Shown: positions 1 to 64,000 of the stretch, in pieces
How positions within the stretch are numbered: position 1 is the first letter of the stretch
How the letters are laid out: each line of letters begins with the position of its first letter
Origin: Rhodobacteraceae bacterium HLUCCO07
GTDB lineage: Bacteria > Pseudomonadota > Alphaproteobacteria > Rhodobacterales > Rhodobacteraceae
NCBI GenBank assembly: GCA_001314705.1
Contig: LJSU01000019.1
Span: 248,001 to 312,000 of the forward strand
Length of the DNA: 64,000 bases
Direction of reading: 5' to 3'
Made by a program: the position numbers and the translations under genes
The notes under the pieces: model-generated
The model's database searches: none
What the model was told of the DNA's origin: nothing
What the model saw: the letters and a program-made list of their open reading frames with translations, nothing else

Positions 1-336
1 CTCGAACCGGAAGTACCGGTACTGGTTGGCACCCTCGCGCTCGAGCCGCACCAGGGTGTCGTCAAGACCCGGCACCATCCGCGCCAGCCCGTCGAGCGCG
101 GTCAACTCCGACCAGTCACGCAGAAAAAACAGCATGAGGTTGCCCCCCAGCTCCGGGTCGGTCTCGGCCATCTTGTGACCCGCCAGCGCCACCACGGCTT
201 CGATCGCGCCCTTTATGATCGGCAAAGTTTGATTATCGACACCGAAGACGACCGGCACGATGGGGCGCTCCCACCGGGCAAAATGAAACGCGTCGCCGCG
301 GGAGGTGAAAAGCTCTTGTATCTCGTCCGGGGTCAT
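1..336 (-). CDS. conserved hypothetical protein, C-terminus outside window
   Basis: Seen: an open frame running off the left edge, with 112 codons visible from an ATG whose complement is at 334-336. A purine-rich GGAAAAGG lies about 8 bases upstream. The visible protein begins MTPDEIQELF, is acidic, and looks like a soluble alpha/beta protein; I see no signal peptide or membrane segment. It lies downstream of ruvB on the same strand, separated by a GTTAAC-bounded repeat. I do not recognise the family and assign no function. The regular codon pattern and the ribosome-binding site make it likely to be a real gene. Confidence 0.7.
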   Translation of the reverse strand, partial: MTPDEIQELFTSRGDAFHFARWERPIVPVVFGVDNQTLPIIKGAIEAVVALAGHKMAETDPELGGNLMLFFLRDWSELTALDGLARMVPGLDDTLVRLEREGANQYRYFRFE

Positions 337-410
337 CGTGGGCCTTTTCCATCTCGACGCGCACCCTGATGCCCGAGCCCGGCCTTTTCCGCAACCCGGA
401 CCCGCCAAGG

Positions 411-518
411 GTTAACGCCGCACGCGCCGCAGGAGACCGCTATCCGCGGCAGCCGGGCGGCAGCCGGATGTCAGCCGGATGTCACCCCCCGAATCCGGCA
501 CCCCAAAACCCCGGTTAA
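411..518 (-). repeat. GTTAAC-bounded 108-bp intergenic repeat, copy A
   Basis: Seen: GTTAAC at 411-416 and at 513-518. Read on the minus strand the core contains TTCGGGGGGTGACAT followed by three 11-base units beginning CCGGCTG. The same arrangement occurs at 12542-12649, 25833-25942 and 63669-63777. The copy fills the gap between the ruvB stop codon and the next gene. The flanks (aagg before the first GTTAAC, GCGCGCGC after the second) have the plus-strand order seen at the other copies, but the core is inverted relative to them. Confidence 0.75.
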
Positions 519-530
519 CGGGGCGCGCGC

Positions 531-1559
531 TCAGCCCTCGAAAAGGTCCGATTGCCCCGGCACGGGCGGCGGGGCGAGGCCCAGATGGGTCCAGCCCTTG
601 TGCGCCAGCATCCGCCCCCGCGGCGTGCGCTGGATCAACCCCTGCTGCAAGAGATAGGGCTCGATCACCTCTTCCAGCGCATCGCGCGGTTCGCTCAACG
701 CCGCCGCCATGGTCTCGACACCAACCGGTCCGCCGTGATAATTCTCAGCAATCAGAGTGAGATAGCGCCGATCCGCCCCATCGAGGCCAAGCCCGTCCAC
801 GCCCAGCCGGGTAAGGGCCGCATCGGCGAGGTCACGGCTGATCTTTCCACCGCCCTCGACCAACGCAAAATCCACGACCCGCCGCAAGAGTCGCCCCGCA
901 ATCCGCGGGGTCCCACGCGACCGGCGTGCGATCTCCAGCGCACCTTCGGCTTCCGTCTCCACGCCCAGCTTGCGCGCATTGGCAGTAACAATCTGATTCA
1001 ACTCGTGAATTTCATAGAATTGCAACCGCGTCGGAATCCCGAACCGGTCGCGCAACGGCGTTGTCAGCAGCCCCAGCCGCGTCGTCGCTCCAACCAGCGT
1101 GAAGGGTTGCAACTCGATCCGAACGGTGCGCGCTGCCGGGCCCTCACCGATCACCAGGTCCAGCTCGAAATCTTCGAGCGCCGGATAGAGCACCTCTTCG
1201 ACGACGGGGTTAAGTCGATGAATCTCATCGATAAAAAGCACATCTCGCGCTTCGAGATTGGTCAGGATGGCCGCCAGGTCGCCGGCCTTGGCCAGCACCG
1301 GCCCCGAGGTCGTCCGAAACCCCACCCCCAGTTCGCGCGCCATGATCTGCGCCAGCGTCGTCTTGCCCAACCCCGGAGGGCCGTGAAACAGCGTGTGATC
1401 CATCGCCTCGCCGCGCATCCGCGCCGATTGAATGAACACCCGCAGATTGGCCCGTGCCGCCTCCTGCCCCACGAACTCGTCCAGGCACTGGGGCCGCAAC
1501 GCCCGGTCCATATCCTCGGGAAGCGGTGCGGCACGCAATGTCGGGTCGGGCTCGGCCAT
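531..1559 (-). CDS. ruvB: Holliday junction branch migration ATPase RuvB
   Basis: RuvB is the hexameric AAA+ motor that, with RuvA, drives branch migration at Holliday junctions in recombinational repair. The 342 residues match the family length. Visible motifs are Walker [10 protein letters not shown] near residues 60-68, Walker B LFIDE near 108-112, the sensor region GATTR, and a C-terminal winged helix with the RTPRGR segment. It is the last gene of a ruvC-ruvA-ruvB set; its start lies 3 bases after the ruvA stop, so translation is probably coupled. Its 3' end runs directly into repeat copy A. Identification is secure. Confidence 0.97.
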
Positions 1560-1562
1560 GAA

Positions 1563-2249
1563 TTATCCCTTCGGTGCCAGGAGCTTGAGCGCCGCACGGA
1601 TGAGCGCTGCCGTATCCGCGCCAGGCGTGTCACCTGCTGCCTGCGCCACGGCGCCCGCGGCCTCACCCGGGCCATAGCCGAGGTTCGACAGCGCCGACAA
1701 GGCCTCGGATTGCACCGCTGCACCGCCACTTGGCGCAGGCGCGGACGGGCGCGGCGCGGGCGTGGGAGCAGGATCGCTTTCGATCACGTCTGCCGCCGCA
1801 GAATCGGATCCCTGCATAGCCTCAAGCGCACCGCCCAGCGCCATGACCGTCGGAGCCTTGTCCTTCAGCTCATTGACGATCCGCTGTGCCGTCTTTGGGC
1901 CGACCCCCCGGGCGGCCTTCACAGCGTTCCAGTCGCCCAGCGCGATCGCACGGTTAACTCCTTCTGCACCAAGTGCGCTCAAGATGGCCAATGACGCTTT
2001 CGCTCCAACCCCCTGAACACTCATCAGCAGGCGATGCCATTCCTTCTCCAGCAGCGACGGAAAACCGTAAAGTTGCAAAAGATCCTCACGCACCAGCAGA
2101 TCGGTGTAAAGTGTTACCGCCTCACCCGGTCCGGGCAACCCGGCGAGGGTGCGATCGGAACAATAGACGAGGTAACCAACACCGCGCACGTCGATCAGCG
2201 CATGATCATCTCCCCTGTAATCCAAGACCCCGCTAATCTTGCCGATCAT
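1563..2249 (-). CDS. ruvA: Holliday junction DNA-binding protein RuvA
   Basis: RuvA tetramers bind the four-way junction and load RuvB. The protein begins [13 protein letters not shown], the typical OB-fold start. It has the helix-hairpin-helix region [11 protein letters not shown] near residue 80 and [11 protein letters not shown] near residue 115. The C-terminal RuvB-contacting domain ([12 protein letters not shown]) follows a Pro/Ala-rich linker at about 150-175. At 228 residues it is slightly longer than the roughly 200 of E. coli because of that linker. It overlaps the ruvC end by 4 bases (ATGA), typical of translational coupling. Confidence 0.97.
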
Positions 2250-2752
2250 GCCCTCACCATTTTCTCCGCGGCGGAAACCGCCTCTGCGCTGCGGGCATGA
2301 TGCGCATGACAGATCGCGACAGCCAGTGCATCCGCTGCGTCCGGCCCCTCGATCACGACCCCGGGAAGCTGCATTTTCACCATATGCGCGACCTGGGCCT
2401 TGTCCGCATGGCCCACACCCACCACCGTTTTCTTGACCGTGTTAGGTGCATACTCACCCACGCAGAGCCCGGCCTGCGCAGGCACGAGCAGGGCGATTCC
2501 GCGGGCCTGTCCGAGCTTGAGAGTGGCTGCACCGTCCTTGTTTACAAAGGTCTGCTCGACCGCCGCCGCGTCGGGCGCGAATTTGATTACGACGGCATGA
2601 AGTTCTTCGTAAAGCCGTCTGAGCCTTTCGGGCAATTCACCCTCACCGGACCGACAGATGCCATTGGCAACGTGACTCAGCCTGCTGCCGTCTACATCGA
2701 CAACACCCCATCCAAGGTTCCGAAGCCCTGGATCGATTCCTAAAACCCGCAT
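2246..2752 (-). CDS. ruvC: Holliday junction resolvase RuvC
   Basis: RuvC is the endonuclease that cuts Holliday junctions symmetrically. The 168 residues contain the four acidic catalytic positions of the family: Asp7 (GIDPG), Glu66 (VEQTF), Asp138 and Asp141 (GPDAADALA). It is the first gene of ruvC-ruvA-ruvB, so the promoter should lie in the AT-richer gap upstream (2753-3068). I saw no clear LexA-type GTTC-N7-GTTC box in that gap, so damage control is not claimed. Confidence 0.97.
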
Positions 2753-3068
2753 CGATTTTGCCTGCCCTGTTGCCTTTTTGAACCACTAGCACGAAACAGG
2801 AACACAAGCCAACGACAATCGCGCATATACCAAAAACGACCATTTTGAATCCGGCGCGACAAACGCGGTCAAATTACGCCCATTCCTGTGCAGAAAACGA
2901 CATCCTTTTGTGGCAGAATGGCCTTGTTTTAAAGGCTCCAAGGTCCGATTTCGCCCATGCAGATTTTGCATAGGACTTATGCCGTTTTCACTGCTTGTCA
3001 TGATCTGGAACCGGGCCTATTTGCCGTTCAGCACAACGAACCGCCACTCGAACCAAGGAAACATGGAT
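2753..3068. promoter_or_regulatory. divergent intergenic region ruvC / DUF1127 gene
   Basis: About 315 bases without a convincing gene, clearly AT-richer than the flanking coding DNA. It must hold the promoters of the ruv set (leftward) and of the DUF1127 gene (rightward). A short inverted repeat, GCATA-N5-TATGC, lies at 2968-2982, about 90 bases before the DUF1127 start, and could be an operator. I see no confident -35/-10 pair or small RNA. Confidence 0.4.
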
Positions 3069-3275
3069 ATGGCTGTAATCGACACCCCCCGCGTTCAGCT
3101 TTCCGCTGGCACCAACGGCCGTATCGGCCAGCTCTTCGCATCGCTTGTCGCGACGATCGTGGCTTGGAACGATACCCGCGTGACTCGCAACGCATTGTCG
3201 CAACTGAGCGACCGCGAGCTTGAGGATATCGGCCTCTGCCGCGGTGATATCGACAACATAGCGGCAAAACGCTGA
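3069..3275 (+). CDS. DUF1127 (YjiS-like) small protein
   Basis: A 68-residue protein beginning MAVIDTPRVQ, ending with the DUF1127 signature region (TRNALSQLSDRELEDIGL). The C-terminal half is an arginine-containing helix pair. Small DUF1127 proteins are abundant in Alphaproteobacteria; some affect phosphate or RNA metabolism and binding, but the role of this one is unknown. I chose the ATG at 3069 because AAGGAA lies 8 bases before it; the in-frame ATG at 3063 is only 2 bases from that site. A strong intrinsic terminator follows, so it is probably a single-gene transcript. Confidence 0.85.
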   Translation: MAVIDTPRVQLSAGTNGRIGQLFASLVATIVAWNDTRVTRNALSQLSDRELEDIGLCRGDIDNIAAKR

Positions 3276-3328
3276 GCAGCGAAACGAGAGCGTTCCGCGA
3301 ACAGCCTTAGCTGCAAGCGCAATCGAGA

Positions 3329-3367
3329 AAGCCGCGCCGGGTCCAATCCCGGCGCGGCTTCTTTTTT
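3329..3367 (+). terminator. intrinsic terminator after DUF1127 gene
   Basis: Perfect 13-bp stem (3329-3341 with 3348-3360), 6-base loop, then C and six Ts at 3362-3367. It is the clearest rho-independent terminator in the window and may also stop leftward transcripts. Confidence 0.92.
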
Positions 3368-3385
3368 GTCTTTGGATACGGGTCG

Positions 3386-3736
3386 CTACCTTATGAAGGG
3401 CGAGATAGTGCTGGCAATTCTCACACTCACCCTGTCAGGCTGCAAGGCCCATGCCCCGGCTTGTTCGAAAATGGTTCCCTGTTTCATCTCGTGAATGTGG
3501 CCAGCATAGCCGGTGGCACCGAGATGCGCGATCGCAACGCTTTTGAACAGGCAAAAGCCCAGGATGAGATAGATCAGGCCCTTGACTGGAATACTGGGGC
3601 CACTGCGGCGGGGGCGGACAACAACCATCCCATCTGGGCCGACGACAGGGTCATAGGATAGTCCCTTGGCAACTCTACGTCGGGTGCGGTCGATACGCGT
3701 CAGCCGCTTTTCAAAATTCATGAACTCGTCAGACAT
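3386..3736 (-). CDS. small conserved membrane protein of unknown function
   Basis: 116 residues: a basic N-terminal region with many Arg (about 10-45), one hydrophobic segment (GLIYLILGFCLF, about 53-65), then a short polar tail. This suggests a single-pass protein with its N-terminus in the cytoplasm. I recognise no domain. The next in-frame ATG (MNFEKR, residue 6) is an alternative start. It stands alone between the DUF1127 terminator and prmA. Codon use resembles its neighbours, so it is probably a real gene. Confidence 0.7.
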   Translation of the reverse strand: MSDEFMNFEKRLTRIDRTRRRVAKGLSYDPVVGPDGMVVVRPRRSGPSIPVKGLIYLILGFCLFKSVAIAHLGATGYAGHIHEMKQGTIFEQAGAWALQPDRVSVRIASTISPFIR

Positions 3737-3855
3737 TCAGGCCTCCGGCACATACCCCCACCGAAGTAGAAAAAATGATTGCTCTCAAATTATGGCAGCA
3801 TTGTGGCAAATTACCGGAATAAGGCAAAAAGCTGGCAATTTCCGTTCATTTTAAC

Positions 3856-4725
3856 TCATGGCTTGGCCAGCATCAGCGTCGTCCATTCACCAATTTCATC
3901 GCGCGAAAGGACATTGGTTCCCAAACGTGAATAAACCTCCTGAACTTCATCGGCCTGTTCGTTCAAGATGCCCGAAAGAATCGCCCTCCCGCCTTGTGCC
4001 AGAGCAGCGATCAGATCCGGCGCAAGCGCAACAAGCGGCCCCTTGAGTATGTTGGCAAAGATCAAATCGAAAGGTGCAGCCGCCGCAAGTTCGGGATGAT
4101 CGAAACCTGCCGCCTCGACACAACGCACCCGCCCCTCCAAACCATTGGCCCGTACGTTGGCCTCGGCGACTTCGACTGCGAGCGTGTCGATATCGCTGGC
4201 GATGATCGGATCGGGCCAGACCCGCGCCGCCGCCATGGCCAGAACCGCCGTGCCACAACCGATATCCGCGACGCTTTTGCCGACAAACCCTGCCTCGACA
4301 AGCCGATCGAGGGCGCGCAGACAGCCAAGCGTCGTGCCGTGATGACCGGTGCCAAAAGCCATCGCCGCCTCGATCAGGAGCGGCTCGGCCCCTTCGGGCA
4401 CCTTGTCGGCGTCATGGCTGCCATAGACAAAAAATCGACCAGCCTTGACCGGCGCCAGTTCGCGGCGAACCTTGGCGACCCAGTCGGTTTCGGGTAGCTC
4501 CGAGATCACGAAAGGCCGGGTAGCGTGCATTGCCTCAAGAAGGGCAAGACCCGCGCGATCGGGTGGTTCGGCGAAATATCCGCCCACCTCCCAAAGCCCC
4601 GAGCCGTCTTCAACCTCGAACACCCCCACGCCGACCGGTTCGGGATCGAGCCGTTCCATCGCTTCGCCCAACGCCTCGGCGGCGGCTTTTCCGGCAAGGG
4701 TGGTCAATGCGGTAAAGGTGGGCAT
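3856..4725 (-). CDS. prmA: ribosomal protein L11 methyltransferase PrmA
   Basis: PrmA methylates ribosomal protein L11 using S-adenosylmethionine. The 289-residue protein has a divergent N-terminal L11-recognition domain (about 1-110) and a Rossmann-like methyltransferase domain with the SAM loop VADIGCGTAVLAMA near residue 155. The NxLxGPL-type segment (NILKGPLV) is near 228. The upstream bases on the minus strand contain GGAGACGC. It appears monocistronic. Confidence 0.93.
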   Translation of the reverse strand: MPTFTALTTLAGKAAAEALGEAMERLDPEPVGVGVFEVEDGSGLWEVGGYFAEPPDRAGLALLEAMHATRPFVISELPETDWVAKVRRELAPVKAGRFFVYGSHDADKVPEGAEPLLIEAAMAFGTGHHGTTLGCLRALDRLVEAGFVGKSVADIGCGTAVLAMAAARVWPDPIIASDIDTLAVEVAEANVRANGLEGRVRCVEAAGFDHPELAAAAPFDLIFANILKGPLVALAPDLIAALAQGGRAILSGILNEQADEVQEVYSRLGTNVLSRDEIGEWTTLMLAKP

Positions 4726-4797
4726 GGCGCGTCTCCGGTGCTTTCACTGGCGGTAAGCGCAATGCACCCGGCGGTCAAGCACCCTTCCCCGGGGCGA

Positions 4798-6033
4798 TCA
4801 CTCAGCCGGGGCCGGAGTGACGAACCGTGCAAATATCGTCTCGTTGCCCGGCTCCGGGTGACGCGGAATCAGCAGGGCCAGGCACAGCGACACCCCGGCC
4901 ATCGACGCCGCAAGAACAAAGACCGAGCCGGGGGAGACCAGCCAGAGATAACCGAGCATCGCGGGCAGAAAAACCGCCGCGATATGATTGATGGTAAAGG
5001 CCACCGCGGCAGTCGGGGCAATATCACCCGGATCGGCGATCTTCTGGAAATAGGTCTTGAGGGCAAGTGCCAGCGCAAAGAACATGTGGTCGAGCACGTA
5101 AAGCACGGCCGCCAACACCACGCCCCAGCCGAAATAGTAAATTCCACCATAGGCCAGAAACACGCAAACAAGCCCGACATATTCGAACGCGAGCGCGTTT
5201 CGCTCACCGAAATGCGCCACCGCCCGACCAAAAAGCGGTGCGGCCACAATGTTGAACACAAGGTTGATCAGGAAAAGCGCGGTTACTTCGTGAACGTCGA
5301 AACCGAATTTCTCGACCATCATGAATCCGGCAAAGACGATGAATATCTGACGCCGTGCACCGGACATGAATTGCAGCGCGTAATAGAGCCAATAGCGCTT
5401 GCGCAGGATCATTCTCTTGACCTGCGGATTGGGCGCCTCGAACTGGGGATAAGCGAAGAACGCGAAAACCGCGATCAGTGCGGTCGTGCCGCCCGCGACA
5501 AGGTAGACGAAGGCATAGCTCAGATCAAAAGCCCGCCAGGTGAGTACGATCAACCCATAGGCCAAGAACGTCGCCGCCGATCCCGCCGCCAGCAACAGGC
5601 CCAGCACCTGCGGTGCACGATCCTTGGGCAGCCATTGCAATTGCAGCGACTGGTTGACGGTCTCGTAGTAGTGAAAGCCGATGGAAGAGAGCATTGTGAT
5701 GGTCAGGATCCCGACCATGGATGGGAAAAACGCGGTCAACGCCGTGGCCACGCCCAGAAGGACGAGCGAGACAAGCGCAAGCACCTGTTCGCGCATGAAG
5801 ACAATGATCGCGATCACCCCGATGGCCAGAAAGCCAGGGATCTCGCGCACGGTATGCAACCAACCATTGTCAGAGCCGTCGAACTTTCCAACCTCGATAA
5901 TGAAATTGTTCAGCAGTGCCGACCATGTGGCAAAGGCGATCGGCATCGCCGCCGCCATCACGAACAGCAGTGCGACCGGCCGTCGCCAGAACGGCAGGCT
6001 TCGCGCCTGATCGAGTGGAAATGTCCTGCTCAT
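4798..6033 (-). CDS. MFS transporter
   Basis: 411 residues from the ATG complementing 6031-6033, which is preceded by GGAAAG; a longer frame adds about 20 unlikely residues. The sequence is hydrophobic throughout with about 12 predicted membrane segments and a central cytoplasmic loop (YPQFEAPNP). It belongs to the major facilitator superfamily, but I cannot infer a substrate. It diverges from a YeeE/YedE gene across a 103-base gap that contains an FNR-like box at 6074-6087, so either or both may respond to oxygen. Confidence 0.85.
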   Translation of the reverse strand: MSRTFPLDQARSLPFWRRPVALLFVMAAAMPIAFATWSALLNNFIIEVGKFDGSDNGWLHTVREIPGFLAIGVIAIIVFMREQVLALVSLVLLGVATALTAFFPSMVGILTITMLSSIGFHYYETVNQSLQLQWLPKDRAPQVLGLLLAAGSAATFLAYGLIVLTWRAFDLSYAFVYLVAGGTTALIAVFAFFAYPQFEAPNPQVKRMILRKRYWLYYALQFMSGARRQIFIVFAGFMMVEKFGFDVHEVTALFLINLVFNIVAAPLFGRAVAHFGERNALAFEYVGLVCVFLAYGGIYYFGWGVVLAAVLYVLDHMFFALALALKTYFQKIADPGDIAPTAAVAFTINHIAAVFLPAMLGYLWLVSPGSVFVLAASMAGVSLCLALLIPRHPEPGNETIFARFVTPAPAE

Positions 6034-6073
6034 GCTTTCCGATACGCCTTTTCGCAGCGATTGCCCAGCCCAT

Positions 6074-6087
6074 CTGATCTGGATCAA
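6074..6087. promoter_or_regulatory. FNR/FnrL-like box between MFS and YeeE genes
   Basis: CTGAT-CTGG-ATCAA, one mismatch from the FNR family consensus TTGAT-N4-ATCAA. It lies 50 bases before the YeeE ATG and about 40 before the MFS ATG. The spacing suits control of either divergent promoter. Not proven. Confidence 0.5.
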
Positions 6088-6136
6088 GGCCACATATCAA
6101 AACCTATGCATGTGTTCGCCGGAACAAGCGAAAGAT

Positions 6137-7204
6137 ATGCCAGTGGACCTGATCCCCCTCGTCGAACGCATTGGTGAAAGCCCAACCGCCGCCCTGTTCG
6201 GGCTGATCACGGGCATCGTTTTCGGCGTTGCCGCCCAACGATCGCGGTTCTGCCTGCGCGCGGCGGTGGTCGAGTTCGCCCGCGGGATGATGCAGGACCG
6301 TGTGGCGGTGTGGCTTTTAACCTTTTCGACCGCTCTCGTCTGGGTGCAAGGGGCGCAGCTCCTGGGGCTGATGCGCAGCGACGAGGCCCGCATGATGTCC
6401 GTGCCGGGAAGCTGGTCGGGCGCGATCATTGGCGGATTGCTGTTCGGCGTGGGCATGGTGCTCGCCCGGGGATGTTCGGGGCGGCTTCTGGTGCTGGCTG
6501 CGACCGGCAATCTGCGCTCGGTCGTCTCAGGGCTGATTTTCGCGGTGGTGGCGCAGATGTCGCTTGCCGGGTGGCTTGCCCCGCTGCGCGATTATCTTGC
6601 CGCGCTCTGGATCACCGGTGGCGGGCACAATCTCGACCTGCTGGACGCCTTCGGGCTGCCCCAATACGCGGGGCTGCTGCTGGGCCTCTTCACGGCGACC
6701 CTGGCGCTCTATATCTCCTATCGTCACCAGATCGGATTCGCGCGGCTCGTCTTTGCCTCAGGCGTGGGCTTTGCCGTCGCCTTGGGCTGGGTACTGACCT
6801 TCTCGCTCGGCCAGATCGCGTTCGATCCGGTCCCGGTCGAGAGTCTCACCTTCTCGGGACCATCCGCCAACACGCTGATGTTCTTTCTCGACCGCAACGC
6901 TGTGCTTGAATTCGACATCGGGTTGGTCCCGGGTGTCGTGATCGGATCGTTTCTGGCGGCCATGCTGACCCGCGAATTCCGGTTTCAGGGCTTCTCCGAC
7001 GAATCCAACATGCGCCGGTCGATGTTCGGCGCCGTGCTGATGGGCTTTGGTGCGATGCTGGCCGGAGGATGCGCCATCGGCAATGGCGTGACGGGAGGGT
7101 CAATCTTCGCGGGCACGGCCTGGCTCGCGCTTTTCTGCATGTGGGTGGGCGCGATGGTCACCGATATCATCGTCGACCAGACCCGGGTGGCCGCCACTGC
7201 CTGA
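6137..7204 (+). CDS. YeeE/YedE family (TsuA-like) sulfur-compound transporter
   Basis: 355-residue polytopic membrane protein of the YeeE/YedE family; some members import thiosulfate. Two repeated halves carry the conserved cysteine motifs ARGCSGR (Cys113) and GGCAIGNG (about Cys312), plus an early RSRFC (Cys39). I chose the ATG at 6137 (MPVDLIPL) because the protein then begins just before the first membrane segment. An ATG at 6110 would add a short Cys-containing extension. The upstream FNR-like box hints at low-oxygen expression. The substrate is inferred only from family membership. Confidence 0.85.
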   Translation: MPVDLIPLVERIGESPTAALFGLITGIVFGVAAQRSRFCLRAAVVEFARGMMQDRVAVWLLTFSTALVWVQGAQLLGLMRSDEARMMSVPGSWSGAIIGGLLFGVGMVLARGCSGRLLVLAATGNLRSVVSGLIFAVVAQMSLAGWLAPLRDYLAALWITGGGHNLDLLDAFGLPQYAGLLLGLFTATLALYISYRHQIGFARLVFASGVGFAVALGWVLTFSLGQIAFDPVPVESLTFSGPSANTLMFFLDRNAVLEFDIGLVPGVVIGSFLAAMLTREFRFQGFSDESNMRRSMFGAVLMGFGAMLAGGCAIGNGVTGGSIFAGTAWLALFCMWVGAMVTDIIVDQTRVAATA

Positions 7205-7220
7205 GTCCTGAGAAATCTCG

Positions 7221-9422
7221 TCAATAGAAACTCTGTGGATCGATATCGACCGTCAGACGCAGGTTCGGCCCCGGTTTCACCTGCGCGATCCAGGCCGCCA
7301 GCGCCTTTTGCAGCGCCGCGCCCTTCGGCGCCTTGACCAGAAGGCGCACCCGGTGGCGCCCGCGGATTCGCGCCACCGGTGCCGGCGCGGGGCCAAAGAC
7401 CTGCGCTCCGATGCATCGCAGCGGAGCCTCGTTGCGGGCAAGTTCGGCCCCTGTGTCAAAGGCCTCCTGCATATCGGGCGAGCTGAGGATGATCCCGGCC
7501 ATGCGGCCAAAGGGCGGCACCCCCGCATGGCGGCGCTCCTCGGCCTCGGCGCGCCAGAACGAGTCCTCGTCACCGGCAAGAATGGCACGTATCACCGGGT
7601 GCTCTGGCTGATAGGTCTGCAAAAGCGCCTCGCCCGGCCTGTCGGCCCGTCCGGCCCGCCCCGAGACCTGCCGCATCAACTGGAACGTGCGTTCGGCGGC
7701 ACGCAAATCCGATCCCTGAAGCCCGAGATCCGCGTCGATCACACCAACAAGTGTCAGCAGCGGAAAATTATGGCCCTTGGCAACAAGTTGGGTGCCGATC
7801 ACGATATCAGCCCCGCCTTCGGCAATCTCAGCAATACGCGCCTTCAGCGCGCGGGCCGAACCGAAAAGGTCGGACGAGAGCGTTGCGATCCGGGCATCAG
7901 GAAACAATTCGCTCGCTTCCTCCTGCAACCGCTCGACCCCGGGACCCACAGGGGCCAGCCGATCTTCGGCGCCGCAGGCAGGGCAGGCATCGGGGATCGG
8001 CCTCGTCTCGCCGCACTGGTGGCAAACGAGCCGCTTGAGAAAACGGTGCTCGACCATGCGCGCATCGCAATGTTCGCACCCGATCTGATGCCCGCACGCC
8101 CTGCAGATCGTGACCGGCGCATAGCCCCGTCGGTTGAGGAACAAAAGCGATTGCTCACCGCGCTCGATCCGCTCGCGCACAGCTCCGGCAAGGCGCGAGG
8201 AAATCCAGCGGTTGGATGGCAGATCGGCCCCCCGCATGTCGACGGCACGCATGTCGGGCAAGGCAGAATCGCCAAAGCGGCTGGTGAGCTCGAGCTTGGC
8301 ATACTTGCCCGCTTCCGCATTGGCCCAGCTTTCGAGGCTTGGCGTGGCCGAGGCCAGAATCACCTGCGCACCGCAGATCGACGCCCGCAGCACGGCCATG
8401 TCGCGGGCGTTGTAGAGCGCGCCGTCTTCTTGCTTGTATGAAGTGTCATGCTCTTCATCGACAACGATCAGCCCCAGATCGAGGAATGGCAGAAAGAGCG
8501 CCGAACGTGCCCCCACGACCAATTGCGCCCCGCCCTGCCCGACCATTTTCCACGTCCGGCGGCGTTCGGTCATTGTGACGCCCGAATGCCACTCCGCCGG
8601 TTTCGCACCGAACCGCTCCTGAACCCTTGCGATGAACTCGGCGCTGAGTGCGATCTCGGGCAGCAGGACAAGCGCCTGTTGGCGCTGGCGAAAACACTCT
8701 GCCACTGCTTCGAGATAGACCTCGGTCTTGCCCGACCCGGTAATCCCACGCAGTAGCGTCGTGCCATAGGTGCCCGAGCGGATACCGCGGCGCAGATGCT
8801 CGGCAGCTGCGGCCTGATCCGCGGTCAGGGCTTTGCTGGCACGCTCTTCATCGAGCAGTGGAAAGGGTACATCACGCGGACTGTCCTCTTCATGCACCGC
8901 CCCTTGCTTGACCAGCCCCTTGACCACCGAAGGCGTGACCCCGGCGGCATTGCTCAACTCCTTGAGGGTAAAAGACAAGCCACCATATTCCTGCAATGTC
9001 GCCAGCACACGGCGGCGGGCGTCGGTCATCCGGTCAGGCACGCTATCGCCCGGGCGGTAGACCTTGCGCATCGAGGGCGGATCGCCCAGCCCCGGCGCCC
9101 GCGTGGCGAGCCGCAGCATCGCCGGCAGCGGTGTCAGGGTATATTCCGCTGCCCGTTCGAGAAACATCTGCATCTCTTCGCGCATCGGCGCCACGTCGAG
9201 CACCCGGATGACGGGGCGGATCTTCGAGCGGTCGAAATCGCCCCGTCCCGGCGCCCAGACCACGCCCGGAACCTTGCGCGGGCCAAGCGGCACCTCGACA
9301 AATGCGCCCAGATGACAGCCGCCTTCGGGCGCCTTGTAGTCCAGCAAACGATCGAGTGGCTGTGTCGTGAGCACCGCAACCAGATCGCCGTGATCGAAAA
9401 AATCCTGTCGGCCCATGGCCAC
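7221..9422 (-). CDS. priA: primosomal replication restart helicase PriA
   Basis: PriA recognises stalled forks and reloads the replisome. The 733 residues show the N-terminal 3'-DNA-binding domain, Walker A GITGSGKTEVY near 230, the DEEH box (VVDEEHDTSYKQ), and eight zinc-binding cysteines (CRACGHQIGCEHC then CHQC, CPAC) inserted in the helicase core. Helicase motifs V-VI (QVSGRAGR) follow. Length and order match the family. It ends 16 bases from the convergent YeeE gene and diverges from fsa across 81 bases. Confidence 0.96.
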   Translation of the reverse strand: MAMGRQDFFDHGDLVAVLTTQPLDRLLDYKAPEGGCHLGAFVEVPLGPRKVPGVVWAPGRGDFDRSKIRPVIRVLDVAPMREEMQMFLERAAEYTLTPLPAMLRLATRAPGLGDPPSMRKVYRPGDSVPDRMTDARRRVLATLQEYGGLSFTLKELSNAAGVTPSVVKGLVKQGAVHEEDSPRDVPFPLLDEERASKALTADQAAAAEHLRRGIRSGTYGTTLLRGITGSGKTEVYLEAVAECFRQRQQALVLLPEIALSAEFIARVQERFGAKPAEWHSGVTMTERRRTWKMVGQGGAQLVVGARSALFLPFLDLGLIVVDEEHDTSYKQEDGALYNARDMAVLRASICGAQVILASATPSLESWANAEAGKYAKLELTSRFGDSALPDMRAVDMRGADLPSNRWISSRLAGAVRERIERGEQSLLFLNRRGYAPVTICRACGHQIGCEHCDARMVEHRFLKRLVCHQCGETRPIPDACPACGAEDRLAPVGPGVERLQEEASELFPDARIATLSSDLFGSARALKARIAEIAEGGADIVIGTQLVAKGHNFPLLTLVGVIDADLGLQGSDLRAAERTFQLMRQVSGRAGRADRPGEALLQTYQPEHPVIRAILAGDEDSFWRAEAEERRHAGVPPFGRMAGIILSSPDMQEAFDTGAELARNEAPLRCIGAQVFGPAPAPVARIRGRHRVRLLVKAPKGAALQKALAAWIAQVKPGPNLRLTVDIDPQSFY

Positions 9423-9503
9423 TCCGGGTTAGGGGTTTCGAGAGTTATTGGTATCGGGTAAAGCGACCCGAGACAAAACCCAAACTTCATCGGGGCAGAT
9501 GCC

Positions 9504-10157
9504 ATGAAATTCTTTGTTGATACGGCCGAGATTGACGCGATTGCCGATTTGAGCGACCTGGGCATGGCCGACGGTGTCACGACAAACCCGTCGCTCATCA
9601 TGAAGTCGGGGCGCGATATCCTTGAAGTCACGAAAGAAATTGCCGAGCTTGTCGACGGCCCCGTCAGCGCCGAGGTGGTCGCGACCGAGGCCGAGGCAAT
9701 GATCGCCGAGGGTCGCAAGCTGGCCGAGATCGCCGACAATATCGCGATCAAGGTGCCGCTGACATGGGACGGGCTCAAGGCATGCAAGGTGCTGAGCACG
9801 GAAGGTCGCATGGTTAACGTGACCTTGTGTTTCAGCGTCAACCAAGCGCTTCTGGCGGCCAAGGCGGGCGCCAGTTTCATCAGCCCCTTCATCGGACGGC
9901 TTGATGACATCAATCTCGACGGGATGGAACTGATCGCCGATATCCGGCAGGTCTATGACAATTTCGGCTTCGAGACCGAGATCCTTGCCGCGTCGATCCG
10001 CAGCGTGAATCACATTGCCGATTGCGCCCGCATCGGTGCCGACGTGATCACCGCGCCGCCCAGCGTGATCAAGGCCATGGTGAACCATCCGCTGACCGAC
10101 AAGGGCCTTGCGGCCTTTATGGCCGATTGGGAAAAAACAGGGCAGAAAATCCTGTAA
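9504..10157 (+). CDS. fsa: transaldolase / fructose-6-phosphate aldolase (TalC-FSA type)
   Basis: 217-residue single-domain TIM barrel of the small class I aldolase family. It begins [10 protein letters not shown] and has TTNPSL near 26-31. The Schiff-base lysine is Lys83 in IAIKVPLT. This subfamily includes both transaldolases and fructose-6-phosphate aldolases, and the sequence alone does not settle which activity dominates. In Rhodobacterales it usually serves the non-oxidative pentose phosphate pathway. It is followed 39 bases later by the DUF484-xerC pair. Confidence 0.92.
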
Positions 10158-10196
10158 AGGCATGTTATAAAGGCCGAAATACATGTTGAGGACACA

Positions 10197-10904
10197 ATGA
10201 GCAGCAAGCCCGGGTTGGAGGACAGCCTTCGCGACAAGATCATCGCGGATCCGGATTTCATTCTTGAGGATCAAGATGTTATGCATGCACTCATCGCAGC
10301 GAACGAGCGCGCGATGGGTGGTAATATCGTTGACCTCCGGGGCATTGCGATGGAACGGCTCGAGGCGCGTCTTGATCGGCTGGAGGACACCCATCGCTCG
10401 GTCATCGCTGCCGCTTACGAGAACCTTGCAGGCACCAACCAGGTGCACCGGGCGATTCTGCGGATGCTCGATCCGCTCGAATTCGAAGTATTCCTGCGAG
10501 ACCTTGGCGGCGACGTCGCCGATATCCTGCGGGTCGATTCCATCAAGCTGGTGCTCGAATCGGTTCAGAATGACGACGATCCGGTTGTGCAGCGATTGGG
10601 CGATGTCCTGTCGGTGGCCGAACCGGGATATATCGACCATTACCTGACAGCTGGGCGCGACGCACCGGTGCGGCAAGTGACTTTGCGCCAGGTCAACGAG
10701 GGCAATGACACGGTTTTCGGCGAGATGGCAGGCTGGATCCGCTCCGAGGCATGCCTGAAACTCGATTTCGGCGAAGGCCGTTTGCCGGGGATGCTGATCA
10801 TGGGATCGGAGGACCCGCACCAGTTCACCCCGCAGCAAGGCACTGATCTTTTGTCATTTTTCGCAGGCGTATTTGAAAGGGCCATGCGCCGCTGGCTGGC
10901 ATGA
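10197..10904 (+). CDS. DUF484 family protein
   Basis: 235 residues. The N-terminal helical part (about 1-75) has the typical DUF484 start with DxxFILEDQDVMHAL. The rest (about 80-230) resembles a GAF-like sensory fold. DUF484 genes are commonly placed just before xerC, as here, with a 4-base ATGA overlap indicating translational coupling. The molecular role is unknown; context suggests a link to chromosome dimer resolution, which is inference. Confidence 0.88.
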   Translation: MSSKPGLEDSLRDKIIADPDFILEDQDVMHALIAANERAMGGNIVDLRGIAMERLEARLDRLEDTHRSVIAAAYENLAGTNQVHRAILRMLDPLEFEVFLRDLGGDVADILRVDSIKLVLESVQNDDDPVVQRLGDVLSVAEPGYIDHYLTAGRDAPVRQVTLRQVNEGNDTVFGEMAGWIRSEACLKLDFGEGRLPGMLIMGSEDPHQFTPQQGTDLLSFFAGVFERAMRRWLA

Positions 10905-11824
10905 GCCTGATTTCCCCCGCCGCACGCGATGCTCTTGAAGGCTGGCTTGCAGGGCAAAGGGCGCTCAGGGGCGCCGCGGAGAACACACTCGACGCCTATG
11001 CGCGCGACGTAACCGGATTCTTGACCTTCATTACCGAACACAAGGGCGCGAGCCAGGGGATCAAGCCCCTGATGAGGCTCAGCGTGTCGGACATGCGCAG
11101 CTGGATGGCGTTCACCCGTGGGCAAGGGGTCGGACCACGCTCGATGGCGCGAAAACTCTCGGCGGTAAAGAGCTTCCTGCGTTGGTTGTCCGAGCGTGAA
11201 GGTGCCGAGATCTCGGCAGTGCTCGCTGCGCGCGCCCCGAGATTCCAAAACAAGCTACCACGCCCATTGGCAGAGGACGCAGCGCGCCGGATGCTCGACA
11301 CGATCGGCCTTCAGTCGCAGGAACCGTGGGTTGCGGCGCGCGACGTGGCTGTTCTGACCCTCCTGTATGGTTGCGGATTACGAATTTCCGAGGCTTTGGG
11401 ACTGGATGGGCAGGACGCACCTTTGCCAGAGGTCCTCAGGATTATCGGCAAGGGAGGTAAAGAAAGGGTTATCCCGGTGATCCCTGCTGCGCGTGATGCT
11501 GTCGGACGCTATCTTGACCTCTGCCCATGGTCCAAAGAGGCAGGTGCCCCCTTGTTCCGAGGGGTGCGCGGTGGCAGGCTTTCGCCTCGGTCGATACAGA
11601 AGACGATGGCACAAGCGCGGATGCAGTTGGGCCTGCCTGCAAGCGCGACACCGCACGCGATGCGGCACAGCTTTGCCACGCATCTGCTGGGCGCGGGTGG
11701 TGATTTACGCGCCATACAGGAGCTTCTGGGCCATGCCTCGCTTTCAATGACACAGACCTATACAAGCGTCGATCAGGCCCGACTTATGGAAGTTTACGAC
11801 AAGGCTCACCCCAAGGCAGGCTGA
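10901..11824 (+). CDS. xerC: tyrosine recombinase XerC
   Basis: XerC acts with XerD at dif to resolve chromosome dimers. The 307 residues have an N-terminal SAM-like core-binding domain (about 1-105) and a catalytic domain with all active residues: Arg161 (CGLRISE), Lys187 (GKGGKER), His252 and Arg255 (HAMRHS), His278 (LGHAS), Tyr287 (TQTYT). It overlaps the DUF484 gene by 4 bases. I saw no dif-like site nearby. This is the housekeeping enzyme rather than an element integrase. Confidence 0.95.
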   Translation: MSLISPAARDALEGWLAGQRALRGAAENTLDAYARDVTGFLTFITEHKGASQGIKPLMRLSVSDMRSWMAFTRGQGVGPRSMARKLSAVKSFLRWLSEREGAEISAVLAARAPRFQNKLPRPLAEDAARRMLDTIGLQSQEPWVAARDVAVLTLLYGCGLRISEALGLDGQDAPLPEVLRIIGKGGKERVIPVIPAARDAVGRYLDLCPWSKEAGAPLFRGVRGGRLSPRSIQKTMAQARMQLGLPASATPHAMRHSFATHLLGAGGDLRAIQELLGHASLSMTQTYTSVDQARLMEVYDKAHPKAG

Positions 11825-11841
11825 GCATCGGGAAGTAAGAT

Positions 11842-12546
11842 ATGTCAAACTATTTCAAAGCCTTATCCGTTCACCTTCTGACCGCAACCGGCGCCGTTTT
11901 CGCGATGCTTGCGATGCTGGCGGCGGCGGGGCACGACTGGGATCTGATGTTCCTGTGGCTGGTGGTGGCCTTTGCAGTCGACGGAATAGACGGGCCGTTG
12001 GCGCGCAAGTATCATGTGAAACACTATGCGGACGAGTTCGACGGGGTGCTTCTGGACCTGATCATCGATTATCTGACCTATGTGTTCATTCCGGCCTATG
12101 CGCTCTTTGAATCGGGGCTGCTGGGAGGCTGGACAGGCTGGGCTGCGATCATCGTGATCACCTATGCGTCGGCGCTTTACTTTTCCGATACGCGCATGAA
12201 AACAAAGGACAATTCCTTTTCCGGATTTCCCGGTTGCTGGAACATGCTGGCGATCGTGATCTTCGCGCTGAAACCGGATTTCTGGATCTGTCTCACCCTG
12301 ATCGTCGTGCTGGCCGCAAGCATGTTCACATCGCTCAAGTTCGTTCACCCGGTGCGCACCAAGAGGTGGAAAAACGTAACGTTACCAATGGCTTTCGCCT
12401 GGACCTCCTTTGCCGGCTGGGCGGCCTGGGTGGATTTTCACCCCGAGAGCTGGGCCAGTTGGGGGTTGATCGTGACAAGCATTTACCTGCTGTTCGCGGG
12501 GATCGCGCAGCAGCTCATTCCCGAGCGCAACGCCCCACAGGGTTAA
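11842..12546 (+). CDS. pcs: phosphatidylcholine synthase Pcs
   Basis: Pcs condenses choline with CDP-diacylglycerol to make phosphatidylcholine directly, a pathway typical of Alphaproteobacteria. The 234-residue membrane protein has about eight hydrophobic segments. It carries the Pcs-specific form of the CDP-alcohol phosphotransferase signature, DG-x2-AR-x12-G-x3-D-x3-D, with Asp50, Gly51, Ala54, Arg55, Gly68, Asp72 and Asp76. The x12 spacing, rather than x8, separates Pcs from phosphatidylserine or phosphatidylglycerophosphate synthases. It sits 17 bases after xerC. Its TAA stop lies inside the first GTTAAC of repeat copy B. Confidence 0.93.
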   Translation: MSNYFKALSVHLLTATGAVFAMLAMLAAAGHDWDLMFLWLVVAFAVDGIDGPLARKYHVKHYADEFDGVLLDLIIDYLTYVFIPAYALFESGLLGGWTGWAAIIVITYASALYFSDTRMKTKDNSFSGFPGCWNMLAIVIFALKPDFWICLTLIVVLAASMFTSLKFVHPVRTKRWKNVTLPMAFAWTSFAGWAAWVDFHPESWASWGLIVTSIYLLFAGIAQQLIPERNAPQG

Positions 12547-12649
12547 CACGGGTTTTCGGCGAAAAATCGGGGGGTGATATGTGTATGACTCCCGGCTGCC
12601 GCCCGGCTGCCGGGCAAATGCGGCGACGGGCGGGCAAAGTCAGGTTAAC
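12542..12649 (+). repeat. GTTAAC-bounded 108-bp intergenic repeat, copy B
   Basis: GTTAAC at 12542-12547 and 12644-12649. The core has TCGGGGGGTGATAT and two 11-base CCGGCTGCC units followed by GGGCAAA. It fills the gap between the convergent pcs and ogt genes. The right flank reads GCGGCGCGCGG and then meets the ogt stop codon. It has exactly the same length as copy A. Confidence 0.78.
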
Positions 12650-12667
12650 GCGGCGCGCGGTGCGGGC

Positions 12668-13120
12668 TCAGATCAACAGGCCCGCGGCACCCTCGTGGCG
12701 CAGAAGCCAGACCTTGGTTTCCACGCCGACGCCACCGGAGAACCCGCCCAGCCCGTTCGCCGCCAGAACACGGTGACACGGAATGATCACGGGGATCGGG
12801 TTGGCGCCGCACGCCTGTCCCACCGCTTGCGCCGGGTGTTCCAGATCGCGGGCGATGTCGCCATAGGTACGGGTCTCGCCCGGTGGGATCGCCAGCATCG
12901 CATTGCATACCGCGCGCTGGAACGCCGAGCCCTCGACCCGCAACGGCAGCTCGAAAGAGAACCGGCTACCGTCGAAGTAGGCGGCAAGCTGCGCGCGCGC
13001 CTCGGTCAGGAGCGGGGTCTCGTCGGCGCCCTGCCCGCCCCACTCGGCGCGGGTGATGGCACCCTCGTGTTCGGTGAGGGTGAAGGAGCCGGTGGGCGTT
13101 TCAAGCGTAAGGCATGGCAT
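12668..13120 (-). CDS. ogt: methylated-DNA--protein-cysteine methyltransferase Ogt
   Basis: A suicide repair protein that takes the alkyl group from O6-alkylguanine (and O4-alkylthymine) onto a cysteine. The 150 residues are the Ogt/AGT core, with the reactive Cys115 in the invariant IPCHRV motif and the helix-turn-helix region TYGDIARDL near 85-95. There is no Ada N-terminal domain. It is convergent with pcs across repeat B. The upstream gene on the same strand, ileS, lies 68 bases away, so cotranscription is possible but unproven. Confidence 0.94.
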   Translation of the reverse strand: MPCLTLETPTGSFTLTEHEGAITRAEWGGQGADETPLLTEARAQLAAYFDGSRFSFELPLRVEGSAFQRAVCNAMLAIPPGETRTYGDIARDLEHPAQAVGQACGANPIPVIIPCHRVLAANGLGGFSGGVGVETKVWLLRHEGAAGLLI

Positions 13121-13188
13121 ATGGGGATAATGTCAGCAAAGCCACCGGTCGGGAAGGTGGGTTGCCCCGCCCTCCCCTTGTGGCCGGA

Positions 13189-16134
13189 TCACCCCAGCGC
13201 CGCGTCACAGCGTCCGCAAACACCCGGGTGCCGATGCGTGCCCACATCGGGCAGGATCTTCCAGCAGCGCCCGCATTTCTGCCCCTCGGCCTTTTCGAAC
13301 ACCACGCCCACGCCTTCGATCTCGGGCAGGCGGAACGCCTCTTGCGGGAGCGGATCGGCGGTAAGCGAAATGGCCGAAGTGATGCAGAGATCGGCGAAAT
13401 CGACCGATTTCAGCGCCGCGAGCATCTCGGCGTCGCGGACATGCACGACCGGGGCCGCTTCGAGCGAGGCGCCGATCACCTTTTCGGCGCGCTGCACTTC
13501 GAGCGCTGCGGTCACCACCCGGCGCGCGCGGCGGATCATGGCCCATTTCGCCGCCAGCGGCTCGTCGAGCCAGTCGGCGGGGGTGTCGGGGATATCCTGC
13601 AAATGCACCGAACTGTCGTCGCCCGGGAAGCGCGAAAGCCAGACATCCTCCATGGTGAATACGAGGATCGGGGCAAGCCACGTGGTCAGGCGGTGGAACA
13701 GGATGTCGAGCACGCTGCGCGCGGCGCGGGCGCGATCACTGTCGCCGTCGCAATAGAGCACGTCCTTGCGGATGTCGAAATAGAAGGCCGAAAGGTCCAC
13801 CGTGCAGAAATTGAAGATGTCCGAGAACACGTCCTGGAAATCGAACGCCCGGTAGCCCGTGCGCACCTTGTGATCCAGTTCGGCAATGCGATGCAGCACC
13901 CAACGCTCCAGCTCGGGCATGTCCCCGGGGGCGACGCGCTGCGCCTCGTCGAACTGCGCAAGGCTGCCCAGCATGAAGCGCATGGTGTTGCGCAACCTGC
14001 GGTAGCTGTCGGCCACGCCCTTGAGGATTTCCGGGCCGATCCGCTGGTCGGCGGTGTAATCGGTCTGCGCCACCCAGAGGCGAAGGATATCGGCGCCGTA
14101 TTGTTTCACCACCTCGTCGGGCAGGATCGTGTTGCCGAGGCTCTTGGACATCTTGTTGCCCTTGGCATCGAGGGTAAAGCCATGCGTGACCACGTTGCGA
14201 TAAGGCGCGCGCCCCATCGTGCCGCAGGCCTGGAGCATCGAGGAATGGAACCAGCCGCGATGCTGGTCGGTCCCTTCGAGATAGACATCGGCAATGCCGT
14301 CGGGGGTGCCGTCGGGGCGGTCGCGCAGCACGAAGGCATGGGTCGAGCCACTGTCGAACCAGACATCGAGCACGTCAAAGACCTGTTCCCAAGCGTCGGG
14401 ATCGTAATCGGACCCGAGGAACCGTTCCTTGGCGCCCTCCTTGTACCACGCATCCGCGCCCTCGGCCTCGAAGGCCTCGACGATGCGCCTGTTCACCTTC
14501 TCGTCCCGCAGAAGGAAATCGTCATCCGTGGGCAACGCGCCCTTTTTCACGAAACAGGTGAGTGGCACGCCCCAGGCGCGTTGCCGGGACAGCACCCAGT
14601 CGGGGCGCGTCTCGATCATCGAGTAGAGCCGGTTGCGCCCGGAAGGCGGCGTGAATGTCACCAGTTCGTTGATCGAGGTCAGCGCGCGTTCGCGGATCGT
14701 GGTGCCGTGGGTGTCGTTGCCGCCCGCCGGCCTGTCGATGGCGGCAAACCATTGCGGCGTGTTGCGATAGATCACCGGCGCCTTGGAACGCCAGGAATGC
14801 GGATAGCTGTGCTTGATCTTGCCGCGCGCCAAGAGGCCGCCGACGGAGGCGAGCTTGTCGATCACGGCCTTGTTGGCGTCGCCTTCCTTACCCTTCTCGG
14901 TCAGGATGCGCGTGCCGCCGAAAAACGGCAGATCAGGGCGGAACGAGCCGTCGTCCATCACGTTATAGGTGATGACCTGTTCGAGCATCCCAAGCCCCCG
15001 GTAAAGCTCGTATTCCTCCATCCCGTGGGAGGGGGCGCAATGGACGAAACCGGTGCCTTCCTCGTCGGTGACGAAATCGGCCGCGCGGAAATCGCGGGGG
15101 TCATCCCATTCGCCGCCCGCGCCTTCGGCATGGGCGAGCGGATGCAGGAGAGAAAGGCCCGACAGCTCGTCGGCGCTCACGTCGCGGACGCGTTTCCACA
15201 TGCCATCGCTGAGCCGCGCGCGGGTGAGCGTGTCATGGGCGAGATTGTCGGCAAGGATGAAACGGTCGCCGGGCGCGGCCCAGCATTCCTCGGGCGTGTC
15301 GGTCACTTCGTAGAGGCCATAGGAGATGTCGGCGCCATAGACCACCGCCTTGTTCGACGGGATGGTCCAGGGGGTGGTGGTCCAGATCACCACGAACGCG
15401 CCCAGAAGGTCAGTGTCGATACAGGCGTCTTTCTCGGCGAAGTGATCGGCTGCGGCGACGCGGAACTTCACCCAGACGGTAAAGCTCTCCTTGTCATGGT
15501 ATTCCACCTCGGCCTCGGCCAGCGCGGTCTTTTCCACGGGCGACCACATCACCGGTTTCGAGCCCTGGTAGAGCGTGCCGTTCATCAGGAACTTCTGGAA
15601 CTCCTCGGCGATCACCGCTTCGGCGTGGAAATCCATGGTGAGGTAGGGGTCGGCCCAGTTGCCGGTGACGCCGAGGCGCTTGAACTCCTCGCGCTGGATG
15701 TCGATCCAGCCTTCGGCGAAGCTGCGGCATTCCTGGCGGAAGGCGACGACATCGACCTTGTCCTTGTCGAGCCCCTTGGCGCGGTATTCTTCCTCGATCT
15801 TCCATTCGATGGGCAGGCCGTGGCAATCCCAGCCGGGGACATAGCGCGAATCGTGGCCCATCATCTGGTGGCTGCGCACGATCATGTCCTTGATCACCTT
15901 GTTGAGCGCGTGGCCGATATGCAGGTGGCCGTTGGCATAGGGCGGGCCGTCATGCAGCACGAAATCGGGGCGGTCCGGTTTCTCGCGCAGACGGTCATAG
16001 ATGCCGATCCGCTCCCAGCGATCCAGCCACTCGGGTTCGCGCTTGGGCAGGCCCGCGCGCATCGGGAAATCGGTTTGCGGCAGGTTGAGCGTGTCTTTGT
16101 AATCGGGGGTCTGTGCGGGGGTCTGGTCGGCCAT
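13189..16134 (-). CDS. ileS: isoleucyl-tRNA synthetase
   Basis: Charges tRNA-Ile with isoleucine and edits misactivated valine. The 981-residue class I synthetase has HLHIGH at 70-75, the CP1 editing domain in the middle, KMSKS at about 661-665, and an anticodon-binding region. It ends with a C-terminal zinc finger of four cysteines (CGRCW ... CGRC, about 953-976). The length is slightly above E. coli (938). A long open frame on the opposite strand is a codon-bias artefact. Identification is secure. Confidence 0.97.
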   Translation of the reverse strand: MADQTPAQTPDYKDTLNLPQTDFPMRAGLPKREPEWLDRWERIGIYDRLREKPDRPDFVLHDGPPYANGHLHIGHALNKVIKDMIVRSHQMMGHDSRYVPGWDCHGLPIEWKIEEEYRAKGLDKDKVDVVAFRQECRSFAEGWIDIQREEFKRLGVTGNWADPYLTMDFHAEAVIAEEFQKFLMNGTLYQGSKPVMWSPVEKTALAEAEVEYHDKESFTVWVKFRVAAADHFAEKDACIDTDLLGAFVVIWTTTPWTIPSNKAVVYGADISYGLYEVTDTPEECWAAPGDRFILADNLAHDTLTRARLSDGMWKRVRDVSADELSGLSLLHPLAHAEGAGGEWDDPRDFRAADFVTDEEGTGFVHCAPSHGMEEYELYRGLGMLEQVITYNVMDDGSFRPDLPFFGGTRILTEKGKEGDANKAVIDKLASVGGLLARGKIKHSYPHSWRSKAPVIYRNTPQWFAAIDRPAGGNDTHGTTIRERALTSINELVTFTPPSGRNRLYSMIETRPDWVLSRQRAWGVPLTCFVKKGALPTDDDFLLRDEKVNRRIVEAFEAEGADAWYKEGAKERFLGSDYDPDAWEQVFDVLDVWFDSGSTHAFVLRDRPDGTPDGIADVYLEGTDQHRGWFHSSMLQACGTMGRAPYRNVVTHGFTLDAKGNKMSKSLGNTILPDEVVKQYGADILRLWVAQTDYTADQRIGPEILKGVADSYRRLRNTMRFMLGSLAQFDEAQRVAPGDMPELERWVLHRIAELDHKVRTGYRAFDFQDVFSDIFNFCTVDLSAFYFDIRKDVLYCDGDSDRARAARSVLDILFHRLTTWLAPILVFTMEDVWLSRFPGDDSSVHLQDIPDTPADWLDEPLAAKWAMIRRARRVVTAALEVQRAEKVIGASLEAAPVVHVRDAEMLAALKSVDFADLCITSAISLTADPLPQEAFRLPEIEGVGVVFEKAEGQKCGRCWKILPDVGTHRHPGVCGRCDAALG

Positions 16135-16144
16135 GACCGTGGTC

Positions 16145-16294
16145 TCACTTTGAATTCGAGGAATGGGAGGGTTCTAGATCGGCGCGGTGTCTCATACGCC
16201 TTTGCCCGGCGGCCCGCTTGATCAGGGCGCCGGGGATATAATTCGGATAATGATCGCGAACCCAGTCATCTTGTCCGGCGTTATAGGCGCGCAT
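16145..16294 (-). CDS. possible small protein upstream of ileS
   Basis: A 49-codon frame starting MRAYNAGQDD and ending just before ileS. The same frame stays open and protein-like further upstream (PQPKEDAQALDPVA) but has no ATG or GTG there, so the true start is unclear. There is no good ribosome-binding site. It could be a real short gene, the remnant of a longer one, or chance. I do not recognise it. Confidence 0.3.
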   Translation of the reverse strand: MRAYNAGQDDWVRDHYPNYIPGALIKRAAGQRRMRHRADLEPSHSSNSK

Positions 16295-16378
16295 TGCGAC
16301 AGGGTCCAGTGCCTGTGCATCCTCTTTCGGTTGGGGTCGAATGGCGATAGTCTGACTGTTCCAAGCAGGGAAAATGCC

Positions 16379-16786
16379 ATGACGACACTGCCCCCGAGAT
16401 TCGATGTGACCCGCGACGAGATCGCGCGCGTGGTCGAGGCATTCTATGCCCGCATTCGCGCGCATCCCGGGCTGGGCCCGGTCTTTGCCGCGCATGTCGA
16501 CGACTGGCCCGCCCATGAGGCGCGGATCGTGGATTTCTGGGTCAATGCGATCCTCTACGAGCGGTGCTATGACGGCAACCCCGTGGCGGTGCATCGCGCG
16601 GCGGGCAATGTGCGACCGGGCATGTTCGACACCTGGCTGTCGCTGTTTGACCGGGTGCTGGTGCAGGAGTTGCGCGCGGATCAGGCGGCGGCGTGGTCGG
16701 CGCTGGCCCATCGCATCGGGCGGTCGCTGCGCGCCGGCGTGGTCGAGCGGATGCGCGGGCCGGGGGGTGTGCCGATCCTGCGCTGA
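16379..16786 (+). CDS. group III truncated hemoglobin
   Basis: 135-residue 2-over-2 globin. The B10 tyrosine is Tyr23 (AFYARI), the probable proximal histidine is His72 (VHRAAG), and the group III tryptophan is Trp86. AGGGA lies 8 bases before the ATG at 16379. Members bind O2, NO or peroxide-like ligands; their role is uncertain and some are tied to nitrosative stress or microaerobic life. It stands alone between ileS (divergent) and the ycjF end (convergent). Confidence 0.85.
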   Translation: MTTLPPRFDVTRDEIARVVEAFYARIRAHPGLGPVFAAHVDDWPAHEARIVDFWVNAILYERCYDGNPVAVHRAAGNVRPGMFDTWLSLFDRVLVQELRADQAAAWSALAHRIGRSLRAGVVERMRGPGGVPILR

Positions 16787-16839
16787 CGGGGTCGGGTCGG
16801 TCCTTTCCGGCCGGGCACGAGGGCGCGCGGCCGATCATT

Positions 16840-17844
16840 TCATGCCTCGCCCTTGTCCTTGCCGCCATCGAACAGCCCGCGAAGCGCACGCCCGACCAGC
16901 GCCGAGACCGAGGGCCGCCGAACCGTGGCAAAGGGCAACGGACGACAGACCTCGATCGCCGCCACCCCGACGCGGGCGGTGAGCGCGCCGTTGACCACGC
17001 CCTCGCCGAACCGGCGCGACAGCTTGCTGAGAAGCCCACCACCGGCGAGGCTTCCCAGCATGTCGTCGCCCACGGCCACCGCCCCCGTGGCCACCAGATG
17101 CGTGAGCACCGCACGGATGAGCCGCCAGCTTCCCAGCGTGCCGGAGCGACCACCATAGATCTCGGCAATGCGGCGGATCATGCGGATATTGGCGGTGAGC
17201 GCGGCGGCCACATCGGCCAGCGCCAGCGGCACCAGCGCCGTGATCAAGGCCACCTGCCGCGCCGCGCCTTCCACCTCGCGCAGGGCGCGGGCATCGAGCG
17301 GGGTCATCAACTCGGCCTCGGCCAGCCCCAGGAGCGTGGCGGTATCGAACTGGTCGGGCGCGCGCTCGGCCAGACGTTCGCGCCCCCATCTGAGGGCATC
17401 GCGCCCGGCATAAAGCGCATCAAGCCGCGCCAGAACATCGCGCGCTCCGGCAAGATCATCGCCCGCCAGCGCCTCGCTGGCGGCGCGGTGGATGAGGTCC
17501 ATGCGCCGCAGCCGCGCAAAGGCGGCCAACTCGCGCAGGGCGATCACGATGAGCACGATCACGAACGCCGCGAGAAGCCCGGTAACCGCCCAGCCGAGCA
17601 GGGGCGACCGGTCGAGCAGGCCATTGACGAAATCCCATGCCGCGACCGACACCACGGTAGCAAGGATCAGTCCGGCCAGCCCCCAGAACCAGCGCGCCAG
17701 CCGCGACGGGCGCGCCGTGGCCAGTGCCGCGACCGACTGCATGGCCCGTCCCTCGGGGACGGACTCGTCGGGCACGGGCGGGGCCTCGGAGGGGCCGCGC
17801 CCGGGCCTCTCGTCAAGGTCTATCAGGACCGGGCCGTTGGTCAT
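16840..17844 (-). CDS. YcjF-like TIGR01620/DUF697 membrane protein
   Basis: 334 residues with two adjacent membrane segments near 50-75 and 83-105, a helical middle, and a C-terminal DUF697-like domain with hydrophobic patches. This is the YcjF architecture. In E. coli ycjX and ycjF are adjacent members of the phage-shock (psp) regulon. Here it is the last gene of ycjX-GNAT-ycjF with 4-base overlaps, so coexpression is very likely. The biochemical function is unknown; a link to envelope stress is from family context. Confidence 0.85.
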   Translation of the reverse strand: MTNGPVLIDLDERPGRGPSEAPPVPDESVPEGRAMQSVAALATARPSRLARWFWGLAGLILATVVSVAAWDFVNGLLDRSPLLGWAVTGLLAAFVIVLIVIALRELAAFARLRRMDLIHRAASEALAGDDLAGARDVLARLDALYAGRDALRWGRERLAERAPDQFDTATLLGLAEAELMTPLDARALREVEGAARQVALITALVPLALADVAAALTANIRMIRRIAEIYGGRSGTLGSWRLIRAVLTHLVATGAVAVGDDMLGSLAGGGLLSKLSRRFGEGVVNGALTARVGVAAIEVCRPLPFATVRRPSVSALVGRALRGLFDGGKDKGEA

Positions 17845-18287
17845 GGCGCATTCCTTTCCCAGATCATCTGCACATCGGGCAGGCCATCGTCATTGCCCGC
17901 CCCGTTCGAGAGCCGCGCGGAATAGAACCCGTGGCGCGCGTAGAATGCCCGCGCGGCGCGATTGTCCTGCCCGGTCCAGAGTTCGAGCCGTTGCGCACCC
18001 GCCTGCGCCTCGGACAAGAGCCGCGAACCGATCCCCCGCCGCCGGGCCCGTGGATGGGTATAGAGCGCATGGATGCGCGCGCCGTCGCGGATGATGAACC
18101 CTTGCGTGCCCGCCGACGCTGTCAGCACACGCACCCTGCCCGCCCGCACCAGCCGGGCCAGCAATACCAGGTCCGAAAGCCGCGCCTTGGCGCCCTTGCC
18201 CGTGCCGGCGCCCGACCAGAGAATCCGGGCAATCGCGGCCAGATGCCAAAGCCGCGCCCGGCCCAGCCTTACAGTCAGGCGATTCAT
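17841..18287 (-). CDS. GNAT family N-acetyltransferase
   Basis: 148 residues from the ATG complementing 18285-18287, which overlaps the ycjX stop by 4 bases (ATGA). It also overlaps the ycjF start by 4 bases. The GNAT fold is seen in motif A (HPRARRRGIGSRLL, near 78-91) with the R-x-x-G-x-G/A acetyl-CoA loop, followed by NRAARAFYARHGF. The substrate is unknown. Its position inside the ycjX-ycjF pair suggests a shared pathway, but this could be a lineage-specific insertion. Confidence 0.85.
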   Translation of the reverse strand: MNRLTVRLGRARLWHLAAIARILWSGAGTGKGAKARLSDLVLLARLVRAGRVRVLTASAGTQGFIIRDGARIHALYTHPRARRRGIGSRLLSEAQAGAQRLELWTGQDNRAARAFYARHGFYSARLSNGAGNDDGLPDVQMIWERNAP

Positions 18288-19699
18288 AGCCGGTCCCCGA
18301 TCAGGAATTCCGCCGCCCGGTCGAGACGGATATGCGGCGGACCGTCGCCGGGCCTGAGGCTGAGCGGTGCGGGCGCGAACCGCATCACCGAGTAATCGGC
18401 ATCGAGCCATGTCTGTGCCCCTTCCCGCGCCGGCGCCAGAAGCCGCGCCGGGTCTTCGGGCAAGTCACCTGCAAAGAATGCCGCCTGCCGGCCGGTGTCG
18501 AGCCGCCGCCCCCGCACGCAATCGAGCGCGTGCCCATCATGGGTGCGGGTTTCCTCGACCGTGGCGCGCAACGCGGCGATGGACATGGCGCGGGTCTCGG
18601 CCCCCGCGAAATCGGCGCGGTCCGCCGCCTCGCGCAGCATCGCCTGCATGATCGCGGTCAGGCGGGGGTGCTGGGCATGGTGCAGGTGATCGGCCTTGGT
18701 CGCCGCAAAGAGAATGCGTTCGACCCGCCGTCCCATCAAGAGGCGACTGAGAAGCGCATTGCGGCCGGGGCGAAAGGCACCGAGGATCTCGGCCATCGCC
18801 CGGCGCATGTCATCGACCGATTGCGGCCCCTTGTGGATCGCGCCCAGCGCGTCGACCAGCACCACCTGCCGGTCGATCCGGGCGAAATGATCGCGAAAGA
18901 AGGGTTTGACCACGCGCGCCTTGTAGGCGTCGAACCGCCGCTCGAAGGCACGCCAGAGGCTGCCGCGCGCGGGGCGTTCGGCGCGCGGCATGGGCGCGAA
19001 TGTCAGCGCCGGACTGCCAGCAAGATCACCGGGCAGAAGGAACCGCCCGGGCGTGCAGTCATGAAACCCCGCATCGCGCGCGGCGGTGAGATAGCCGGTA
19101 TAGGCACGGGCCAGCGCCTGCGCCTGTCCCTCGTCCAGCGGGGCGGTGGCATCGGTGGCATGGGCCTGTGCGAGGAATTCCTCCGCCTCTGCGCGCCCCT
19201 CGATCCGGTCGAGCACCCCGGCGGACCACTCGGCATAGCCCTTGTCGAGCAGCGCGAGGTCGAGCAGCCATTCGCCCGGGTAATCGACGATATCGAGATG
19301 CACGGTGCGCGGCCCGGAAAGCCCCGACAAGAGCCCCGCGGGCTGGACCCTGAGCGACAGGCGCAACTCGGATATGGCGCGGGTGCTTTCGGGCCAGTGC
19401 GGATCGGGTCCGGTGAGGGCCGCGAGATGAGATTCGTAATCGAAGCGCGGCACGGTATCGTCGGGCTGGGGTTGCAGGAACGCGGCGCGAATACGGCCCT
19501 GCGCCTGCGCCGAAAGGCCCGGCATACGCCCGCGGTCCATCAGGTTGGCGATGAGCGATGTGATGAACACGGTCTTGCCCGCGCGGGCCAGGCCGGTCAC
19601 GCCAAGGCGGATCACCGGCTCGAAGAATGCCTCGGAAACCGCGCCGCCCACCGTTTCGACCCGGCGCGCGATCCCGTCTGCCAGCGATGTAATGACCAC
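18284..19699 (-). CDS. YcjX family P-loop GTPase-like protein
   Basis: 471 residues, the full length of the YcjX (DUF463) family. The P-loop is GLARAGKT at 36-43, and the segment [14 protein letters not shown] may serve as a G3-like motif. E. coli YcjX belongs to the phage-shock regulon; the family resembles small GTPases, and its cellular job is not established. It is the first gene of the three-gene unit, diverging from truA over 125 bases. Confidence 0.9.
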
Positions 19700-19824
19700 G
19701 TGGGCGCCCCTTTGTCCTGCCTCGGGCCAAGGATAACCGCCGCCCGGCCCGCTTGCTAGGGGGCAGACACCGGCACGGTTTTTCCAGCCCTTGCCGCACG
19801 TGCGCGCCGCCGCTATGGGAAAGC

Positions 19825-20595
19825 ATGCCCAGATACGCGCTCAGGATCGAATATCACGGCGGCCCCTTTGCCGGCTGGCAGCGACAGGCCGACCAGCCAT
19901 CGGTGCAGGGCGCGGTCGAGGCTGCGCTGGCCCGGCTCGAGCCGCGCGCGCACAGCATCGCCGCCGCGGGGCGCACCGATGCGGGGGTGCACGCGCTGGC
20001 GCAGGTGGCGCATTGCGATCTCGGCAAGGACTGGGCACCGTTCCGCCTCGCCGAAGCGTTGAATTACCATCTCAAGCCGCATCCGGTGGCGATCATCGCC
20101 GCCGCCCGGGTCGCGGAGGACTGGCACGCACGGTTCTCGGCGGTGGAACGGCGATACCTGTTCCGGCTGCTGGTGCGGCGTGCGCCGGCGACCCATGACA
20201 GGGGGCTGGTCTGGCAGGTGCGCCAGGCGTTGGACATCGACGCGATGCGGGCGGGCGCCGCGCACCTGGTCGGGCGGCACGATTTCACCACCTTCCGCGC
20301 GGTCCAGTGCCAGGCGGCCAGCCCCGTCAAGACGCTCGACGCGATCACCATCGAAGAGCGCGATCGCGCCAATGGCGTGGAATACCGGTTCCACCTGCGC
20401 GCGCGATCCTTTCTGCACAACCAGGTCCGCTCGATCGTCGGCACGCTGGAGCGCGTGGGCGCGGGGGCATGGGCGCCCGACGACGTGGGCAACGCCCTCG
20501 CGGCCCGGGATCGCGCCGCGTGCGGGCCGGTCTGTCCGCCCGACGGGCTCTACCTCGCCGGGGTGGGTTATCCCGACGATCCGTTCGCAGATTGA
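19825..20595 (+). CDS. truA: tRNA pseudouridine(38-40) synthase TruA
   Basis: Converts uridines 38-40 of the tRNA anticodon arm to pseudouridine. The 256 residues begin [19 protein letters not shown]. The catalytic aspartate is Asp52 in GRTDAGVHA, and the second-half motif FLHNQVRS is near 198. I chose the ATG at 19825 because homologues begin with this strand; an upstream in-frame ATG at 19753 would add unconserved residues. It converges on the lrp-type gene 37 bases away. Confidence 0.95.
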
Positions 20596-20632
20596 GAGGT
20601 CAGGAGCGAGGCCGGCCCCCGGGACCGGCAAT

Positions 20633-21133
20633 TCAGGCTGAGCGCGAAAGGCGATCCTCGAGCACCTCGAAAGGCACGCCCGGCTCATCCTTGGCGCCGC
20701 GGATCACCAGCGAGGTTTTCACGCTGGCCACGTTCTCGGCGGCAGTCAGCTCCTCGGTCAGGAAACTTTGGAAGGTCGAGAGATCGGGCGCCACGCATTT
20801 GAGGATGAAATCCACCTCTCCGTTGAGCATGTGACACTCGCGCACAAGGGGCCATGCACGGCAGCGCGCTTCGAACCGGCTCAGGTCCGCCTCGGCCTGG
20901 CTTTGCAGACCGACCATGGCAAAGACCTGCACCTCGAACCCCAGTTCGCGCGGATCGACCTTGGCGTGATAGCCGCGAATGAAGCCTTGTTCTTCGAGGG
21001 TGCGCACCCGGCGCAGGCAGGGAGGGGCGGATATGCCGATCCGCTTGGCGAGTTCGACGTTGGTCATGCGGCCATCCGCCTGAAGCTCGGCAAGGATCTT
21101 GCGGTCGATGGGATCAAGACGCGGGCTTGGCAT
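20633..21133 (-). CDS. Lrp/AsnC family transcriptional regulator
   Basis: 166 residues: an N-terminal winged helix-turn-helix ([13 protein letters not shown], then [19 protein letters not shown], about 6-50) and a C-terminal RAM (ACT-like) effector domain. Such proteins form octamers and usually respond to amino acids and regulate themselves. It diverges from trxB across 199 bases that include a perfect 10-bp inverted repeat (21153-21162 and 21204-21213), a good operator candidate. The effector is unknown. Confidence 0.92.
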
Positions 21134-21152
21134 GGCAGGGTATCTCCGATGG

Positions 21153-21213
21153 AATTGCGGATGTTATAGCACCCCCCGTCGCACACGCAATAATGTTTCG
21201 CAAATCCGCAATT
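21153..21213. promoter_or_regulatory. inverted-repeat operator candidate, lrp/trxB divergent region
   Basis: AATTGCGGAT at 21153-21162 is exactly mirrored by ATCCGCAATT at 21204-21213, with centres 51 bases apart (close to five helical turns). Additional GCAA tracts lie between them. The first arm is only 20 bases before the regulator ATG. This fits an autoregulatory site for the AsnC-type protein. Confidence 0.55.
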
Positions 21214-21332
21214 TCCTTAGCGCGCACCGTGATCCAAGCCTGTCCTTCAGTCATTTTCCAACCGGGGCTTTCCTGTTCCCGGAGGCTTGGTTATATCGCG
21301 TTCATCGAATGCAAACCGGGCCGGGGGTGAAC

Positions 21333-22277
21333 ATGGCTGAGACACGACATACACGGGTTCTGATCATCGGGTCTGGTCCGGCGGGGTACACCGCCGGCGT
21401 CTATGCCAGCCGGGCGATGCTGGATCCGATACTGGTGCAGGGCATCGAGCCGGGCGGGCAGTTGACCACCACCACCGAGGTCGAGAACTGGCCGGGCGAC
21501 ACCGAAGTGCAGGGCCCGGAACTGATGGTGCGGATGGAAGCCCATGCCAAGGCGATGGGATGTGAAATCATCGGGGACATCATCACCGATCTCGACCTGT
21601 CGGAGCGCCCATTTACCGCCAAAGGCGACAGCGGCACCACCTATACCGCCGACGCGGTGATCCTTGCCACCGGGGCGCGGGCGAAATGGCTGGGCCTTGA
21701 AAGCGAAGAGGCGTTCAAGGGGTTCGGCGTCTCGGCCTGTGCGACCTGCGACGGCTTCTTTTATCGCGGGCAGGAGATCGTCGTGATCGGCGGCGGCAAC
21801 ACGGCGGTGGAAGAGGCGCTTTTCCTGACCAATTTCGCCTCCAAGGTCACGCTGGTTCATCGCCGCGACGAATTGCGCGCGGAAAAGATCCTGCAGGACC
21901 GGCTCCTCAAGCACCCGAAGATCGAGCCCCTGTGGTTTCACACGCTTGACGAAGTGGTGGGCAGCGACGATCCAAAGGGCGTCGAGGGCGTGCGCGTCAA
22001 GCATGTCGAAACCGGCGAAATCACCGAGATCCCCTGCAAGGGCGTGTTCATCGCCATCGGCCACGCGCCGGCGAGCGAGTTGGTCAAGGACCAGCTTGAA
22101 ACCCACATGGGCGGTTACGTGAAGGTCGAAGCCGGCTCTACCCGGACCTCGATTCCCGGCGTGTTCGCGGCGGGCGACCTGACCGACCATATCTATCGGC
22201 AAGCGGTCACCAGCGCGGGAATGGGATGCATGGCGGCACTCGATGCCGAAAAATTCTTCGCCGAACAGGACGACTGA
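21333..22277 (+). CDS. trxB: thioredoxin reductase
   Basis: NADPH-dependent FAD enzyme that reduces thioredoxin. The 314 residues start [10 protein letters not shown] and show the FAD loop GSGPAGY (13-19), the redox-active CATC at 136-139, an NADPH loop [10 protein letters not shown] and the C-terminal FAD motif [10 protein letters not shown]. The ATG at 21333 follows GGGGGTGAA. A hairpin follows the stop. It shares its upstream region with the Lrp/AsnC regulator. Confidence 0.95.
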
Positions 22278-22300
22278 GTCGGCGCCGAGACAAACGCACC

Positions 22301-22328
22301 GACGCCCGCACCGAAAGGCGCGGGCGTC
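22301..22328 (+). terminator. hairpin after trxB
   Basis: GACGCCCGC (22301-22309) pairs with GCGGGCGTC (22320-22328). An inner CC-GAAA-GG extends the stem after one mismatch. The downstream T-run is weak (ttgcgtt), so termination efficiency is uncertain. Confidence 0.6.
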
Positions 22329-22446
22329 TTGCGTTGCGGATGGGCCACGTCGGCAGATTTCTCCCGCTCTGCGCCTTATATCGCTTGGCTATCCGCACCG
22401 TGCATGAGATGCGTTCAATCGTGAACACACTTTTGGACCAACCGCG

Positions 22447-24522
22447 ATGATTGCCCCGGACGCGAAACCCGGCCTGGCCGAGGAAGACCAACTCTTCCGG
22501 CTTTTGCGGCAGCTCGACCTGGCGCCGGATGCATCGCAGCGCGACATCGCAGCGGCGCTGGGGATTTCGCTTGGGCGACTGAATGCACAACTGCGTTCCG
22601 CCGCCGCCGCGGGCCTGATCACGATCAGCGAACGGCCCGGCCCGGACCGGCGACAGCGGTTTGCCTACGCGCTGACCGGGCGCGGCGGGGCCGAGAAGAA
22701 CCGGCTGGCCGATCGGTTCCTGGCGCGGAAATTCGCGGAATATGATGCGCTTCACGCTGAATTGACCGGAACCACGAGTGGCCTTTCTCCTCTCAAATAC
22801 AGGACCAGACTCATGCAGAACAACCTTGCGCCAATCCCCGAACTCTACGTGTCTTATGAAAGTGCGCAGAAGCTCAAGTCCGAAGCGGGCGACCTCGTTA
22901 GCCACGACCTGACCCTGCGCCAGATCTGCGATCTCGAGCTTCTGATGAATGGCGGGTTCAACCCGCTCAAGGGGTTCCTTGGCCAGGATGATTACGATCG
23001 CGTCGTAAAGGAAATGCGCCTTGCCGACGGGACGCTCTGGCCGATGCCGATCACGCTGGACGTGAGCGAGGATTTCGCCGCGAGCATCGAACTGGGCCAG
23101 GACATCGCGCTGCGCGACCAGGAAGGCGTGATCCTCGCGACGATGACCGTGACCGATCGCTGGACACCCGACAAGTCGCGCGAGGCCGCAAAGGTGTTCG
23201 GCGCCGATGACATGGCACACCCCGCGGTGAACTACCTGCACAACGTGGCGGGCAAGGTCTATCTGGGCGGGCCGGTCACGGGTATCCAGCAGCCGGTGCA
23301 CTATGACTTCCGCGGCAGGCGCGACACGCCCAACGAGCTGCGCGCGCTGTTTCGCAAGCTGGGCTGGCGCCGGGTCGTGGCGTTCCAGACCCGCAATCCG
23401 CTGCACCGCGCGCATCAGGAACTGACCTTTCGTGCCGCCAAGGAGGCACAGGCCAACCTGCTCATTCATCCGGTCGTGGGCATGACCAAGCCGGGCGATG
23501 TGGACCACTTCACCCGGGTGCGCTGCTACGAGGCGGTGCTGGACAAGTATCCCGGTTCGACCACCACGATGAGCCTTTTGAACCTCGCCATGCGGATGGC
23601 CGGCCCGCGCGAGGCCGTCTGGCACGGCCTGATACGCAAGAACCACGGCTGCACCCATTTCATCGTCGGCCGCGATCATGCCGGACCGGGCAAGAACAGC
23701 GCGGGCGAGGATTTCTACGGACCCTACGAAGCCCAGGACCTCTTTCGCAAGTACCAGGACGAGATCGGGATCGAGATGGTCGATTTCAAACACATGGTCT
23801 ATGTGCAGGAGCGCGCGCAATACGAGGCGATCGACGAGATCGAGGACAAGGACAACGTGACCATCCTCAACATCTCGGGCACCGAGTTGCGCCGGCGTCT
23901 GCGCGAGGGTCTGGAGATTCCGGACTGGTTCTCGTTTTCCGAGGTGGTCGAGGAATTGCGCCGCCGCTTCCCGCCCCGCTCGCAGCAGGGATTCACCGTG
24001 TTCTTCACGGGGTTCTCCGGCTCGGGAAAATCGACCATCGCCAATGCGTTGATGGTCAAGCTGATGGAAATGGGCGACCGGCCGGTGACGCTTCTGGATG
24101 GCGATATCGTGCGCAAGAACCTGTCGTCGGAACTTGGCTTCTCCAAGGAACATCGCGACCTGAACATCCGCCGCATCGGCTATGTCGCGAGCGAAATCAC
24201 CAAGAATGGCGGTATCGCGATCTGTGCGCCGATCGCGCCCTATGCCACCACGCGGCGCGCGGTGCGCGAGGAGATCGAGCAGTATGGCGCCTTCATCGAG
24301 GTGCATGTCGCCACGTCGATCGAGGAATGCGAACGCCGCGACCGCAAGGGTCTTTACCGGCTCGCTCGGGAAGGGAAGATCAAGGAATTCACCGGGATTT
24401 CAGACCCCTATGACGTTCCGGAAGATCCCGAACTGCGGGTCGAGACCGAGAATGTCGAGGTGGACAACTGTGCCCACCAGGTGATTCTGAAACTCGAATC
24501 GATGGGCCTCATTGCCGGTTAG
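22447..24522 (+). CDS. winged-helix domain in frame with bifunctional ATP sulfurylase/APS kinase
   Basis: Activates sulfate: ATP sulfurylase makes APS, and APS kinase makes PAPS. The frame is 691 codons. Residues 1-105 resemble the MarR-type EPS-associated regulators (QRDIAAALGISLGRLNAQL helix-turn-helix, then a wing). About 17 linker residues lead to Met123 (22813), where the usual 569-residue Sat/ApsK begins. Motifs are RNPLHRAH and VGRDHAGPG for the sulfurylase and the P-loop GFSGSGKST at about 400 of the short form. No stop separates the parts. AGGA before 22813 could allow separate initiation, so the product may be a fusion, the short enzyme, or both. Confidence 0.85.
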   Translation: MIAPDAKPGLAEEDQLFRLLRQLDLAPDASQRDIAAALGISLGRLNAQLRSAAAAGLITISERPGPDRRQRFAYALTGRGGAEKNRLADRFLARKFAEYDALHAELTGTTSGLSPLKYRTRLMQNNLAPIPELYVSYESAQKLKSEAGDLVSHDLTLRQICDLELLMNGGFNPLKGFLGQDDYDRVVKEMRLADGTLWPMPITLDVSEDFAASIELGQDIALRDQEGVILATMTVTDRWTPDKSREAAKVFGADDMAHPAVNYLHNVAGKVYLGGPVTGIQQPVHYDFRGRRDTPNELRALFRKLGWRRVVAFQTRNPLHRAHQELTFRAAKEAQANLLIHPVVGMTKPGDVDHFTRVRCYEAVLDKYPGSTTTMSLLNLAMRMAGPREAVWHGLIRKNHGCTHFIVGRDHAGPGKNSAGEDFYGPYEAQDLFRKYQDEIGIEMVDFKHMVYVQERAQYEAIDEIEDKDNVTILNISGTELRRRLREGLEIPDWFSFSEVVEELRRRFPPRSQQGFTVFFTGFSGSGKSTIANALMVKLMEMGDRPVTLLDGDIVRKNLSSELGFSKEHRDLNIRRIGYVASEITKNGGIAICAPIAPYATTRRAVREEIEQYGAFIEVHVATSIEECERRDRKGLYRLAREGKIKEFTGISDPYDVPEDPELRVETENVEVDNCAHQVILKLESMGLIAG

Positions 24523-24553
24523 GGGCTTGGGCAGGTGACGCCGAACCTGGCGT

Positions 24554-24600
24554 ATCGCCAATGTCTTGAGTGCGCAAAGCGCGATCACGGCATTGGCGAT
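24554..24600. terminator. nested hairpin between convergent sat/apsK and ychF
   Basis: ATCGCCAATG (24554-24563) is perfectly mirrored by CATTGGCGAT (24591-24600). The loop contains a second small hairpin, GCGC-AAA-GCGC. It is placed 31 bases after the sat stop and before the ychF end, as expected for a bidirectional terminator. The T-run is weak. Confidence 0.6.
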
Positions 24601-24630
24601 TCAGCCTTTGTTCACACATCCTGACAAAGG

Positions 24631-24652
24631 GTTAACCGCAACGCGCGGTCGA
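24631..24652. repeat. single-ended relative of the GTTAAC repeat
   Basis: GTTAAC at 24631-24636 preceded by aaagg and followed by CGCAACGCGCGGT, then the ychF stop codon. This reproduces one boundary of the 108-bp family without a core or a second GTTAAC. It may be a remnant or a solo end. Confidence 0.5.
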
Positions 24653-25750
24653 TCAGGCATTGAACAGGAAGTGCAGGACATCGCCGTCCTTGACCTCGTA
24701 AGCCTTTCCTTCGACACGCATTTTTCCCGCTTCCTTCGCCCCCTGTTCGCCACCGCAGGCGACGAAATCGTCATAAGCGATGGTTTCGGCGCGGATGAAG
24801 CCGCGTTCGAAGTCGCCGTGGATGACGCCGGCGGCCTGCGGGGCCAGCGTGCCGCGGCGGATCGTCCAGGCGCGGGCCTCTTTCGGGCCAACGGTAAAAT
24901 AGGTCTCGAGGTTCAACAATTCGTAACCGGCCCGAATGAGCCGGTCGAGGCCGGGCTCGGCGAGGCCCATCTCTTCGAGAAACATCTCCGCCTCCTCGGC
25001 GTCGAGCTGGGCGATCTCCTCCTCGATCCGCGCGGAAATCACGACAGATGCATTGCCCTGCGCCTCGGCCATTTCGGCCACGGCGCGGGAATGGGCGTTG
25101 CCGTTCGCGGCCTCGTCCTCGGCCACGTTGCAGACATAGAGCACCGGCTTCGTGGTCAGGAGCTGGAGCATCTTCCAGGCCTTCGCATCCTCGGGATCGA
25201 CCGCGACGGTGCGCGCGGGCTTGCCCTCTTCCAACGCGGCAAGCGCCTGTTTCAAAAGGCGTTCCTGCTGCACCGCCTCCTTGTCGCCGCCCTTGAGCTT
25301 GCGCTGGAGGTTGGCGCGGCGTTTCTCGATGCTGTCGATATCGGCGAGCATCAGCTCGGTCTCGATCGTCTCGGCATCGGCGACCGGATCGACCCGTCCC
25401 TCGACATGGGTGACGTCGCCATCCTCGAAACAGCGCAGCACATGCGCGATGGCGTCTACCTCGCGGATATTGGCGAGAAACTGGTTGCCCAGCCCCTCGC
25501 CCCTGGAGGCGCCCTTGACGAGGCCGGCGATGTCGACGAAGGTCATGCGGGTGGGGATGGTTTGCCGCGACCTGGCGATCTCGGCCAGTTTTTCAAGCCG
25601 CGCGTCGGGCACGGCGACCTCGCCCACGTTGGGTTCGATCGTGCAGAACGGGAAATTCGCCGCCTGCGCCGCGGCGGTTCTTGTCAAGGCATTGAAAAGC
25701 GTGGATTTTCCCACGTTCGGCAAACCCACGATACCCATCTTGAAACCCAT
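24653..25750 (-). CDS. ychF: redox-regulated ATPase YchF (Obg-like)
   Basis: 365-residue member of the Obg/YchF P-loop family, which prefers ATP, binds ribosomes and has been linked to oxidative-stress control. G1 is GLPNVGKST near residues 9-17, G3 is [10 protein letters not shown], and the C-terminal TGS-like domain ends [12 protein letters not shown] through LFNA. I chose the ATG complementing 25748-25750 (MGFKMGIVG), the usual start; 13 extra upstream codons are not conserved. The gene ends beside a GTTAAC repeat end. Confidence 0.95.
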
Positions 25751-25832
25751 CTGACGCCCCTTTTCCTGCCAGCGTTGCGCGCGGCGCATCTAGGGGCCGG
25801 GGGGGTGCGGGGTCAACCCCTGCGAGGCAAGG

Positions 25833-25942
25833 GTTAACACCGCTTTCGGCGTGAATTCGGGGGGGGTGACATCCGGCTGCCACCCGGCTGCCACCCGGCT
25901 GCCGGGCAAACCGTCACGCCCCCCTGCCCCACGCTGGTTAAC
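25833..25942 (+). repeat. GTTAAC-bounded 110-bp intergenic repeat, copy C
   Basis: GTTAAC at 25833-25838 and 25937-25942. The core has a G-run followed by TGACAT, then three perfect tandem units beginning CCGGCTGCC at 25873, 25884 and 25895 (11-base period), and GGGCAAA. It lies in the divergent region between ychF and the DUF1737 gene, so it is not restricted to 3' ends. It is the clearest copy. Confidence 0.8.
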
Positions 25943-26058
25943 GCAACGCTCGATTGACCGGATCCGCGCTTGCCATATACTCGCCCGCACGGGGGAGAAG
26001 GACGGGTCGGTCGGACAGCAAGACGCGCAGGCCGGACCCGCGCAAGGGAGGAAGTGCC

Positions 26059-26250
26059 GTGAGCGAGATCGTCGAGTACCGGATCATTTCCGCGATCTAC
26101 ACCAGGGCGGACGCGGACGAGCTTCACGACAAGTTGTCGAACCAGGTGAACGAATTCATCGAGTTGGGATGGCAACCGCACGGGTCGATCTCGTCTGTCG
26201 TGCTGGAGAACGCGATCATCGTGATGCAGCCCATCGTCAGGAAACGGTGA
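26059..26250 (+). CDS. DUF1737 small protein
   Basis: 63 residues from a GTG start, which has an excellent AGGGAGGAAG ribosome-binding site 6 bases upstream; an upstream ATG at 25954 lacks one. The protein (SEIVEYRIISAIYT ... LGWQPHGSI) is a compact alpha/beta domain of the DUF1737 type with a conserved GWxPxG-like turn. The function is unknown. It is monocistronic between repeat copy C and trpA. Confidence 0.8.
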   Translation: MSEIVEYRIISAIYTRADADELHDKLSNQVNEFIELGWQPHGSISSVVLENAIIVMQPIVRKR

Positions 26251-26526
26251 CGGGAGAACGGGGGACCTGCTGTTACAACCCTTGCCTCACTGCAAAAGGC
26301 CGTCAGGGCGTGCTGCGGCGAAATGGTTTTGGCGGAGGCCGGTCAGAGGGCATGCGCCCGCCAGGGTGGACGAGCACATGCCCGGGCCACGAGCGGCCCG
26401 GGCGGAATGCACTCGATCGAATGCAACCTCAGCCAGCCGAATTCCGCCCGACGCAATCGTGATTGATTTCCCCGTCGATTTTCTGCAAACCGCCCGGAAC
26501 GGACAGCATCCCCGGGGAGAGCCAGC
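26251..26526 (+). promoter_or_regulatory. trpA upstream region with strong inverted repeat
   Basis: A 276-base gap before trpA. It contains a perfect 9-bp inverted repeat, GCCCGGGCC (26380-26388) and GGCCCGGGC (26395-26403), loop ACGAGC, with no T-run after it. It could end the DUF1737 transcript or act in the trpA leader. I found no leader peptide with tandem Trp codons, so classical attenuation is not supported. Confidence 0.4.
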
Positions 26527-27318
26527 ATGACACGGATCGACGCCACATTCGCCAAGCTCAGGGCGGAAGGAAAGAAAGCCTTCGTGGCCTACGTGATGGC
26601 GGGCGATCCCGATTACGACACCTCGCTGGAGATCGTGAAGGGACTGCCGGGCGCGGGGGTGGACATCATCGAGCTCGGCCAGCCCTTTACCGACCCGATG
26701 GCGGATGGCCCGACGATCCAGGCCGCGGGGCAGCGGGCGCTGGCGGGCGGCATGACCCTGCAAAAGACGCTCGACATGGCGCGGACCTTTCGCGAGACCG
26801 ACACCGAGACACCGATCGTGATGATGGGGTATTACAACCCGATCTATTCGCGCGGGGTCGCGCGGTTCCTTTCCGATGCCAGGGAGGCCGGAATCGACGG
26901 GCTGATCATCGTGGACCTGCCGCCCGAGGAAGACGAGGAATTGTGCATCCCGGCGCAGGAGGCGGGGCTCAACTTCATCCGGCTGGCAACGCCGACCACC
27001 GATGACAAGCGCCTGCCGCGGGTGATGCAGAACACCTCGGGATTCGTCTATTACGTCTCGATCACCGGCATCACCGGGTCGGCACAGGCCGAGGCGGGCG
27101 ACGTGGCCCCCGAGGTGGCGCGGATCAAGGCGGCGGGGAACCTGCCCGTGGTGGTGGGGTTCGGCATCACCACGCCCGAGGCGGCGGCGCGGATCGCCGG
27201 GGTGGCCGACGGGGCCGTGGTGGGCAGCGCCATCGTGAGCCGGATCGCACAGGGCGACACGCCCGCCGAAGTGCTGGAGTTCGTGCGGACGCTCGCCGAG
27301 GGCGCGCATTCCGCCTGA
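26527..27318 (+). CDS. trpA: tryptophan synthase alpha subunit
   Basis: Cleaves indole-3-glycerol phosphate to indole, which passes to TrpB. The 263-residue TIM barrel has both catalytic residues at the canonical numbers, Glu49 (IIELGQPF) and Asp60 (DPMADGP). The phosphate loop is [10 protein letters not shown], followed by [11 protein letters not shown] near 225. GGGGAGAGCC precedes the ATG. trpB and trpF are not next to it here, so trpA stands apart from the rest of the pathway. Confidence 0.95.
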
Positions 27319-27332
27319 GCGGGGTCCGACCA

Positions 27333-27373
27333 CGATATCTGCCCATTGGATGACCTGAACAGGCCAGATATCG
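27333..27373. other. 9-bp inverted repeat downstream of trpA
   Basis: CGATATCTG at 27333-27341 is mirrored by CAGATATCG at 27365-27373 with a 23-base spacer. Each arm contains the palindrome GATATC. There is no T-run. It could be a terminator stem for trpA or an operator for the Nudix gene 95 bases further on. Confidence 0.45.
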
Positions 27374-27467
27374 GCGGCTGAAAGGTTGACGCTGCGGTAA
27401 TTTCTGGAAAGCCTCGGGCAAAGCGGTTAGGATGACGGCGAGGCAACGAAGCATGGGACAGCGCAGG

Positions 27468-27944
27468 ATGACGCTGCAGAACACGAGACAGCTTCCCTTG
27501 AGGATCAATGCGTCGCACAAGAGCGATGTGCGCACGCAGTTCGCGGCGCTGTGCTACCGCGTGAACAACGGCAAGCCCGAGATCCTGCTGATCACGAGCC
27601 GCGGCCGCAAGAGATGGATCGTGCCCAAGGGGTGGCCGATGCACGGGGTCACCCCCGGGACCGCCGCCTTGCAGGAAGCCTGGGAAGAGGCGGGGGTTCA
27701 GGGCAAGGCGGTCGAGCATTGCCTCGGGGTCTATTCCTATCCCAAGGAGTTCGACGACGGCACCATCGTGTCCTGTGTCGCCATGGTCTATCCCGTGCGG
27801 GTCAAGGCGCTGGCGCATGATTTTCCCGAGGCCGGGCAGCGGCAGCGCAAGTGGTTCTCGCCCAAGAAGGCCGCCGCCAAGGTGAGCGAGCCGGAGCTCG
27901 GGCATATCCTGCGCAGCTTCGACCACAGGTTGTTGAAGCCCTGA
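27468..27944 (+). CDS. Nudix hydrolase (DIPP-like)
   Basis: 158 residues, with the conserved stretch DVRTQFAALCYR, then PKGWPM and a Nudix box ending QEAWEEAGV. The two metal-binding glutamates (EE) are present; the box arginine is replaced by Gln. Similar alphaproteobacterial proteins are annotated as diphosphoinositol-polyphosphate or NUDIX phosphohydrolases; the substrate is unknown. Three in-frame ATGs exist (27432, 27453, 27468). I chose the last (MTLQNTRQL) because homologues begin near there, but the ribosome-binding site does not decide it. Confidence 0.82.
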   Translation: MTLQNTRQLPLRINASHKSDVRTQFAALCYRVNNGKPEILLITSRGRKRWIVPKGWPMHGVTPGTAALQEAWEEAGVQGKAVEHCLGVYSYPKEFDDGTIVSCVAMVYPVRVKALAHDFPEAGQRQRKWFSPKKAAAKVSEPELGHILRSFDHRLLKP

Positions 27945-28011
27945 GCCGGACCTTGCACCGCACAGCGGGCGGGTTATGTAGGTTGAAGGGCTTGCAGGAA
28001 AAACGCATGAC

Positions 28012-28446
28012 ATGATCAAGTTTTCGCTCAGATGTGCCGATGGCCACGATTTCGAAAGTTGGTTCCAGTCGACCGAGGCGTTCGACGCGCTCAGGGCCGG
28101 GGGGCATCTTGCCTGTGCGGTCTGTGGCGGCCTGGAGGTGGAAAAGGCGGTGATGGCGCCAAGGGTGAGCAAGGCGCAAGAGTCGACGAAGACGGGCCAG
28201 GCGGGGCGGCTCAACGCCCCGGCGACACCGGCGGAACAGGCGCTGGCCGCGCTCAAGGCGCATGTCGAGGCCAATTCCGATTACGTGGGCATGGAATTCG
28301 CCCGCGAGGCGCGCGCGATGCACGAAGGCACGGCCCCCGAGCGGCCGATCCATGGCGAGGCCCGCGCCGACGAGGCGCGACGGTTGATCGAGGAGGGTGT
28401 GCCGGTCGCGCCCCTGCCCTTTCGCCCCGGGCGCAAGTCGAACTGA
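28012..28446 (+). CDS. DUF1178 family protein
   Basis: 144 residues beginning MIKFSLRCADGHDFESWF, with an N-terminal metal-site pattern (Cys8, His12, then CAVCGG near 36-41) that looks like a zinc ribbon. A helical C-terminal half contains EGTAPERPIHGEARADEA. This matches DUF1178, a family of unknown function common in Proteobacteria. It sits between the Nudix and SDR genes, all on one strand with short gaps. Confidence 0.87.
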   Translation: MIKFSLRCADGHDFESWFQSTEAFDALRAGGHLACAVCGGLEVEKAVMAPRVSKAQESTKTGQAGRLNAPATPAEQALAALKAHVEANSDYVGMEFAREARAMHEGTAPERPIHGEARADEARRLIEEGVPVAPLPFRPGRKSN

Positions 28447-28488
28447 AACCGGCGGAGCGACGGCCCGCCCGATAGAGGAGTTCCATCC

Positions 28489-29133
28489 ATGCATGTCGTG
28501 ATCACCGGCGCCAATCGCGGCGTGGGGCTGGCGCTTTGCGAAACCTATGCGGGGCGCGGGACGCGGGTGACGGGAACGTCGCGCGACGGTTCGACCGGGC
28601 ACCGGCTCGACGTGGCCGACCCCGCGTCGCATCGGGCGCTGGCTGCGCGGCTTGACGGGCAAGCGGTCGATCTTCTGGTGTGCAACGCGGGGGTTTTCCT
28701 CGACAAGGGGCAGAGCCTCGACGGGGGCTATCCGCCAGAGATGTGGGCCGAGAGTTTCGCGGTGAACGTGACCGGTGTCTTCCTTGGCGTGCAGGCGCTC
28801 CTGCCCAACCTGCGCATGGCCGAAAGCGCCCGTATCGCCATCATCTCGAGCCAGATGGGCAGCGACACGCGCGCGCCGGGCGGCTCCTACATCTATCGCG
28901 CATCGAAGGCGGCGGCGCTCAATCTCGGGCGCAACCTTGCGGCGGACCTCAAGGCGATGGGCGTCGCGGTGGGCATCTATCATCCCGGCTGGGTGCGCAC
29001 GGACATGGGCGGATCATCGGCCGAGATCACCATGGACGCGGCCGCGCGCGGACTGGCGGCGCGTTTCGATGCGCTTTCGCTCGGCACGACCGGCGAGTTC
29101 CTGACATGGGACGGGCGGGTGCACCCCTACTGA
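28489..29133 (+). CDS. SDR family NAD(P)-dependent oxidoreductase
   Basis: 214-residue classical short-chain dehydrogenase/reductase: cofactor loop TGANRGVG at 6-13, CNAG near 65-68, catalytic Ser120/121, Tyr136 and Lys140 (YRASK). It resembles the C-factor/CsgA-like branch. The substrate is unknown. GAGGAG lies 8-10 bases before the ATG. Confidence 0.9.
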   Translation: MHVVITGANRGVGLALCETYAGRGTRVTGTSRDGSTGHRLDVADPASHRALAARLDGQAVDLLVCNAGVFLDKGQSLDGGYPPEMWAESFAVNVTGVFLGVQALLPNLRMAESARIAIISSQMGSDTRAPGGSYIYRASKAAALNLGRNLAADLKAMGVAVGIYHPGWVRTDMGGSSAEITMDAAARGLAARFDALSLGTTGEFLTWDGRVHPY

Positions 29134-29164
29134 GCCGGGTCGACCCGCGGGAGAGGTCGGTGCC

Positions 29165-29953
29165 TCAACAGCAGCGGCGGAAACCGGACATGTCGCAGGT
29201 GCTTTCCAGCGGGAGCGCACGTTCGTCGACATTGACCAAATCATGCAGCAGTGGCTCCGCCCGGGCCGTTTCGACGAAATCGAAGACCGCGCTTTCGCTG
29301 CGTGTACCGGGTTGGCCCGGCGGGGCGAGGCTGCCGGTGATCCCCTTGCCCTGCCGGTCGAGCACCGCGATGCGATGGGCAAGGCGCGCGGCCTCGGACA
29401 GGTCATGCGTGATGAAGAGCCCGCCGAACCCGCGCGCCCCGGACAGCGACAGCACCAGATCCTGCATGCGGCGACGCAAGGCCGGGTCGAGCGCGGCGAA
29501 GGGCTCATCGAAGATCAGGAAATCCGGCTCGACCGCGAGCGCCCGCGCGATGGCGACCCGCGCGCGCATACCGCCCGAAAGCGCATCGGGGCGTTTCGAA
29601 AGGTCGTCGCGCCGAAGCGCCACCGCTTCGGCCGCGGCCTGGACCCGCGCCGCGATCCGGTCGGCGCTCATTCCGGCCAATCGCAGCGGAAAGGCGATGT
29701 TGTCGCGCGCATCGACCCAGGGCATCAGGCGCGATTGCTGGAACACCATGCCGTGGCGCGCATAGCGGCGCATGATCCGCCCCCGGTCGGGTTTCAGGAT
29801 ACCCCCCGCGATCGCCGCGAGCGTGCTCTTGCCGCTGCCCGAGGGGCCGACAAGCGCCACCAGCTCGCCGGGCCGGATCACCAGCGACACGGTATCGAGC
29901 ACGCGCCGCCCGGCGAAGGCATGGCTGATCGTGGCAAGGGTCAGCCCGCTCAT
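29165..29953 (-). CDS. ABC transporter ATP-binding protein (NitT/TauT-like)
   Basis: 262 residues: Walker A GPSGSGKST near 38-46, signature LSGGMRAR, Walker B FLIFDEP, and an H-loop in FITHD. It is the energising subunit of a three-gene importer with the permease (29950-30789) and the binding protein (30779-31774). The ATG overlaps the permease stop by 4 bases. The C-terminus ends in an unusual Cys-Cys pair after STCDMSGFRR; I know no function for that tail. Confidence 0.92.
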   Translation of the reverse strand: MSGLTLATISHAFAGRRVLDTVSLVIRPGELVALVGPSGSGKSTLAAIAGGILKPDRGRIMRRYARHGMVFQQSRLMPWVDARDNIAFPLRLAGMSADRIAARVQAAAEAVALRRDDLSKRPDALSGGMRARVAIARALAVEPDFLIFDEPFAALDPALRRRMQDLVLSLSGARGFGGLFITHDLSEAARLAHRIAVLDRQGKGITGSLAPPGQPGTRSESAVFDFVETARAEPLLHDLVNVDERALPLESTCDMSGFRRCC

Positions 29954-30789
29954 GCGTCCGGCCCTTGCCAATGGCCGGTGCGCGTCTGCAACGGGCGGAT
30001 CAGCAGGTGTTCGATCAGCAAGAGTCCGGTGACGGCCAGCGCGACATTGGCCAGCGCCATGTCGATATCCATCTGCGCACGGGCGCGGGCCATCTCGGCC
30101 CCCAGTCCCGCGACATTGGTCACCAGTTCGGCCATGATCGCGACCTTGAAGCCCAGCGCCAGCGCGATGCCGATGACCGGGCCCAGCGCCGCGAGGATCT
30201 GGCGCAGGGCCACGCGGTGAAACCGGGCCAGCGCGGTGGCCCCGAAACTGGCCGCCATGTCTTCGAGATGCCGGTCGCGGCTGCGCACCGCATCGACCGT
30301 TCCGATATAGAGGATCGGCCCGGTGACAATGGCGATGGTGAACAGGATCGCCCCATGCGAGGGGCCAAACCAGATCATCGTCAGGATGACCCATGCGGTG
30401 GCGGGCATGCCCAGAAGGATGGTCGCCACCGGGGCCAGCGTCGCGCGGATCAGTGTGACATAGCCCGCGAGCAGGCCAATCCCGCCGCCGATCACCGCCG
30501 ACAACCCAAGCGCGACAAGCACCCGTGCCAGCGTGGCGCCCAGCGCCGCCCAGCCCGCAAGCCCCGAGAGGGCAGTGAGCGTGGCCGCAGCGGTCTGCCA
30601 TGGCGAGGGCAGGATGAACGCACCGTAATGCCAGTGCGCGACCTGCCAGAGCGCGAGGAAAAGCGCGATGCCCACAAGCGGCGGGCCGAGCCGCCACGCC
30701 GCGCGCCCGGCCAGAACGGGCAGCATGTCCGCCCATTCCGACAAGCGCAGCCAGTGCCGCGCGCGGATGAGGCCCCGGTCAGAGGGCAT
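29950..30789 (-). CDS. ABC transporter permease (NitT/TauT-like)
   Basis: 279 residues with about six membrane segments and the BPD-type EAA loop (EDMAASFGATALARFHRVALR, where the Gly is conserved). It is the inner-membrane pore of the importer. The ATG complementing 30787-30789 overlaps the end of the binding-protein gene by 11 bases; in-frame ATGs at 30798 and 30801 are alternatives. Both ends overlap neighbours, so the three genes are one transcript. Confidence 0.9.
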   Translation of the reverse strand: MPSDRGLIRARHWLRLSEWADMLPVLAGRAAWRLGPPLVGIALFLALWQVAHWHYGAFILPSPWQTAAATLTALSGLAGWAALGATLARVLVALGLSAVIGGGIGLLAGYVTLIRATLAPVATILLGMPATAWVILTMIWFGPSHGAILFTIAIVTGPILYIGTVDAVRSRDRHLEDMAASFGATALARFHRVALRQILAALGPVIGIALALGFKVAIMAELVTNVAGLGAEMARARAQMDIDMALANVALAVTGLLLIEHLLIRPLQTRTGHWQGPDA

Positions 30790-31774
30790 AGAGCTCATCA
30801 TCCGGCAAGCGCCCGCCGATGATCCCCGGATCGGCGGCCAGGAGCGCGTGGTAGAGGGCTTCGATCTCGGGGCGGGCACGGGATGCGGCGCGTACAGAAA
30901 TGCTGGCAAATGGGATCGCCTCTTCCAGAAGCGCCGGTGCACGGTCGAGAAGCGCCCCCGCATGGCCCGCCGCCGCGCCCGGATCGGCGTTGAGCGAGGC
31001 CGCCGCCCGGACCAGCGCGTCATGCAGCGCCCCGGCCAGCCAGGGGTGTTCCGCCGCATGATCGCTGCGGATGGCGAGGCACGCCTGCGGCAGGACCGGC
31101 CGCAGGCCGGTGATCCGGCCCAGCACCTCTTTCATCTGCACGCCACGGTGCAGCGCCTGACCGTCATCGCGCGCCCGGCGCAACACCGCGGTGGCCGCCG
31201 GTTCGGCGATCAGCGCAGCGTCGGCCCGCCCGGCCAGAAGAAGCTGACCGGCTTCCATATGAGTCGCCGCCGGGAGCAAGTCCGGCGCGTCGGGTCCGAT
31301 ATCGGCGGCACCCAGGCCGAGGCGCATCATGTGACCGGTAAAGCCGTTGATGCCCGACAGGGCCACCCGCCTGCCGCGCAGGTCGGCGATGTCGCAGCCC
31401 GCGATGTCGCGCGCGACAAGCCCGCAATGCCCGTCGGTCAGGGTGGCGATCATGCGCAGATCAAGGCCCCGGTTGTACAGGCTGGCCGCGCCCTGTGTCG
31501 GCATGACCGTCACCGGCACCTTGCCCGAGACAAAGCCCGCGCGCATCTCGTCGAACCCGGACCAGATCGGCAGGTCCACCGCATCCGCGACCCCGTCGAA
31601 CGCGCCGATGGCGCGGGCGTGGGCCAAGAGGATTCCCGGCCCCGATCCGGGTGTTTGCAGCACCAGCCGCGTGAGACGCGGCGTGTTCGCGCGCAGCACC
31701 GCCGGGGTGGCGAGGGCAGCCACCCCCATCACGAGGGCGGCGCGGCGGGTGAAGGACGATCTGTGATGTGTCAT
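30779..31774 (-). CDS. ABC transporter substrate-binding protein, NMT1/TauA-like
   Basis: 331 residues starting MTHHRSSFTRRAALV, a signal peptide with a twin-arginine-like motif and a hydrophobic stretch ending in ALATPAVLRA. The mature part has the two-lobe NitT/TauT/NMT1-type fold. The substrate is unknown; relatives bind nitrate, taurine, sulfonates or thiamine precursors. I chose the ATG at 31774 (GGAA upstream); a start at 31816 would leave only about 20 bases to the FNR-type box at 31837-31850. A class II FNR promoter would start about 28 bases upstream of 31774. Confidence 0.88.
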   Translation of the reverse strand: MTHHRSSFTRRAALVMGVAALATPAVLRANTPRLTRLVLQTPGSGPGILLAHARAIGAFDGVADAVDLPIWSGFDEMRAGFVSGKVPVTVMPTQGAASLYNRGLDLRMIATLTDGHCGLVARDIAGCDIADLRGRRVALSGINGFTGHMMRLGLGAADIGPDAPDLLPAATHMEAGQLLLAGRADAALIAEPAATAVLRRARDDGQALHRGVQMKEVLGRITGLRPVLPQACLAIRSDHAAEHPWLAGALHDALVRAAASLNADPGAAAGHAGALLDRAPALLEEAIPFASISVRAASRARPEIEALYHALLAADPGIIGGRLPDDELYAL

Positions 31775-31836
31775 GGTTCGTGTTCCGGGCTGGTTGTTCG
31801 TGATTTCGCGATGCATCTTTTCGCCCGGGGCCGGCC

Positions 31837-31850
31837 TTGATCTGGATCAA
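31837..31850. promoter_or_regulatory. perfect FNR/FnrL box ahead of ABC transporter operon
   Basis: TTGAT-CTGG-ATCAA matches the FNR family consensus exactly. It is centred about 70 bases before the binding-protein ATG and about 150 before lysC on the other side. A start site 41.5 bases from its centre would fall near 31802, giving a sensible short leader for the transporter. Confidence 0.78.
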
Positions 31851-31994
31851 TCCTTCCAGCGCAGGATGGCAATGGTACGCCATCGGGTTCATATGTCGCA
31901 GCCCGTTGGCCGGGAGTGTCCCTGTCGTCCTTGGTCTTGCCCTTGGGACCGGTCCGTCATACACCGCGCGCAACGCCAAGGATGAGGAAGGCCG

Positions 31995-33233
31995 ATGCCG
32001 GTTCTCGTGATGAAATTCGGCGGCACTTCGGTCGCCACGCTGGACCGCATCCGCCGGGCCGCCAAGCGCGTGGGCGTCGAGGTGGCCAAGGGATATGACG
32101 TGATCGTCATCGTCTCGGCCATGGCGGGCGAGACCAACAAGCTCGTGGGTTATGTCGGCGAGACCTCGCCGCTTTACGATGCGCGCGAGTATGACGCGGT
32201 GGTGAGTTCGGGCGAGAACGTGACCGCCGGGCTGATGGCGCTGACGCTTCAGGAAATGGACGTGCCGGCGCGCAGCTGGCAGGGCTGGCAGGTGCCGCTC
32301 AGGACCACCTGCGCGCATTCCCAGGCCCGGATCGAGGAGATCCCGCCCGACAACATCCGCGCCAAGTTCGCCGAAGGGATGCGCGTGGCGGTCGTGGCCG
32401 GGTTCCAGGGCGTGAGCCCCGAGGGCCGGATCACCACGCTGGGCCGGGGCGGCAGCGACACCACCGCGGTTGCGTTCGCCGCCGCGTTCGAGGCCGAGCG
32501 CTGCGACATCTACACCGATGTGGACGGGGTCTATACCACCGACCCGCGGATCTGCGACAAGGCGCGCAAGCTCGACCGGATCGCGTTCGAGGAAATGCTG
32601 GAACTGGCCAGTCTCGGGGCGAAGGTGCTGCAGACCCGTTCGGTCGAACTGGCCATGCGCTACAACGTGAAGCTGCGGGTGCTGAGCAGTTTCGAGGAAC
32701 AATCGGACGCGGCGGGCACGCTGGTCTGTGCCGAGGAGGACATCATGGAATCGAAAGTCGTCAACGGGATCGCCTATAGCCGCGACGAGGCCAAGATGAC
32801 GCTGGTTTCGGTCGCCGACCGTCCCGGGATCGCGGCGGCCATTTTCGGCCCGCTGAGCGAGGCCGGGGTGAACGTGGACATGATCATCCAGAACATTTCC
32901 GAGGAGGGCCGCACCGACATGACCTTTTCCTGCCCCACCGACCAGGTGGCGCGCGCGGAAAAGGCCCTGCACGAGGCCAAGGCACGCGGCGAGATCAATT
33001 TTCACGACCTGATCGCCGATACCAACGTGGCCAAGATCAGCGCGGTCGGGATCGGGATGCGCAGCCAGTCGGGCGTTGCCGCACGGATGTTCAAGACGTT
33101 GAGCGACGAGGGGATCAACATCAAGGTCATCGCCACCTCGGAGATCAAGATCAGCGTGTTGATCGACCGCAAATACATGGAGCTCGCCGTGCAGGCGCTG
33201 CATGATGCCTTCGAGTTGGAGAAGGCGGACTGA
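31995..33233 (+). CDS. lysC: aspartate kinase
   Basis: First step of lysine, threonine and methionine synthesis. The 412 residues start MPVLVMKFGGTSVA (KFGGTS nucleotide site), have GRGGSDTTAVA near 150, and two C-terminal ACT regulatory domains (about 265-410). Length and layout match the feedback-inhibited class of aspartate kinases. AGGAAGGCCG precedes the ATG. It diverges from the FNR-box-controlled transporter. Confidence 0.95.
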   Translation: MPVLVMKFGGTSVATLDRIRRAAKRVGVEVAKGYDVIVIVSAMAGETNKLVGYVGETSPLYDAREYDAVVSSGENVTAGLMALTLQEMDVPARSWQGWQVPLRTTCAHSQARIEEIPPDNIRAKFAEGMRVAVVAGFQGVSPEGRITTLGRGGSDTTAVAFAAAFEAERCDIYTDVDGVYTTDPRICDKARKLDRIAFEEMLELASLGAKVLQTRSVELAMRYNVKLRVLSSFEEQSDAAGTLVCAEEDIMESKVVNGIAYSRDEAKMTLVSVADRPGIAAAIFGPLSEAGVNVDMIIQNISEEGRTDMTFSCPTDQVARAEKALHEAKARGEINFHDLIADTNVAKISAVGIGMRSQSGVAARMFKTLSDEGINIKVIATSEIKISVLIDRKYMELAVQALHDAFELEKAD

Positions 33234-33422
33234 GCGTCGGGCGCTGCCGTTCCGGCGGCGCTGCTTCATTGATCAGATGCACAGGGGACGTGCCGAAAGG
33301 CCACAACCCTTGCGGGAATTTCCGTTTGCCCGGGCCAGTTTCCCGTTTCCCTCATGGGGGGTGTGTGGTGTAAGGTCTGCGTCGGACGCAGGGTCGTGTC
33401 CGGAACCGGGGGAAGAAATTCC

Positions 33423-35684
33423 ATGAGCGATGCGAGTGTGACCGACAGTCGGCAGATGCTTGGCCGGTTGCGTGGCGTCATGGCCGAGGACAGCGCCGGG
33501 CAGGCGCGTCTCGACAAGATCACCGGCCTGATCGCCGAGGAGATGCATTGCGAGGTCTGTTCGGTTTACCTGTTCCGCGATTCCGACACGCTTGAGCTTT
33601 GCGCGACCGAGGGTCTCAACCCCGACTCGGTGCACCAGACGCGGATGCGGCTGGGCGAGGGGCTGGTTGGCCGGGTCGCGCGCACGGGGCGCATCATCAA
33701 CACCGCCGACGCCCCCGCCGAGCGCGGTTTCCGCTACATGCCGGAAACCGGCGAAGAGGTGTTCTCGTCCTTCCTGGGCGTGCCGATCCAGCGGCTGGGC
33801 GAAAAGCTGGGCGTGCTGGTCGTGCAATCGAAATCCCAGCGCGAATTCTCGGAGGACGAGATCGAGGCGCTGGAAGTGGTGGCCATGGTCCTGGCCGAGA
33901 TGGCCGAACTGGGCATCTTCGTGGGCGAGGGTGCGGCGCTCAGGGCGCGCCATACCGAGCCGGCGATGATTCGCGGCAGCGTCGGCCAGGAGGGCACGGC
34001 CGAGGGCCATGTCTGGCTGCACGAGCCGCGGGTGGTGGTGACCAACCTCATCGCCGAGGACCCGCATCGCGAGCTCGAGCGCCTGCGCGAAGCGGTGGAC
34101 CGGCTGCGGGTGAGCGTCGACCAGATGCTGGACGGTGCGCGCGGCGGTGACAAGGAACAGCTTCAGGTGCTCGAAGCCTACCGGATGTTCGCCAATTCCA
34201 AGGGCTGGTTGCGGCGGATGGAAGAGGACATCGCGCGCGGGCTGTCGGCCGAGGCGGCGGTGGAAAAGGAGCAATCGACCGCGCGGGCACGCATGGGCCA
34301 GGTCAATGACCCCTACCTGCGCGAGCGGCTGCACGATCTCGATGACCTGTCCAACCGGCTGCTGCGCATCCTGACCGGGCAAGGCAGCGAAACCGGCGCC
34401 GAGATGCCCGCCGACCCGGTGCTGGTCGCGCGCAATATCGGCCCGGCGGAATTGCTCGATTATGGCCGGAACCTCAAGGGGATCGTGCTGGAAGAGGGGT
34501 CTGTCGGGTCGCATGCCGCGATCGTCGCGCGGGCCCTGGCCATTCCGCTGATCATCCATGCGGGGCGGATCACGACCGAGGCGCTCAACGGTGATCACGT
34601 CATGATCGACGGCGAACAGGGGCTGGTGCATCTGCGCCCGGATGAAACCGTGGTCGGCGCCTTTCGCGACAAGATGGCGATGCAGGCCGAGGCGCTGGAA
34701 CGCTACACCTCGATCCGCGACAAGCCCGCGTGCAGCCGCGACGGCGTGACCGTCGGGATGCACATGAACGCCGGGCTGATGGCCGATCTGCCCTCGCTCG
34801 CGGGGTCGGGGGCCGAGGGTGTGGGCCTCTTTCGCACCGAGTTGCAGTTCCTCGTGCGCTCGCAGATGCCCAAGCGCGGCGAGTTGTCGGCGCTTTATGC
34901 CCGGGTGCTCGACGCGGCACAGGGCAAGCGGGTGGTGTTTCGCACGCTCGATATCGGGTCGGACAAGGTCTTGCCCTACATGACGGCGCAGGACGAGCCC
35001 AACCCGGCGATGGGCTGGCGCGCGATCCGGGTCGGCCTCGACAAGCCGGGGATCATGCGGATGCAGTTGCAGGCGCTGTTGCGCGCCGCAGCAGGGCGAC
35101 CGCTGGCGGTGATGTTTCCGTTCGTCGCCCAGCGCGAGGAATACGACGCGGCCTGTGTCGAAATGGACAAGGCGGTGGAACGCGAGCGGATCCTTGGTCA
35201 TGCGCTGCCCGAGGTCCTGGAAGTGGGGGCGATGCTGGAAACGCCCAGCCTTGCCTTTGCGCCGGACAAGTTCTTTCGCGAGGTCGGGTTCCTGTCGATC
35301 GGCGGCAACGACCTCAAGCAGTTCTTCTTTGCTGCCGACCGCGAGAACGAACGGGTGCGCAAACGCTATGACACGCTCAATGTCAGTTTCCTGAGCCTGA
35401 TCGAACAGATCGTGGAGCGTTGCGCGAGGACCGACACGCCGCTGAGCTTTTGCGGCGAGGATGCGGGGCGGCCGGTCGAGGCGCTGTGCCTCGCGGCCAT
35501 CGGGCTGCGTTGCCTGTCGATGCGGCCCGCCTCGATCGGGCCGGTGAAACACGCGATCATGCGCACCGACCTGGCCGAGCTGCGCGCGGTGATTCATGAC
35601 GCGCGCGAACGGGGGGATCAATCGGTGCGGCCCGCCGTCGAGGCCTATCTGCGGGAAAATGGCGGGATACCGGCCAAGGGCTAG
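33423..35684 (+). CDS. ptsP: PEP--protein phosphotransferase PtsP (EI-Ntr)
   Basis: First component of the nitrogen phosphotransferase system, passing phosphate from PEP to the NPr protein. The 753 residues have an N-terminal GAF domain (about 20-165), an HPr-binding/phosphohistidine domain with His364 (GSHAAIVAR), and a PEP-binding barrel ending with the catalytic Cys region FCGEDAGRP. I chose the ATG at 33423 (MSDASV) after GGGGGAAGAA; earlier codons are unconserved. EI-Ntr senses glutamine through GAF in related bacteria. Confidence 0.94.
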   Translation: MSDASVTDSRQMLGRLRGVMAEDSAGQARLDKITGLIAEEMHCEVCSVYLFRDSDTLELCATEGLNPDSVHQTRMRLGEGLVGRVARTGRIINTADAPAERGFRYMPETGEEVFSSFLGVPIQRLGEKLGVLVVQSKSQREFSEDEIEALEVVAMVLAEMAELGIFVGEGAALRARHTEPAMIRGSVGQEGTAEGHVWLHEPRVVVTNLIAEDPHRELERLREAVDRLRVSVDQMLDGARGGDKEQLQVLEAYRMFANSKGWLRRMEEDIARGLSAEAAVEKEQSTARARMGQVNDPYLRERLHDLDDLSNRLLRILTGQGSETGAEMPADPVLVARNIGPAELLDYGRNLKGIVLEEGSVGSHAAIVARALAIPLIIHAGRITTEALNGDHVMIDGEQGLVHLRPDETVVGAFRDKMAMQAEALERYTSIRDKPACSRDGVTVGMHMNAGLMADLPSLAGSGAEGVGLFRTELQFLVRSQMPKRGELSALYARVLDAAQGKRVVFRTLDIGSDKVLPYMTAQDEPNPAMGWRAIRVGLDKPGIMRMQLQALLRAAAGRPLAVMFPFVAQREEYDAACVEMDKAVERERILGHALPEVLEVGAMLETPSLAFAPDKFFREVGFLSIGGNDLKQFFFAADRENERVRKRYDTLNVSFLSLIEQIVERCARTDTPLSFCGEDAGRPVEALCLAAIGLRCLSMRPASIGPVKHAIMRTDLAELRAVIHDARERGDQSVRPAVEAYLRENGGIPAKG

Positions 35685-35743
35685 GCTGGGCGGGTTCTCT
35701 CGCCCGGGCGGTGGAATCCGGCTCGCGGCAACTTGCGACCGGC

Positions 35744-36517
35744 CTACCCTGCCCGCTTGATCGACGGCTCCTCGACGCGTTTGCGAAGGCCCTCGATCAA
35801 TTCGGCATGATCTTGATCGGCATGGATCGCAAGGCGGCGCAGACCGAAATGAACATGGGCCATTTCCTGATAATAGCTGGTATAGGCATAGTTGGTCGCC
35901 GCCCCGGCCACGGCGCCCAGGACCGGCACGGTCTGCGCCGCCAGCTTCTGGCCCAGCACGGTCGCAAGCCGTGGCGCGACACGCGCGATCAGCGATTGCA
36001 CCGCCTGCCCCGTCACGATCATCCGGGTCGAGATGAAGGCCAGGTCGGTGCCGTCATCGGCTTCGAGCGGCCCGGCAGCGGCGAACACCCGGATGCAGTC
36101 GAACTTCACGCCCTCTTCCTCGGGGTCGAAACCATGTTCGGCGGCGATCCCCTGGATCACGCGCAAGAGCACGGTGGTCGTGACCGGCAACTCGGCCAGT
36201 GCCGTCGGCAAGCCGCCAAAGCCGCCCGCGGCCCCCATCGCGGTGGTCACCGCGCTGTTGAGCCATCCCGGTTGATCCGGGACGTTGCGCCGCGAGCGTG
36301 ACGCGGCACGCAGCGCGACATGCAGCGCGGCCTCGGTGCGGGTGTCGAGCTGGTTGCGGATGGCGGGCGGCAACCGGTCGAGCAGGTTCTCGGCCTGCCC
36401 ACCGATCAGGTTGAGCAATTGCAGGCCCGGCCCCCCGGCCCCGCGATAGCGCCGGGCCAGCGCGTCGAGCGCGGCCTCGACATCGAGTTCGGCGGTCGGG
36501 GCGTCGAGGATTTCCAT
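35744..36517 (-). CDS. EcsC family protein
   Basis: 257 residues from MEILDAPTAELDVE. The C-terminal two-thirds has the EcsC pattern: AVTTAMGAAGGFGGLPTAL, a hydrophobic stretch, then PVLGAVAGAATNYAYTSYY. EcsC of Bacillus is linked to an ABC transporter, but the family role is unknown. The protein may be membrane-associated. It is followed upstream by a GNAT gene on the same strand with a 52-base gap. Confidence 0.85.
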   Translation of the reverse strand: MEILDAPTAELDVEAALDALARRYRGAGGPGLQLLNLIGGQAENLLDRLPPAIRNQLDTRTEAALHVALRAASRSRRNVPDQPGWLNSAVTTAMGAAGGFGGLPTALAELPVTTTVLLRVIQGIAAEHGFDPEEEGVKFDCIRVFAAAGPLEADDGTDLAFISTRMIVTGQAVQSLIARVAPRLATVLGQKLAAQTVPVLGAVAGAATNYAYTSYYQEMAHVHFGLRRLAIHADQDHAELIEGLRKRVEEPSIKRAG

Positions 36518-36569
36518 GGCGGACCTTTGTGTTGCTGCCCTCCAGAGATTGGCAGAACGGCGGGCGGTT

Positions 36570-37070
36570 TCAAGCCTCGCGCATGACCCGACCCGCGATC
36601 CCGTCCCAGGCACCGGGCGTGAGGGCACGCCCCAGCACGCGGTCGGGGTTGGTGGGCGGCGGCATGGTGATGCCGTCGAGCCGGTCGAACCCGAAGCGCG
36701 CATAATAGGGCGCATCCCCCACCAGCATGACGCGCGGCCAGCCATGCCGCGCCGCGATGTCGAGGCTGTCGCGGATCAGGACTCCGCCCAGGCCCTCGCC
36801 CTGATGGGTGGGGTGCACCGCCACGGGCCCGAGCAGAAGCGCACGGTGCGTCCCGCCCGCCCCGGCCTCGATCCGCACGGGCCAATACCGGATCGCCCCC
36901 GCGATGAACCCTTCGGGATCGCGCGCCGCCAGTGACAGCCCTGCGACCGGCTCGACCCCCTCACGCAGGCGATAGGAGGAAAGCGCCGTCCGCGACGGCC
37001 CGAAACACAGGTCATAGAGCGTCTCGACCTCCCACCAGTCCTCTTCGCCTTCGGGGGTCAGCTCGAACAC
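36570..37070 (-). CDS. GNAT family N-acetyltransferase
   Basis: 166 residues with the YhbS-like arrangement: LGPVAVHPTHQGEGLGGVLI (acetyl-CoA loop Q-x-x-G-x-G) near 81-100, then APYYARFGFDRL. Similar proteins acetylate small molecules or proteins; the substrate is unknown. It diverges from the flavin reductase gene across 80 bases. Confidence 0.88.
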   Translation of the reverse strand: MFELTPEGEEDWWEVETLYDLCFGPSRTALSSYRLREGVEPVAGLSLAARDPEGFIAGAIRYWPVRIEAGAGGTHRALLLGPVAVHPTHQGEGLGGVLIRDSLDIAARHGWPRVMLVGDAPYYARFGFDRLDGITMPPPTNPDRVLGRALTPGAWDGIAGRVMREA

Positions 37071-37150
37071 TGCTCAATCCTCGTTCTTGGGGTGGAATCG
37101 CCCCTAGCACACAGGTAGAGACGGAGCAATTGCATAAGGAAAGGCGCCCA

Positions 37151-37756
37151 ATGTTCTATCGACCCGAAGACGGCCACGGCTTGCCGCACAACCCGTTCAA
37201 CGCGCTCATCGTGCCGCGGCCGATCGGTTGGATCTCGACCCGGGGCGCGGGCGGGGTGGACAACCTCGCGCCCTATTCGTTCTTCAATGGCTGCGCCTAT
37301 ACGCCGCCGCAGGTGATGTTCGCCAGCACCGGCACCAAGGAGGATCGCGACGGGACCAAGGACAGCCTTGCCAACATCCGCGAAACCGGCGTGTTCTGCG
37401 TCAACCTGGTGGCGCGGGCGATGACGGATGCGATGAATGCAAGCTCGCAGACCCTGCCGGCGGGCACGTCCGAGTTCGACCATGCCGGGCTTGAACGGGC
37501 CGAGTGCGAGACCATCGCTTGCGCCCGCGTCAAGCACGCGCCCGCGGCGCTTGAATGCCGCATGACGCAGATCGTCGAGCTGGAGGGTGCGGCGAACGCG
37601 GTCTGTTTCGGCACGGTGACGGGCATTCACATGCGCGACGATTACCTTGTCGAGGGCATGTTCGACATCACCCGGTTCACCCCGCTGGCACGGTTGGGAT
37701 ACCGCGATTACACGGTGGTGACCGAGACCTTCACGCTGGCGCGCCCCGACGATTGA
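37151..37756 (+). CDS. flavin reductase family (FMN-binding split barrel) protein
   Basis: 201 residues: an FMN-binding split-barrel with the typical start FYRPEDGHGLPHNPFNALIVPRPIGW and NLAPYSFFNG near 47-56. These proteins bind FMN and reduce it, or act as flavoprotein oxygenase partners; the partner is not visible here. AAGGAAAGG precedes the ATG at 37151. Confidence 0.87.
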   Translation: MFYRPEDGHGLPHNPFNALIVPRPIGWISTRGAGGVDNLAPYSFFNGCAYTPPQVMFASTGTKEDRDGTKDSLANIRETGVFCVNLVARAMTDAMNASSQTLPAGTSEFDHAGLERAECETIACARVKHAPAALECRMTQIVELEGAANAVCFGTVTGIHMRDDYLVEGMFDITRFTPLARLGYRDYTVVTETFTLARPDD

Positions 37757-37783
37757 GGCGCGGTCTCTACGGGCGAGCGCGTT

Positions 37784-38362
37784 TCATGCGCCGACCCGCC
37801 CGAGCGCGGCACAGGGGCCGTGACGCGGACAGGTCACGAGGTGATCGTTGACAATGCCAACCGCCTGCATGAAGGCATAGGTGATGGTCGGGCCGCAGAA
37901 CTTGAACCCGGCCTTTTTCAGATCCCTTGAAATCTGCCGGGACAGCGGGGTTTCGGCGGGCACCTCGGCCAGGCTTGTCCAGCGGTTCTGGATCGGGGTT
38001 CCGTCGACATAGGACCACAGGAAGCGGTCGAAGCCGCCCTGCGCCTCGATCTCGCCCCAGGCGCGGGCGTTGGTGATCGTGGCCTCGATCTTGCCGCGGT
38101 GGCGTATGATACCGGGATCGGCAAGGAGCCGTGCCACGTCGGCCTCGCCCCAACAGGCGATGATGCGCGGGTCGAACCCGTGAAAGGCGGCACGAAAATT
38201 GTCGCGCTTCTTGAGGATCGTGATCCAGCTCAGCCCGGCCTGGAACCCGTCTAGGACGAGCTTTTCCCAGAGCGCGCGGCTGTCGCGTTCGGGCACGCCC
38301 CATTCGGTGTCGTGGTAATCGAGATAAATCTGCTCCGGTCCGGCCCAACCGCATCTTTGCAT
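37784..38362 (-). CDS. tag: DNA-3-methyladenine glycosylase I (Tag)
   Basis: Base-excision enzyme removing 3-methyladenine. The 192 residues start MQRCGWAGPEQIYLDYHD and have the zinc ligands Cys4 and His17 plus the C-terminal pair in CPRHGPC. The position of E. coli Glu38 holds Asp38 (LDGFQAGLSW), which as far as I recall is usual in alphaproteobacterial homologues and is not a defect. It is convergent with the flavin reductase gene. Confidence 0.93.
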   Translation of the reverse strand: MQRCGWAGPEQIYLDYHDTEWGVPERDSRALWEKLVLDGFQAGLSWITILKKRDNFRAAFHGFDPRIIACWGEADVARLLADPGIIRHRGKIEATITNARAWGEIEAQGGFDRFLWSYVDGTPIQNRWTSLAEVPAETPLSRQISRDLKKAGFKFCGPTITYAFMQAVGIVNDHLVTCPRHGPCAALGRVGA

Positions 38363-38488
38363 GGCGTCTCTCCCTGCCTGTTCATCCATTTCGCGCGGAT
38401 TCACCGAAAACGCGGCGCTTAACCGGGTCTTAGCAAATGCGGCGCAAGACTGCACCCGACTGGACCCCAACCCCGCAGGGAGGCCCGC

Positions 38489-39331
38489 ATGCCACGCGAG
38501 ACCCGCAAGAAACTGACCGATATTCCGCCCGGGCACGAAGACCCGCTCAGCTATGCGGTCACGGCGCGTGACCGGTCGGTGATGCAGATGGTCAAGGAGG
38601 CGGTGCAACGCAAGCGCGTGATGCTGGCCTATCAGCCGGTGGTGCAGGCCACGCGCCCCGATCATGTCGCGTTCTACGAGGGGCTTGTCCGGGTGCAGGA
38701 CGAAACCGGGCGAATCATCCCGGCGCGCGAATTCATCGCCCGCGTGGAAGAGTTGGAAACCGGCCGCATTCTCGACTGCATCGCGCTGGAAAAGGGGCTG
38801 CGCGCGCTGGCCGAAGAGCCGGGCCTGCGGCTTTCGATCAACATGTCGGCGCGCTCGATCGGGTATGAGCCGTGGATCCGCACGCTGCGGCACGGATTGC
38901 GGCGCGACCCCACGGTGGGCGAACGGCTGATCCTCGAGATCACCGAAAGCTCGGCCATGACGGTACCCGAGCTTGTCACTGGCTTCATGGCCCGTATCCA
39001 GCAGAAGGGCGTCAGTTTCGCACTCGACGATTTCGGCGCCGGGCAGACCTCGTTCCGCTACCTGCGCGATTTCTATTTCGACATCCTCAAGATCGACGGG
39101 CAATTCATTCGCGGTATCCATGCCGACCCCGACAACCAGGTGCTGACCCGCGCGCTGGTTTCGGTGGCGCGGCAATTCGACATGTTCACCGTGGCCGAGT
39201 TCGTCGAGAGCGCCGCGGACGCGGCCTATCTGACCGAGATGGGCCTGGATTGCCTGCAGGGCTACTATTTCGGCGCCCCCACCGTGCAAAAGCCCTGGCA
39301 GGACCCGGAGGCGCATCGTGCCCGCGCCTGA
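38489..39331 (+). CDS. EAL domain cyclic-di-GMP phosphodiesterase-like protein
   Basis: 280 residues consisting almost only of an EAL domain (about 30-275), with no GGDEF or clear sensor domain. Key motifs: EGL in place of EAL (FYEGLVR near 64), INMSAR, ITES, DDFGAG, ILKIDG and QGYYFGAP. The metal and catalytic acidic residues and Lys are visible, so hydrolysis of c-di-GMP is plausible, but the EGL variant makes activity uncertain. It precedes phaA by 168 bases. Confidence 0.86.
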   Translation: MPRETRKKLTDIPPGHEDPLSYAVTARDRSVMQMVKEAVQRKRVMLAYQPVVQATRPDHVAFYEGLVRVQDETGRIIPAREFIARVEELETGRILDCIALEKGLRALAEEPGLRLSINMSARSIGYEPWIRTLRHGLRRDPTVGERLILEITESSAMTVPELVTGFMARIQQKGVSFALDDFGAGQTSFRYLRDFYFDILKIDGQFIRGIHADPDNQVLTRALVSVARQFDMFTVAEFVESAADAAYLTEMGLDCLQGYYFGAPTVQKPWQDPEAHRARA

Positions 39332-39499
39332 GACGGGCTTTCGGGCCTGCGCACCGATCGACGCATGCCGCGGCATACCGGCAGTTGCCGCAGCGCAGCC
39401 AATCGGCTATGCAGGGGCCGAACCCGGTCGGGGCGCGATCAAACCCATGGGGGCCGTTTCCCCCGTCCCCGACCCATCAAAGGGAAGAGGACCACGCCC

Positions 39500-40675
39500 A
39501 TGACCAATGTCGTTATTGCCTCGGCCGCGCGCACCGCCGTCGGTTCGTTCAACGGCGCTTTCGCCAACACACCCGCCCATGACCTGGGCACCGCCGTTCT
39601 CGAAGCCATCGTGGAGCGCGCCGGTATCGACAAATCCGAGGTGAGCGAGACGATCCTTGGCCAGGTTCTGACCGCCGGCCAGGGCCAGAACCCCGCCCGC
39701 CAGGCCCATGTGAACGCGGGCCTGCCCATCGAAAGTGCGGCCTGGGGCATCAACCAGGTCTGCGGCTCGGGCCTGCGCGCCGTGGCGCTGGGTGCGCAGC
39801 ATATCCAGCTGGGCGATGCCGATGTCGTCGCGGCCGGCGGACAGGAAAGCATGAGCCTCTCGCCGCATGTCGCGCATCTGCGCGCGGGCACCAAGATGGG
39901 CGATGTCAAATATATCGACAGCATGATTCGCGACGGCCTGTGGGATGCATTCAACGGCTATCACATGGGCCAGACCGCCGAGAACGTGGCCCAGAAATGG
40001 CAGATCAACCGCGACACGCAGGACGAATTCGCCGTTGCCAGCCAGAACAAGGCCGAAGCCGCGCAAAAGGCCGGGAAATTCGCCGACGAGATCGTGCCCT
40101 TCACGGTCAAGACCCGCAAGGGCGACATCGTGGTGGAAAATGACGAATACATCCGCCACGGCGCGACCATGGACGCGATGCAGAAACTGCGCCCGGCCTT
40201 CACCAAGGACGGCAGCGTGACCGCCGCCAATGCCAGCGGCATCAATGACGGGGCCGCGGGCGTCCTGCTGATGAGTGCCGACAATGCCGAAAAGCGCGGG
40301 ATCGAACCGCTGGCGCGCATCGCCTCTTACGCGACGGTCGGGCTCGACCCGTCGATCATGGGCGCGGGGCCGATCTTTGCCAGCCGCAAGGCGCTGGAAA
40401 AGGCAGGCTGGAAGCCAGAGGATCTCGATCTTGTCGAAGCCAACGAAGCCTTTGCCGCGCAAGCCTGTGCGGTCAACAAGGACATGGGATGGGACCCCGC
40501 GATCGTGAACGTGAACGGCGGCGCGATTGCCATCGGCCACCCGATCGGCGCCTCGGGCGCGCGCATCCTCAACACGCTGCTCTTCGAGATGCAGCGGCGC
40601 GACGCAAAAAAGGGCCTCGCGACGCTCTGCATCGGCGGCGGCATGGGCGTGGCCATGTGTCTCGAACGGGCCTGA
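39500..40675 (+). CDS. phaA: acetyl-CoA C-acetyltransferase (PHB beta-ketothiolase)
   Basis: Condenses two acetyl-CoA to acetoacetyl-CoA, the first step of polyhydroxybutyrate synthesis. The 391 residues start [15 protein letters not shown] and show the nucleophile Cys88 (NQVCGSG), His347 ([10 protein letters not shown]) and Cys377 (CIGGGMG). It is followed after 174 bases by phaB. A hairpin after the stop may separate the two transcripts. phaC is not in the window. Confidence 0.95.
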
Positions 40676-40687
40676 CCGCATCATGGA

Positions 40688-40710
40688 CAGGGCGCCGATT
40701 GGGCGCCCTG
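40688..40710 (+). terminator. hairpin after phaA
   Basis: CAGGGCGCC (40688-40696) pairs with GGCGCCCTG (40702-40710), loop GATTG, followed by a mixed CT-run. Probable rho-independent terminator or attenuator between phaA and phaB. Confidence 0.65.
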
Positions 40711-40774
40711 CCTTTCCCTTGGGCTCGATTCAGCCCAGCCCGTGAAAAATGGCCGCGGCGCTACAAATTCAATG

Positions 40775-40789
40775 CGCAAGATTATTGCG
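40775..40789. promoter_or_regulatory. CGCAA-N5-TTGCG inverted repeat upstream of phaB
   Basis: CGCAA (40775-40779) and TTGCG (40785-40789) flank GATTA; a third TTGCG lies at 40803-40807. The surrounding DNA is much AT-richer than its neighbours and ends in a strong AGGAGGAGAG before phaB. Looks like an operator within the phaB promoter; the regulator is unknown. Confidence 0.45.
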
Positions 40790-40849
40790 TGTCATATATA
40801 TTTTGCGTAACAGAGTTACCAACGCACCAATAAATCAGGAGGAGAGATC

Positions 40850-41572
40850 ATGGGAAGAACTGCATTGGTCACGGGCGGGTCACGCGGTATCGGGGCGGCC
40901 ATTTCGAAAGCTTTGAAAGCCGAAGGCTATGACGTCGCCGCCACCTATGCCGGCAATGACGAGGCCGCATCGAAATTCACCGAGGAAACCGGGATCAAGA
41001 CCTACAAATGGAACGTGGCCGATTACGGGGAATCGCAGGCCGGCATCGCACGGGTCGAGGCGGACCTGGGCCCCATCGACGTGGTGGTCGCCAATGCCGG
41101 GATCACACGTGACGCACCGTTTCACAAGATGACACCCGAGCAATGGAACGAGGTGATCGACATCAACCTGACCGGCGTGTTCAACACCGTGCATCCGGTC
41201 TGGCCGGGCATGCGCGAGCGCAAGTTCGGGCGCGTGATCGTGATATCCTCGATCAACGGGCAGAAGGGGCAATTCGCGCAGGTCAACTATGCCGCGACCA
41301 AGGCCGGCGACCTGGGCATCATCAAGTCGCTGGCCCAGGAAGGCGCGCGCGCGGGTATCACCGCCAACGCGATCTGTCCGGGCTATATCGGCACCGACAT
41401 GGTGATGGCCGTGCCCGAAAAGGTGCGCGAACAGATCATTGCGCAGATCCCGGTCGGACGGCTGGGCGAGCCCGAGGAAATCGCGCGCTGCGTCGTGTTC
41501 CTCGCCTCCGAGGATGCCGGGTTCATCACCGGCTCGACCATCTCGGCCAATGGCGGGCAGTTCTTCGTCTGA
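40850..41572 (+). CDS. phaB: acetoacetyl-CoA reductase
   Basis: NADPH-dependent SDR that makes (R)-3-hydroxybutyryl-CoA for PHB. The 240 residues start MGRTALVTGGSRGIGAA (cofactor loop 8-15) and have NAGITRD near 82, ISSINGQKGQ and the catalytic YAATKAG. AGGAGGAGAG precedes the ATG, one of the strongest ribosome-binding sites in the window, suggesting high expression. A hairpin follows. Confidence 0.95.
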   Translation: MGRTALVTGGSRGIGAAISKALKAEGYDVAATYAGNDEAASKFTEETGIKTYKWNVADYGESQAGIARVEADLGPIDVVVANAGITRDAPFHKMTPEQWNEVIDINLTGVFNTVHPVWPGMRERKFGRVIVISSINGQKGQFAQVNYAATKAGDLGIIKSLAQEGARAGITANAICPGYIGTDMVMAVPEKVREQIIAQIPVGRLGEPEEIARCVVFLASEDAGFITGSTISANGGQFFV

Positions 41573-41622
41573 TTTCCAGGCGCTTTCCGACCAGGCCGGA
41601 TCCTGATAACGCAGGATTCGCA

Positions 41623-41646
41623 GGGCCGCACCGTCAGGTGCGGCCC
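41623..41646 (+). terminator. hairpin after phaB
   Basis: Perfect 10-bp stem: GGGCCGCACC (41623-41632), loop GTCA, GGTGCGGCCC (41637-41646). The T-run is weak (gcttcgg). Confidence 0.7.
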
Positions 41647-41668
41647 GCTTCGGTCCGAAGAGGCGGGG

Positions 41669-42529
41669 ATGACCAGGATACAGGCAACGGGCGTCGGCTT
41701 TGCCGCGGTGATCTCTTGGGCGCTACTGGCGCTTTTCACGGTGGGCAGCGCCCCGGTTCCCCCCCTTCTGCTCAATGCGATGTCCTTTGCCGTGGCCGGG
41801 ATCATCGGCGTGGTCTGGACCCATGCCACGGGCGGATGGGGCAAGCTGCGCACCGTGAGCTGGCGCGTCTATGTTTTCGGCACGTTCGGGCTTTTCGGCT
41901 ATCACGCGCTGTATTTCAGCGCCCTGCGGCTGGCCCCGCCAGCCGAGGCCGGGCTGATTGCCTATCTCTGGCCCTTGCTGATCGTGCTGATGTCGGGGCT
42001 CTTGCCCGGTGAACGGCTCAGGGCAGGGCATTTCATCGGCGCGCTCATGGGGTTTGCCGGGGCGGCGCTGATCATCGGCGGCGGCCTGGGGTTCGCCACC
42101 GGTGCCTTGCCGGGTTACCTGCTGGCGCTGGGCTGTGCAGTGACATGGTCGGGGTATTCGGTTCTGTCGCGGCGACTGGGCCATGCGCCCACGGAAACGG
42201 TGGCGGTTTTCTGTCTGGCCACCGCGATATTGTCGGCGGCCTTGCACCTGGCGCTGGAAGAGACGATCTGGCCAGCGGAGGCGCTGGGCTGGGTGTCGGT
42301 TCTGGGGCTCGGGTTGGGGCCGGTGGGCCTGGCCTTTTATGTCTGGGACATCGGGGTCAAACGCGGGGATATCCAGCTTCTGGGCGTTGTATCCTATGCC
42401 GCGCCCCTGCTGTCCACGCTGATCCTGGTTCTGGCCGGAGTCGCGGCACCAAGCTGGACCCTGGCGATGTCGGCCATGCTCATCACCGGCGGCGCGGCGT
42501 TGGCCGCGCGCGCCAGCTTCAATGGCTGA
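41669..42529 (+). CDS. EamA/DMT family transporter
   Basis: 286 residues with about ten membrane segments in two EamA repeats (1-135 and 145-285). These are drug/metabolite transporters that often export amino acids or metabolites; the substrate is unknown. The start MTRIQATGVGF follows GAGGCGGGG. It converges on the YdcH-like gene with a 3-base gap. Confidence 0.87.
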   Translation: MTRIQATGVGFAAVISWALLALFTVGSAPVPPLLLNAMSFAVAGIIGVVWTHATGGWGKLRTVSWRVYVFGTFGLFGYHALYFSALRLAPPAEAGLIAYLWPLLIVLMSGLLPGERLRAGHFIGALMGFAGAALIIGGGLGFATGALPGYLLALGCAVTWSGYSVLSRRLGHAPTETVAVFCLATAILSAALHLALEETIWPAEALGWVSVLGLGLGPVGLAFYVWDIGVKRGDIQLLGVVSYAAPLLSTLILVLAGVAAPSWTLAMSAMLITGGAALAARASFNG

Positions 42530-42532
42530 TGC

Positions 42533-42706
42533 CTATTCCGCTGCCACTTCGAGGCGGGAAATCTCTTCCTTGATGCGCAGCTTCTGCTTTTTCAGTTCGG
42601 CAATCTCGACATCAGATGCGCTGGGCGTTCGCTGAAGTTCTTCGACTTGGTCCGAGAGGGCTTGGTGTTTCTTTTTCAGTTGCTCGATATGCGAACTCAC
42701 GCTCAT
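42533..42706 (-). CDS. YdcH family (DUF465) small coiled-coil protein
   Basis: 57 residues, almost entirely a charged helix (HIEQLKKKHQALSDQVEELQ ... LKKQKLRIKEEISRLE) expected to form a coiled coil, matching DUF465/YdcH. The start follows GAGAGGAGA. The function is unknown; the family is conserved in Alphaproteobacteria. A 6-bp inverted repeat lies upstream at 42779-42797. Confidence 0.83.
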   Translation of the reverse strand: MSVSSHIEQLKKKHQALSDQVEELQRTPSASDVEIAELKKQKLRIKEEISRLEVAAE

Positions 42707-42778
42707 GTACGGTCTCCTCTCATGTAACGTCCACATGACAAGTGCAGCATAAAATCCACCACCTGTCACGCATGATCC

Positions 42779-42797
42779 GTGTCCAATTCTCGGACAC
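42779..42797. promoter_or_regulatory. GTGTCC-N7-GGACAC inverted repeat
   Basis: GTGTCC (42779-42784) and GGACAC (42792-42797) with a 7-base spacer. It lies about 73 bases before the YdcH-like start, downstream of the methyltransferase gene. Could be an operator or a weak terminator stem. Confidence 0.4.
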
Positions 42798-42819
42798 ATT
42801 ATCCGATATAGGTTCGATC

Positions 42820-43587
42820 TCAGCGCGGAAAAGGCAGGGCGGTGCCCTCGCGCAGGATCGAACGGATTGTTTCGCTGTAATTTTCCCGATCGCCGTCATG
42901 GGTGGCGCCGTCATGCAGCACCAGCCCCGCATGGAGGCGGAAAGCCGCGCGTCCTCCCTTGCGGGCGCGCAGGATCACCAGTTGGCTGTCACGTCCGGGC
43001 CGGGGAATCAGCGGCAAGAGCCGTAGCGAGCCGAGGCTGGCCTGCGCCGCCGTGAGCAGGTCGGGCAGACGTTCGGCCCGCTGGATGACATGCAGAAAGC
43101 CGCGCGGGGCAAGCCGCCGGGCGGCCTGTTGGATCCAGAGCGCAAGCGGCGTCGGCCCGCCCAGCGCGACTTCGCGGGCGTCATCATCGGCCACGGTGCC
43201 GGTGGCGCGGTCGAAATAGGGCGGGTTCATGATGACGTGGTCGAATTGCCGCGCCCGGAGCGCGGGGGGCATGTCGGAAAGATCGCCCTCGATCACTTCG
43301 AGAGGGATCGCGTTGTCGCGGGCGTTGCGCCGGGCGAGCGCGGCATAGGCTGGCTGAAGTTCAAGCCCCGTCAGCGAGAGACCGGCAACCCGCCGCCCGA
43401 GACACAGCGCCGCCGCCCCGGCGCCGCAGCCCATGTCGAGCACCGTTTGACCGGCCTGCGCGTTGACCGAGGCCGCGAGCAGAACCGGATCGACACCCGC
43501 GCGATAGCCCCTGCGCGGCTGCCAGAGATCGAGCCGTCCACCGAGAAACCGGTCGCGGGTCAGATCATCCATCGGTTTCGATGTCAT
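42820..43587 (-). CDS. tRNA1(Val) adenine-N6 methyltransferase-like (TrmN6 family)
   Basis: 255 residues: a SAM-dependent methyltransferase with LDMGCGAGAAALCL near 50 and the adenine-N6 motif MNPPYF near 120. This is the TrmN6/YfiC family that makes m6A37 in tRNA1(Val) of E. coli; orthologues in Alphaproteobacteria are assigned by similarity only. Its start overlaps the DUF2007 gene by 23 bases, so they are likely cotranscribed. Confidence 0.85.
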   Translation of the reverse strand: MTSKPMDDLTRDRFLGGRLDLWQPRRGYRAGVDPVLLAASVNAQAGQTVLDMGCGAGAAALCLGRRVAGLSLTGLELQPAYAALARRNARDNAIPLEVIEGDLSDMPPALRARQFDHVIMNPPYFDRATGTVADDDAREVALGGPTPLALWIQQAARRLAPRGFLHVIQRAERLPDLLTAAQASLGSLRLLPLIPRPGRDSQLVILRARKGGRAAFRLHAGLVLHDGATHDGDRENYSETIRSILREGTALPFPR

Positions 43588-43780
43588 TGTCCCGCAGCGT
43601 CCGGACGGCGCGGTCGAAATCGCGGTCCGCGACCATCAGGCGCCGCGGCAAAATGCCGATGGACCCCTCGAGCACGCTCATGTTTACGTCCATTTCAAAG
43701 GCGGCTATACCCTCGCCCTGAAGCAGCGCGGTGGCAAAGGCGATTACGGTCGGGTCGTTTGTGCGCAAAAGCTGTTTCAT
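43565..43780 (-). CDS. DUF2007 domain protein
   Basis: 71 residues (MKQLLRTNDPTVIAFATALLQGEGI ... ILPRRLMVADRDFDRA). This fits the DUF2007 fold, a PII/ACT-like small domain described as a putative signal-transducing protein. Ligand and role are unknown. It is upstream of and overlapping the TrmN6-like gene, and diverges from the polyprenyl synthase gene. Confidence 0.83.
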   Translation of the reverse strand: MKQLLRTNDPTVIAFATALLQGEGIAAFEMDVNMSVLEGSIGILPRRLMVADRDFDRAVRTLRDNDIETDG

Positions 43781-43833
43781 GGGGATGACATAAGGGCATG
43801 GATCGGGTCTTGTCGAGAGATGCAATGGGGGTG

Positions 43834-44835
43834 ATGTCCGTGGATCAGACGGTCCGGAAACCGCATGAGAGGCTGGCCGCCCATCTGGGCGCGGAGATGG
43901 AAGCCGTGAACACCCTGATCCGGGAGCGCATGGCAAGCCGCCATGCGCCGCGCATCCCCGAAGTCACCGCGCACCTGGTCGAGGCGGGCGGCAAGCGGCT
44001 GCGCCCGATGCTGACCCTGGCAGCGGCGGAACTCTGCGGCTATGACGGCCCCTATGCCGTGCATCTGGCGGCCACGGTCGAATTCATTCACACGGCGACG
44101 CTCCTGCATGACGATGTGGTGGACGAGAGCGCGCATCGCCGCGGGCGTCCCACGGCGAACCTTCTGTGGGACAACAAGTCGAGCGTTCTGGTGGGGGACT
44201 ACCTTTTCTCGCGCTCCTTCCAGTTGATGGTCGAGACCGGATCGCTCAGGGTTCTGGACATCCTTGCCAATGCCTCGGCGACGATCGCCGAGGGCGAGGT
44301 GCTGCAACTGAGCGCAGCGCAGGACCTGGCAACGGACGAGGGCGTTTACCTTCAGGTGGTACGCGGCAAGACCGCCGCGCTGTTCTCGGCCGCGACCGAG
44401 GTGGGCGGCGTGATCGCGGGGGCACCCGACGCGGAGGTGCGCGCGCTTCACGATTATGGCGATGCGCTGGGTGTCGCGTTTCAGATCGTCGACGATCTGC
44501 TGGATTACGCAGGAGACAGGGCGGCCACGGGCAAGAATGTCGGCGACGATTTCCGCGAGCGCAAGCTGACGCTGCCGGTGATCAAGGCGGTGGTGCGGGC
44601 CGATGCCGAAGAGCGGGCCTTTTGGGTACGGGTCATCGAGAAGGGCGAGCAGCGCGATGGTGACCTGGAGCATGCCATTGCCCTGCTGAACCGGCATGAC
44701 GCGCTGGAAGCCACGCGCATGGATGCGCTGAAATGGGCGGACAAGGCCAAGTCATCCATCGGCCTGCTGCCGGCGCATGAGTTGCGCGACATGCTGCGCG
44801 ATCTGGCCGATTACGTGGTGGCGCGGATTTCCTGA
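43834..44835 (+). CDS. ispB: polyprenyl (probably decaprenyl) diphosphate synthase
   Basis: Makes the long isoprenoid tail of ubiquinone. The 333 residues carry the first aspartate-rich motif DDVVDE (in LLHDDVVDES) and the second, DDLLD. GGKRLRPML is near 50. The sequence closely resembles the Rhodobacter Q10 side-chain synthase as I recall it. I chose the ATG at 43834 (MSVDQTVRKPHERLA) because conservation begins there; in-frame ATGs at 43798 and 43825 are alternatives. Confidence 0.92.
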   Translation: MSVDQTVRKPHERLAAHLGAEMEAVNTLIRERMASRHAPRIPEVTAHLVEAGGKRLRPMLTLAAAELCGYDGPYAVHLAATVEFIHTATLLHDDVVDESAHRRGRPTANLLWDNKSSVLVGDYLFSRSFQLMVETGSLRVLDILANASATIAEGEVLQLSAAQDLATDEGVYLQVVRGKTAALFSAATEVGGVIAGAPDAEVRALHDYGDALGVAFQIVDDLLDYAGDRAATGKNVGDDFRERKLTLPVIKAVVRADAEERAFWVRVIEKGEQRDGDLEHAIALLNRHDALEATRMDALKWADKAKSSIGLLPAHELRDMLRDLADYVVARIS

Positions 44836-44853
44836 CCTGGCCGCCCCCGTGCG

Positions 44854-45321
44854 TCAGAACGCGCCCGGTTTCACTTCGCGGGCCATGTGGTCGAGGACGG
44901 CGTTGACGAATTGCGGCTCCTTTCCCTCGGGAAAGAAGGCGCGCGCAACGTCGACATATTCGTTGATGACGACCCGGGGCGGGGTGTCGCCCTGCGTCAA
45001 CTCGGTCCCGGCCGCCCGGAAGAGCGCGCGCAAGGTCGGGTCGATCCGCGCGATGGGCCATTTCGCCACCAGCGCGCGATCGGTCAACTGGTCGATCGAC
45101 GCCTGGTAGTTCACGGCCGTTTGCATCAGGAAGCGGAAATGTTCAGGGTCGCCATCGACGAGTTCACCATCGTCGTAATCGGCGCCAAAGCGGTATTCCT
45201 CGAATTCATGCATGACCGATTCGACCGTCTGGCCCGAATGTTCCATCTGGAACAGCGCCTGCACGGCGTAAAGCCGCGCCGCCGATCTCATCTTGCGTTT
45301 CTGATTGCCCGAGAGCGTCAT
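44854..45321 (-). CDS. nusB: transcription antitermination protein NusB
   Basis: NusB binds boxA RNA with NusE (S10) in rRNA antitermination. The 155-residue all-helical protein has RSAARLYAVQALFQMEHSG near the start and the C-terminal VINEYVDVARAFFP and FVNAVLDHMAR. It is the last gene of the rib block, overlapping ribH by 4 bases, the usual order in Rhodobacterales. Confidence 0.95.
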   Translation of the reverse strand: MTLSGNQKRKMRSAARLYAVQALFQMEHSGQTVESVMHEFEEYRFGADYDDGELVDGDPEHFRFLMQTAVNYQASIDQLTDRALVAKWPIARIDPTLRALFRAAGTELTQGDTPPRVVINEYVDVARAFFPEGKEPQFVNAVLDHMAREVKPGAF

Positions 45322-45863
45322 CCGGTGGGGGTATCCTTGGCTTTGCCCGCGATCTTGTATTCATCGGAGTCGGGGATGAAACCGACCCCTTTGCGGGCGC
45401 CGCCCCACTTACGGCCGAGCGCGATGAGATGCAAGGCCGCCGCCGCCGCCCCGGCCCCCTTGTTCATCTTTTCGGGATTGGCGCGGGCCTCGGCCTGATC
45501 GTGGGTCTCGACCGTCAGGATGCCGTTGCCGATGCACAGCCCCTGAAGCCCCAGCAGGGTCAGCGCGCGCGAGCTGTCGTTGCAGACGGTTTCGTAATGG
45601 GTGGTCTCGCCCCGGATGACACAGCCCAGCGCGACATATCCGTCGAAATTCGACAACCGCTCCGCGATGCCGATGGCGGTGGCGATTTCCAGAGCACCGG
45701 GCACTTCGACGATCTCGTGCGTGGCACCGCTGGCCTCGATCTCGGTTGTGGCGCCCGCGATCAGGTGATCGGCGATATCGCGATAGAAGGGCGCCGTGAC
45801 GATGAGCAGTTTCGCCGGCTTGTCCAGCTCGGCGCGCGGCAGGGTATAATGGGATTCGGCCAT
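45318..45863 (-). CDS. ribH: 6,7-dimethyl-8-ribityllumazine synthase
   Basis: Penultimate step of riboflavin synthesis. The 181 residues carry VTAPFYRDIADHLI near 24, EVPGALEIATAI near 53, the catalytic region GCVIRGETTHYE near 80 and the C-terminal NKGAGAAAAAL. It overlaps nusB by 4 bases and starts 3 bases after the ribB stop. Reads as one unit with ribB and nusB. Confidence 0.95.
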   Translation of the reverse strand: MAESHYTLPRAELDKPAKLLIVTAPFYRDIADHLIAGATTEIEASGATHEIVEVPGALEIATAIGIAERLSNFDGYVALGCVIRGETTHYETVCNDSSRALTLLGLQGLCIGNGILTVETHDQAEARANPEKMNKGAGAAAAALHLIALGRKWGGARKGVGFIPDSDEYKIAGKAKDTPTG

Positions 45864-45866
45864 GTC

Positions 45867-46997
45867 TCAGCCTCCTTCGTGGATCGGGCGGGTGCCCGTG
45901 ATCGAAAGCCCGTAGGCTTCGATGCCAAGGTAACGCGTGCTGGGCGAGTCGGTGAGCAGGACAAGTTCGCTCAGGCCCAGCGTCGCCATGATCTGGCTGC
46001 CCAGCCCGGTGCGTTTCACGATCTTGGGGCCCTGGTCGCCCTCGCCGAAATCGAGCCTCGGATGCGGCTCGCGGAAAAGGAGCACCGCGCCGCGGCCTTC
46101 CTCGGCGATGATCCTCATCGCGCGGGGCAATTCGTCGGACGGGCCCGGGCCGAGGCCGAGGATATCCTCAAGCTCGTTCACCGCATGGGCGCGCACCAGC
46201 ACGGGCTCGGGCGTGGTGATGTCGCCCTTGACCAGCGCCACGTGCTCGGTTCCGGTAATCTCGTCGACAAAGACACGCATCTGCCATTCGCCGCCATGCT
46301 CGGAGGTGACCATGCGGGTCCGGCTTTCGCGCACGAGGTTGTCATGCTTGTGACGATAGGCGATGAGATCGGAGATCGTGCCGATCTTCATCCCGTGTTC
46401 GCGCGCAAACTCGATCAGTTCGGGCAGGCGGGCCATGGTGCCGTCTTCGTTCATGATCTCGCAGATCACCGCCGAGGGGTTCAGACCGGCAAGCCGCGAG
46501 ATATCGACCGACGCCTCGGTATGACCGGCGCGCACCAGAACACCGCCCGTTCGCGCGCGCAGCGGAAACACGTGACCCGGCGTGGCAAGCGACGCCATCG
46601 TGTTCTGTTCATTGATCGCGGTGGCGATGGTCAGCGCGCGGTCGGCGGCGGAAATGCCCGTGGTGACGCCTTCACGCGCCTCGATCGAGACGGTAAACGC
46701 GGTTTCCATCCGGCTTGAGTTGTTGACCGCCATCATCGGCAGGCCAAGCCTGTCGATCCGTTCGGCAGTCATCGGCAGGCAGATCAGGCCGCGGCCATGG
46801 GTGGCCATGAAATTCACCGCCTCGGACGTGGCAAATTCGGCAGGGATGATCAGGTCGCCCTCGTTCTCGCGGTCCTCGTGATCGACGAGGATATACATCT
46901 CGCCCCGCCGCGCGCCTTCGATGATCTCCTCGATCGGCGTGATAGCATCCTTGAGGGATTCTTCGACGGTGCCAGGTTGTTCAAAGCTCGTTGACAT
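45867..46997 (-). CDS. ribB: 3,4-dihydroxy-2-butanone 4-phosphate synthase with degenerate RibA-like domain
   Basis: Makes the four-carbon precursor of riboflavin from ribulose 5-phosphate. Residues about 15-215 are an intact RibB domain ([30 protein letters not shown]). The C-terminal domain (about 220-376) aligns with GTP cyclohydrolase II but lacks the zinc-binding cysteines (no C-x-x-E-C or RCDC), so that activity is probably lost, as in the RibBX class described for Proteobacteria. A separate GTP cyclohydrolase II must exist elsewhere. A strong hairpin abuts its ribosome-binding site. Confidence 0.93.
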
Positions 46998-47004
46998 GGG
47001 TGTC

Positions 47005-47040
47005 CCCTTTCGCCCTGCCTGTTAGCGCAGGGCGAAAGGG
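47005..47040 (-). promoter_or_regulatory. 13-bp hairpin in ribB leader
   Basis: CCCTTTCGCCCTG (47005-47017) is perfectly mirrored at 47028-47040; a C-G pair extends it. In the minus-strand RNA the 3' arm contains AAAGGG and runs into the GGGG of the ribB ribosome-binding site, ending 7 bases before the start codon. There is no T-run, so it looks like translational control rather than a terminator. The conserved FMN riboswitch elements are not visible. Confidence 0.65.
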
Positions 47041-47074
47041 TTGGCCAGAGCATCCGAACGTCACCCGGTGCCCA

Positions 47075-48046
47075 TTATCCGCGGAATTGCCAAAGCGCCG
47101 GGATGAAGCGATAGGCGTCGCCGTCGCGGATGACATGGCCTGTCCCGGGGAAGGGGAAGTGATAGCCCAGGATCGCGATGCCGTCGCTCGCCGCCATGTC
47201 GAGGATGGCGCGGCGGCTGGCCACGGTGGTTTCGGGGTCGGCGTCGATATCGTTATACCACTCAGGATGGGCAAAGTTGAGCCATCCATGGGTGAGCGCA
47301 TCGCCGACCGCGAGGAGTTGCTGGCCGTCTGATTCGATGCGCAGCGCCATGTGGCCGGGGGTGTGGCCGAAGCTGTTCATCACGGAAATGCCGGGCGCGA
47401 TCTCGTCTCCGTCCTTGACGAAATTCCATTCGACCCCGGCGACATTGATCGAATTGACCGCGCCAAGCACGAATTGCTGTTCGTCGGGGTCGACCTTGTT
47501 CACAAGGTCATCCTGGGTCCAGTAGGAATGTTCGGTCTCGCCGATGAAATAGGCGGCGTCGGGAAAGATCGCCTCGTCGAAATCGTCGCGGATGCCCCAG
47601 ATGTGATCGGGATGGGCGTGAGTGATGAAGACATGGGTGATCGAACCGGGGTCGATGCCCGCGGCTTCCATGTTTGCCATCAGCCGCCCGGTGGTGTCGA
47701 GAAAGCGCGAGCCGGACCCGACATCGACCAGCACCCTGGCGTCGCCCAGTTCGACGAGCAGGTGATTGGTATGGGCATATGTTTCTTCCGTGTCGAGGTA
47801 ATGGGTCTCGAGAAAGGCCGCCACCTCGCCCTCGGGCGCATTGACGCCAAGCCCTTCGGCGGGCTGACTGAAGAACCCATCCGACAGCACGGTCATCCGC
47901 GCCTCTCCGAGGGAAAAGTGAAAATGCCCCGGGTTGGACCCGGCTGGCGCGCCCAGACGGGCGCGCGCGGCGGCGGGCAGCGCAAAGGCGGGGGCGAGTG
48001 CCGCGAGCTTGAGCAGATCGCGGCGGTTGGGACGGATGAGTGTCAT
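47075..48046 (-). CDS. Tat-exported MBL-fold metallo-hydrolase
   Basis: 323 residues with a twin-arginine signal (RPNRRDLLKLAALAPAFAL, about 5-23) and a metallo-beta-lactamase fold: THAHPDH near 172-178, then His and Asp ligands in FGHTPGH and VGDALTH. It should be a periplasmic zinc or binuclear hydrolase; the substrate is unknown. The start is fixed by GGGAGG 8 bases before the ATG. It sits between ribE and ribB, where a flavin gene is normally expected to follow directly. Confidence 0.88.
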   Translation of the reverse strand: MTLIRPNRRDLLKLAALAPAFALPAAARARLGAPAGSNPGHFHFSLGEARMTVLSDGFFSQPAEGLGVNAPEGEVAAFLETHYLDTEETYAHTNHLLVELGDARVLVDVGSGSRFLDTTGRLMANMEAAGIDPGSITHVFITHAHPDHIWGIRDDFDEAIFPDAAYFIGETEHSYWTQDDLVNKVDPDEQQFVLGAVNSINVAGVEWNFVKDGDEIAPGISVMNSFGHTPGHMALRIESDGQQLLAVGDALTHGWLNFAHPEWYNDIDADPETTVASRRAILDMAASDGIAILGYHFPFPGTGHVIRDGDAYRFIPALWQFRG

Positions 48047-48155
48047 GGTTGCGGCCTCCCTTTTCATTGGGGGCCGAGTATGAAGCCTGAGACGGGCAAC
48101 GCAACAACAAATTGGAATGTGTTTTCCGAAGCAGTTCCCCGACGCCTGCGACCCG

Positions 48156-48743
48156 TCAGGCGAAATCGCGCAGCCGGGCGACGTAGCGCGCCAGCGTGTC
48201 GATTTCGAGGTTCACATGATCGCCCACCTTTGCCGCACCCCATGTCGTTGCGGTCTTGGTGTGGGGGATGAAATTGATCCCGAAGGTGCAGCCCTCGACC
48301 TCGTTCACGGTGAGCGACGTGCCGTTGAGCGCGACCGACCCTTTGGGCGCGATGAAGCGCGCCAGAGCCTCTGGCGCGTGAAACTGCACGCGGGTGCTGT
48401 CTCCTTCGTCCTCCAGCGCCACGATCTCGGCCACGCCGTCGACATGGCCCGAAACGATATGCCCGCCCAGTTCATCCCCGACCTTGAGCGCGCGTTCTAG
48501 ATTGATGCGATGCCCCTCGTCCCAGCCGTCAAGGTTGGTTTTCGAGACGGTTTCGGCGCTGATCTCGACCTCGAACCAATCCTCGCCGAGTGCGACCACG
48601 GTCAGGCACACGCCGTCACAGGCGATCGAGGCACCGATGTCGATCGTCGCGGTATCATAGCCTGTCGCGATGCGCGCGCGCAGGTCGCCACGTTGATCGA
48701 GCGCGCGGATTTTGCCGATGTCGGTCACGATGCCGGTGAACAT
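48156..48743 (-). CDS. ribE: riboflavin synthase alpha chain
   Basis: Last step: dismutation of two lumazines to riboflavin. The 195 residues begin MFTGIVTDIGKI and contain two lumazine-binding repeats (about 1-95 and 96-190), the second starting near GGHIVSGHVDGV. I chose the ATG complementing 48741-48743 because MFTGIV is the invariant start. On the other side of the gap the capsule genes begin in the opposite direction. Confidence 0.95.
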   Translation of the reverse strand: MFTGIVTDIGKIRALDQRGDLRARIATGYDTATIDIGASIACDGVCLTVVALGEDWFEVEISAETVSKTNLDGWDEGHRINLERALKVGDELGGHIVSGHVDGVAEIVALEDEGDSTRVQFHAPEALARFIAPKGSVALNGTSLTVNEVEGCTFGINFIPHTKTATTWGAAKVGDHVNLEIDTLARYVARLRDFA

Positions 48744-48891
48744 GATAAGCCCCCATTGCGTTTGAAAGTCACCTAGTGTGCAGAAGAGCGATGTGCAACA
48801 AATCCCTGTTCTTTCTGCCACCTGCGGGCCATATTTTGGCCAACCCCTGTTGCTAGGACGGAGCGGAACAATTCCAAGCCATGTGAGATCC

Positions 48892-50184
48892 ATGACCAAG
48901 ATCACGGGGCAAGACCGCGCCTTCCTGTTCCTGCAGGGCCCGCACGGGCCGTTCTTTCACCAGCTGGGCAAGATGCTGCGGCGGGCCGGGGCGGATGTCT
49001 GGCGCGTGGGGTTCAACGCGGGCGACCGCGCGTTCTGGTTCGATGCGGCGCGTTATATCCCCTATCGCGGCACGCAGGACGACTGGCCCGAGACCTTTGC
49101 CGGCCTCGTTCGCGACAAGGGCATCACCGATATCGTGCTTTATGGCGACGCGCGCCGTATCCACGCCGAGGCGGTGGTGCAGGCCCAAAAGATGGGGTTG
49201 GCCGTGCATGTCTTCGAGGAAGGCTACATCCGCCCCTACTGGGTGACCTATGAGCGTGGCGGCACCAACGGCAATTCCCGCCTGATGCAGATGAGCGTGG
49301 CCGAAATGCGCGCGGCGCTGGCCGAATCGGACATGGATGCCCCGCTGCCGCCTGCAAAGTGGGGCGACATGCGCCAGCATGTCTTTTACGGCGCGCTCTA
49401 CCACTTCTTCGTGATGTTCCGGAATCGCGATTACCACAATTTCCGGGCCCATCGCGACCTGCCCGTGAGCAAGGAATTCCAGCTCTATCTCAAGCGGCTG
49501 CTGTTGATGCCGGTGCAGGCGGCCGAGCGGTCGCTGGCGACGCTTCGCATCCGCTCGGGCGGGTTTCCCTATCATCTGGCGCTGTTGCAGCTCGAACATG
49601 ACTCCAGCTTTCAGGCCCATTCCCCGTTTTCGACAATGACCGAGTTTCTCGACGTGGTGATCCGCGGGTTTGCGGAAGGGGCGCCCGGGCATCATCACCT
49701 TGTCTTCAAGGCACACCCGCTCGAAAACGGCCGGGTCCCGCTGCGCCGCGAAATACGCCGGATGGCGCGGGCCCAGGGCGTGGAGGGGCGCGTTCACTAT
49801 GTACGCGGTGGCAAGCTTGCCCAGCTTCTGGTCGAGGCAAGGAGTGCCGTGACGGTGAATTCGACCGCCGCGCAGCAGGTGCTTTGGCGTGGCATTCCGA
49901 TCAAGGTGTTCGGCCGGGCGGTCTATGACAAGCCGGAATTCGTCTCGACCCAGCCCCTGCCCGCCTTCTTCGCCGGGGCCAGCCGCCCGGATCGCAAGGC
50001 CTATCATGATTACCGGCGCTATCTTCTCGAAACCAGCCAGGTGGCGGGGGGGTTCTACTCCGCGCGCGGGCGGCGGCAACTGATGCGCATGGTCGTGGAC
50101 ATGATGCTTGCCCCCGAGGATCCTTATGATGCCCTGCGCCTCGGGACCGCGGCGCCAAGGCAACAGTTGCGGCTGGTAAACTGA
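48892..50184 (+). CDS. kpsS: capsular polysaccharide export/biosynthesis protein KpsS-like
   Basis: 430 residues beginning MTKITGQDRAFLFLQGPHGPFFHQLGKML, with the KpsS/LipB signature FLQGPHGPFF near 12. A glycosyltransferase-like tail contains FKAHPLE and VNSTAAQQVLW. KpsS adds the first beta-Kdo to the phosphatidylglycerol anchor of group 2 capsules. First gene of a plus-strand block with a KpsD/Wza-like lipoprotein and kpsC. An earlier in-frame ATG (48778) would overlap the ribE promoter region and is not supported. Confidence 0.88.
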   Translation: MTKITGQDRAFLFLQGPHGPFFHQLGKMLRRAGADVWRVGFNAGDRAFWFDAARYIPYRGTQDDWPETFAGLVRDKGITDIVLYGDARRIHAEAVVQAQKMGLAVHVFEEGYIRPYWVTYERGGTNGNSRLMQMSVAEMRAALAESDMDAPLPPAKWGDMRQHVFYGALYHFFVMFRNRDYHNFRAHRDLPVSKEFQLYLKRLLLMPVQAAERSLATLRIRSGGFPYHLALLQLEHDSSFQAHSPFSTMTEFLDVVIRGFAEGAPGHHHLVFKAHPLENGRVPLRREIRRMARAQGVEGRVHYVRGGKLAQLLVEARSAVTVNSTAAQQVLWRGIPIKVFGRAVYDKPEFVSTQPLPAFFAGASRPDRKAYHDYRRYLLETSQVAGGFYSARGRRQLMRMVVDMMLAPEDPYDALRLGTAAPRQQLRLVN

Positions 50185-50297
50185 CGCATACAAGCCCTAG
50201 CGGTTTATTTTATCCAGCAGATCGGTTAGATTTGCCGCAATAACGACGCGCAAAGCGTTGACGACGAGGCAGAAAAACAGGTCGAGGAGACCGTGCA

Positions 50298-51443
50298 GTG
50301 AAACCCCATACATCCCGCTGGGCGCGGACCGTCGCCCTCATTGCTGCCCTTTCAGTGGTGGCATCCTGTGGCTTGCCGCGCGTGGGCCCCAACAAACGCG
50401 AGATTTTCGAGGGATCGGTACAACGGCAGGGCGATGCCTTTGTCGTGTCGGTGAATGATCGCGTCACGCGCGCCACGGGCGTCGTGCCTGCGCTCGGATT
50501 CTCGGAGGAATTCAAGAACGCCGGGGCCATTGGCTCGGACACGATTCAACCGGGTGACACGCTGGGCCTGACGATCTGGGAGAATGTCGATGACGGTCTG
50601 CTGGCCGGGGAGGCCGCGAACTCGACCATTCTCGAAGAGGTGCAGGTTGACGGTGCAGGGTTTGTCTTTGTCCCCTATGCGGGCCGGATCCGCGCGGCCG
50701 GCAACACACCCGAGGCAATCCGTGGCGTCATCACGCGCAAACTCGCCGACCAGACCCCGGACCCTCAGGTCGAGGTGCGCCGGGTGGCCGGCGACGGTTC
50801 GACCGTCAGCGTGGTGGGCGCGGTGGGTGGCCAGGGCGTCTTTGCCATCGAGCGTCCGACCCGAACGCTTTCGACCATGCTGGCACGCGCCGGCGGCATC
50901 ACCATCGAACCCGAGATCGCGCAGCTCACGGTGATCCGTGGCGACATGCGCTCGAAGATCTGGTTCCAGGATCTGTTCGAGCATCCCGATTTCGACATCG
51001 CACTGCGTGGCGGTGACCGGATTCTCGTGGAAGAGGACAGGCGGTCCTTTACCGCGCTCGGGGCAACCGGCTCGCAGAACCGTGTCACATTCGAGAGCCA
51101 GACACTCAGCGCGCTGGAGGCCATTGCACAGGTAGGCGGGCTGCTGACCGCGAGTTCGGACCCCACGGGCGTCTTCGTTTTCCGCAACGAGCCGGACGAG
51201 ATCGCCAACACGGTGCTGGACCGCGACGACCTGCAAGGTGCGCAACGCATGGTCTATGTTCTCGACCTGACCCAACCGAACGGCATGTTCCTTGCGCGTG
51301 ATTTCAGCATCCGCGACGGTGACACGCTTTACGTGACAGAGGCGCCGTTCACTCAATGGAACAAGGTGATCTCTGCCGTGACTGGCACGCTCGGCTCGGT
51401 AGGAACGGCAACCTCCGGTGTCGAAACACTAGGCGGTGACTGA
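50298..51443 (+). CDS. polysaccharide export outer-membrane lipoprotein (KpsD/Wza-like)
   Basis: 381 residues from a GTG start with GAGGAGA 8 bases upstream. Signal peptide plus lipobox VASC, so Cys24 is the predicted lipidated residue. The Poly_export domain (IQPGDTLGLTIWENVDDGLL, about 80-170) is followed by SLBB-type segments (VVGAVGGQGVFAIERPTRTL). It would form the outer-membrane channel for capsule export. The ABC exporter genes (kpsM, kpsT) are not nearby. Confidence 0.9.
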   Translation: MKPHTSRWARTVALIAALSVVASCGLPRVGPNKREIFEGSVQRQGDAFVVSVNDRVTRATGVVPALGFSEEFKNAGAIGSDTIQPGDTLGLTIWENVDDGLLAGEAANSTILEEVQVDGAGFVFVPYAGRIRAAGNTPEAIRGVITRKLADQTPDPQVEVRRVAGDGSTVSVVGAVGGQGVFAIERPTRTLSTMLARAGGITIEPEIAQLTVIRGDMRSKIWFQDLFEHPDFDIALRGGDRILVEEDRRSFTALGATGSQNRVTFESQTLSALEAIAQVGGLLTASSDPTGVFVFRNEPDEIANTVLDRDDLQGAQRMVYVLDLTQPNGMFLARDFSIRDGDTLYVTEAPFTQWNKVISAVTGTLGSVGTATSGVETLGGD

Positions 51444-51446
51444 CCC

Positions 51447-53453
51447 TTGCCGGAGTTCGAAACGGACAAGGCCGCCGGAGCACCCAAGCCCCGGCGGCTT
51501 TTCTATTACAATGCCGGGTTCCTGCGCCAGCGGCAGGTGCGACGCATCATTTCACTTGCAGGCTATGAGCTGAGGCTCGGCAAACCGGGGGCCGAGGACC
51601 TGATCGCTGTCTGGGGGCGTTCGCCCTATGCCGCGCGCGGCGAGGCGGTGGCACGCGCGACAGGCGCGGGGCTCATGCGGATCGAGGACGCGTTCCTGCG
51701 TTCGCTGTTTCCGGGGCGGGCCGGCGAAGCGCCGCTCGGATTGATGATCGACAGCAGGGGCGGCGTGCATTTCGACGCCTCGATCCCGTCGGATATCGAA
51801 AACCTGCTGGCCAACCATCCACTCGACGATACGGCACTTCTCGACCGCGCCCGCGGCGCGATGGCCCGCCTGCAAGAGGCCCATCTGAGCAAGTATTTCG
51901 CCTTTGATCCCGATATGCCGCCGCCCGACCCGGGCTATGTCCTGGTGATCGACCAGACCCGCGGCGACGCCAGCGTCACCCATGGGCAGGCCGACGCGAA
52001 TACCTTTCGCGAGATGCTCTATTACGCACAAGAGGACAACCCGGGGGCACGGATCCTGATCAAGACCCACCCCGAAACCGAACAGGGGTTTCGCAAGGGG
52101 TATTTCGGCCCCGAGGACACCAGCGGGCGGGTGACGCTTTTCACCGGGGCAGTCAGCCCCTGGGCGCTCTTCGAGGGGGCGATCGCGGTCTACACCGTAT
52201 CAAGCCAGATGGGGTTCGAAGCGATGCTGGCGGGGCACAGGCCGGCGGTCTTTGGCCAGCCGTTCTATGCCGGCTGGGGGTTGAGCGATGACCGCAACCC
52301 GCACCCCCTGCCCCGGCGCGGACGCAACCTCACGCGGGCACAGCTTTTCGCGGCGGCGATGATCCTGCATCCGACATGGTATGATCCCTGCACCGACCGG
52401 CTGTGCGAACTTGAAGAGGCAATCGCCAGCGCCGAGGCCCGGGCCCGAGAGTGGCGCGAGGATCGCCACGGCTGGGCGGGTGAGGGCATACGCCTGTGGA
52501 AGCGGCGGCCGTTTCAACGGTTTTTCGGACGACACAAGGCGATGGTGTTCCGCGCGAAACCCGGCGACGGGCGGCGGCGCATGGTCTGGGGCAGCGCGGG
52601 CAAAGCCGGTGACGTGGTCCGGGTCGAAGACGGTTTCCTGCGCTCGAAGGGCCTCGGGGCCGAGTTGATCCCGCCGCTTTCTCTCGTCTGCGACGATCTT
52701 GGGGTCTATTACGACCCGACGCGGGAAAGCCGCCTTGAGCGGTTGATCGCGGAGCGCGCGCAGCTTCGCCCCGATCAGGAGGATCGCGCAAGGCGGCTCA
52801 TTGCGCGACTCGTGTCGGAGCGGGTCAACAAGTATAACCTGGGTGGCGGCGCCCCGGTGCTGCCCAAGGGGCATCGCATCCTCGTGCCCGGGCAGGTCGA
52901 GGATGACGCCTCGATCCGGCTCGGTGCGGGCGAGATCAGCACCAACCTCGCCCTTTTGCAGGTCGCGCGCGCCGCCAATCCGCAAGCGGTGATCGTTTAC
53001 AAGCCGCATCCCGATGTCGAGGCCGGTCTGCGCGACGGTGTGATCAATGCGAACGAGTTGGCCGATATGGTGCTGGAGCAGTCCGACCCTCTGGCTCTTC
53101 TGGACGAGGTCGACGAGGTCTGGACCATGACCTCGCTTCTCGGATTCGAGGCGCTGTTGCGCGGGATCAGCGTAACGGTAACCGGGGCACCCTTCTATGC
53201 GGGCTGGGGGCTGACACGCGACCGGGGCGATGTCCCGCAGCGGCGCACGGCACGCCCGGCGCTCGAGGGGTTGGTGCATGCCGCCCTGATCGATTACCCA
53301 CGCTATTTCGATCCGGTGAGTGGCCTGCCCTGCCCTGTCGAAACCGCGGTGGAACGGCTGGCCGCGGGCGAGATTCCGCATCCCGGACCGGCAAACCGGT
53401 TGCTGTCCAAGTTGCAGGGGGTTTTCGCCGGGTTCGCGCCGCTCTGGCGGTAA
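51447..53453 (+). CDS. kpsC: capsular polysaccharide biosynthesis protein KpsC (dual Kdo transferase)
   Basis: 668 residues with two tandem related domains: the first about 20-330, the second about 355-640. The repeat is plain: GFEAMLAGHRP ... PFYAGWGLSDDR and GFEALLRGISV ... PFYAGWGLTRDR, each followed by a YDP/FDP segment. KpsC extends the poly-Kdo linker of group 2 capsules with its two transferase domains. The start appears to be TTG at 51447, 3 bases after the previous stop. It ends 17 bases from the ribD end. Confidence 0.9.
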   Translation: MPEFETDKAAGAPKPRRLFYYNAGFLRQRQVRRIISLAGYELRLGKPGAEDLIAVWGRSPYAARGEAVARATGAGLMRIEDAFLRSLFPGRAGEAPLGLMIDSRGGVHFDASIPSDIENLLANHPLDDTALLDRARGAMARLQEAHLSKYFAFDPDMPPPDPGYVLVIDQTRGDASVTHGQADANTFREMLYYAQEDNPGARILIKTHPETEQGFRKGYFGPEDTSGRVTLFTGAVSPWALFEGAIAVYTVSSQMGFEAMLAGHRPAVFGQPFYAGWGLSDDRNPHPLPRRGRNLTRAQLFAAAMILHPTWYDPCTDRLCELEEAIASAEARAREWREDRHGWAGEGIRLWKRRPFQRFFGRHKAMVFRAKPGDGRRRMVWGSAGKAGDVVRVEDGFLRSKGLGAELIPPLSLVCDDLGVYYDPTRESRLERLIAERAQLRPDQEDRARRLIARLVSERVNKYNLGGGAPVLPKGHRILVPGQVEDDASIRLGAGEISTNLALLQVARAANPQAVIVYKPHPDVEAGLRDGVINANELADMVLEQSDPLALLDEVDEVWTMTSLLGFEALLRGISVTVTGAPFYAGWGLTRDRGDVPQRRTARPALEGLVHAALIDYPRYFDPVSGLPCPVETAVERLAAGEIPHPGPANRLLSKLQGVFAGFAPLWR

Positions 53454-53470
53454 GTGCCTGTGCTCTTCGA

Positions 53471-54565
53471 TCAGGCGCGGCGCCAGCGGTGCAGGATATC
53501 GGCACCGACGGCGCGGACCTCGACCCGTTCAAAGCGCGGTGCCTCGTCCAGCCGGGCCAGCCCCATCGCCCCGATCGAGGGCAGACCTTCGGCGCCGATG
53601 GCCATGCCGGCAGAGAAGATCACAAGCTCGTCCACCAGGTCCGCCGCCAGAAGCGAAGCGGCAAGTGCCCCGCCGCCCTCGCACAGCACCCGGGTCAGAC
53701 CCTCCGCCCCGAGTGCGTGCAAAACCGATCCGATATCGAGCTGCCGGCCCGACAGATTACAGGCGATCAGCTTCGCGCCGATCCCTTCCCATGCCTCGTG
53801 CAGGGCCGGATCGGCATCCGTTCCATGGGCCAGCCACAGCGGCGCGTCCGGCGCGGTCATCGCAAGCCGGCTCATCAGCGGCAGGTCGAGACGGCGAGAG
53901 ACCACGACGCGCACCGGCTGATGCGTGGTGCCGATCTTGCGCACGGTCAGCGATGGATCGTCGGCCCGCGCGGTGCCGCCGCCGACCATGACCGCATCGT
54001 GCCGCGCGCGCATCGCGTGCACCGCGCGCCGCGCCTCGGGGCCGGTGATCCATTGGCTTTCACCCGTTGCGGTGGCGATGCGGCCATCGAGGCTCGACGC
54101 GAGCTTGAGCGTCACGAAAGGCCGGCCCTGTTCGGTACGCAGGAAGAAGCCGGCATGGTCGTGCGCGGCCTCGTCTGCCATGACGCCAGTCGTCACCGAC
54201 ACGCCTGCCGCGCGCAGCATCGCGAAGCCGTGCCCCGCGACACGCGGGTCACTGTCTTGCAGCGGCGCCACGACGCGGGCGATCCCGGCATTGATCAGCG
54301 TCTCGGAACAGGGCGGTGTCTGGCCGTGATGCGCACAAGGTTCGAGCGAAACATAGGCCGTTGCCCCGCGCGCCGCCGCGCCCGCCTGCGCCAGCGCCTG
54401 TGGCTCGGCATGTGGTCGTCCGCCCGGCGCGGTCCAGCCGCGCCCGACGATCCGGCCCTCGCGCACGATGACGCAGCCCACCGCCGGGTTGGGCCATGTC
54501 CGGCCCTGCCCACGCCGTCCGAGCGCCAGGGCCAGCGCCATGAAGCGTTTGTCAGTGTCGTTCAC
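53471..54565 (-). CDS. ribD: bifunctional deaminase/reductase RibD
   Basis: Carries out deamination and reduction steps after GTP opening in riboflavin synthesis. The 364 residues have an N-terminal zinc deaminase (HAEPQAL near 50 and [11 protein letters not shown] near 75-85) and a C-terminal reductase of the DHFR-like type ([13 protein letters not shown], about 150 onward). It overlaps nrdR by 4 bases. It is separated from ribE by the capsule block, about 4.7 kb on the other strand. Confidence 0.95.
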
Positions 54566-55029
54566 TCTTCCGGTTTCACCTCCGGGCGCAACTCGCTGAC
54601 GAACTTGTCGAAGTCGTCGGCCGCCTGGAAATTCTTGTAAACGCTGGCAAAGCGCACATAGGCCACCGTGTCGATCCGGGCCAGCGTTTCCATCACGATC
54701 TCGCCGATCACCTTTGACGGAATATCGGTCTCGCCCATGCTTTCGAGCCGCCGCACGATACCCGAAATCATCTGGTCGATGCGCTCGGGGTCAACGGGGC
54801 GTTTCTGCATCGAGATGCGGATCGAGCGTTCCAGCTTCTCGCGGTCGAAATCCTCGCGCCGGCCATTTGACTTGATCACCACGAGATCGCGCAGCTGCAC
54901 CCGCTCGTAGGTGGTAAAACGACCGCCACAGGCCGGGCAGAAGCGGCGCCGGCGAATCGATACATGATCTTCCGCCGGTCGCGAATCCTTGACCTGTGTA
55001 TCAATGTTCCCACAAAACGGGCAGCGCAT
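54562..55029 (-). CDS. nrdR: transcriptional repressor NrdR
   Basis: Nucleotide-sensing repressor of ribonucleotide reductase genes. The 155 residues have an N-terminal zinc ribbon (MRCPFCGN then [12 protein letters not shown]) and an ATP-cone domain ([18 protein letters not shown]). It is upstream of and overlapping ribD, the standard nrdR-ribD order. A TATAGT hexamer lies about 70 bases upstream, but I do not see a clear -35. Confidence 0.95.
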
Positions 55030-55188
55030 CGCCCTTCCCCTTCACTCTTGTCTCGGCCCCGGTCTGGGGTTCGCGCCCCAGTTATCCACAGGCACTATAG
55101 GGGAGCCTCAAGCTTTTGGGTAGAGGGCAATTGTCGCCCCAAGATGCGGGCATTCAGTTTGTTGCCCCCTTGCGTCCATTCGCACGGA

Positions 55189-55602
55189 TCACGGTGTGAA
55201 ACAGGCCGCAACGCTACGCAGATGTGGTCGGTCACGATGTTCGAAAAGATAGATCCCCTGCCACGTGCCCAACACCGGCCGCCCCTGTGAAACGGGGATC
55301 GAAAGCGAAACCGGCATCATCGCGGCCTTGATATGGGCGGGCATGTCGTCGGGGCCTTCTTGGGTGTGGACGAGATAGGCCATCGCGGGATCGGTCGTGG
55401 GCGGCACGAGACGCTGGAAATAGGCGCGAAGGTCGGATTGCACATCCGGGTCGGCGTTTTCCTGGATGAGCAGCGAACAGGAGGTGTGGCGCACGAAAAG
55501 CGTGAGAAGACCGTCGCCCCGCCCCGCGGTCCAGCCGGTGACTTCGCGGGTGAACTCGTAAAGGCCCTGGCCGCGGGTTGAAATCTCGAACTCGGTCTGC
55601 AT
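55189..55602 (-). CDS. yjbQ: YjbQ/UPF0047 family protein
   Basis: 137 residues starting MQTEFEISTRGQG, with the conserved segments FVRHTSCSLLIQENADPDV, DPAMAYLVHT and GTWQGIYLFEHRD. E. coli YjbQ can make thiamine phosphate in vitro and is annotated as a secondary thiamine-phosphate synthase; the physiological role is unclear. It is the 3' member of the ubi cluster, 40 bases after ubiV. Confidence 0.92.
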   Translation of the reverse strand: MQTEFEISTRGQGLYEFTREVTGWTAGRGDGLLTLFVRHTSCSLLIQENADPDVQSDLRAYFQRLVPPTTDPAMAYLVHTQEGPDDMPAHIKAAMMPVSLSIPVSQGRPVLGTWQGIYLFEHRDRPHLRSVAACFTP

Positions 55603-55642
55603 GGGGGTTTGTAACCCGGCTGCGGGGCATCTGCCAATGCCG

Positions 55643-56548
55643 TCAGGACGCCCGCGCAATGCGCCGATATCCTGCCTCGCCCAGCCAGAACCCGTTGGAG
55701 AAGGTCGCATCCATCTGCATCGCATCGAGCCGCGCCGCCGCCTCTTGCCCGTCGATGCGAGCGGCGGCGAGTTCGGCAAAGACCTTGGCCACGGCGACCA
55801 TGTCCTGACGCTGCGGGACAAGCCGCAATGCGCTGACCCCCATCGCCCGCATGTCAGGCACATGCGCGGCGAGGTTGACCTAAGAGCGCGACAGGGTCTG
55901 GATGCCGTTGACCACGAGGAACGGATCGCCATCCATCGTGGCAAGCGGCATCCCGTCGGGGTCCTCTTCGCAGACGAACTGGCAATTGTCCTTGGTGCGG
56001 CCATGGGCGCGGGCGTGATAGCAGCGCGCCGACACGGCCAGCGAGGCGCGGCCAAAGACCTGCACCTCGATGCCCAGCCCGGCCGCGCGCGCGGCCTCAG
56101 CCATCACCGCGACGCCCGCGCGGGGCAGCTCGGGCGGCAGGCTGACATGGGTGGCGCCCTGCGCGGCAAGGAAGCGCATGGTTTCTTCGTTATAGACATT
56201 CATCATCGGCCCGACACGATGCGGCCGACCGGCCAGCGCGCGCAAGGCGGCGGCGTTGTTGGCCTCGACCATCCGGCCGTCGCCAACCGCGCAGAGATCG
56301 TCGGTCGCCTTGCGCTCGCGCTTGAGCAGGATTTCGGCCAGCGAGGACCAGATCACGCGCTTGCCGCCCGACTCCAGCCGCTCGGCAATCTCGGGCAGGT
56401 CGGCCTCGAAGAAGGGCGCGCGTTTGGAACAGATCAATTCGCCCAGAATGACGGTATCGACCGGAGCCTCGTCGGCAATGCGGGCATAGAAATCGCGTCG
56501 CGCGTCGCGCGACCAGTGATAGGGGATCGGGGCCAGCGTCAGGTCCAT
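55643..56548 (-). pseudogene. ubiV: ubiV interrupted by one in-frame amber codon
   Basis: UbiV partners UbiU in oxygen-independent hydroxylation during ubiquinone synthesis. The frame starts MDLTLAPIPY and has the four iron-sulfur cysteines Cys40, Cys176, Cys189 and Cys193, spaced as in E. coli UbiV. After NGIQTLSRS a TAG (complement 55880-55882) replaces codon 223; the same frame then continues with VNLAAHVPDMRAMGV to a normal end at 55643, 301 residues in all. One base change from a Tyr codon would explain it. Either a recent nonsense mutation, an assembly error, or readthrough; no frameshift is present. Confidence 0.88.
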
Positions 56549-56552
56549 GATG

Positions 56553-57551
56553 TCACCGCCATTTCTTGGTCTGGAAGGCGCCCTGGGATTCCTTTTGCCC
56601 CTCGGTCAGGGCCACGAGGTCCGCGAGTTGCGGCTCACGCCCCTCGCGGATGGCATCCACGGCGGCGCGGAAATTCGAGACCACCTGCCGGACATAGGCG
56701 CGGCTGCGCTGGCGACCCTCGATCTTGAAAGCATGAACCCCGGCCGTCATCAGCTCGGGCAGGAGCCGGGCGAGGTTGAGGCTGACCGGTTCCTCGAAGG
56801 CGTAATAGCCCGTTTCGCGGCAGGGCGCGCGATAGCGTCCCTTGCAGATGGTGGGATAGCCCGCCGTCTCGTCCGGAGCGAAACGGTCGATGGTAAAGGC
56901 ACCCAGCCGCGTGGTCATGCCACCATCGGCTTCGCGCTTGTACTCGACATCCGCGGCGGGTGAACAGACGCCGTCCATATTGGTCGAAAGCCCGGTGGCG
57001 TAATTGGTCAGGCTGCACCGGCCCTCGACCATCAGCCCGTGATTGCCAAAGATGAAGGTTTCGATCTCGCAGGGGATTTCGGCCATGATGGCGCGGATTT
57101 CGGACATGGTCAGGATGCGGGGCAGGACCACGCGTTTGATCCCGAAATTCTCGACGTAATAGGCGATCGCCTCGGGGCTGGAGGCGGCGGCCTGCACCGA
57201 AAGATGCAGGCGCTGATCGGGATGGGCCTGCCGGATCGCGGCGGCGACACCGATGTCGGCGACGATCATTGCATCGACACCGAACCGCACACCCATTTCG
57301 GCCGCGTCGCGCCAGAGGTCGAATTGCCCGGCCGGGGGAAAGGTATTAAGCGCCAGCAGAACCCTGGCGCCGCGTGCATGGGCGTATTCGACCGCTTCGG
57401 CCATCTCCTCGGGCGTGAAGTTCAGCCCCGGGAAATTGCGCGCGTTGGTGGCGTTCTGAAACCCGCAATAAACGGTATCGGCACCTGCATCGACCGCGGT
57501 TCGCAGCGCGGCCGGGGTGCCCGCGGGACAGACCAGTTCTCCGACTGTCAT
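56553..57551 (-). CDS. ubiU: UbiU, U32-family ubiquinone biosynthesis protein
   Basis: UbiU forms a complex with UbiV for O2-independent ring hydroxylation of ubiquinone precursors. The 332 residues have the U32 core (GRCSLTNYATG, VCSPAA, CKGRYRAPC). Cysteines 179, 196 and 236 match three E. coli ligands (176, 193, 232). The position of the first ligand (E. coli Cys169) is Gly172 in FGNHGLMVEGRC. It overlaps ubiT by 4 bases and precedes ubiV by 4 bases. Confidence 0.92.
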   Translation of the reverse strand: MTVGELVCPAGTPAALRTAVDAGADTVYCGFQNATNARNFPGLNFTPEEMAEAVEYAHARGARVLLALNTFPPAGQFDLWRDAAEMGVRFGVDAMIVADIGVAAAIRQAHPDQRLHLSVQAAASSPEAIAYYVENFGIKRVVLPRILTMSEIRAIMAEIPCEIETFIFGNHGLMVEGRCSLTNYATGLSTNMDGVCSPAADVEYKREADGGMTTRLGAFTIDRFAPDETAGYPTICKGRYRAPCRETGYYAFEEPVSLNLARLLPELMTAGVHAFKIEGRQRSRAYVRQVVSNFRAAVDAIREGREPQLADLVALTEGQKESQGAFQTKKWR

Positions 57552-58066
57552 GCCTTGTTCGCCTTTCTTTTCTCAGCCATACGCCGCAGCCCGGCCAGCG
57601 CCGCGCGCCCCGGCGCGCCATGCATGTCGGCCACGCGCCCGGCGATGGAGCCGTCGACATCGTCAAGCGCGTTGCGCAGGCTGACCACGGCCTCGGTGTT
57701 GCCCTCGATCACGAGGTCACGGGAAAAGAACAGCGCGTCACCGTCGAGATCGGCATCGACCAGTTCCAGCAGATCGAGAAACCGGCCCGAGATCCGCGCC
57801 ACATGATCAGGCGGCCGTCGCCGTGACACCGCGCGCATCAGCGGCGCATCGGGATCTGGCCGCAGGTGCAGCACAAAGGGCATGTCGATCGGATCTATGA
57901 TGAAATCGCGCCCGACCCATGGGCCCAGGCGATTGAACATGCCCGGGTTTTCCGCCGCGATCCGCCGGACGACCCGGGCCAGCAATGGCTGGAGCAGGAA
58001 GAGCGGCAAGGGAAATCCCGGGCGGGATCGTGGCAGGGGCGAGGGGTGCAGGTCGGCATTGGACAT
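57548..58066 (-). CDS. ubiT: UbiT, SCP2-domain ubiquinone biosynthesis protein
   Basis: 172 residues beginning MSNADLHPSP with an SCP2-like lipid-binding domain (PGMFNRLG, FLDLLELVDADLDGDALFFSRDLVIEG). UbiT is required for the anaerobic ubiquinone pathway and probably carries the lipid substrate. I chose the ATG at 58066 because GATAGGTG lies about 7 bases before it; the frame also allows GTG at 58075. It is the first gene of ubiT-ubiU-ubiV, with an FNR-like box 35 bases upstream. Confidence 0.9.
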   Translation of the reverse strand: MSNADLHPSPLPRSRPGFPLPLFLLQPLLARVVRRIAAENPGMFNRLGPWVGRDFIIDPIDMPFVLHLRPDPDAPLMRAVSRRRPPDHVARISGRFLDLLELVDADLDGDALFFSRDLVIEGNTEAVVSLRNALDDVDGSIAGRVADMHGAPGRAALAGLRRMAEKRKANKA

Positions 58067-58100
58067 GCAATGCACCTATCACCCGGACCGCGCCCATCAC

Positions 58101-58114
58101 TTGATTTTGGTCAA
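58101..58114. promoter_or_regulatory. FNR/FnrL-like box ahead of ubiTUV
   Basis: TTGAT-TTTG-GTCAA, one base from the FNR consensus. It lies 35 bases before the ubiT ATG. The ubiTUV genes act without oxygen, so FNR-type control is expected. A start site 41.5 bases from the centre would coincide with the ATG, so the transcript may be leaderless or the start slightly upstream. Confidence 0.72.
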
Positions 58115-58178
58115 TTGGCCCAAGCCTTGAGGCATCAAACGCGCATTGTAAAATGGACGGTTCGCATAGCACGAAAGA

Positions 58179-58194
58179 GGGCGAAACATCGCCC
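58179..58194 (-). terminator. weak hairpin downstream of 58265 gene
   Basis: GGGCGA (58179-58184), loop AAAC-like, TCGCCC (58189-58194), with T-rich DNA on both sides. Possible terminator of the leftward gene at 58265-58519. Confidence 0.45.
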
Positions 58195-58264
58195 CCTTTT
58201 CAATTCATGCTTTCGGCTTGCCGGACCCGAAAGGGCCCGGTTTCCGAGTTGGCCGAATATGGCC

Positions 58265-58519
58265 TCAGGCGGCCTCGGTGGTCTGTTCGGGCCTTGTCAG
58301 CTCATAGCCCTTGCGCTTGAGCGCGTTGATGATCTTGCGCCCCTTGCGAAGTTCATCCTTCTTTGCCTCCTCCCAGGCAAGCTTGCGCTGGTCCTGGGTT
58401 GCATCGGGGTTGCTGTCGCGAAAGTCCTGGAGCCATGCCGTATAGGCGACAAGGCGCACAGCCTTGCGAATGGCGGTTTGCTCGGGTGTCTTCGGGGTTT
58501 TTTCTGTCGTTTCTGCCAT
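58265..58519 (-). CDS. small charged hypothetical protein
   Basis: 84 residues (MAETTEKTPKTPEQTAIRKAV ... LAWEEAKKDELRKGRKIINALK), rich in Lys and Glu and probably helical. GGAAAG precedes the ATG complementing 58517-58519. No signal peptide or membrane segment and no family I recognise. Codon use looks coding. It lies between ubiT and a secreted protein gene. Confidence 0.72.
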   Translation of the reverse strand: MAETTEKTPKTPEQTAIRKAVRLVAYTAWLQDFRDSNPDATQDQRKLAWEEAKKDELRKGRKIINALKRKGYELTRPEQTTEAA

Positions 58520-58651
58520 GATTGCACTTTCCGGGAAAAGTCGGGTCCAGTCATCCCGGATCCGGTTGTTCAGATCGGGCGCGCGATGTCGCCGCTTGCA
58601 AGGATAGCACATCCGCGGGATTTGCAACTGCGATTATTCTCAAGGTCGCGG

Positions 58652-59071
58652 TCAGAAGGGCCAGACATCTTCGAAGGTGTCAGCGCAGAACTGCTCGGCA
58701 TGGGCCGTCCGCAGGTTATAGCCGACACGACGCATCGAAACCGAATAATTGCCACCCGTGCCCGGCCGCGGCCCATTGGCAAGCTCCGAATCGGGGTGAA
58801 GCGTGAAGACCACGCCACGCTTGCCGCTCTCGGACAGGCTCGCCCCATAGCCCCGCAGGATGTAGAGCCGGTCATTGCCCCCTGCCCCCTGGGTCTGGCG
58901 CGCGTATTCAGCGGCTGCGCACCAGATCTGGCGTGGGCCGTCCGCCCCGCGCGTGACCACTTCGAACCCGCCTTGAACCGGTGCCACGGTCAGACCGTTG
59001 ATCGCAGTGAAGGCCTGGGCGGATCCGGCAGCGAGGCCCAAAGCGAGTGCCGAAATCAGGATTCTGTGCAT
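58652..59071 (-). CDS. secreted hypothetical protein
   Basis: 139 residues starting MHRILISALALGLAAGSAQA, a clear Sec signal peptide cut after Ala20. The mature part has two Cys (CAAAEYARQ near 51 and FCADTF near 128), which may form a disulfide in the periplasm. I recognise no domain. It precedes rpoD on the same strand across 117 bases. Confidence 0.78.
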   Translation of the reverse strand: MHRILISALALGLAAGSAQAFTAINGLTVAPVQGGFEVVTRGADGPRQIWCAAAEYARQTQGAGGNDRLYILRGYGASLSESGKRGVVFTLHPDSELANGPRPGTGGNYSVSMRRVGYNLRTAHAEQFCADTFEDVWPF

Positions 59072-59188
59072 TGGTCACCTCCGCTGACGCTCACCCGTCG
59101 ACATAGGTTGCGCGGAGAGTCGGTTCAATTCACAAACGGCTGATCCGCGTAGGCAGCGATCACCGGCCTCGCGGATTTCGCAAACGGT

Positions 59189-61165
<1,977 letters not shown>

Positions 61166-61236
61166 TGAGTGCTCCTGCTCAGTCGGTCTGCGAGACTATC
61201 TTGGGACGACCGTTTCCGGCCAATCCCGCGACAGGT

Positions 61237-61311
61237 GATTCGCTTAACCGCGAATCATGGGGGTATCGGGGTGATTCGGCCACCCGTTTACCCTGAATTC
61301 TTCACCGAATC
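61237..61311. promoter_or_regulatory. cluster of four GANTC sites upstream of rpoD
   Basis: GATTC at 61237 and 61273, GAATC at 61252 and 61307: four sites for the CcrM adenine methyltransferase in 75 bases, in the rpoD-dnaG gap, together with a TTAACC. By base composition about one site per 300 bases is expected. CcrM methylation affects promoters in Alphaproteobacteria, so this may mark a cell-cycle-controlled rpoD promoter. Confidence 0.5.
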
Positions 61312-61325
61312 CTCACCAAAACGCG

Positions 61326-63266
61326 CTACCGTTGCCGTTTGGCATAATTGATCTTGTCCAGCAAAGCATCAAACGCGTCCTTTTCCCGTCGGTCGATCCG
61401 GGCGCCGTTGTCACCGAGATCGAATTCCGCCTTGTCCTCCCCCGTGCCGTGCGCGGCCCGGTTATGCGCCTCGGCGGCCTGACCCAGCCTCCATGTCAGC
61501 GCTTCATCCGCCGGCCCCGACAGGTCTTCGGCCGCCTCGGCGATCTCGGCCTGAAGGCCACGATTCGCATCGATCTTGGCCAGTTCCTCGGCCACGGTCA
61601 TCCGCGCAAGTTCGATATCGCCCGGACGGCGGAGTGCGGGGACGATGCGAAGATGGGGCTGCGCAAAGAGTTTTTCAAGCGCTGCCTCGCCCAGCGCCGC
61701 AGCCATCGGTTCGGGCCCGGGCGAAATCTCTTCGGCCAGCAGGCGCAGCATCCGGTTGCGCAGCGCATCATGATCGGGATCGAGGCAATGCATGGCCTCG
61801 ATCTGACCCTCGAATTCCTGCGCCAGATCGGGATGCGAAATCAGCACCGCAAGGATCACGGCCTCGCGAAGGTGATCTTGCGCGGCGTCACCCGCAGCCA
61901 CGATGAGCGAGGATTTCGTCGCGGTCTGAACCTCTGGCAAGGCTGACCATCTTGCCTTGGGGGTCCATTGGCGGCGCGGGTTGAAGAGCTTCCAGCGCAT
62001 ATCCTTGATCGCGGCCCCGTAATGCTGGCGGATCGACGGATCACGGATAAGTTTAATCTTTTCTCTCAGGGCCTTATCGAGCGCTGCCTTGCGTTCCGGG
62101 CTGTCGAAGACACGGCCTTCGGTCTCGCGCTGCCACAACAGTTGAACCATCGGCATCGCCTGATCGAGCAGGGATTGCACCGCCCCCGGCCCGCCCTGGC
62201 GGAGCACGTCATCCGGGTCTTTGCCTTGGGGCATCAAGGCGAAACGCAGGGATTTGCCGGCTTCGAGAAGCGGCAGGGCGAGGTCGATCACGCGATGCGC
62301 GGCGCGCAGCCCGGCGGTGTCACCGTCGAGCGCGATGAGCGGTTCATCCGCGATGCGCCACAAGAGTTGAAGCTGGGCTTCGGTGACAGCCGTGCCGAGC
62401 GGCGCGACGGCGGCGCCGAACCCAGCCTCGGAGAGCGCGATCACGTCCATGTAGCCCTCGGCCACGATCAGCGGCTGCCCCTTGCCCGCCGCCTCGCGGG
62501 CCGGGCCGTGATTGTAGAGCGTGCGCGATTTGTCGAAGAGCAGGGTTTCGGGTGAATTCAGATACTTGGCATTGTCGTTCGGGTCCATCGCCCGGCCGCC
62601 GAACGCGATGCAGCGCCCGCGCGGGTCGCGGATCGGAAAGATGATCCGGTTGCGGAACGTGTCATAGGGCTTGCCACCCTGCCGGGTCGAGGGTTTGGCA
62701 AGACCGGCCTCGATAATCAGGTCTTCGGCGATCCCCTTGGCGCGCAGGTGATCCCACAGGTTCTGCCAGCCGTCGGGCGCGAAACCGATCTCGAACCGCT
62801 CTTGCGCCTCTGCGCCAAGTCCCCGTTTTTGATCGATATATTCGCGTGCCATGGTTCCGGCGGCGGTGCGCAGTTGCAGGCGGAAGAACTGCACCGCCTG
62901 TTCCATTACATCGGCCAGTTCCGAGCGCCGGTCGGCCTTTTGCCGGGCTTGCGGGTCGTGGGCGGGAAGCTGCATCCCGGCCTCGCGGGCGAGGATCTCG
63001 ACCGCCTCCATGAAGTCCACGTTCTCGGTTTCGCGGACAAAGGAAATCGCGTCTCCCTTGGCGTGGCAGCCAAAGCAGTAATAGTAGCCCTTGCGGTCAT
63101 CTACATGAAAAGACGCTGTTTTTTCCTGGTGGAAAGGGCATGGTGCCCACATGTCGCCCTTGCCCTGGTTGGATTTGCGCATGTCCCACATGACCTTGCG
63201 ACCGACCACCTGTGAAAGCGAGGTGCGGGTGCGCAATTCATCGAGGAAACCGGGGGGCAGCGACAT
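61326..63266 (-). CDS. dnaG: DNA primase DnaG
   Basis: Synthesises RNA primers at the replication fork. The 646 residues show the CHC2 zinc finger (Cys43, His46, Cys64, Cys67), the RNA polymerase domain, and TOPRIM acidic motifs (VAEGYMDVIAL and LDGDTAG). The C-terminal helicase-binding part (about 440-646) is more divergent. It precedes rpoD, the familiar dnaG-rpoD macromolecular-synthesis order. Confidence 0.96.
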   Translation of the reverse strand: MSLPPGFLDELRTRTSLSQVVGRKVMWDMRKSNQGKGDMWAPCPFHQEKTASFHVDDRKGYYYCFGCHAKGDAISFVRETENVDFMEAVEILAREAGMQLPAHDPQARQKADRRSELADVMEQAVQFFRLQLRTAAGTMAREYIDQKRGLGAEAQERFEIGFAPDGWQNLWDHLRAKGIAEDLIIEAGLAKPSTRQGGKPYDTFRNRIIFPIRDPRGRCIAFGGRAMDPNDNAKYLNSPETLLFDKSRTLYNHGPAREAAGKGQPLIVAEGYMDVIALSEAGFGAAVAPLGTAVTEAQLQLLWRIADEPLIALDGDTAGLRAAHRVIDLALPLLEAGKSLRFALMPQGKDPDDVLRQGGPGAVQSLLDQAMPMVQLLWQRETEGRVFDSPERKAALDKALREKIKLIRDPSIRQHYGAAIKDMRWKLFNPRRQWTPKARWSALPEVQTATKSSLIVAAGDAAQDHLREAVILAVLISHPDLAQEFEGQIEAMHCLDPDHDALRNRMLRLLAEEISPGPEPMAAALGEAALEKLFAQPHLRIVPALRRPGDIELARMTVAEELAKIDANRGLQAEIAEAAEDLSGPADEALTWRLGQAAEAHNRAAHGTGEDKAEFDLGDNGARIDRREKDAFDALLDKINYAKRQR

Positions 63267-63301
63267 GGGCGTTCACGAATTTTCCTAGAAAATTCAAGTC
63301 C

Positions 63302-63604
63302 TTATTGCTTGTAGGCGTTGCATTGTTCGAGAAAGGAGCCGCTGACATCGCGTTTCAGGTCGCTGCGGTGGAGCGTGTAGACAAAGCCCACGAGCAGCGG
63401 GACGGACGGGGCAAGGCCCTCTTCGGTGGCGTCGAGAATGACCTTTTTCGTTCGCGCCTCGGAGCGCCTTTTCTGTCTCATTTCAACAGCTTGCGAAACG
63501 ATCTCGGTCTGCGCCGCGCAGCGGTCGGCGCGTTCCTGTTCGGTTTCGGAAACTGCCGGAGCGGCGATCGGGAGCATCAGGATTGCAGCGAGAAACGCAC
63601 GCAT
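63302..63604 (-). CDS. small secreted hypothetical protein
   Basis: 100 residues starting MRAFLAAILMLPIAAPAVSE, a Sec signal peptide with a likely cut near residue 19. The mature part has a pair of Cys (RCAAQ and QCNAYKQ) and is Glu/Arg-rich. GGCAGGAGGCC precedes the ATG. I recognise no family. It sits just upstream of dnaG. Confidence 0.75.
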   Translation of the reverse strand: MRAFLAAILMLPIAAPAVSETEQERADRCAAQTEIVSQAVEMRQKRRSEARTKKVILDATEEGLAPSVPLLVGFVYTLHRSDLKRDVSGSFLEQCNAYKQ

Positions 63605-63668
63605 GGGGCCTCCTGCCGGGGATTCGGCTCTGTCGTGTTTGACACAATATGACGCAACGCGCGGTGCG

Positions 63669-63777
63669 GTTAAAGGTCGGATGCCATCGGCCGGGCGGGG
63701 GGTGATCTGCGGCTGCTGGACGGCTGCCATGCGTGCACCGCCGCAGTGCGGCATTCGCGACGCCGAATCCGGTTAAC
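63669..63777 (+). repeat. GTTAAC-bounded 109-bp intergenic repeat, copy D
   Basis: GTTAAA at 63669-63674 and GTTAAC at 63772-63777. The G-run GGGGGGTGATCT and two diverged CGGCTGC units are kept; the second half has diverged more. Left boundary carries one change in the hexamer. Lies between two minus-strand genes; the right flank GCCGCGCGCGG matches copy B. Confidence 0.65.
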
Positions 63778-63808
63778 GCCGCGCGCGGTGGTGGTGATTT
63801 TCATCATA

Positions 63809-64000
63809 TCAAAGTCGCTTGCGCGCCGCGACCGATTGCATCGCTGTTTCGAGATCATGCGCCAGCGTCGCGGCCATCGAGCGGAACACGAGGATGAGGA
63901 ACGCCTCCTCGCCCAGCCGGGTGAGCGAGCCCATCATATGCGCGATCTCGGTGCGCGCGGTGTGGCCGCGTTTGAACGATCCGCGCCGCAGGTCGAGCGG
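63809..64000 (-). CDS. unknown protein, N-terminus outside window
   Basis: The C-terminal 63 residues of a frame running off the right edge (PLDLRRGSFKRGHTARTEI ... SVAARKRL). The visible end has a hydrophobic stretch (EEAFLILVFRSMAAT) within a helical region and a basic tail. I do not recognise it. It is followed on its 3' side by repeat copy D. Confidence 0.65.
   Translation of the reverse strand, partial: PLDLRRGSFKRGHTARTEIAHMMGSLTRLGEEAFLILVFRSMAATLAHDLETAMQSVAARKRL

Follow-up and report, generated by a model that had tools for sequence, protein, structure and literature searches.

KOPS are among the closest described relatives of the elements reported here, which are likewise oriented along the replichores, G-rich on the presumed leading strand and dispersed over the chromosome. 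KOPS, however, are 8-bp words that occur singly and number in the hundreds, whereas the elements are framed arrays of ~108 bp with a minimum spacing, and reading by the FtsK gamma winged helix does not fit, as this helix is identical across different array codes. CTCF sites offer a eukaryotic analogy in being long, modular, oriented and conserved in position, but the elements are bacterial and change their unit between genera. Tandem units one helical turn apart (here a 7-bp module plus a 4-bp linker) also occur in ParR-parC and in the 11-bp direct repeats of OmpR/PhoB, and the repeat geometry fits a ParR/RHH or OmpR-type site, which a ribbon-helix-helix or winged-helix protein would bind; the ParR-parC and OmpR/PhoB repeats are single-locus centromeres or promoter sites, whereas the elements number ~100 chromosome-wide and avoid promoters. 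MraZ binds tandem boxes with a period similar to that of the arrays, and its operator (three to four boxes, ~10-bp period) has as many boxes per site, but mraZ occurs without detected arrays, and arrays without a MraZ match (see below). Intergenic repeats of ~100 bp in ~100 copies include REP/BIME, MITE and RIME (the Rhizobium intergenic element); the elements differ from these in conserved sites and polarity and in having no trace of transposition and no hairpin core, their consensus fold of −5.7 kcal/mol being far from the stable hairpin palindrome of REP/BIME and the occupancy of congener sites far from the insertion polymorphism of MITEs. Dispersed single copies and the lack of a hairpin consensus speak against attC (folded R''/L''-L'/R' sites with cassettes and intI), and there are no matches to Rfam structured RNA families at gathering score in the window. 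A preliminary description of this DNA knew of no named repeat with these features, and none of the repeat classes tested here matches. We found no description of the elements in the open-access literature; one may exist elsewhere.

The window, the whole 64-kb stretch analysed, derives from a member of the Rhodobacteraceae (Paracoccaceae in current NCBI taxonomy) and contains four copies, all at the positions given in the preliminary description (Table 1). Copy 1 is correctly placed there, but its strand is the minus strand, and a good alignment with the others is obtained only once it is reversed. GTTAAC occurs ten times in the window (2.5 expected), and seven of these occurrences belong to elements. 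The focal element, copy 3, is flanked by the divergent genes ychF (24653–25789, minus strand) and 26061–26462 (plus strand). The gene at 11842–12546 ends in a TAA stop codon that lies within the left GTTAAC of copy 2, and the first module slot of this copy is occupied by module A at the orthologous site in Aquicoccus porphyridii.

Table 1. Positions of the four elements and their parts in the window.
Feature	Position	Strand	Remarks
Copy 1 (AAA)	411–519	−	Downstream of ruvB; orthologous element in A. porphyridii
Left GTTAAC	514–519	−	
G-run	485–490	−	
T of TGA	484	−	
Modules, all CCGGCTG	472–478, 461–467, 450–456	−	
Right GTTAAC	411–416	−	
Copy 2 (CAA)	12542–12649	+	Occupies whole convergent gap
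Left GTTAAC	12542–12547	+	
G-run	12569–12574	+	
T of TGA	12575	+	
Module GTGTATG	12581–12587	+	
Modules CCGGCTG	12592–12598, 12603–12609	+	
Right GTTAAC	12644–12649	+	
Right outer arm, GCGGCGCGCG	12650–12659	+	From alignment of copies
Copy 3 (AAA), focal element	25833–25942	+	Orthologous AAA element in A. porphyridii
Left GTTAAC	25833–25838	+	
G-run	25859–25866	+	
T of TGA	25867	+	
Modules CCGGCTG	25873–25879, 25884–25890, 25895–25901	+	
Right GTTAAC	25937–25942	+	
Copy 4 (AAB)	63669–63777	+	From alignment and module mapping
Left GTTAAA	63669–63674	+	
G-run	63697–63702	+	
T of TGA	63703	+	
Module GCGGCTG	63709–63715	+	
Module ACGGCTG	63720–63726	+	
Module GCGTGCA	63731–63737	+	Followed by CCGCCGCAGTGCGGC
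Right GTTAAC	63772–63777	+	
Right outer arm, GCCGCGCGCG	63778–63787	+	From alignment of copies

Read 5′ to 3′ on the G-rich strand, an element comprises GTTAAC, an arm of ~25 bp, GGGGGGTGA, three bases and then the module array, in which three 7-bp modules (A, CCGGCTG; B, GCGTGCA; C, GCGTATG) are separated by 4-base linkers in an 11-bp register. The third module is often followed by CCGGG, and an arm of ~30 bp leads to the right GTTAAC, itself often followed by CGCGCG or GCGGCGCGCG. The left GTTAAC starts 33–34 bp before the T of TGA and the right GTTAAC 69 bp after it. What had been noted as CGGCTGCC units are these 11-bp-spaced modules, of three types, and the length near 108 bp proposed for the family agrees with most copies being 108–109 bp. 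Its scale had been understated: a profile built from the sequences of 18 copies finds ~113 elements in the 3.43-Mb genome at E≤0.01 (best E 4e-24), not a few. A genome-wide search for the frame GTTAAM-N70-100-GTTAAC gave 60 and 58 matches per strand (each element scoring on both strands) and the reversed control 8 and 6.

Module slots lie 8, 19 and 30 bp after the T of TGA, and among 85 copies they are filled, almost without exception, by GGCTG, GTGCA or GTATG; slot 2 is GGCTG in 81. The architectures are AAA (29 copies), AAB (22), CAA (16), BAA (8) and a few others, and there is coupling within the array, CAT following TGA in 24 of 29 AAA arrays but in none of the 22 AAB arrays. Modules of one array agree while its linkers are unlike each other, which argues against a recent origin of the arrays by tandem duplication. 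The GCGTGCA in slot 3 of AAB elements is followed by the near-palindrome CCGCCGCANTGCGGC (e.g. window 63738–63752). CACCGCGCGGTG-like palindromes are frequent in the outer arms (e.g. window 12650–12659 and 63778–63787), at a distance of about one helical turn from GTTAAC, and in two other genomes (G011 and G088) a similar motif sits inside the left arm; these palindromes are likely a second binding site.

All 85 copies examined are intergenic under a simple ORF model, and the fixed-size intergenic family is real. Gene context was scored in stretches of the genome picked around elements, with gaps of at least 100 bp (n=485) as background. Convergent gaps are enriched (34 of 82 elements versus 84 of 485 background gaps; Fisher p = 3e-6) and divergent gaps depleted (10 of 82 versus 139 of 485; Fisher p = 0.0016), and several elements fill entire gaps of 118–140 bp, with GTTAAC giving the stop codon. 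The elements are also kept apart: the minimum spacing is 6.2 kb, and none of 76 gaps between elements is below 6 kb where 15.1 are expected, a count as low as this being reached in none of 5000 simulations. A genome of another genus with the same modules (G088) has 98 elements and one such gap where 12.9 are expected.

Positive GC skew marks the leading strand, and polarity is read here from skew. In 73 of 83 elements, local skew is positive on the strand that has the G-run. When skew is corrected for transcription, using third codon positions averaged over both gene strands, 59 of 68 elements agree (p = 4e-10), and 24 of 30 do so in convergent gaps. Elements in tandem gaps show no preference for gene direction (17 along it, 21 opposite), which makes this a polarity of replication, not of transcription. 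Runs of like orientation are also seen in G088, where elements are mostly plus on the largest contig and another contig has 13 minus and 2 plus, and in two genomes with the GTCGG code described below (G287 and G053), where the runs are less clean and the polarity is weaker. Replichore polarity and minimum spacing, together with the exchangeable modules and the family-wide change of unit, are additions to the preliminary description.

Two congeners, A. porphyridii L1 8-17 (G002) and the MAG S24.Bin137 (G001), carry as many copies, which places the window in Aquicoccus. We compared our genome with 1.18 Mb of A. porphyridii, counting a site as testable when both flanks were matched (flank identity about 80–93%), and found an element between the matching flanks at 38 of 38 testable sites. 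Most of the A. porphyridii stretches were picked around its own elements, and the stretches of our genome likewise; in the unbiased part, the first 400 kb of the largest A. porphyridii contig, eight of eight sites are occupied. Insertion polymorphism, which had been suggested as a check, is thus not seen with this different species of the same genus, and by synteny the copies are not mobile. The earlier alternative of a mobile or protein-bound unit accordingly loses its first half, while the second probably holds. In the 38 ortholog pairs the GTTAAC boxes, GGGGTGA/G-run and module cores are about 0.8–1.0 identical, the arms about 0.55–0.8, the linkers 0.45–0.63 and the flanks about 0.76, a pattern of change that reads as a footprint with exact spacing. 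Modules are exchangeable between orthologous elements, slot 1 having changed in several pairs (e.g. BAA to CAA, CAA to BAA and CAA to AAA). AAB and AAC elements with a tested ortholog kept their class in every pair, and AAB elements look like a stable subclass.

One genome per genus was then searched with GGTTAAC-N86-106-GGTTAAC, which revealed frames of ~110 bp around four-unit arrays of other words. The frame search alone yields some false positives; one locus (L219 in G232) that matched consists of GTTAACCTTAAC-rich tandem repeats unrelated to the arrays. The pattern (GTCGG N6)x4 is present in 33 of 290 genera, with up to 122 matches per genome, and its reversed control is empty except where it spells the module GGCTG (34 matches in our genome, 41 in G229) and for a few stray matches. 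(GTRYR N6)x4 is found in more genera, with GTGCAC, GTACAC, GTGTAC, GTGCAT or GTATGG; where the word is palindromic, as some are, the reversed control is not empty. Array counts are lower bounds, each pattern covering one code. Among ~285 other Alphaproteobacteria searched, the GTCGG array is absent except for simple minisatellite-like matches in two genomes. Arrays in other genera are often bounded by GTTAAC and GTCGG arrays are often without it, so the frame and the array may be separable. One framed array (L220:1501-1614 in G162) has a 12-bp period with four copies of CGGTATGCCTGG, and in G011 the units of an array are spaced 11-12-11, so that some lineages depart from a strict 11-bp register. 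GTCGG-type arrays in G189 (L261:1501-1538) and G279 (L262:1501-1538) appear, by our reading of the frame, to lie within the valS coding sequence at about the same place, whereas the element of our genome lies 219–258 bp away from the end of the matching gene.

The places of the elements are also shared across genera. At 18 of 33 testable loci of other genera (those with an ortholog of the neighbouring gene in our sampled stretches, 1–11 loci per genus) our genome has an element at the same gene end, where ~8% is expected from the density of elements in those stretches (binomial p = 6e-12); orientation is the same in 15 of the 18. Three further loci (L235, L207 and L211) adjoin one of our elements and missed the matching rule. 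One example is the BAA element at C10:120728, which corresponds to GTCGG x4 in G053 (matched on both flanks) and in G169. Others are the CAA elements at C10:80425, common to G279 with GTGCAC units (both flanks), and at C10:65649, common to G186 with ATCGG x4. Sites shared in this way under other words must be older than these genera, with the units replaced at many of them; the code has changed and the places have been kept. The same places with a genus-specific central word suggest a system of protein-binding sites, as yet undescribed, that spans the genome.

We consider it close to an even chance (a probability of roughly 0.45) that the elements are dispersed, oriented sites bound by a protein that evolves together with them and serves to organise or segregate the chromosome. 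Units at helical-turn spacing, near-invariant modules with free linkers, the fixed frame and the coupling within arrays point to a cooperative complex on one face of the DNA, and position, dispersal and orientation favour a chromosome-level role over one at single genes. The centre would be a four-unit array on one helix face, with one unit per 11 bp, and its reader a DNA-binding protein that is oligomeric or has several domains, while the GTTAAC end boxes, with or without CGCGCG, would bind a second and more conserved partner that closes a complex of ~108 bp. Some 100 such complexes, at least ~6 kb apart and mostly oriented along the replichore, would form landmarks or polar barriers serving chromosome organisation or segregation. 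The specificity of the protein would drift between genera and the sites would follow, so that the unit is replaced but places, register and frame are retained.

A protein that could read the arrays was sought among several candidates and not found. FtsK is the obvious one because the sites are polar, but its gamma recognition helix is identical across different codes and in genomes without detected arrays, and a helix that does not vary cannot account for the code. Most genomes have MraZ, but it is unsupported as the reader: mraZ is also found in G003 and G005, which have no detected arrays, and array-bearing G160 and G204 (the latter with 53 array matches) have no MraZ match, although a divergent MraZ could escape this search. 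No array is present upstream of mraZ in A. porphyridii. Among ~1850 sampled proteins, part of the genome, we found no DNA-binding protein with four internal repeats.

Other explanations account for some of these observations. A fork barrier, a Chi-type hotspot of repair or recombination, or a mark of self-DNA that serves uptake or defence and has a dialect in each lineage would match the replichore polarity, the dispersal and the lineage-specific words. Known marks of the polar or uptake type are short words that recur hundreds to thousands of times, and a frame of 108 bp that occupies a fixed site every ~30 kb is too rare and too elaborate to be one. There are also no clear viral or plasmid copies: blastn with the own-type consensus finds none in PLSDB, and the search of viral contigs finds no own-type copies and one contig with GTCGG units. 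This 30-kb contig (IMGVR_UViG_3300037791_000022) has a GTCGGTAT array (L300:7481-7507) and could represent the end of a prophage or host DNA assigned to a virus in error. We regard a mark of this kind as unlikely. It is quite unlikely, too, that the elements are transcription boundaries, in which a protein-bound roadblock or insulator would end transcription between mostly convergent genes. The excess in convergent gaps, the elements that fill a gap and provide its stop codon, and the absence of an intrinsic terminator-like site within copy 2 are as such boundaries would predict, but orientation tracks replication skew and not gene direction, ten elements lie in divergent gaps, the even spacing and density of one per ~30 kb would not be expected of terminators, and the majority of gene ends have no element. 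Avoidance of promoters alone would also yield the convergent bias.

The fixed size, the imperfect inverted ends around GTTAAC, the many copies and the array inside valS in two genomes recall a non-autonomous mobile or mosaic repeat of the MITE, BIME or RIME type, perhaps now immobile and homogenised by gene conversion. This is improbable, given that no empty site appeared in the ortholog tests and that sites are common to several genera; no target duplication is seen, with no empty site from which to read one. Linkers that differ while modules agree within one array also argue against recent duplicates, and the arms diverge between orthologs with their spacing unchanged. Least probable by far is a family of small RNAs or 3′-UTR RNA elements. 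Short inverted repeats do occur in the arms of some copies (TTTTCGGCGAAAA; CCGCCGCANTGCGGC), but the consensus fold, which had been proposed as a check, is weak and almost without covariation (two pairs with double changes), there is no Rfam match in the window, and the elements have no link to the direction of transcription.

Sites for a chromosome-organising protein are thus the reading we prefer. On a wider and more tentative analysis, which is possible but on balance somewhat doubtful, the elements would be an ancient Rhodobacteraceae set of ~100 oriented, spaced arrays of four 11-bp units, often framed by GTTAAC, with a dedicated and fast-changing chromosome-organising reader, all sites of a genome being recoded together while their places stay fixed. 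Such a system could be likened to a bacterial CTCF with a PRDM9-like drift of the recognised word. If this is true, a whole bacterial family would have a chromosome-wide, oriented and evenly dispersed class of site with its own reader, ranking beside parS, matS, KOPS or CTCF sites. The different words at the same places would represent a natural experiment on the joint change of specificity in a regulator and ~100 sites. The proposal is directly testable, since the sites are many, are located to the single base and occur in bacteria that can be cultured.
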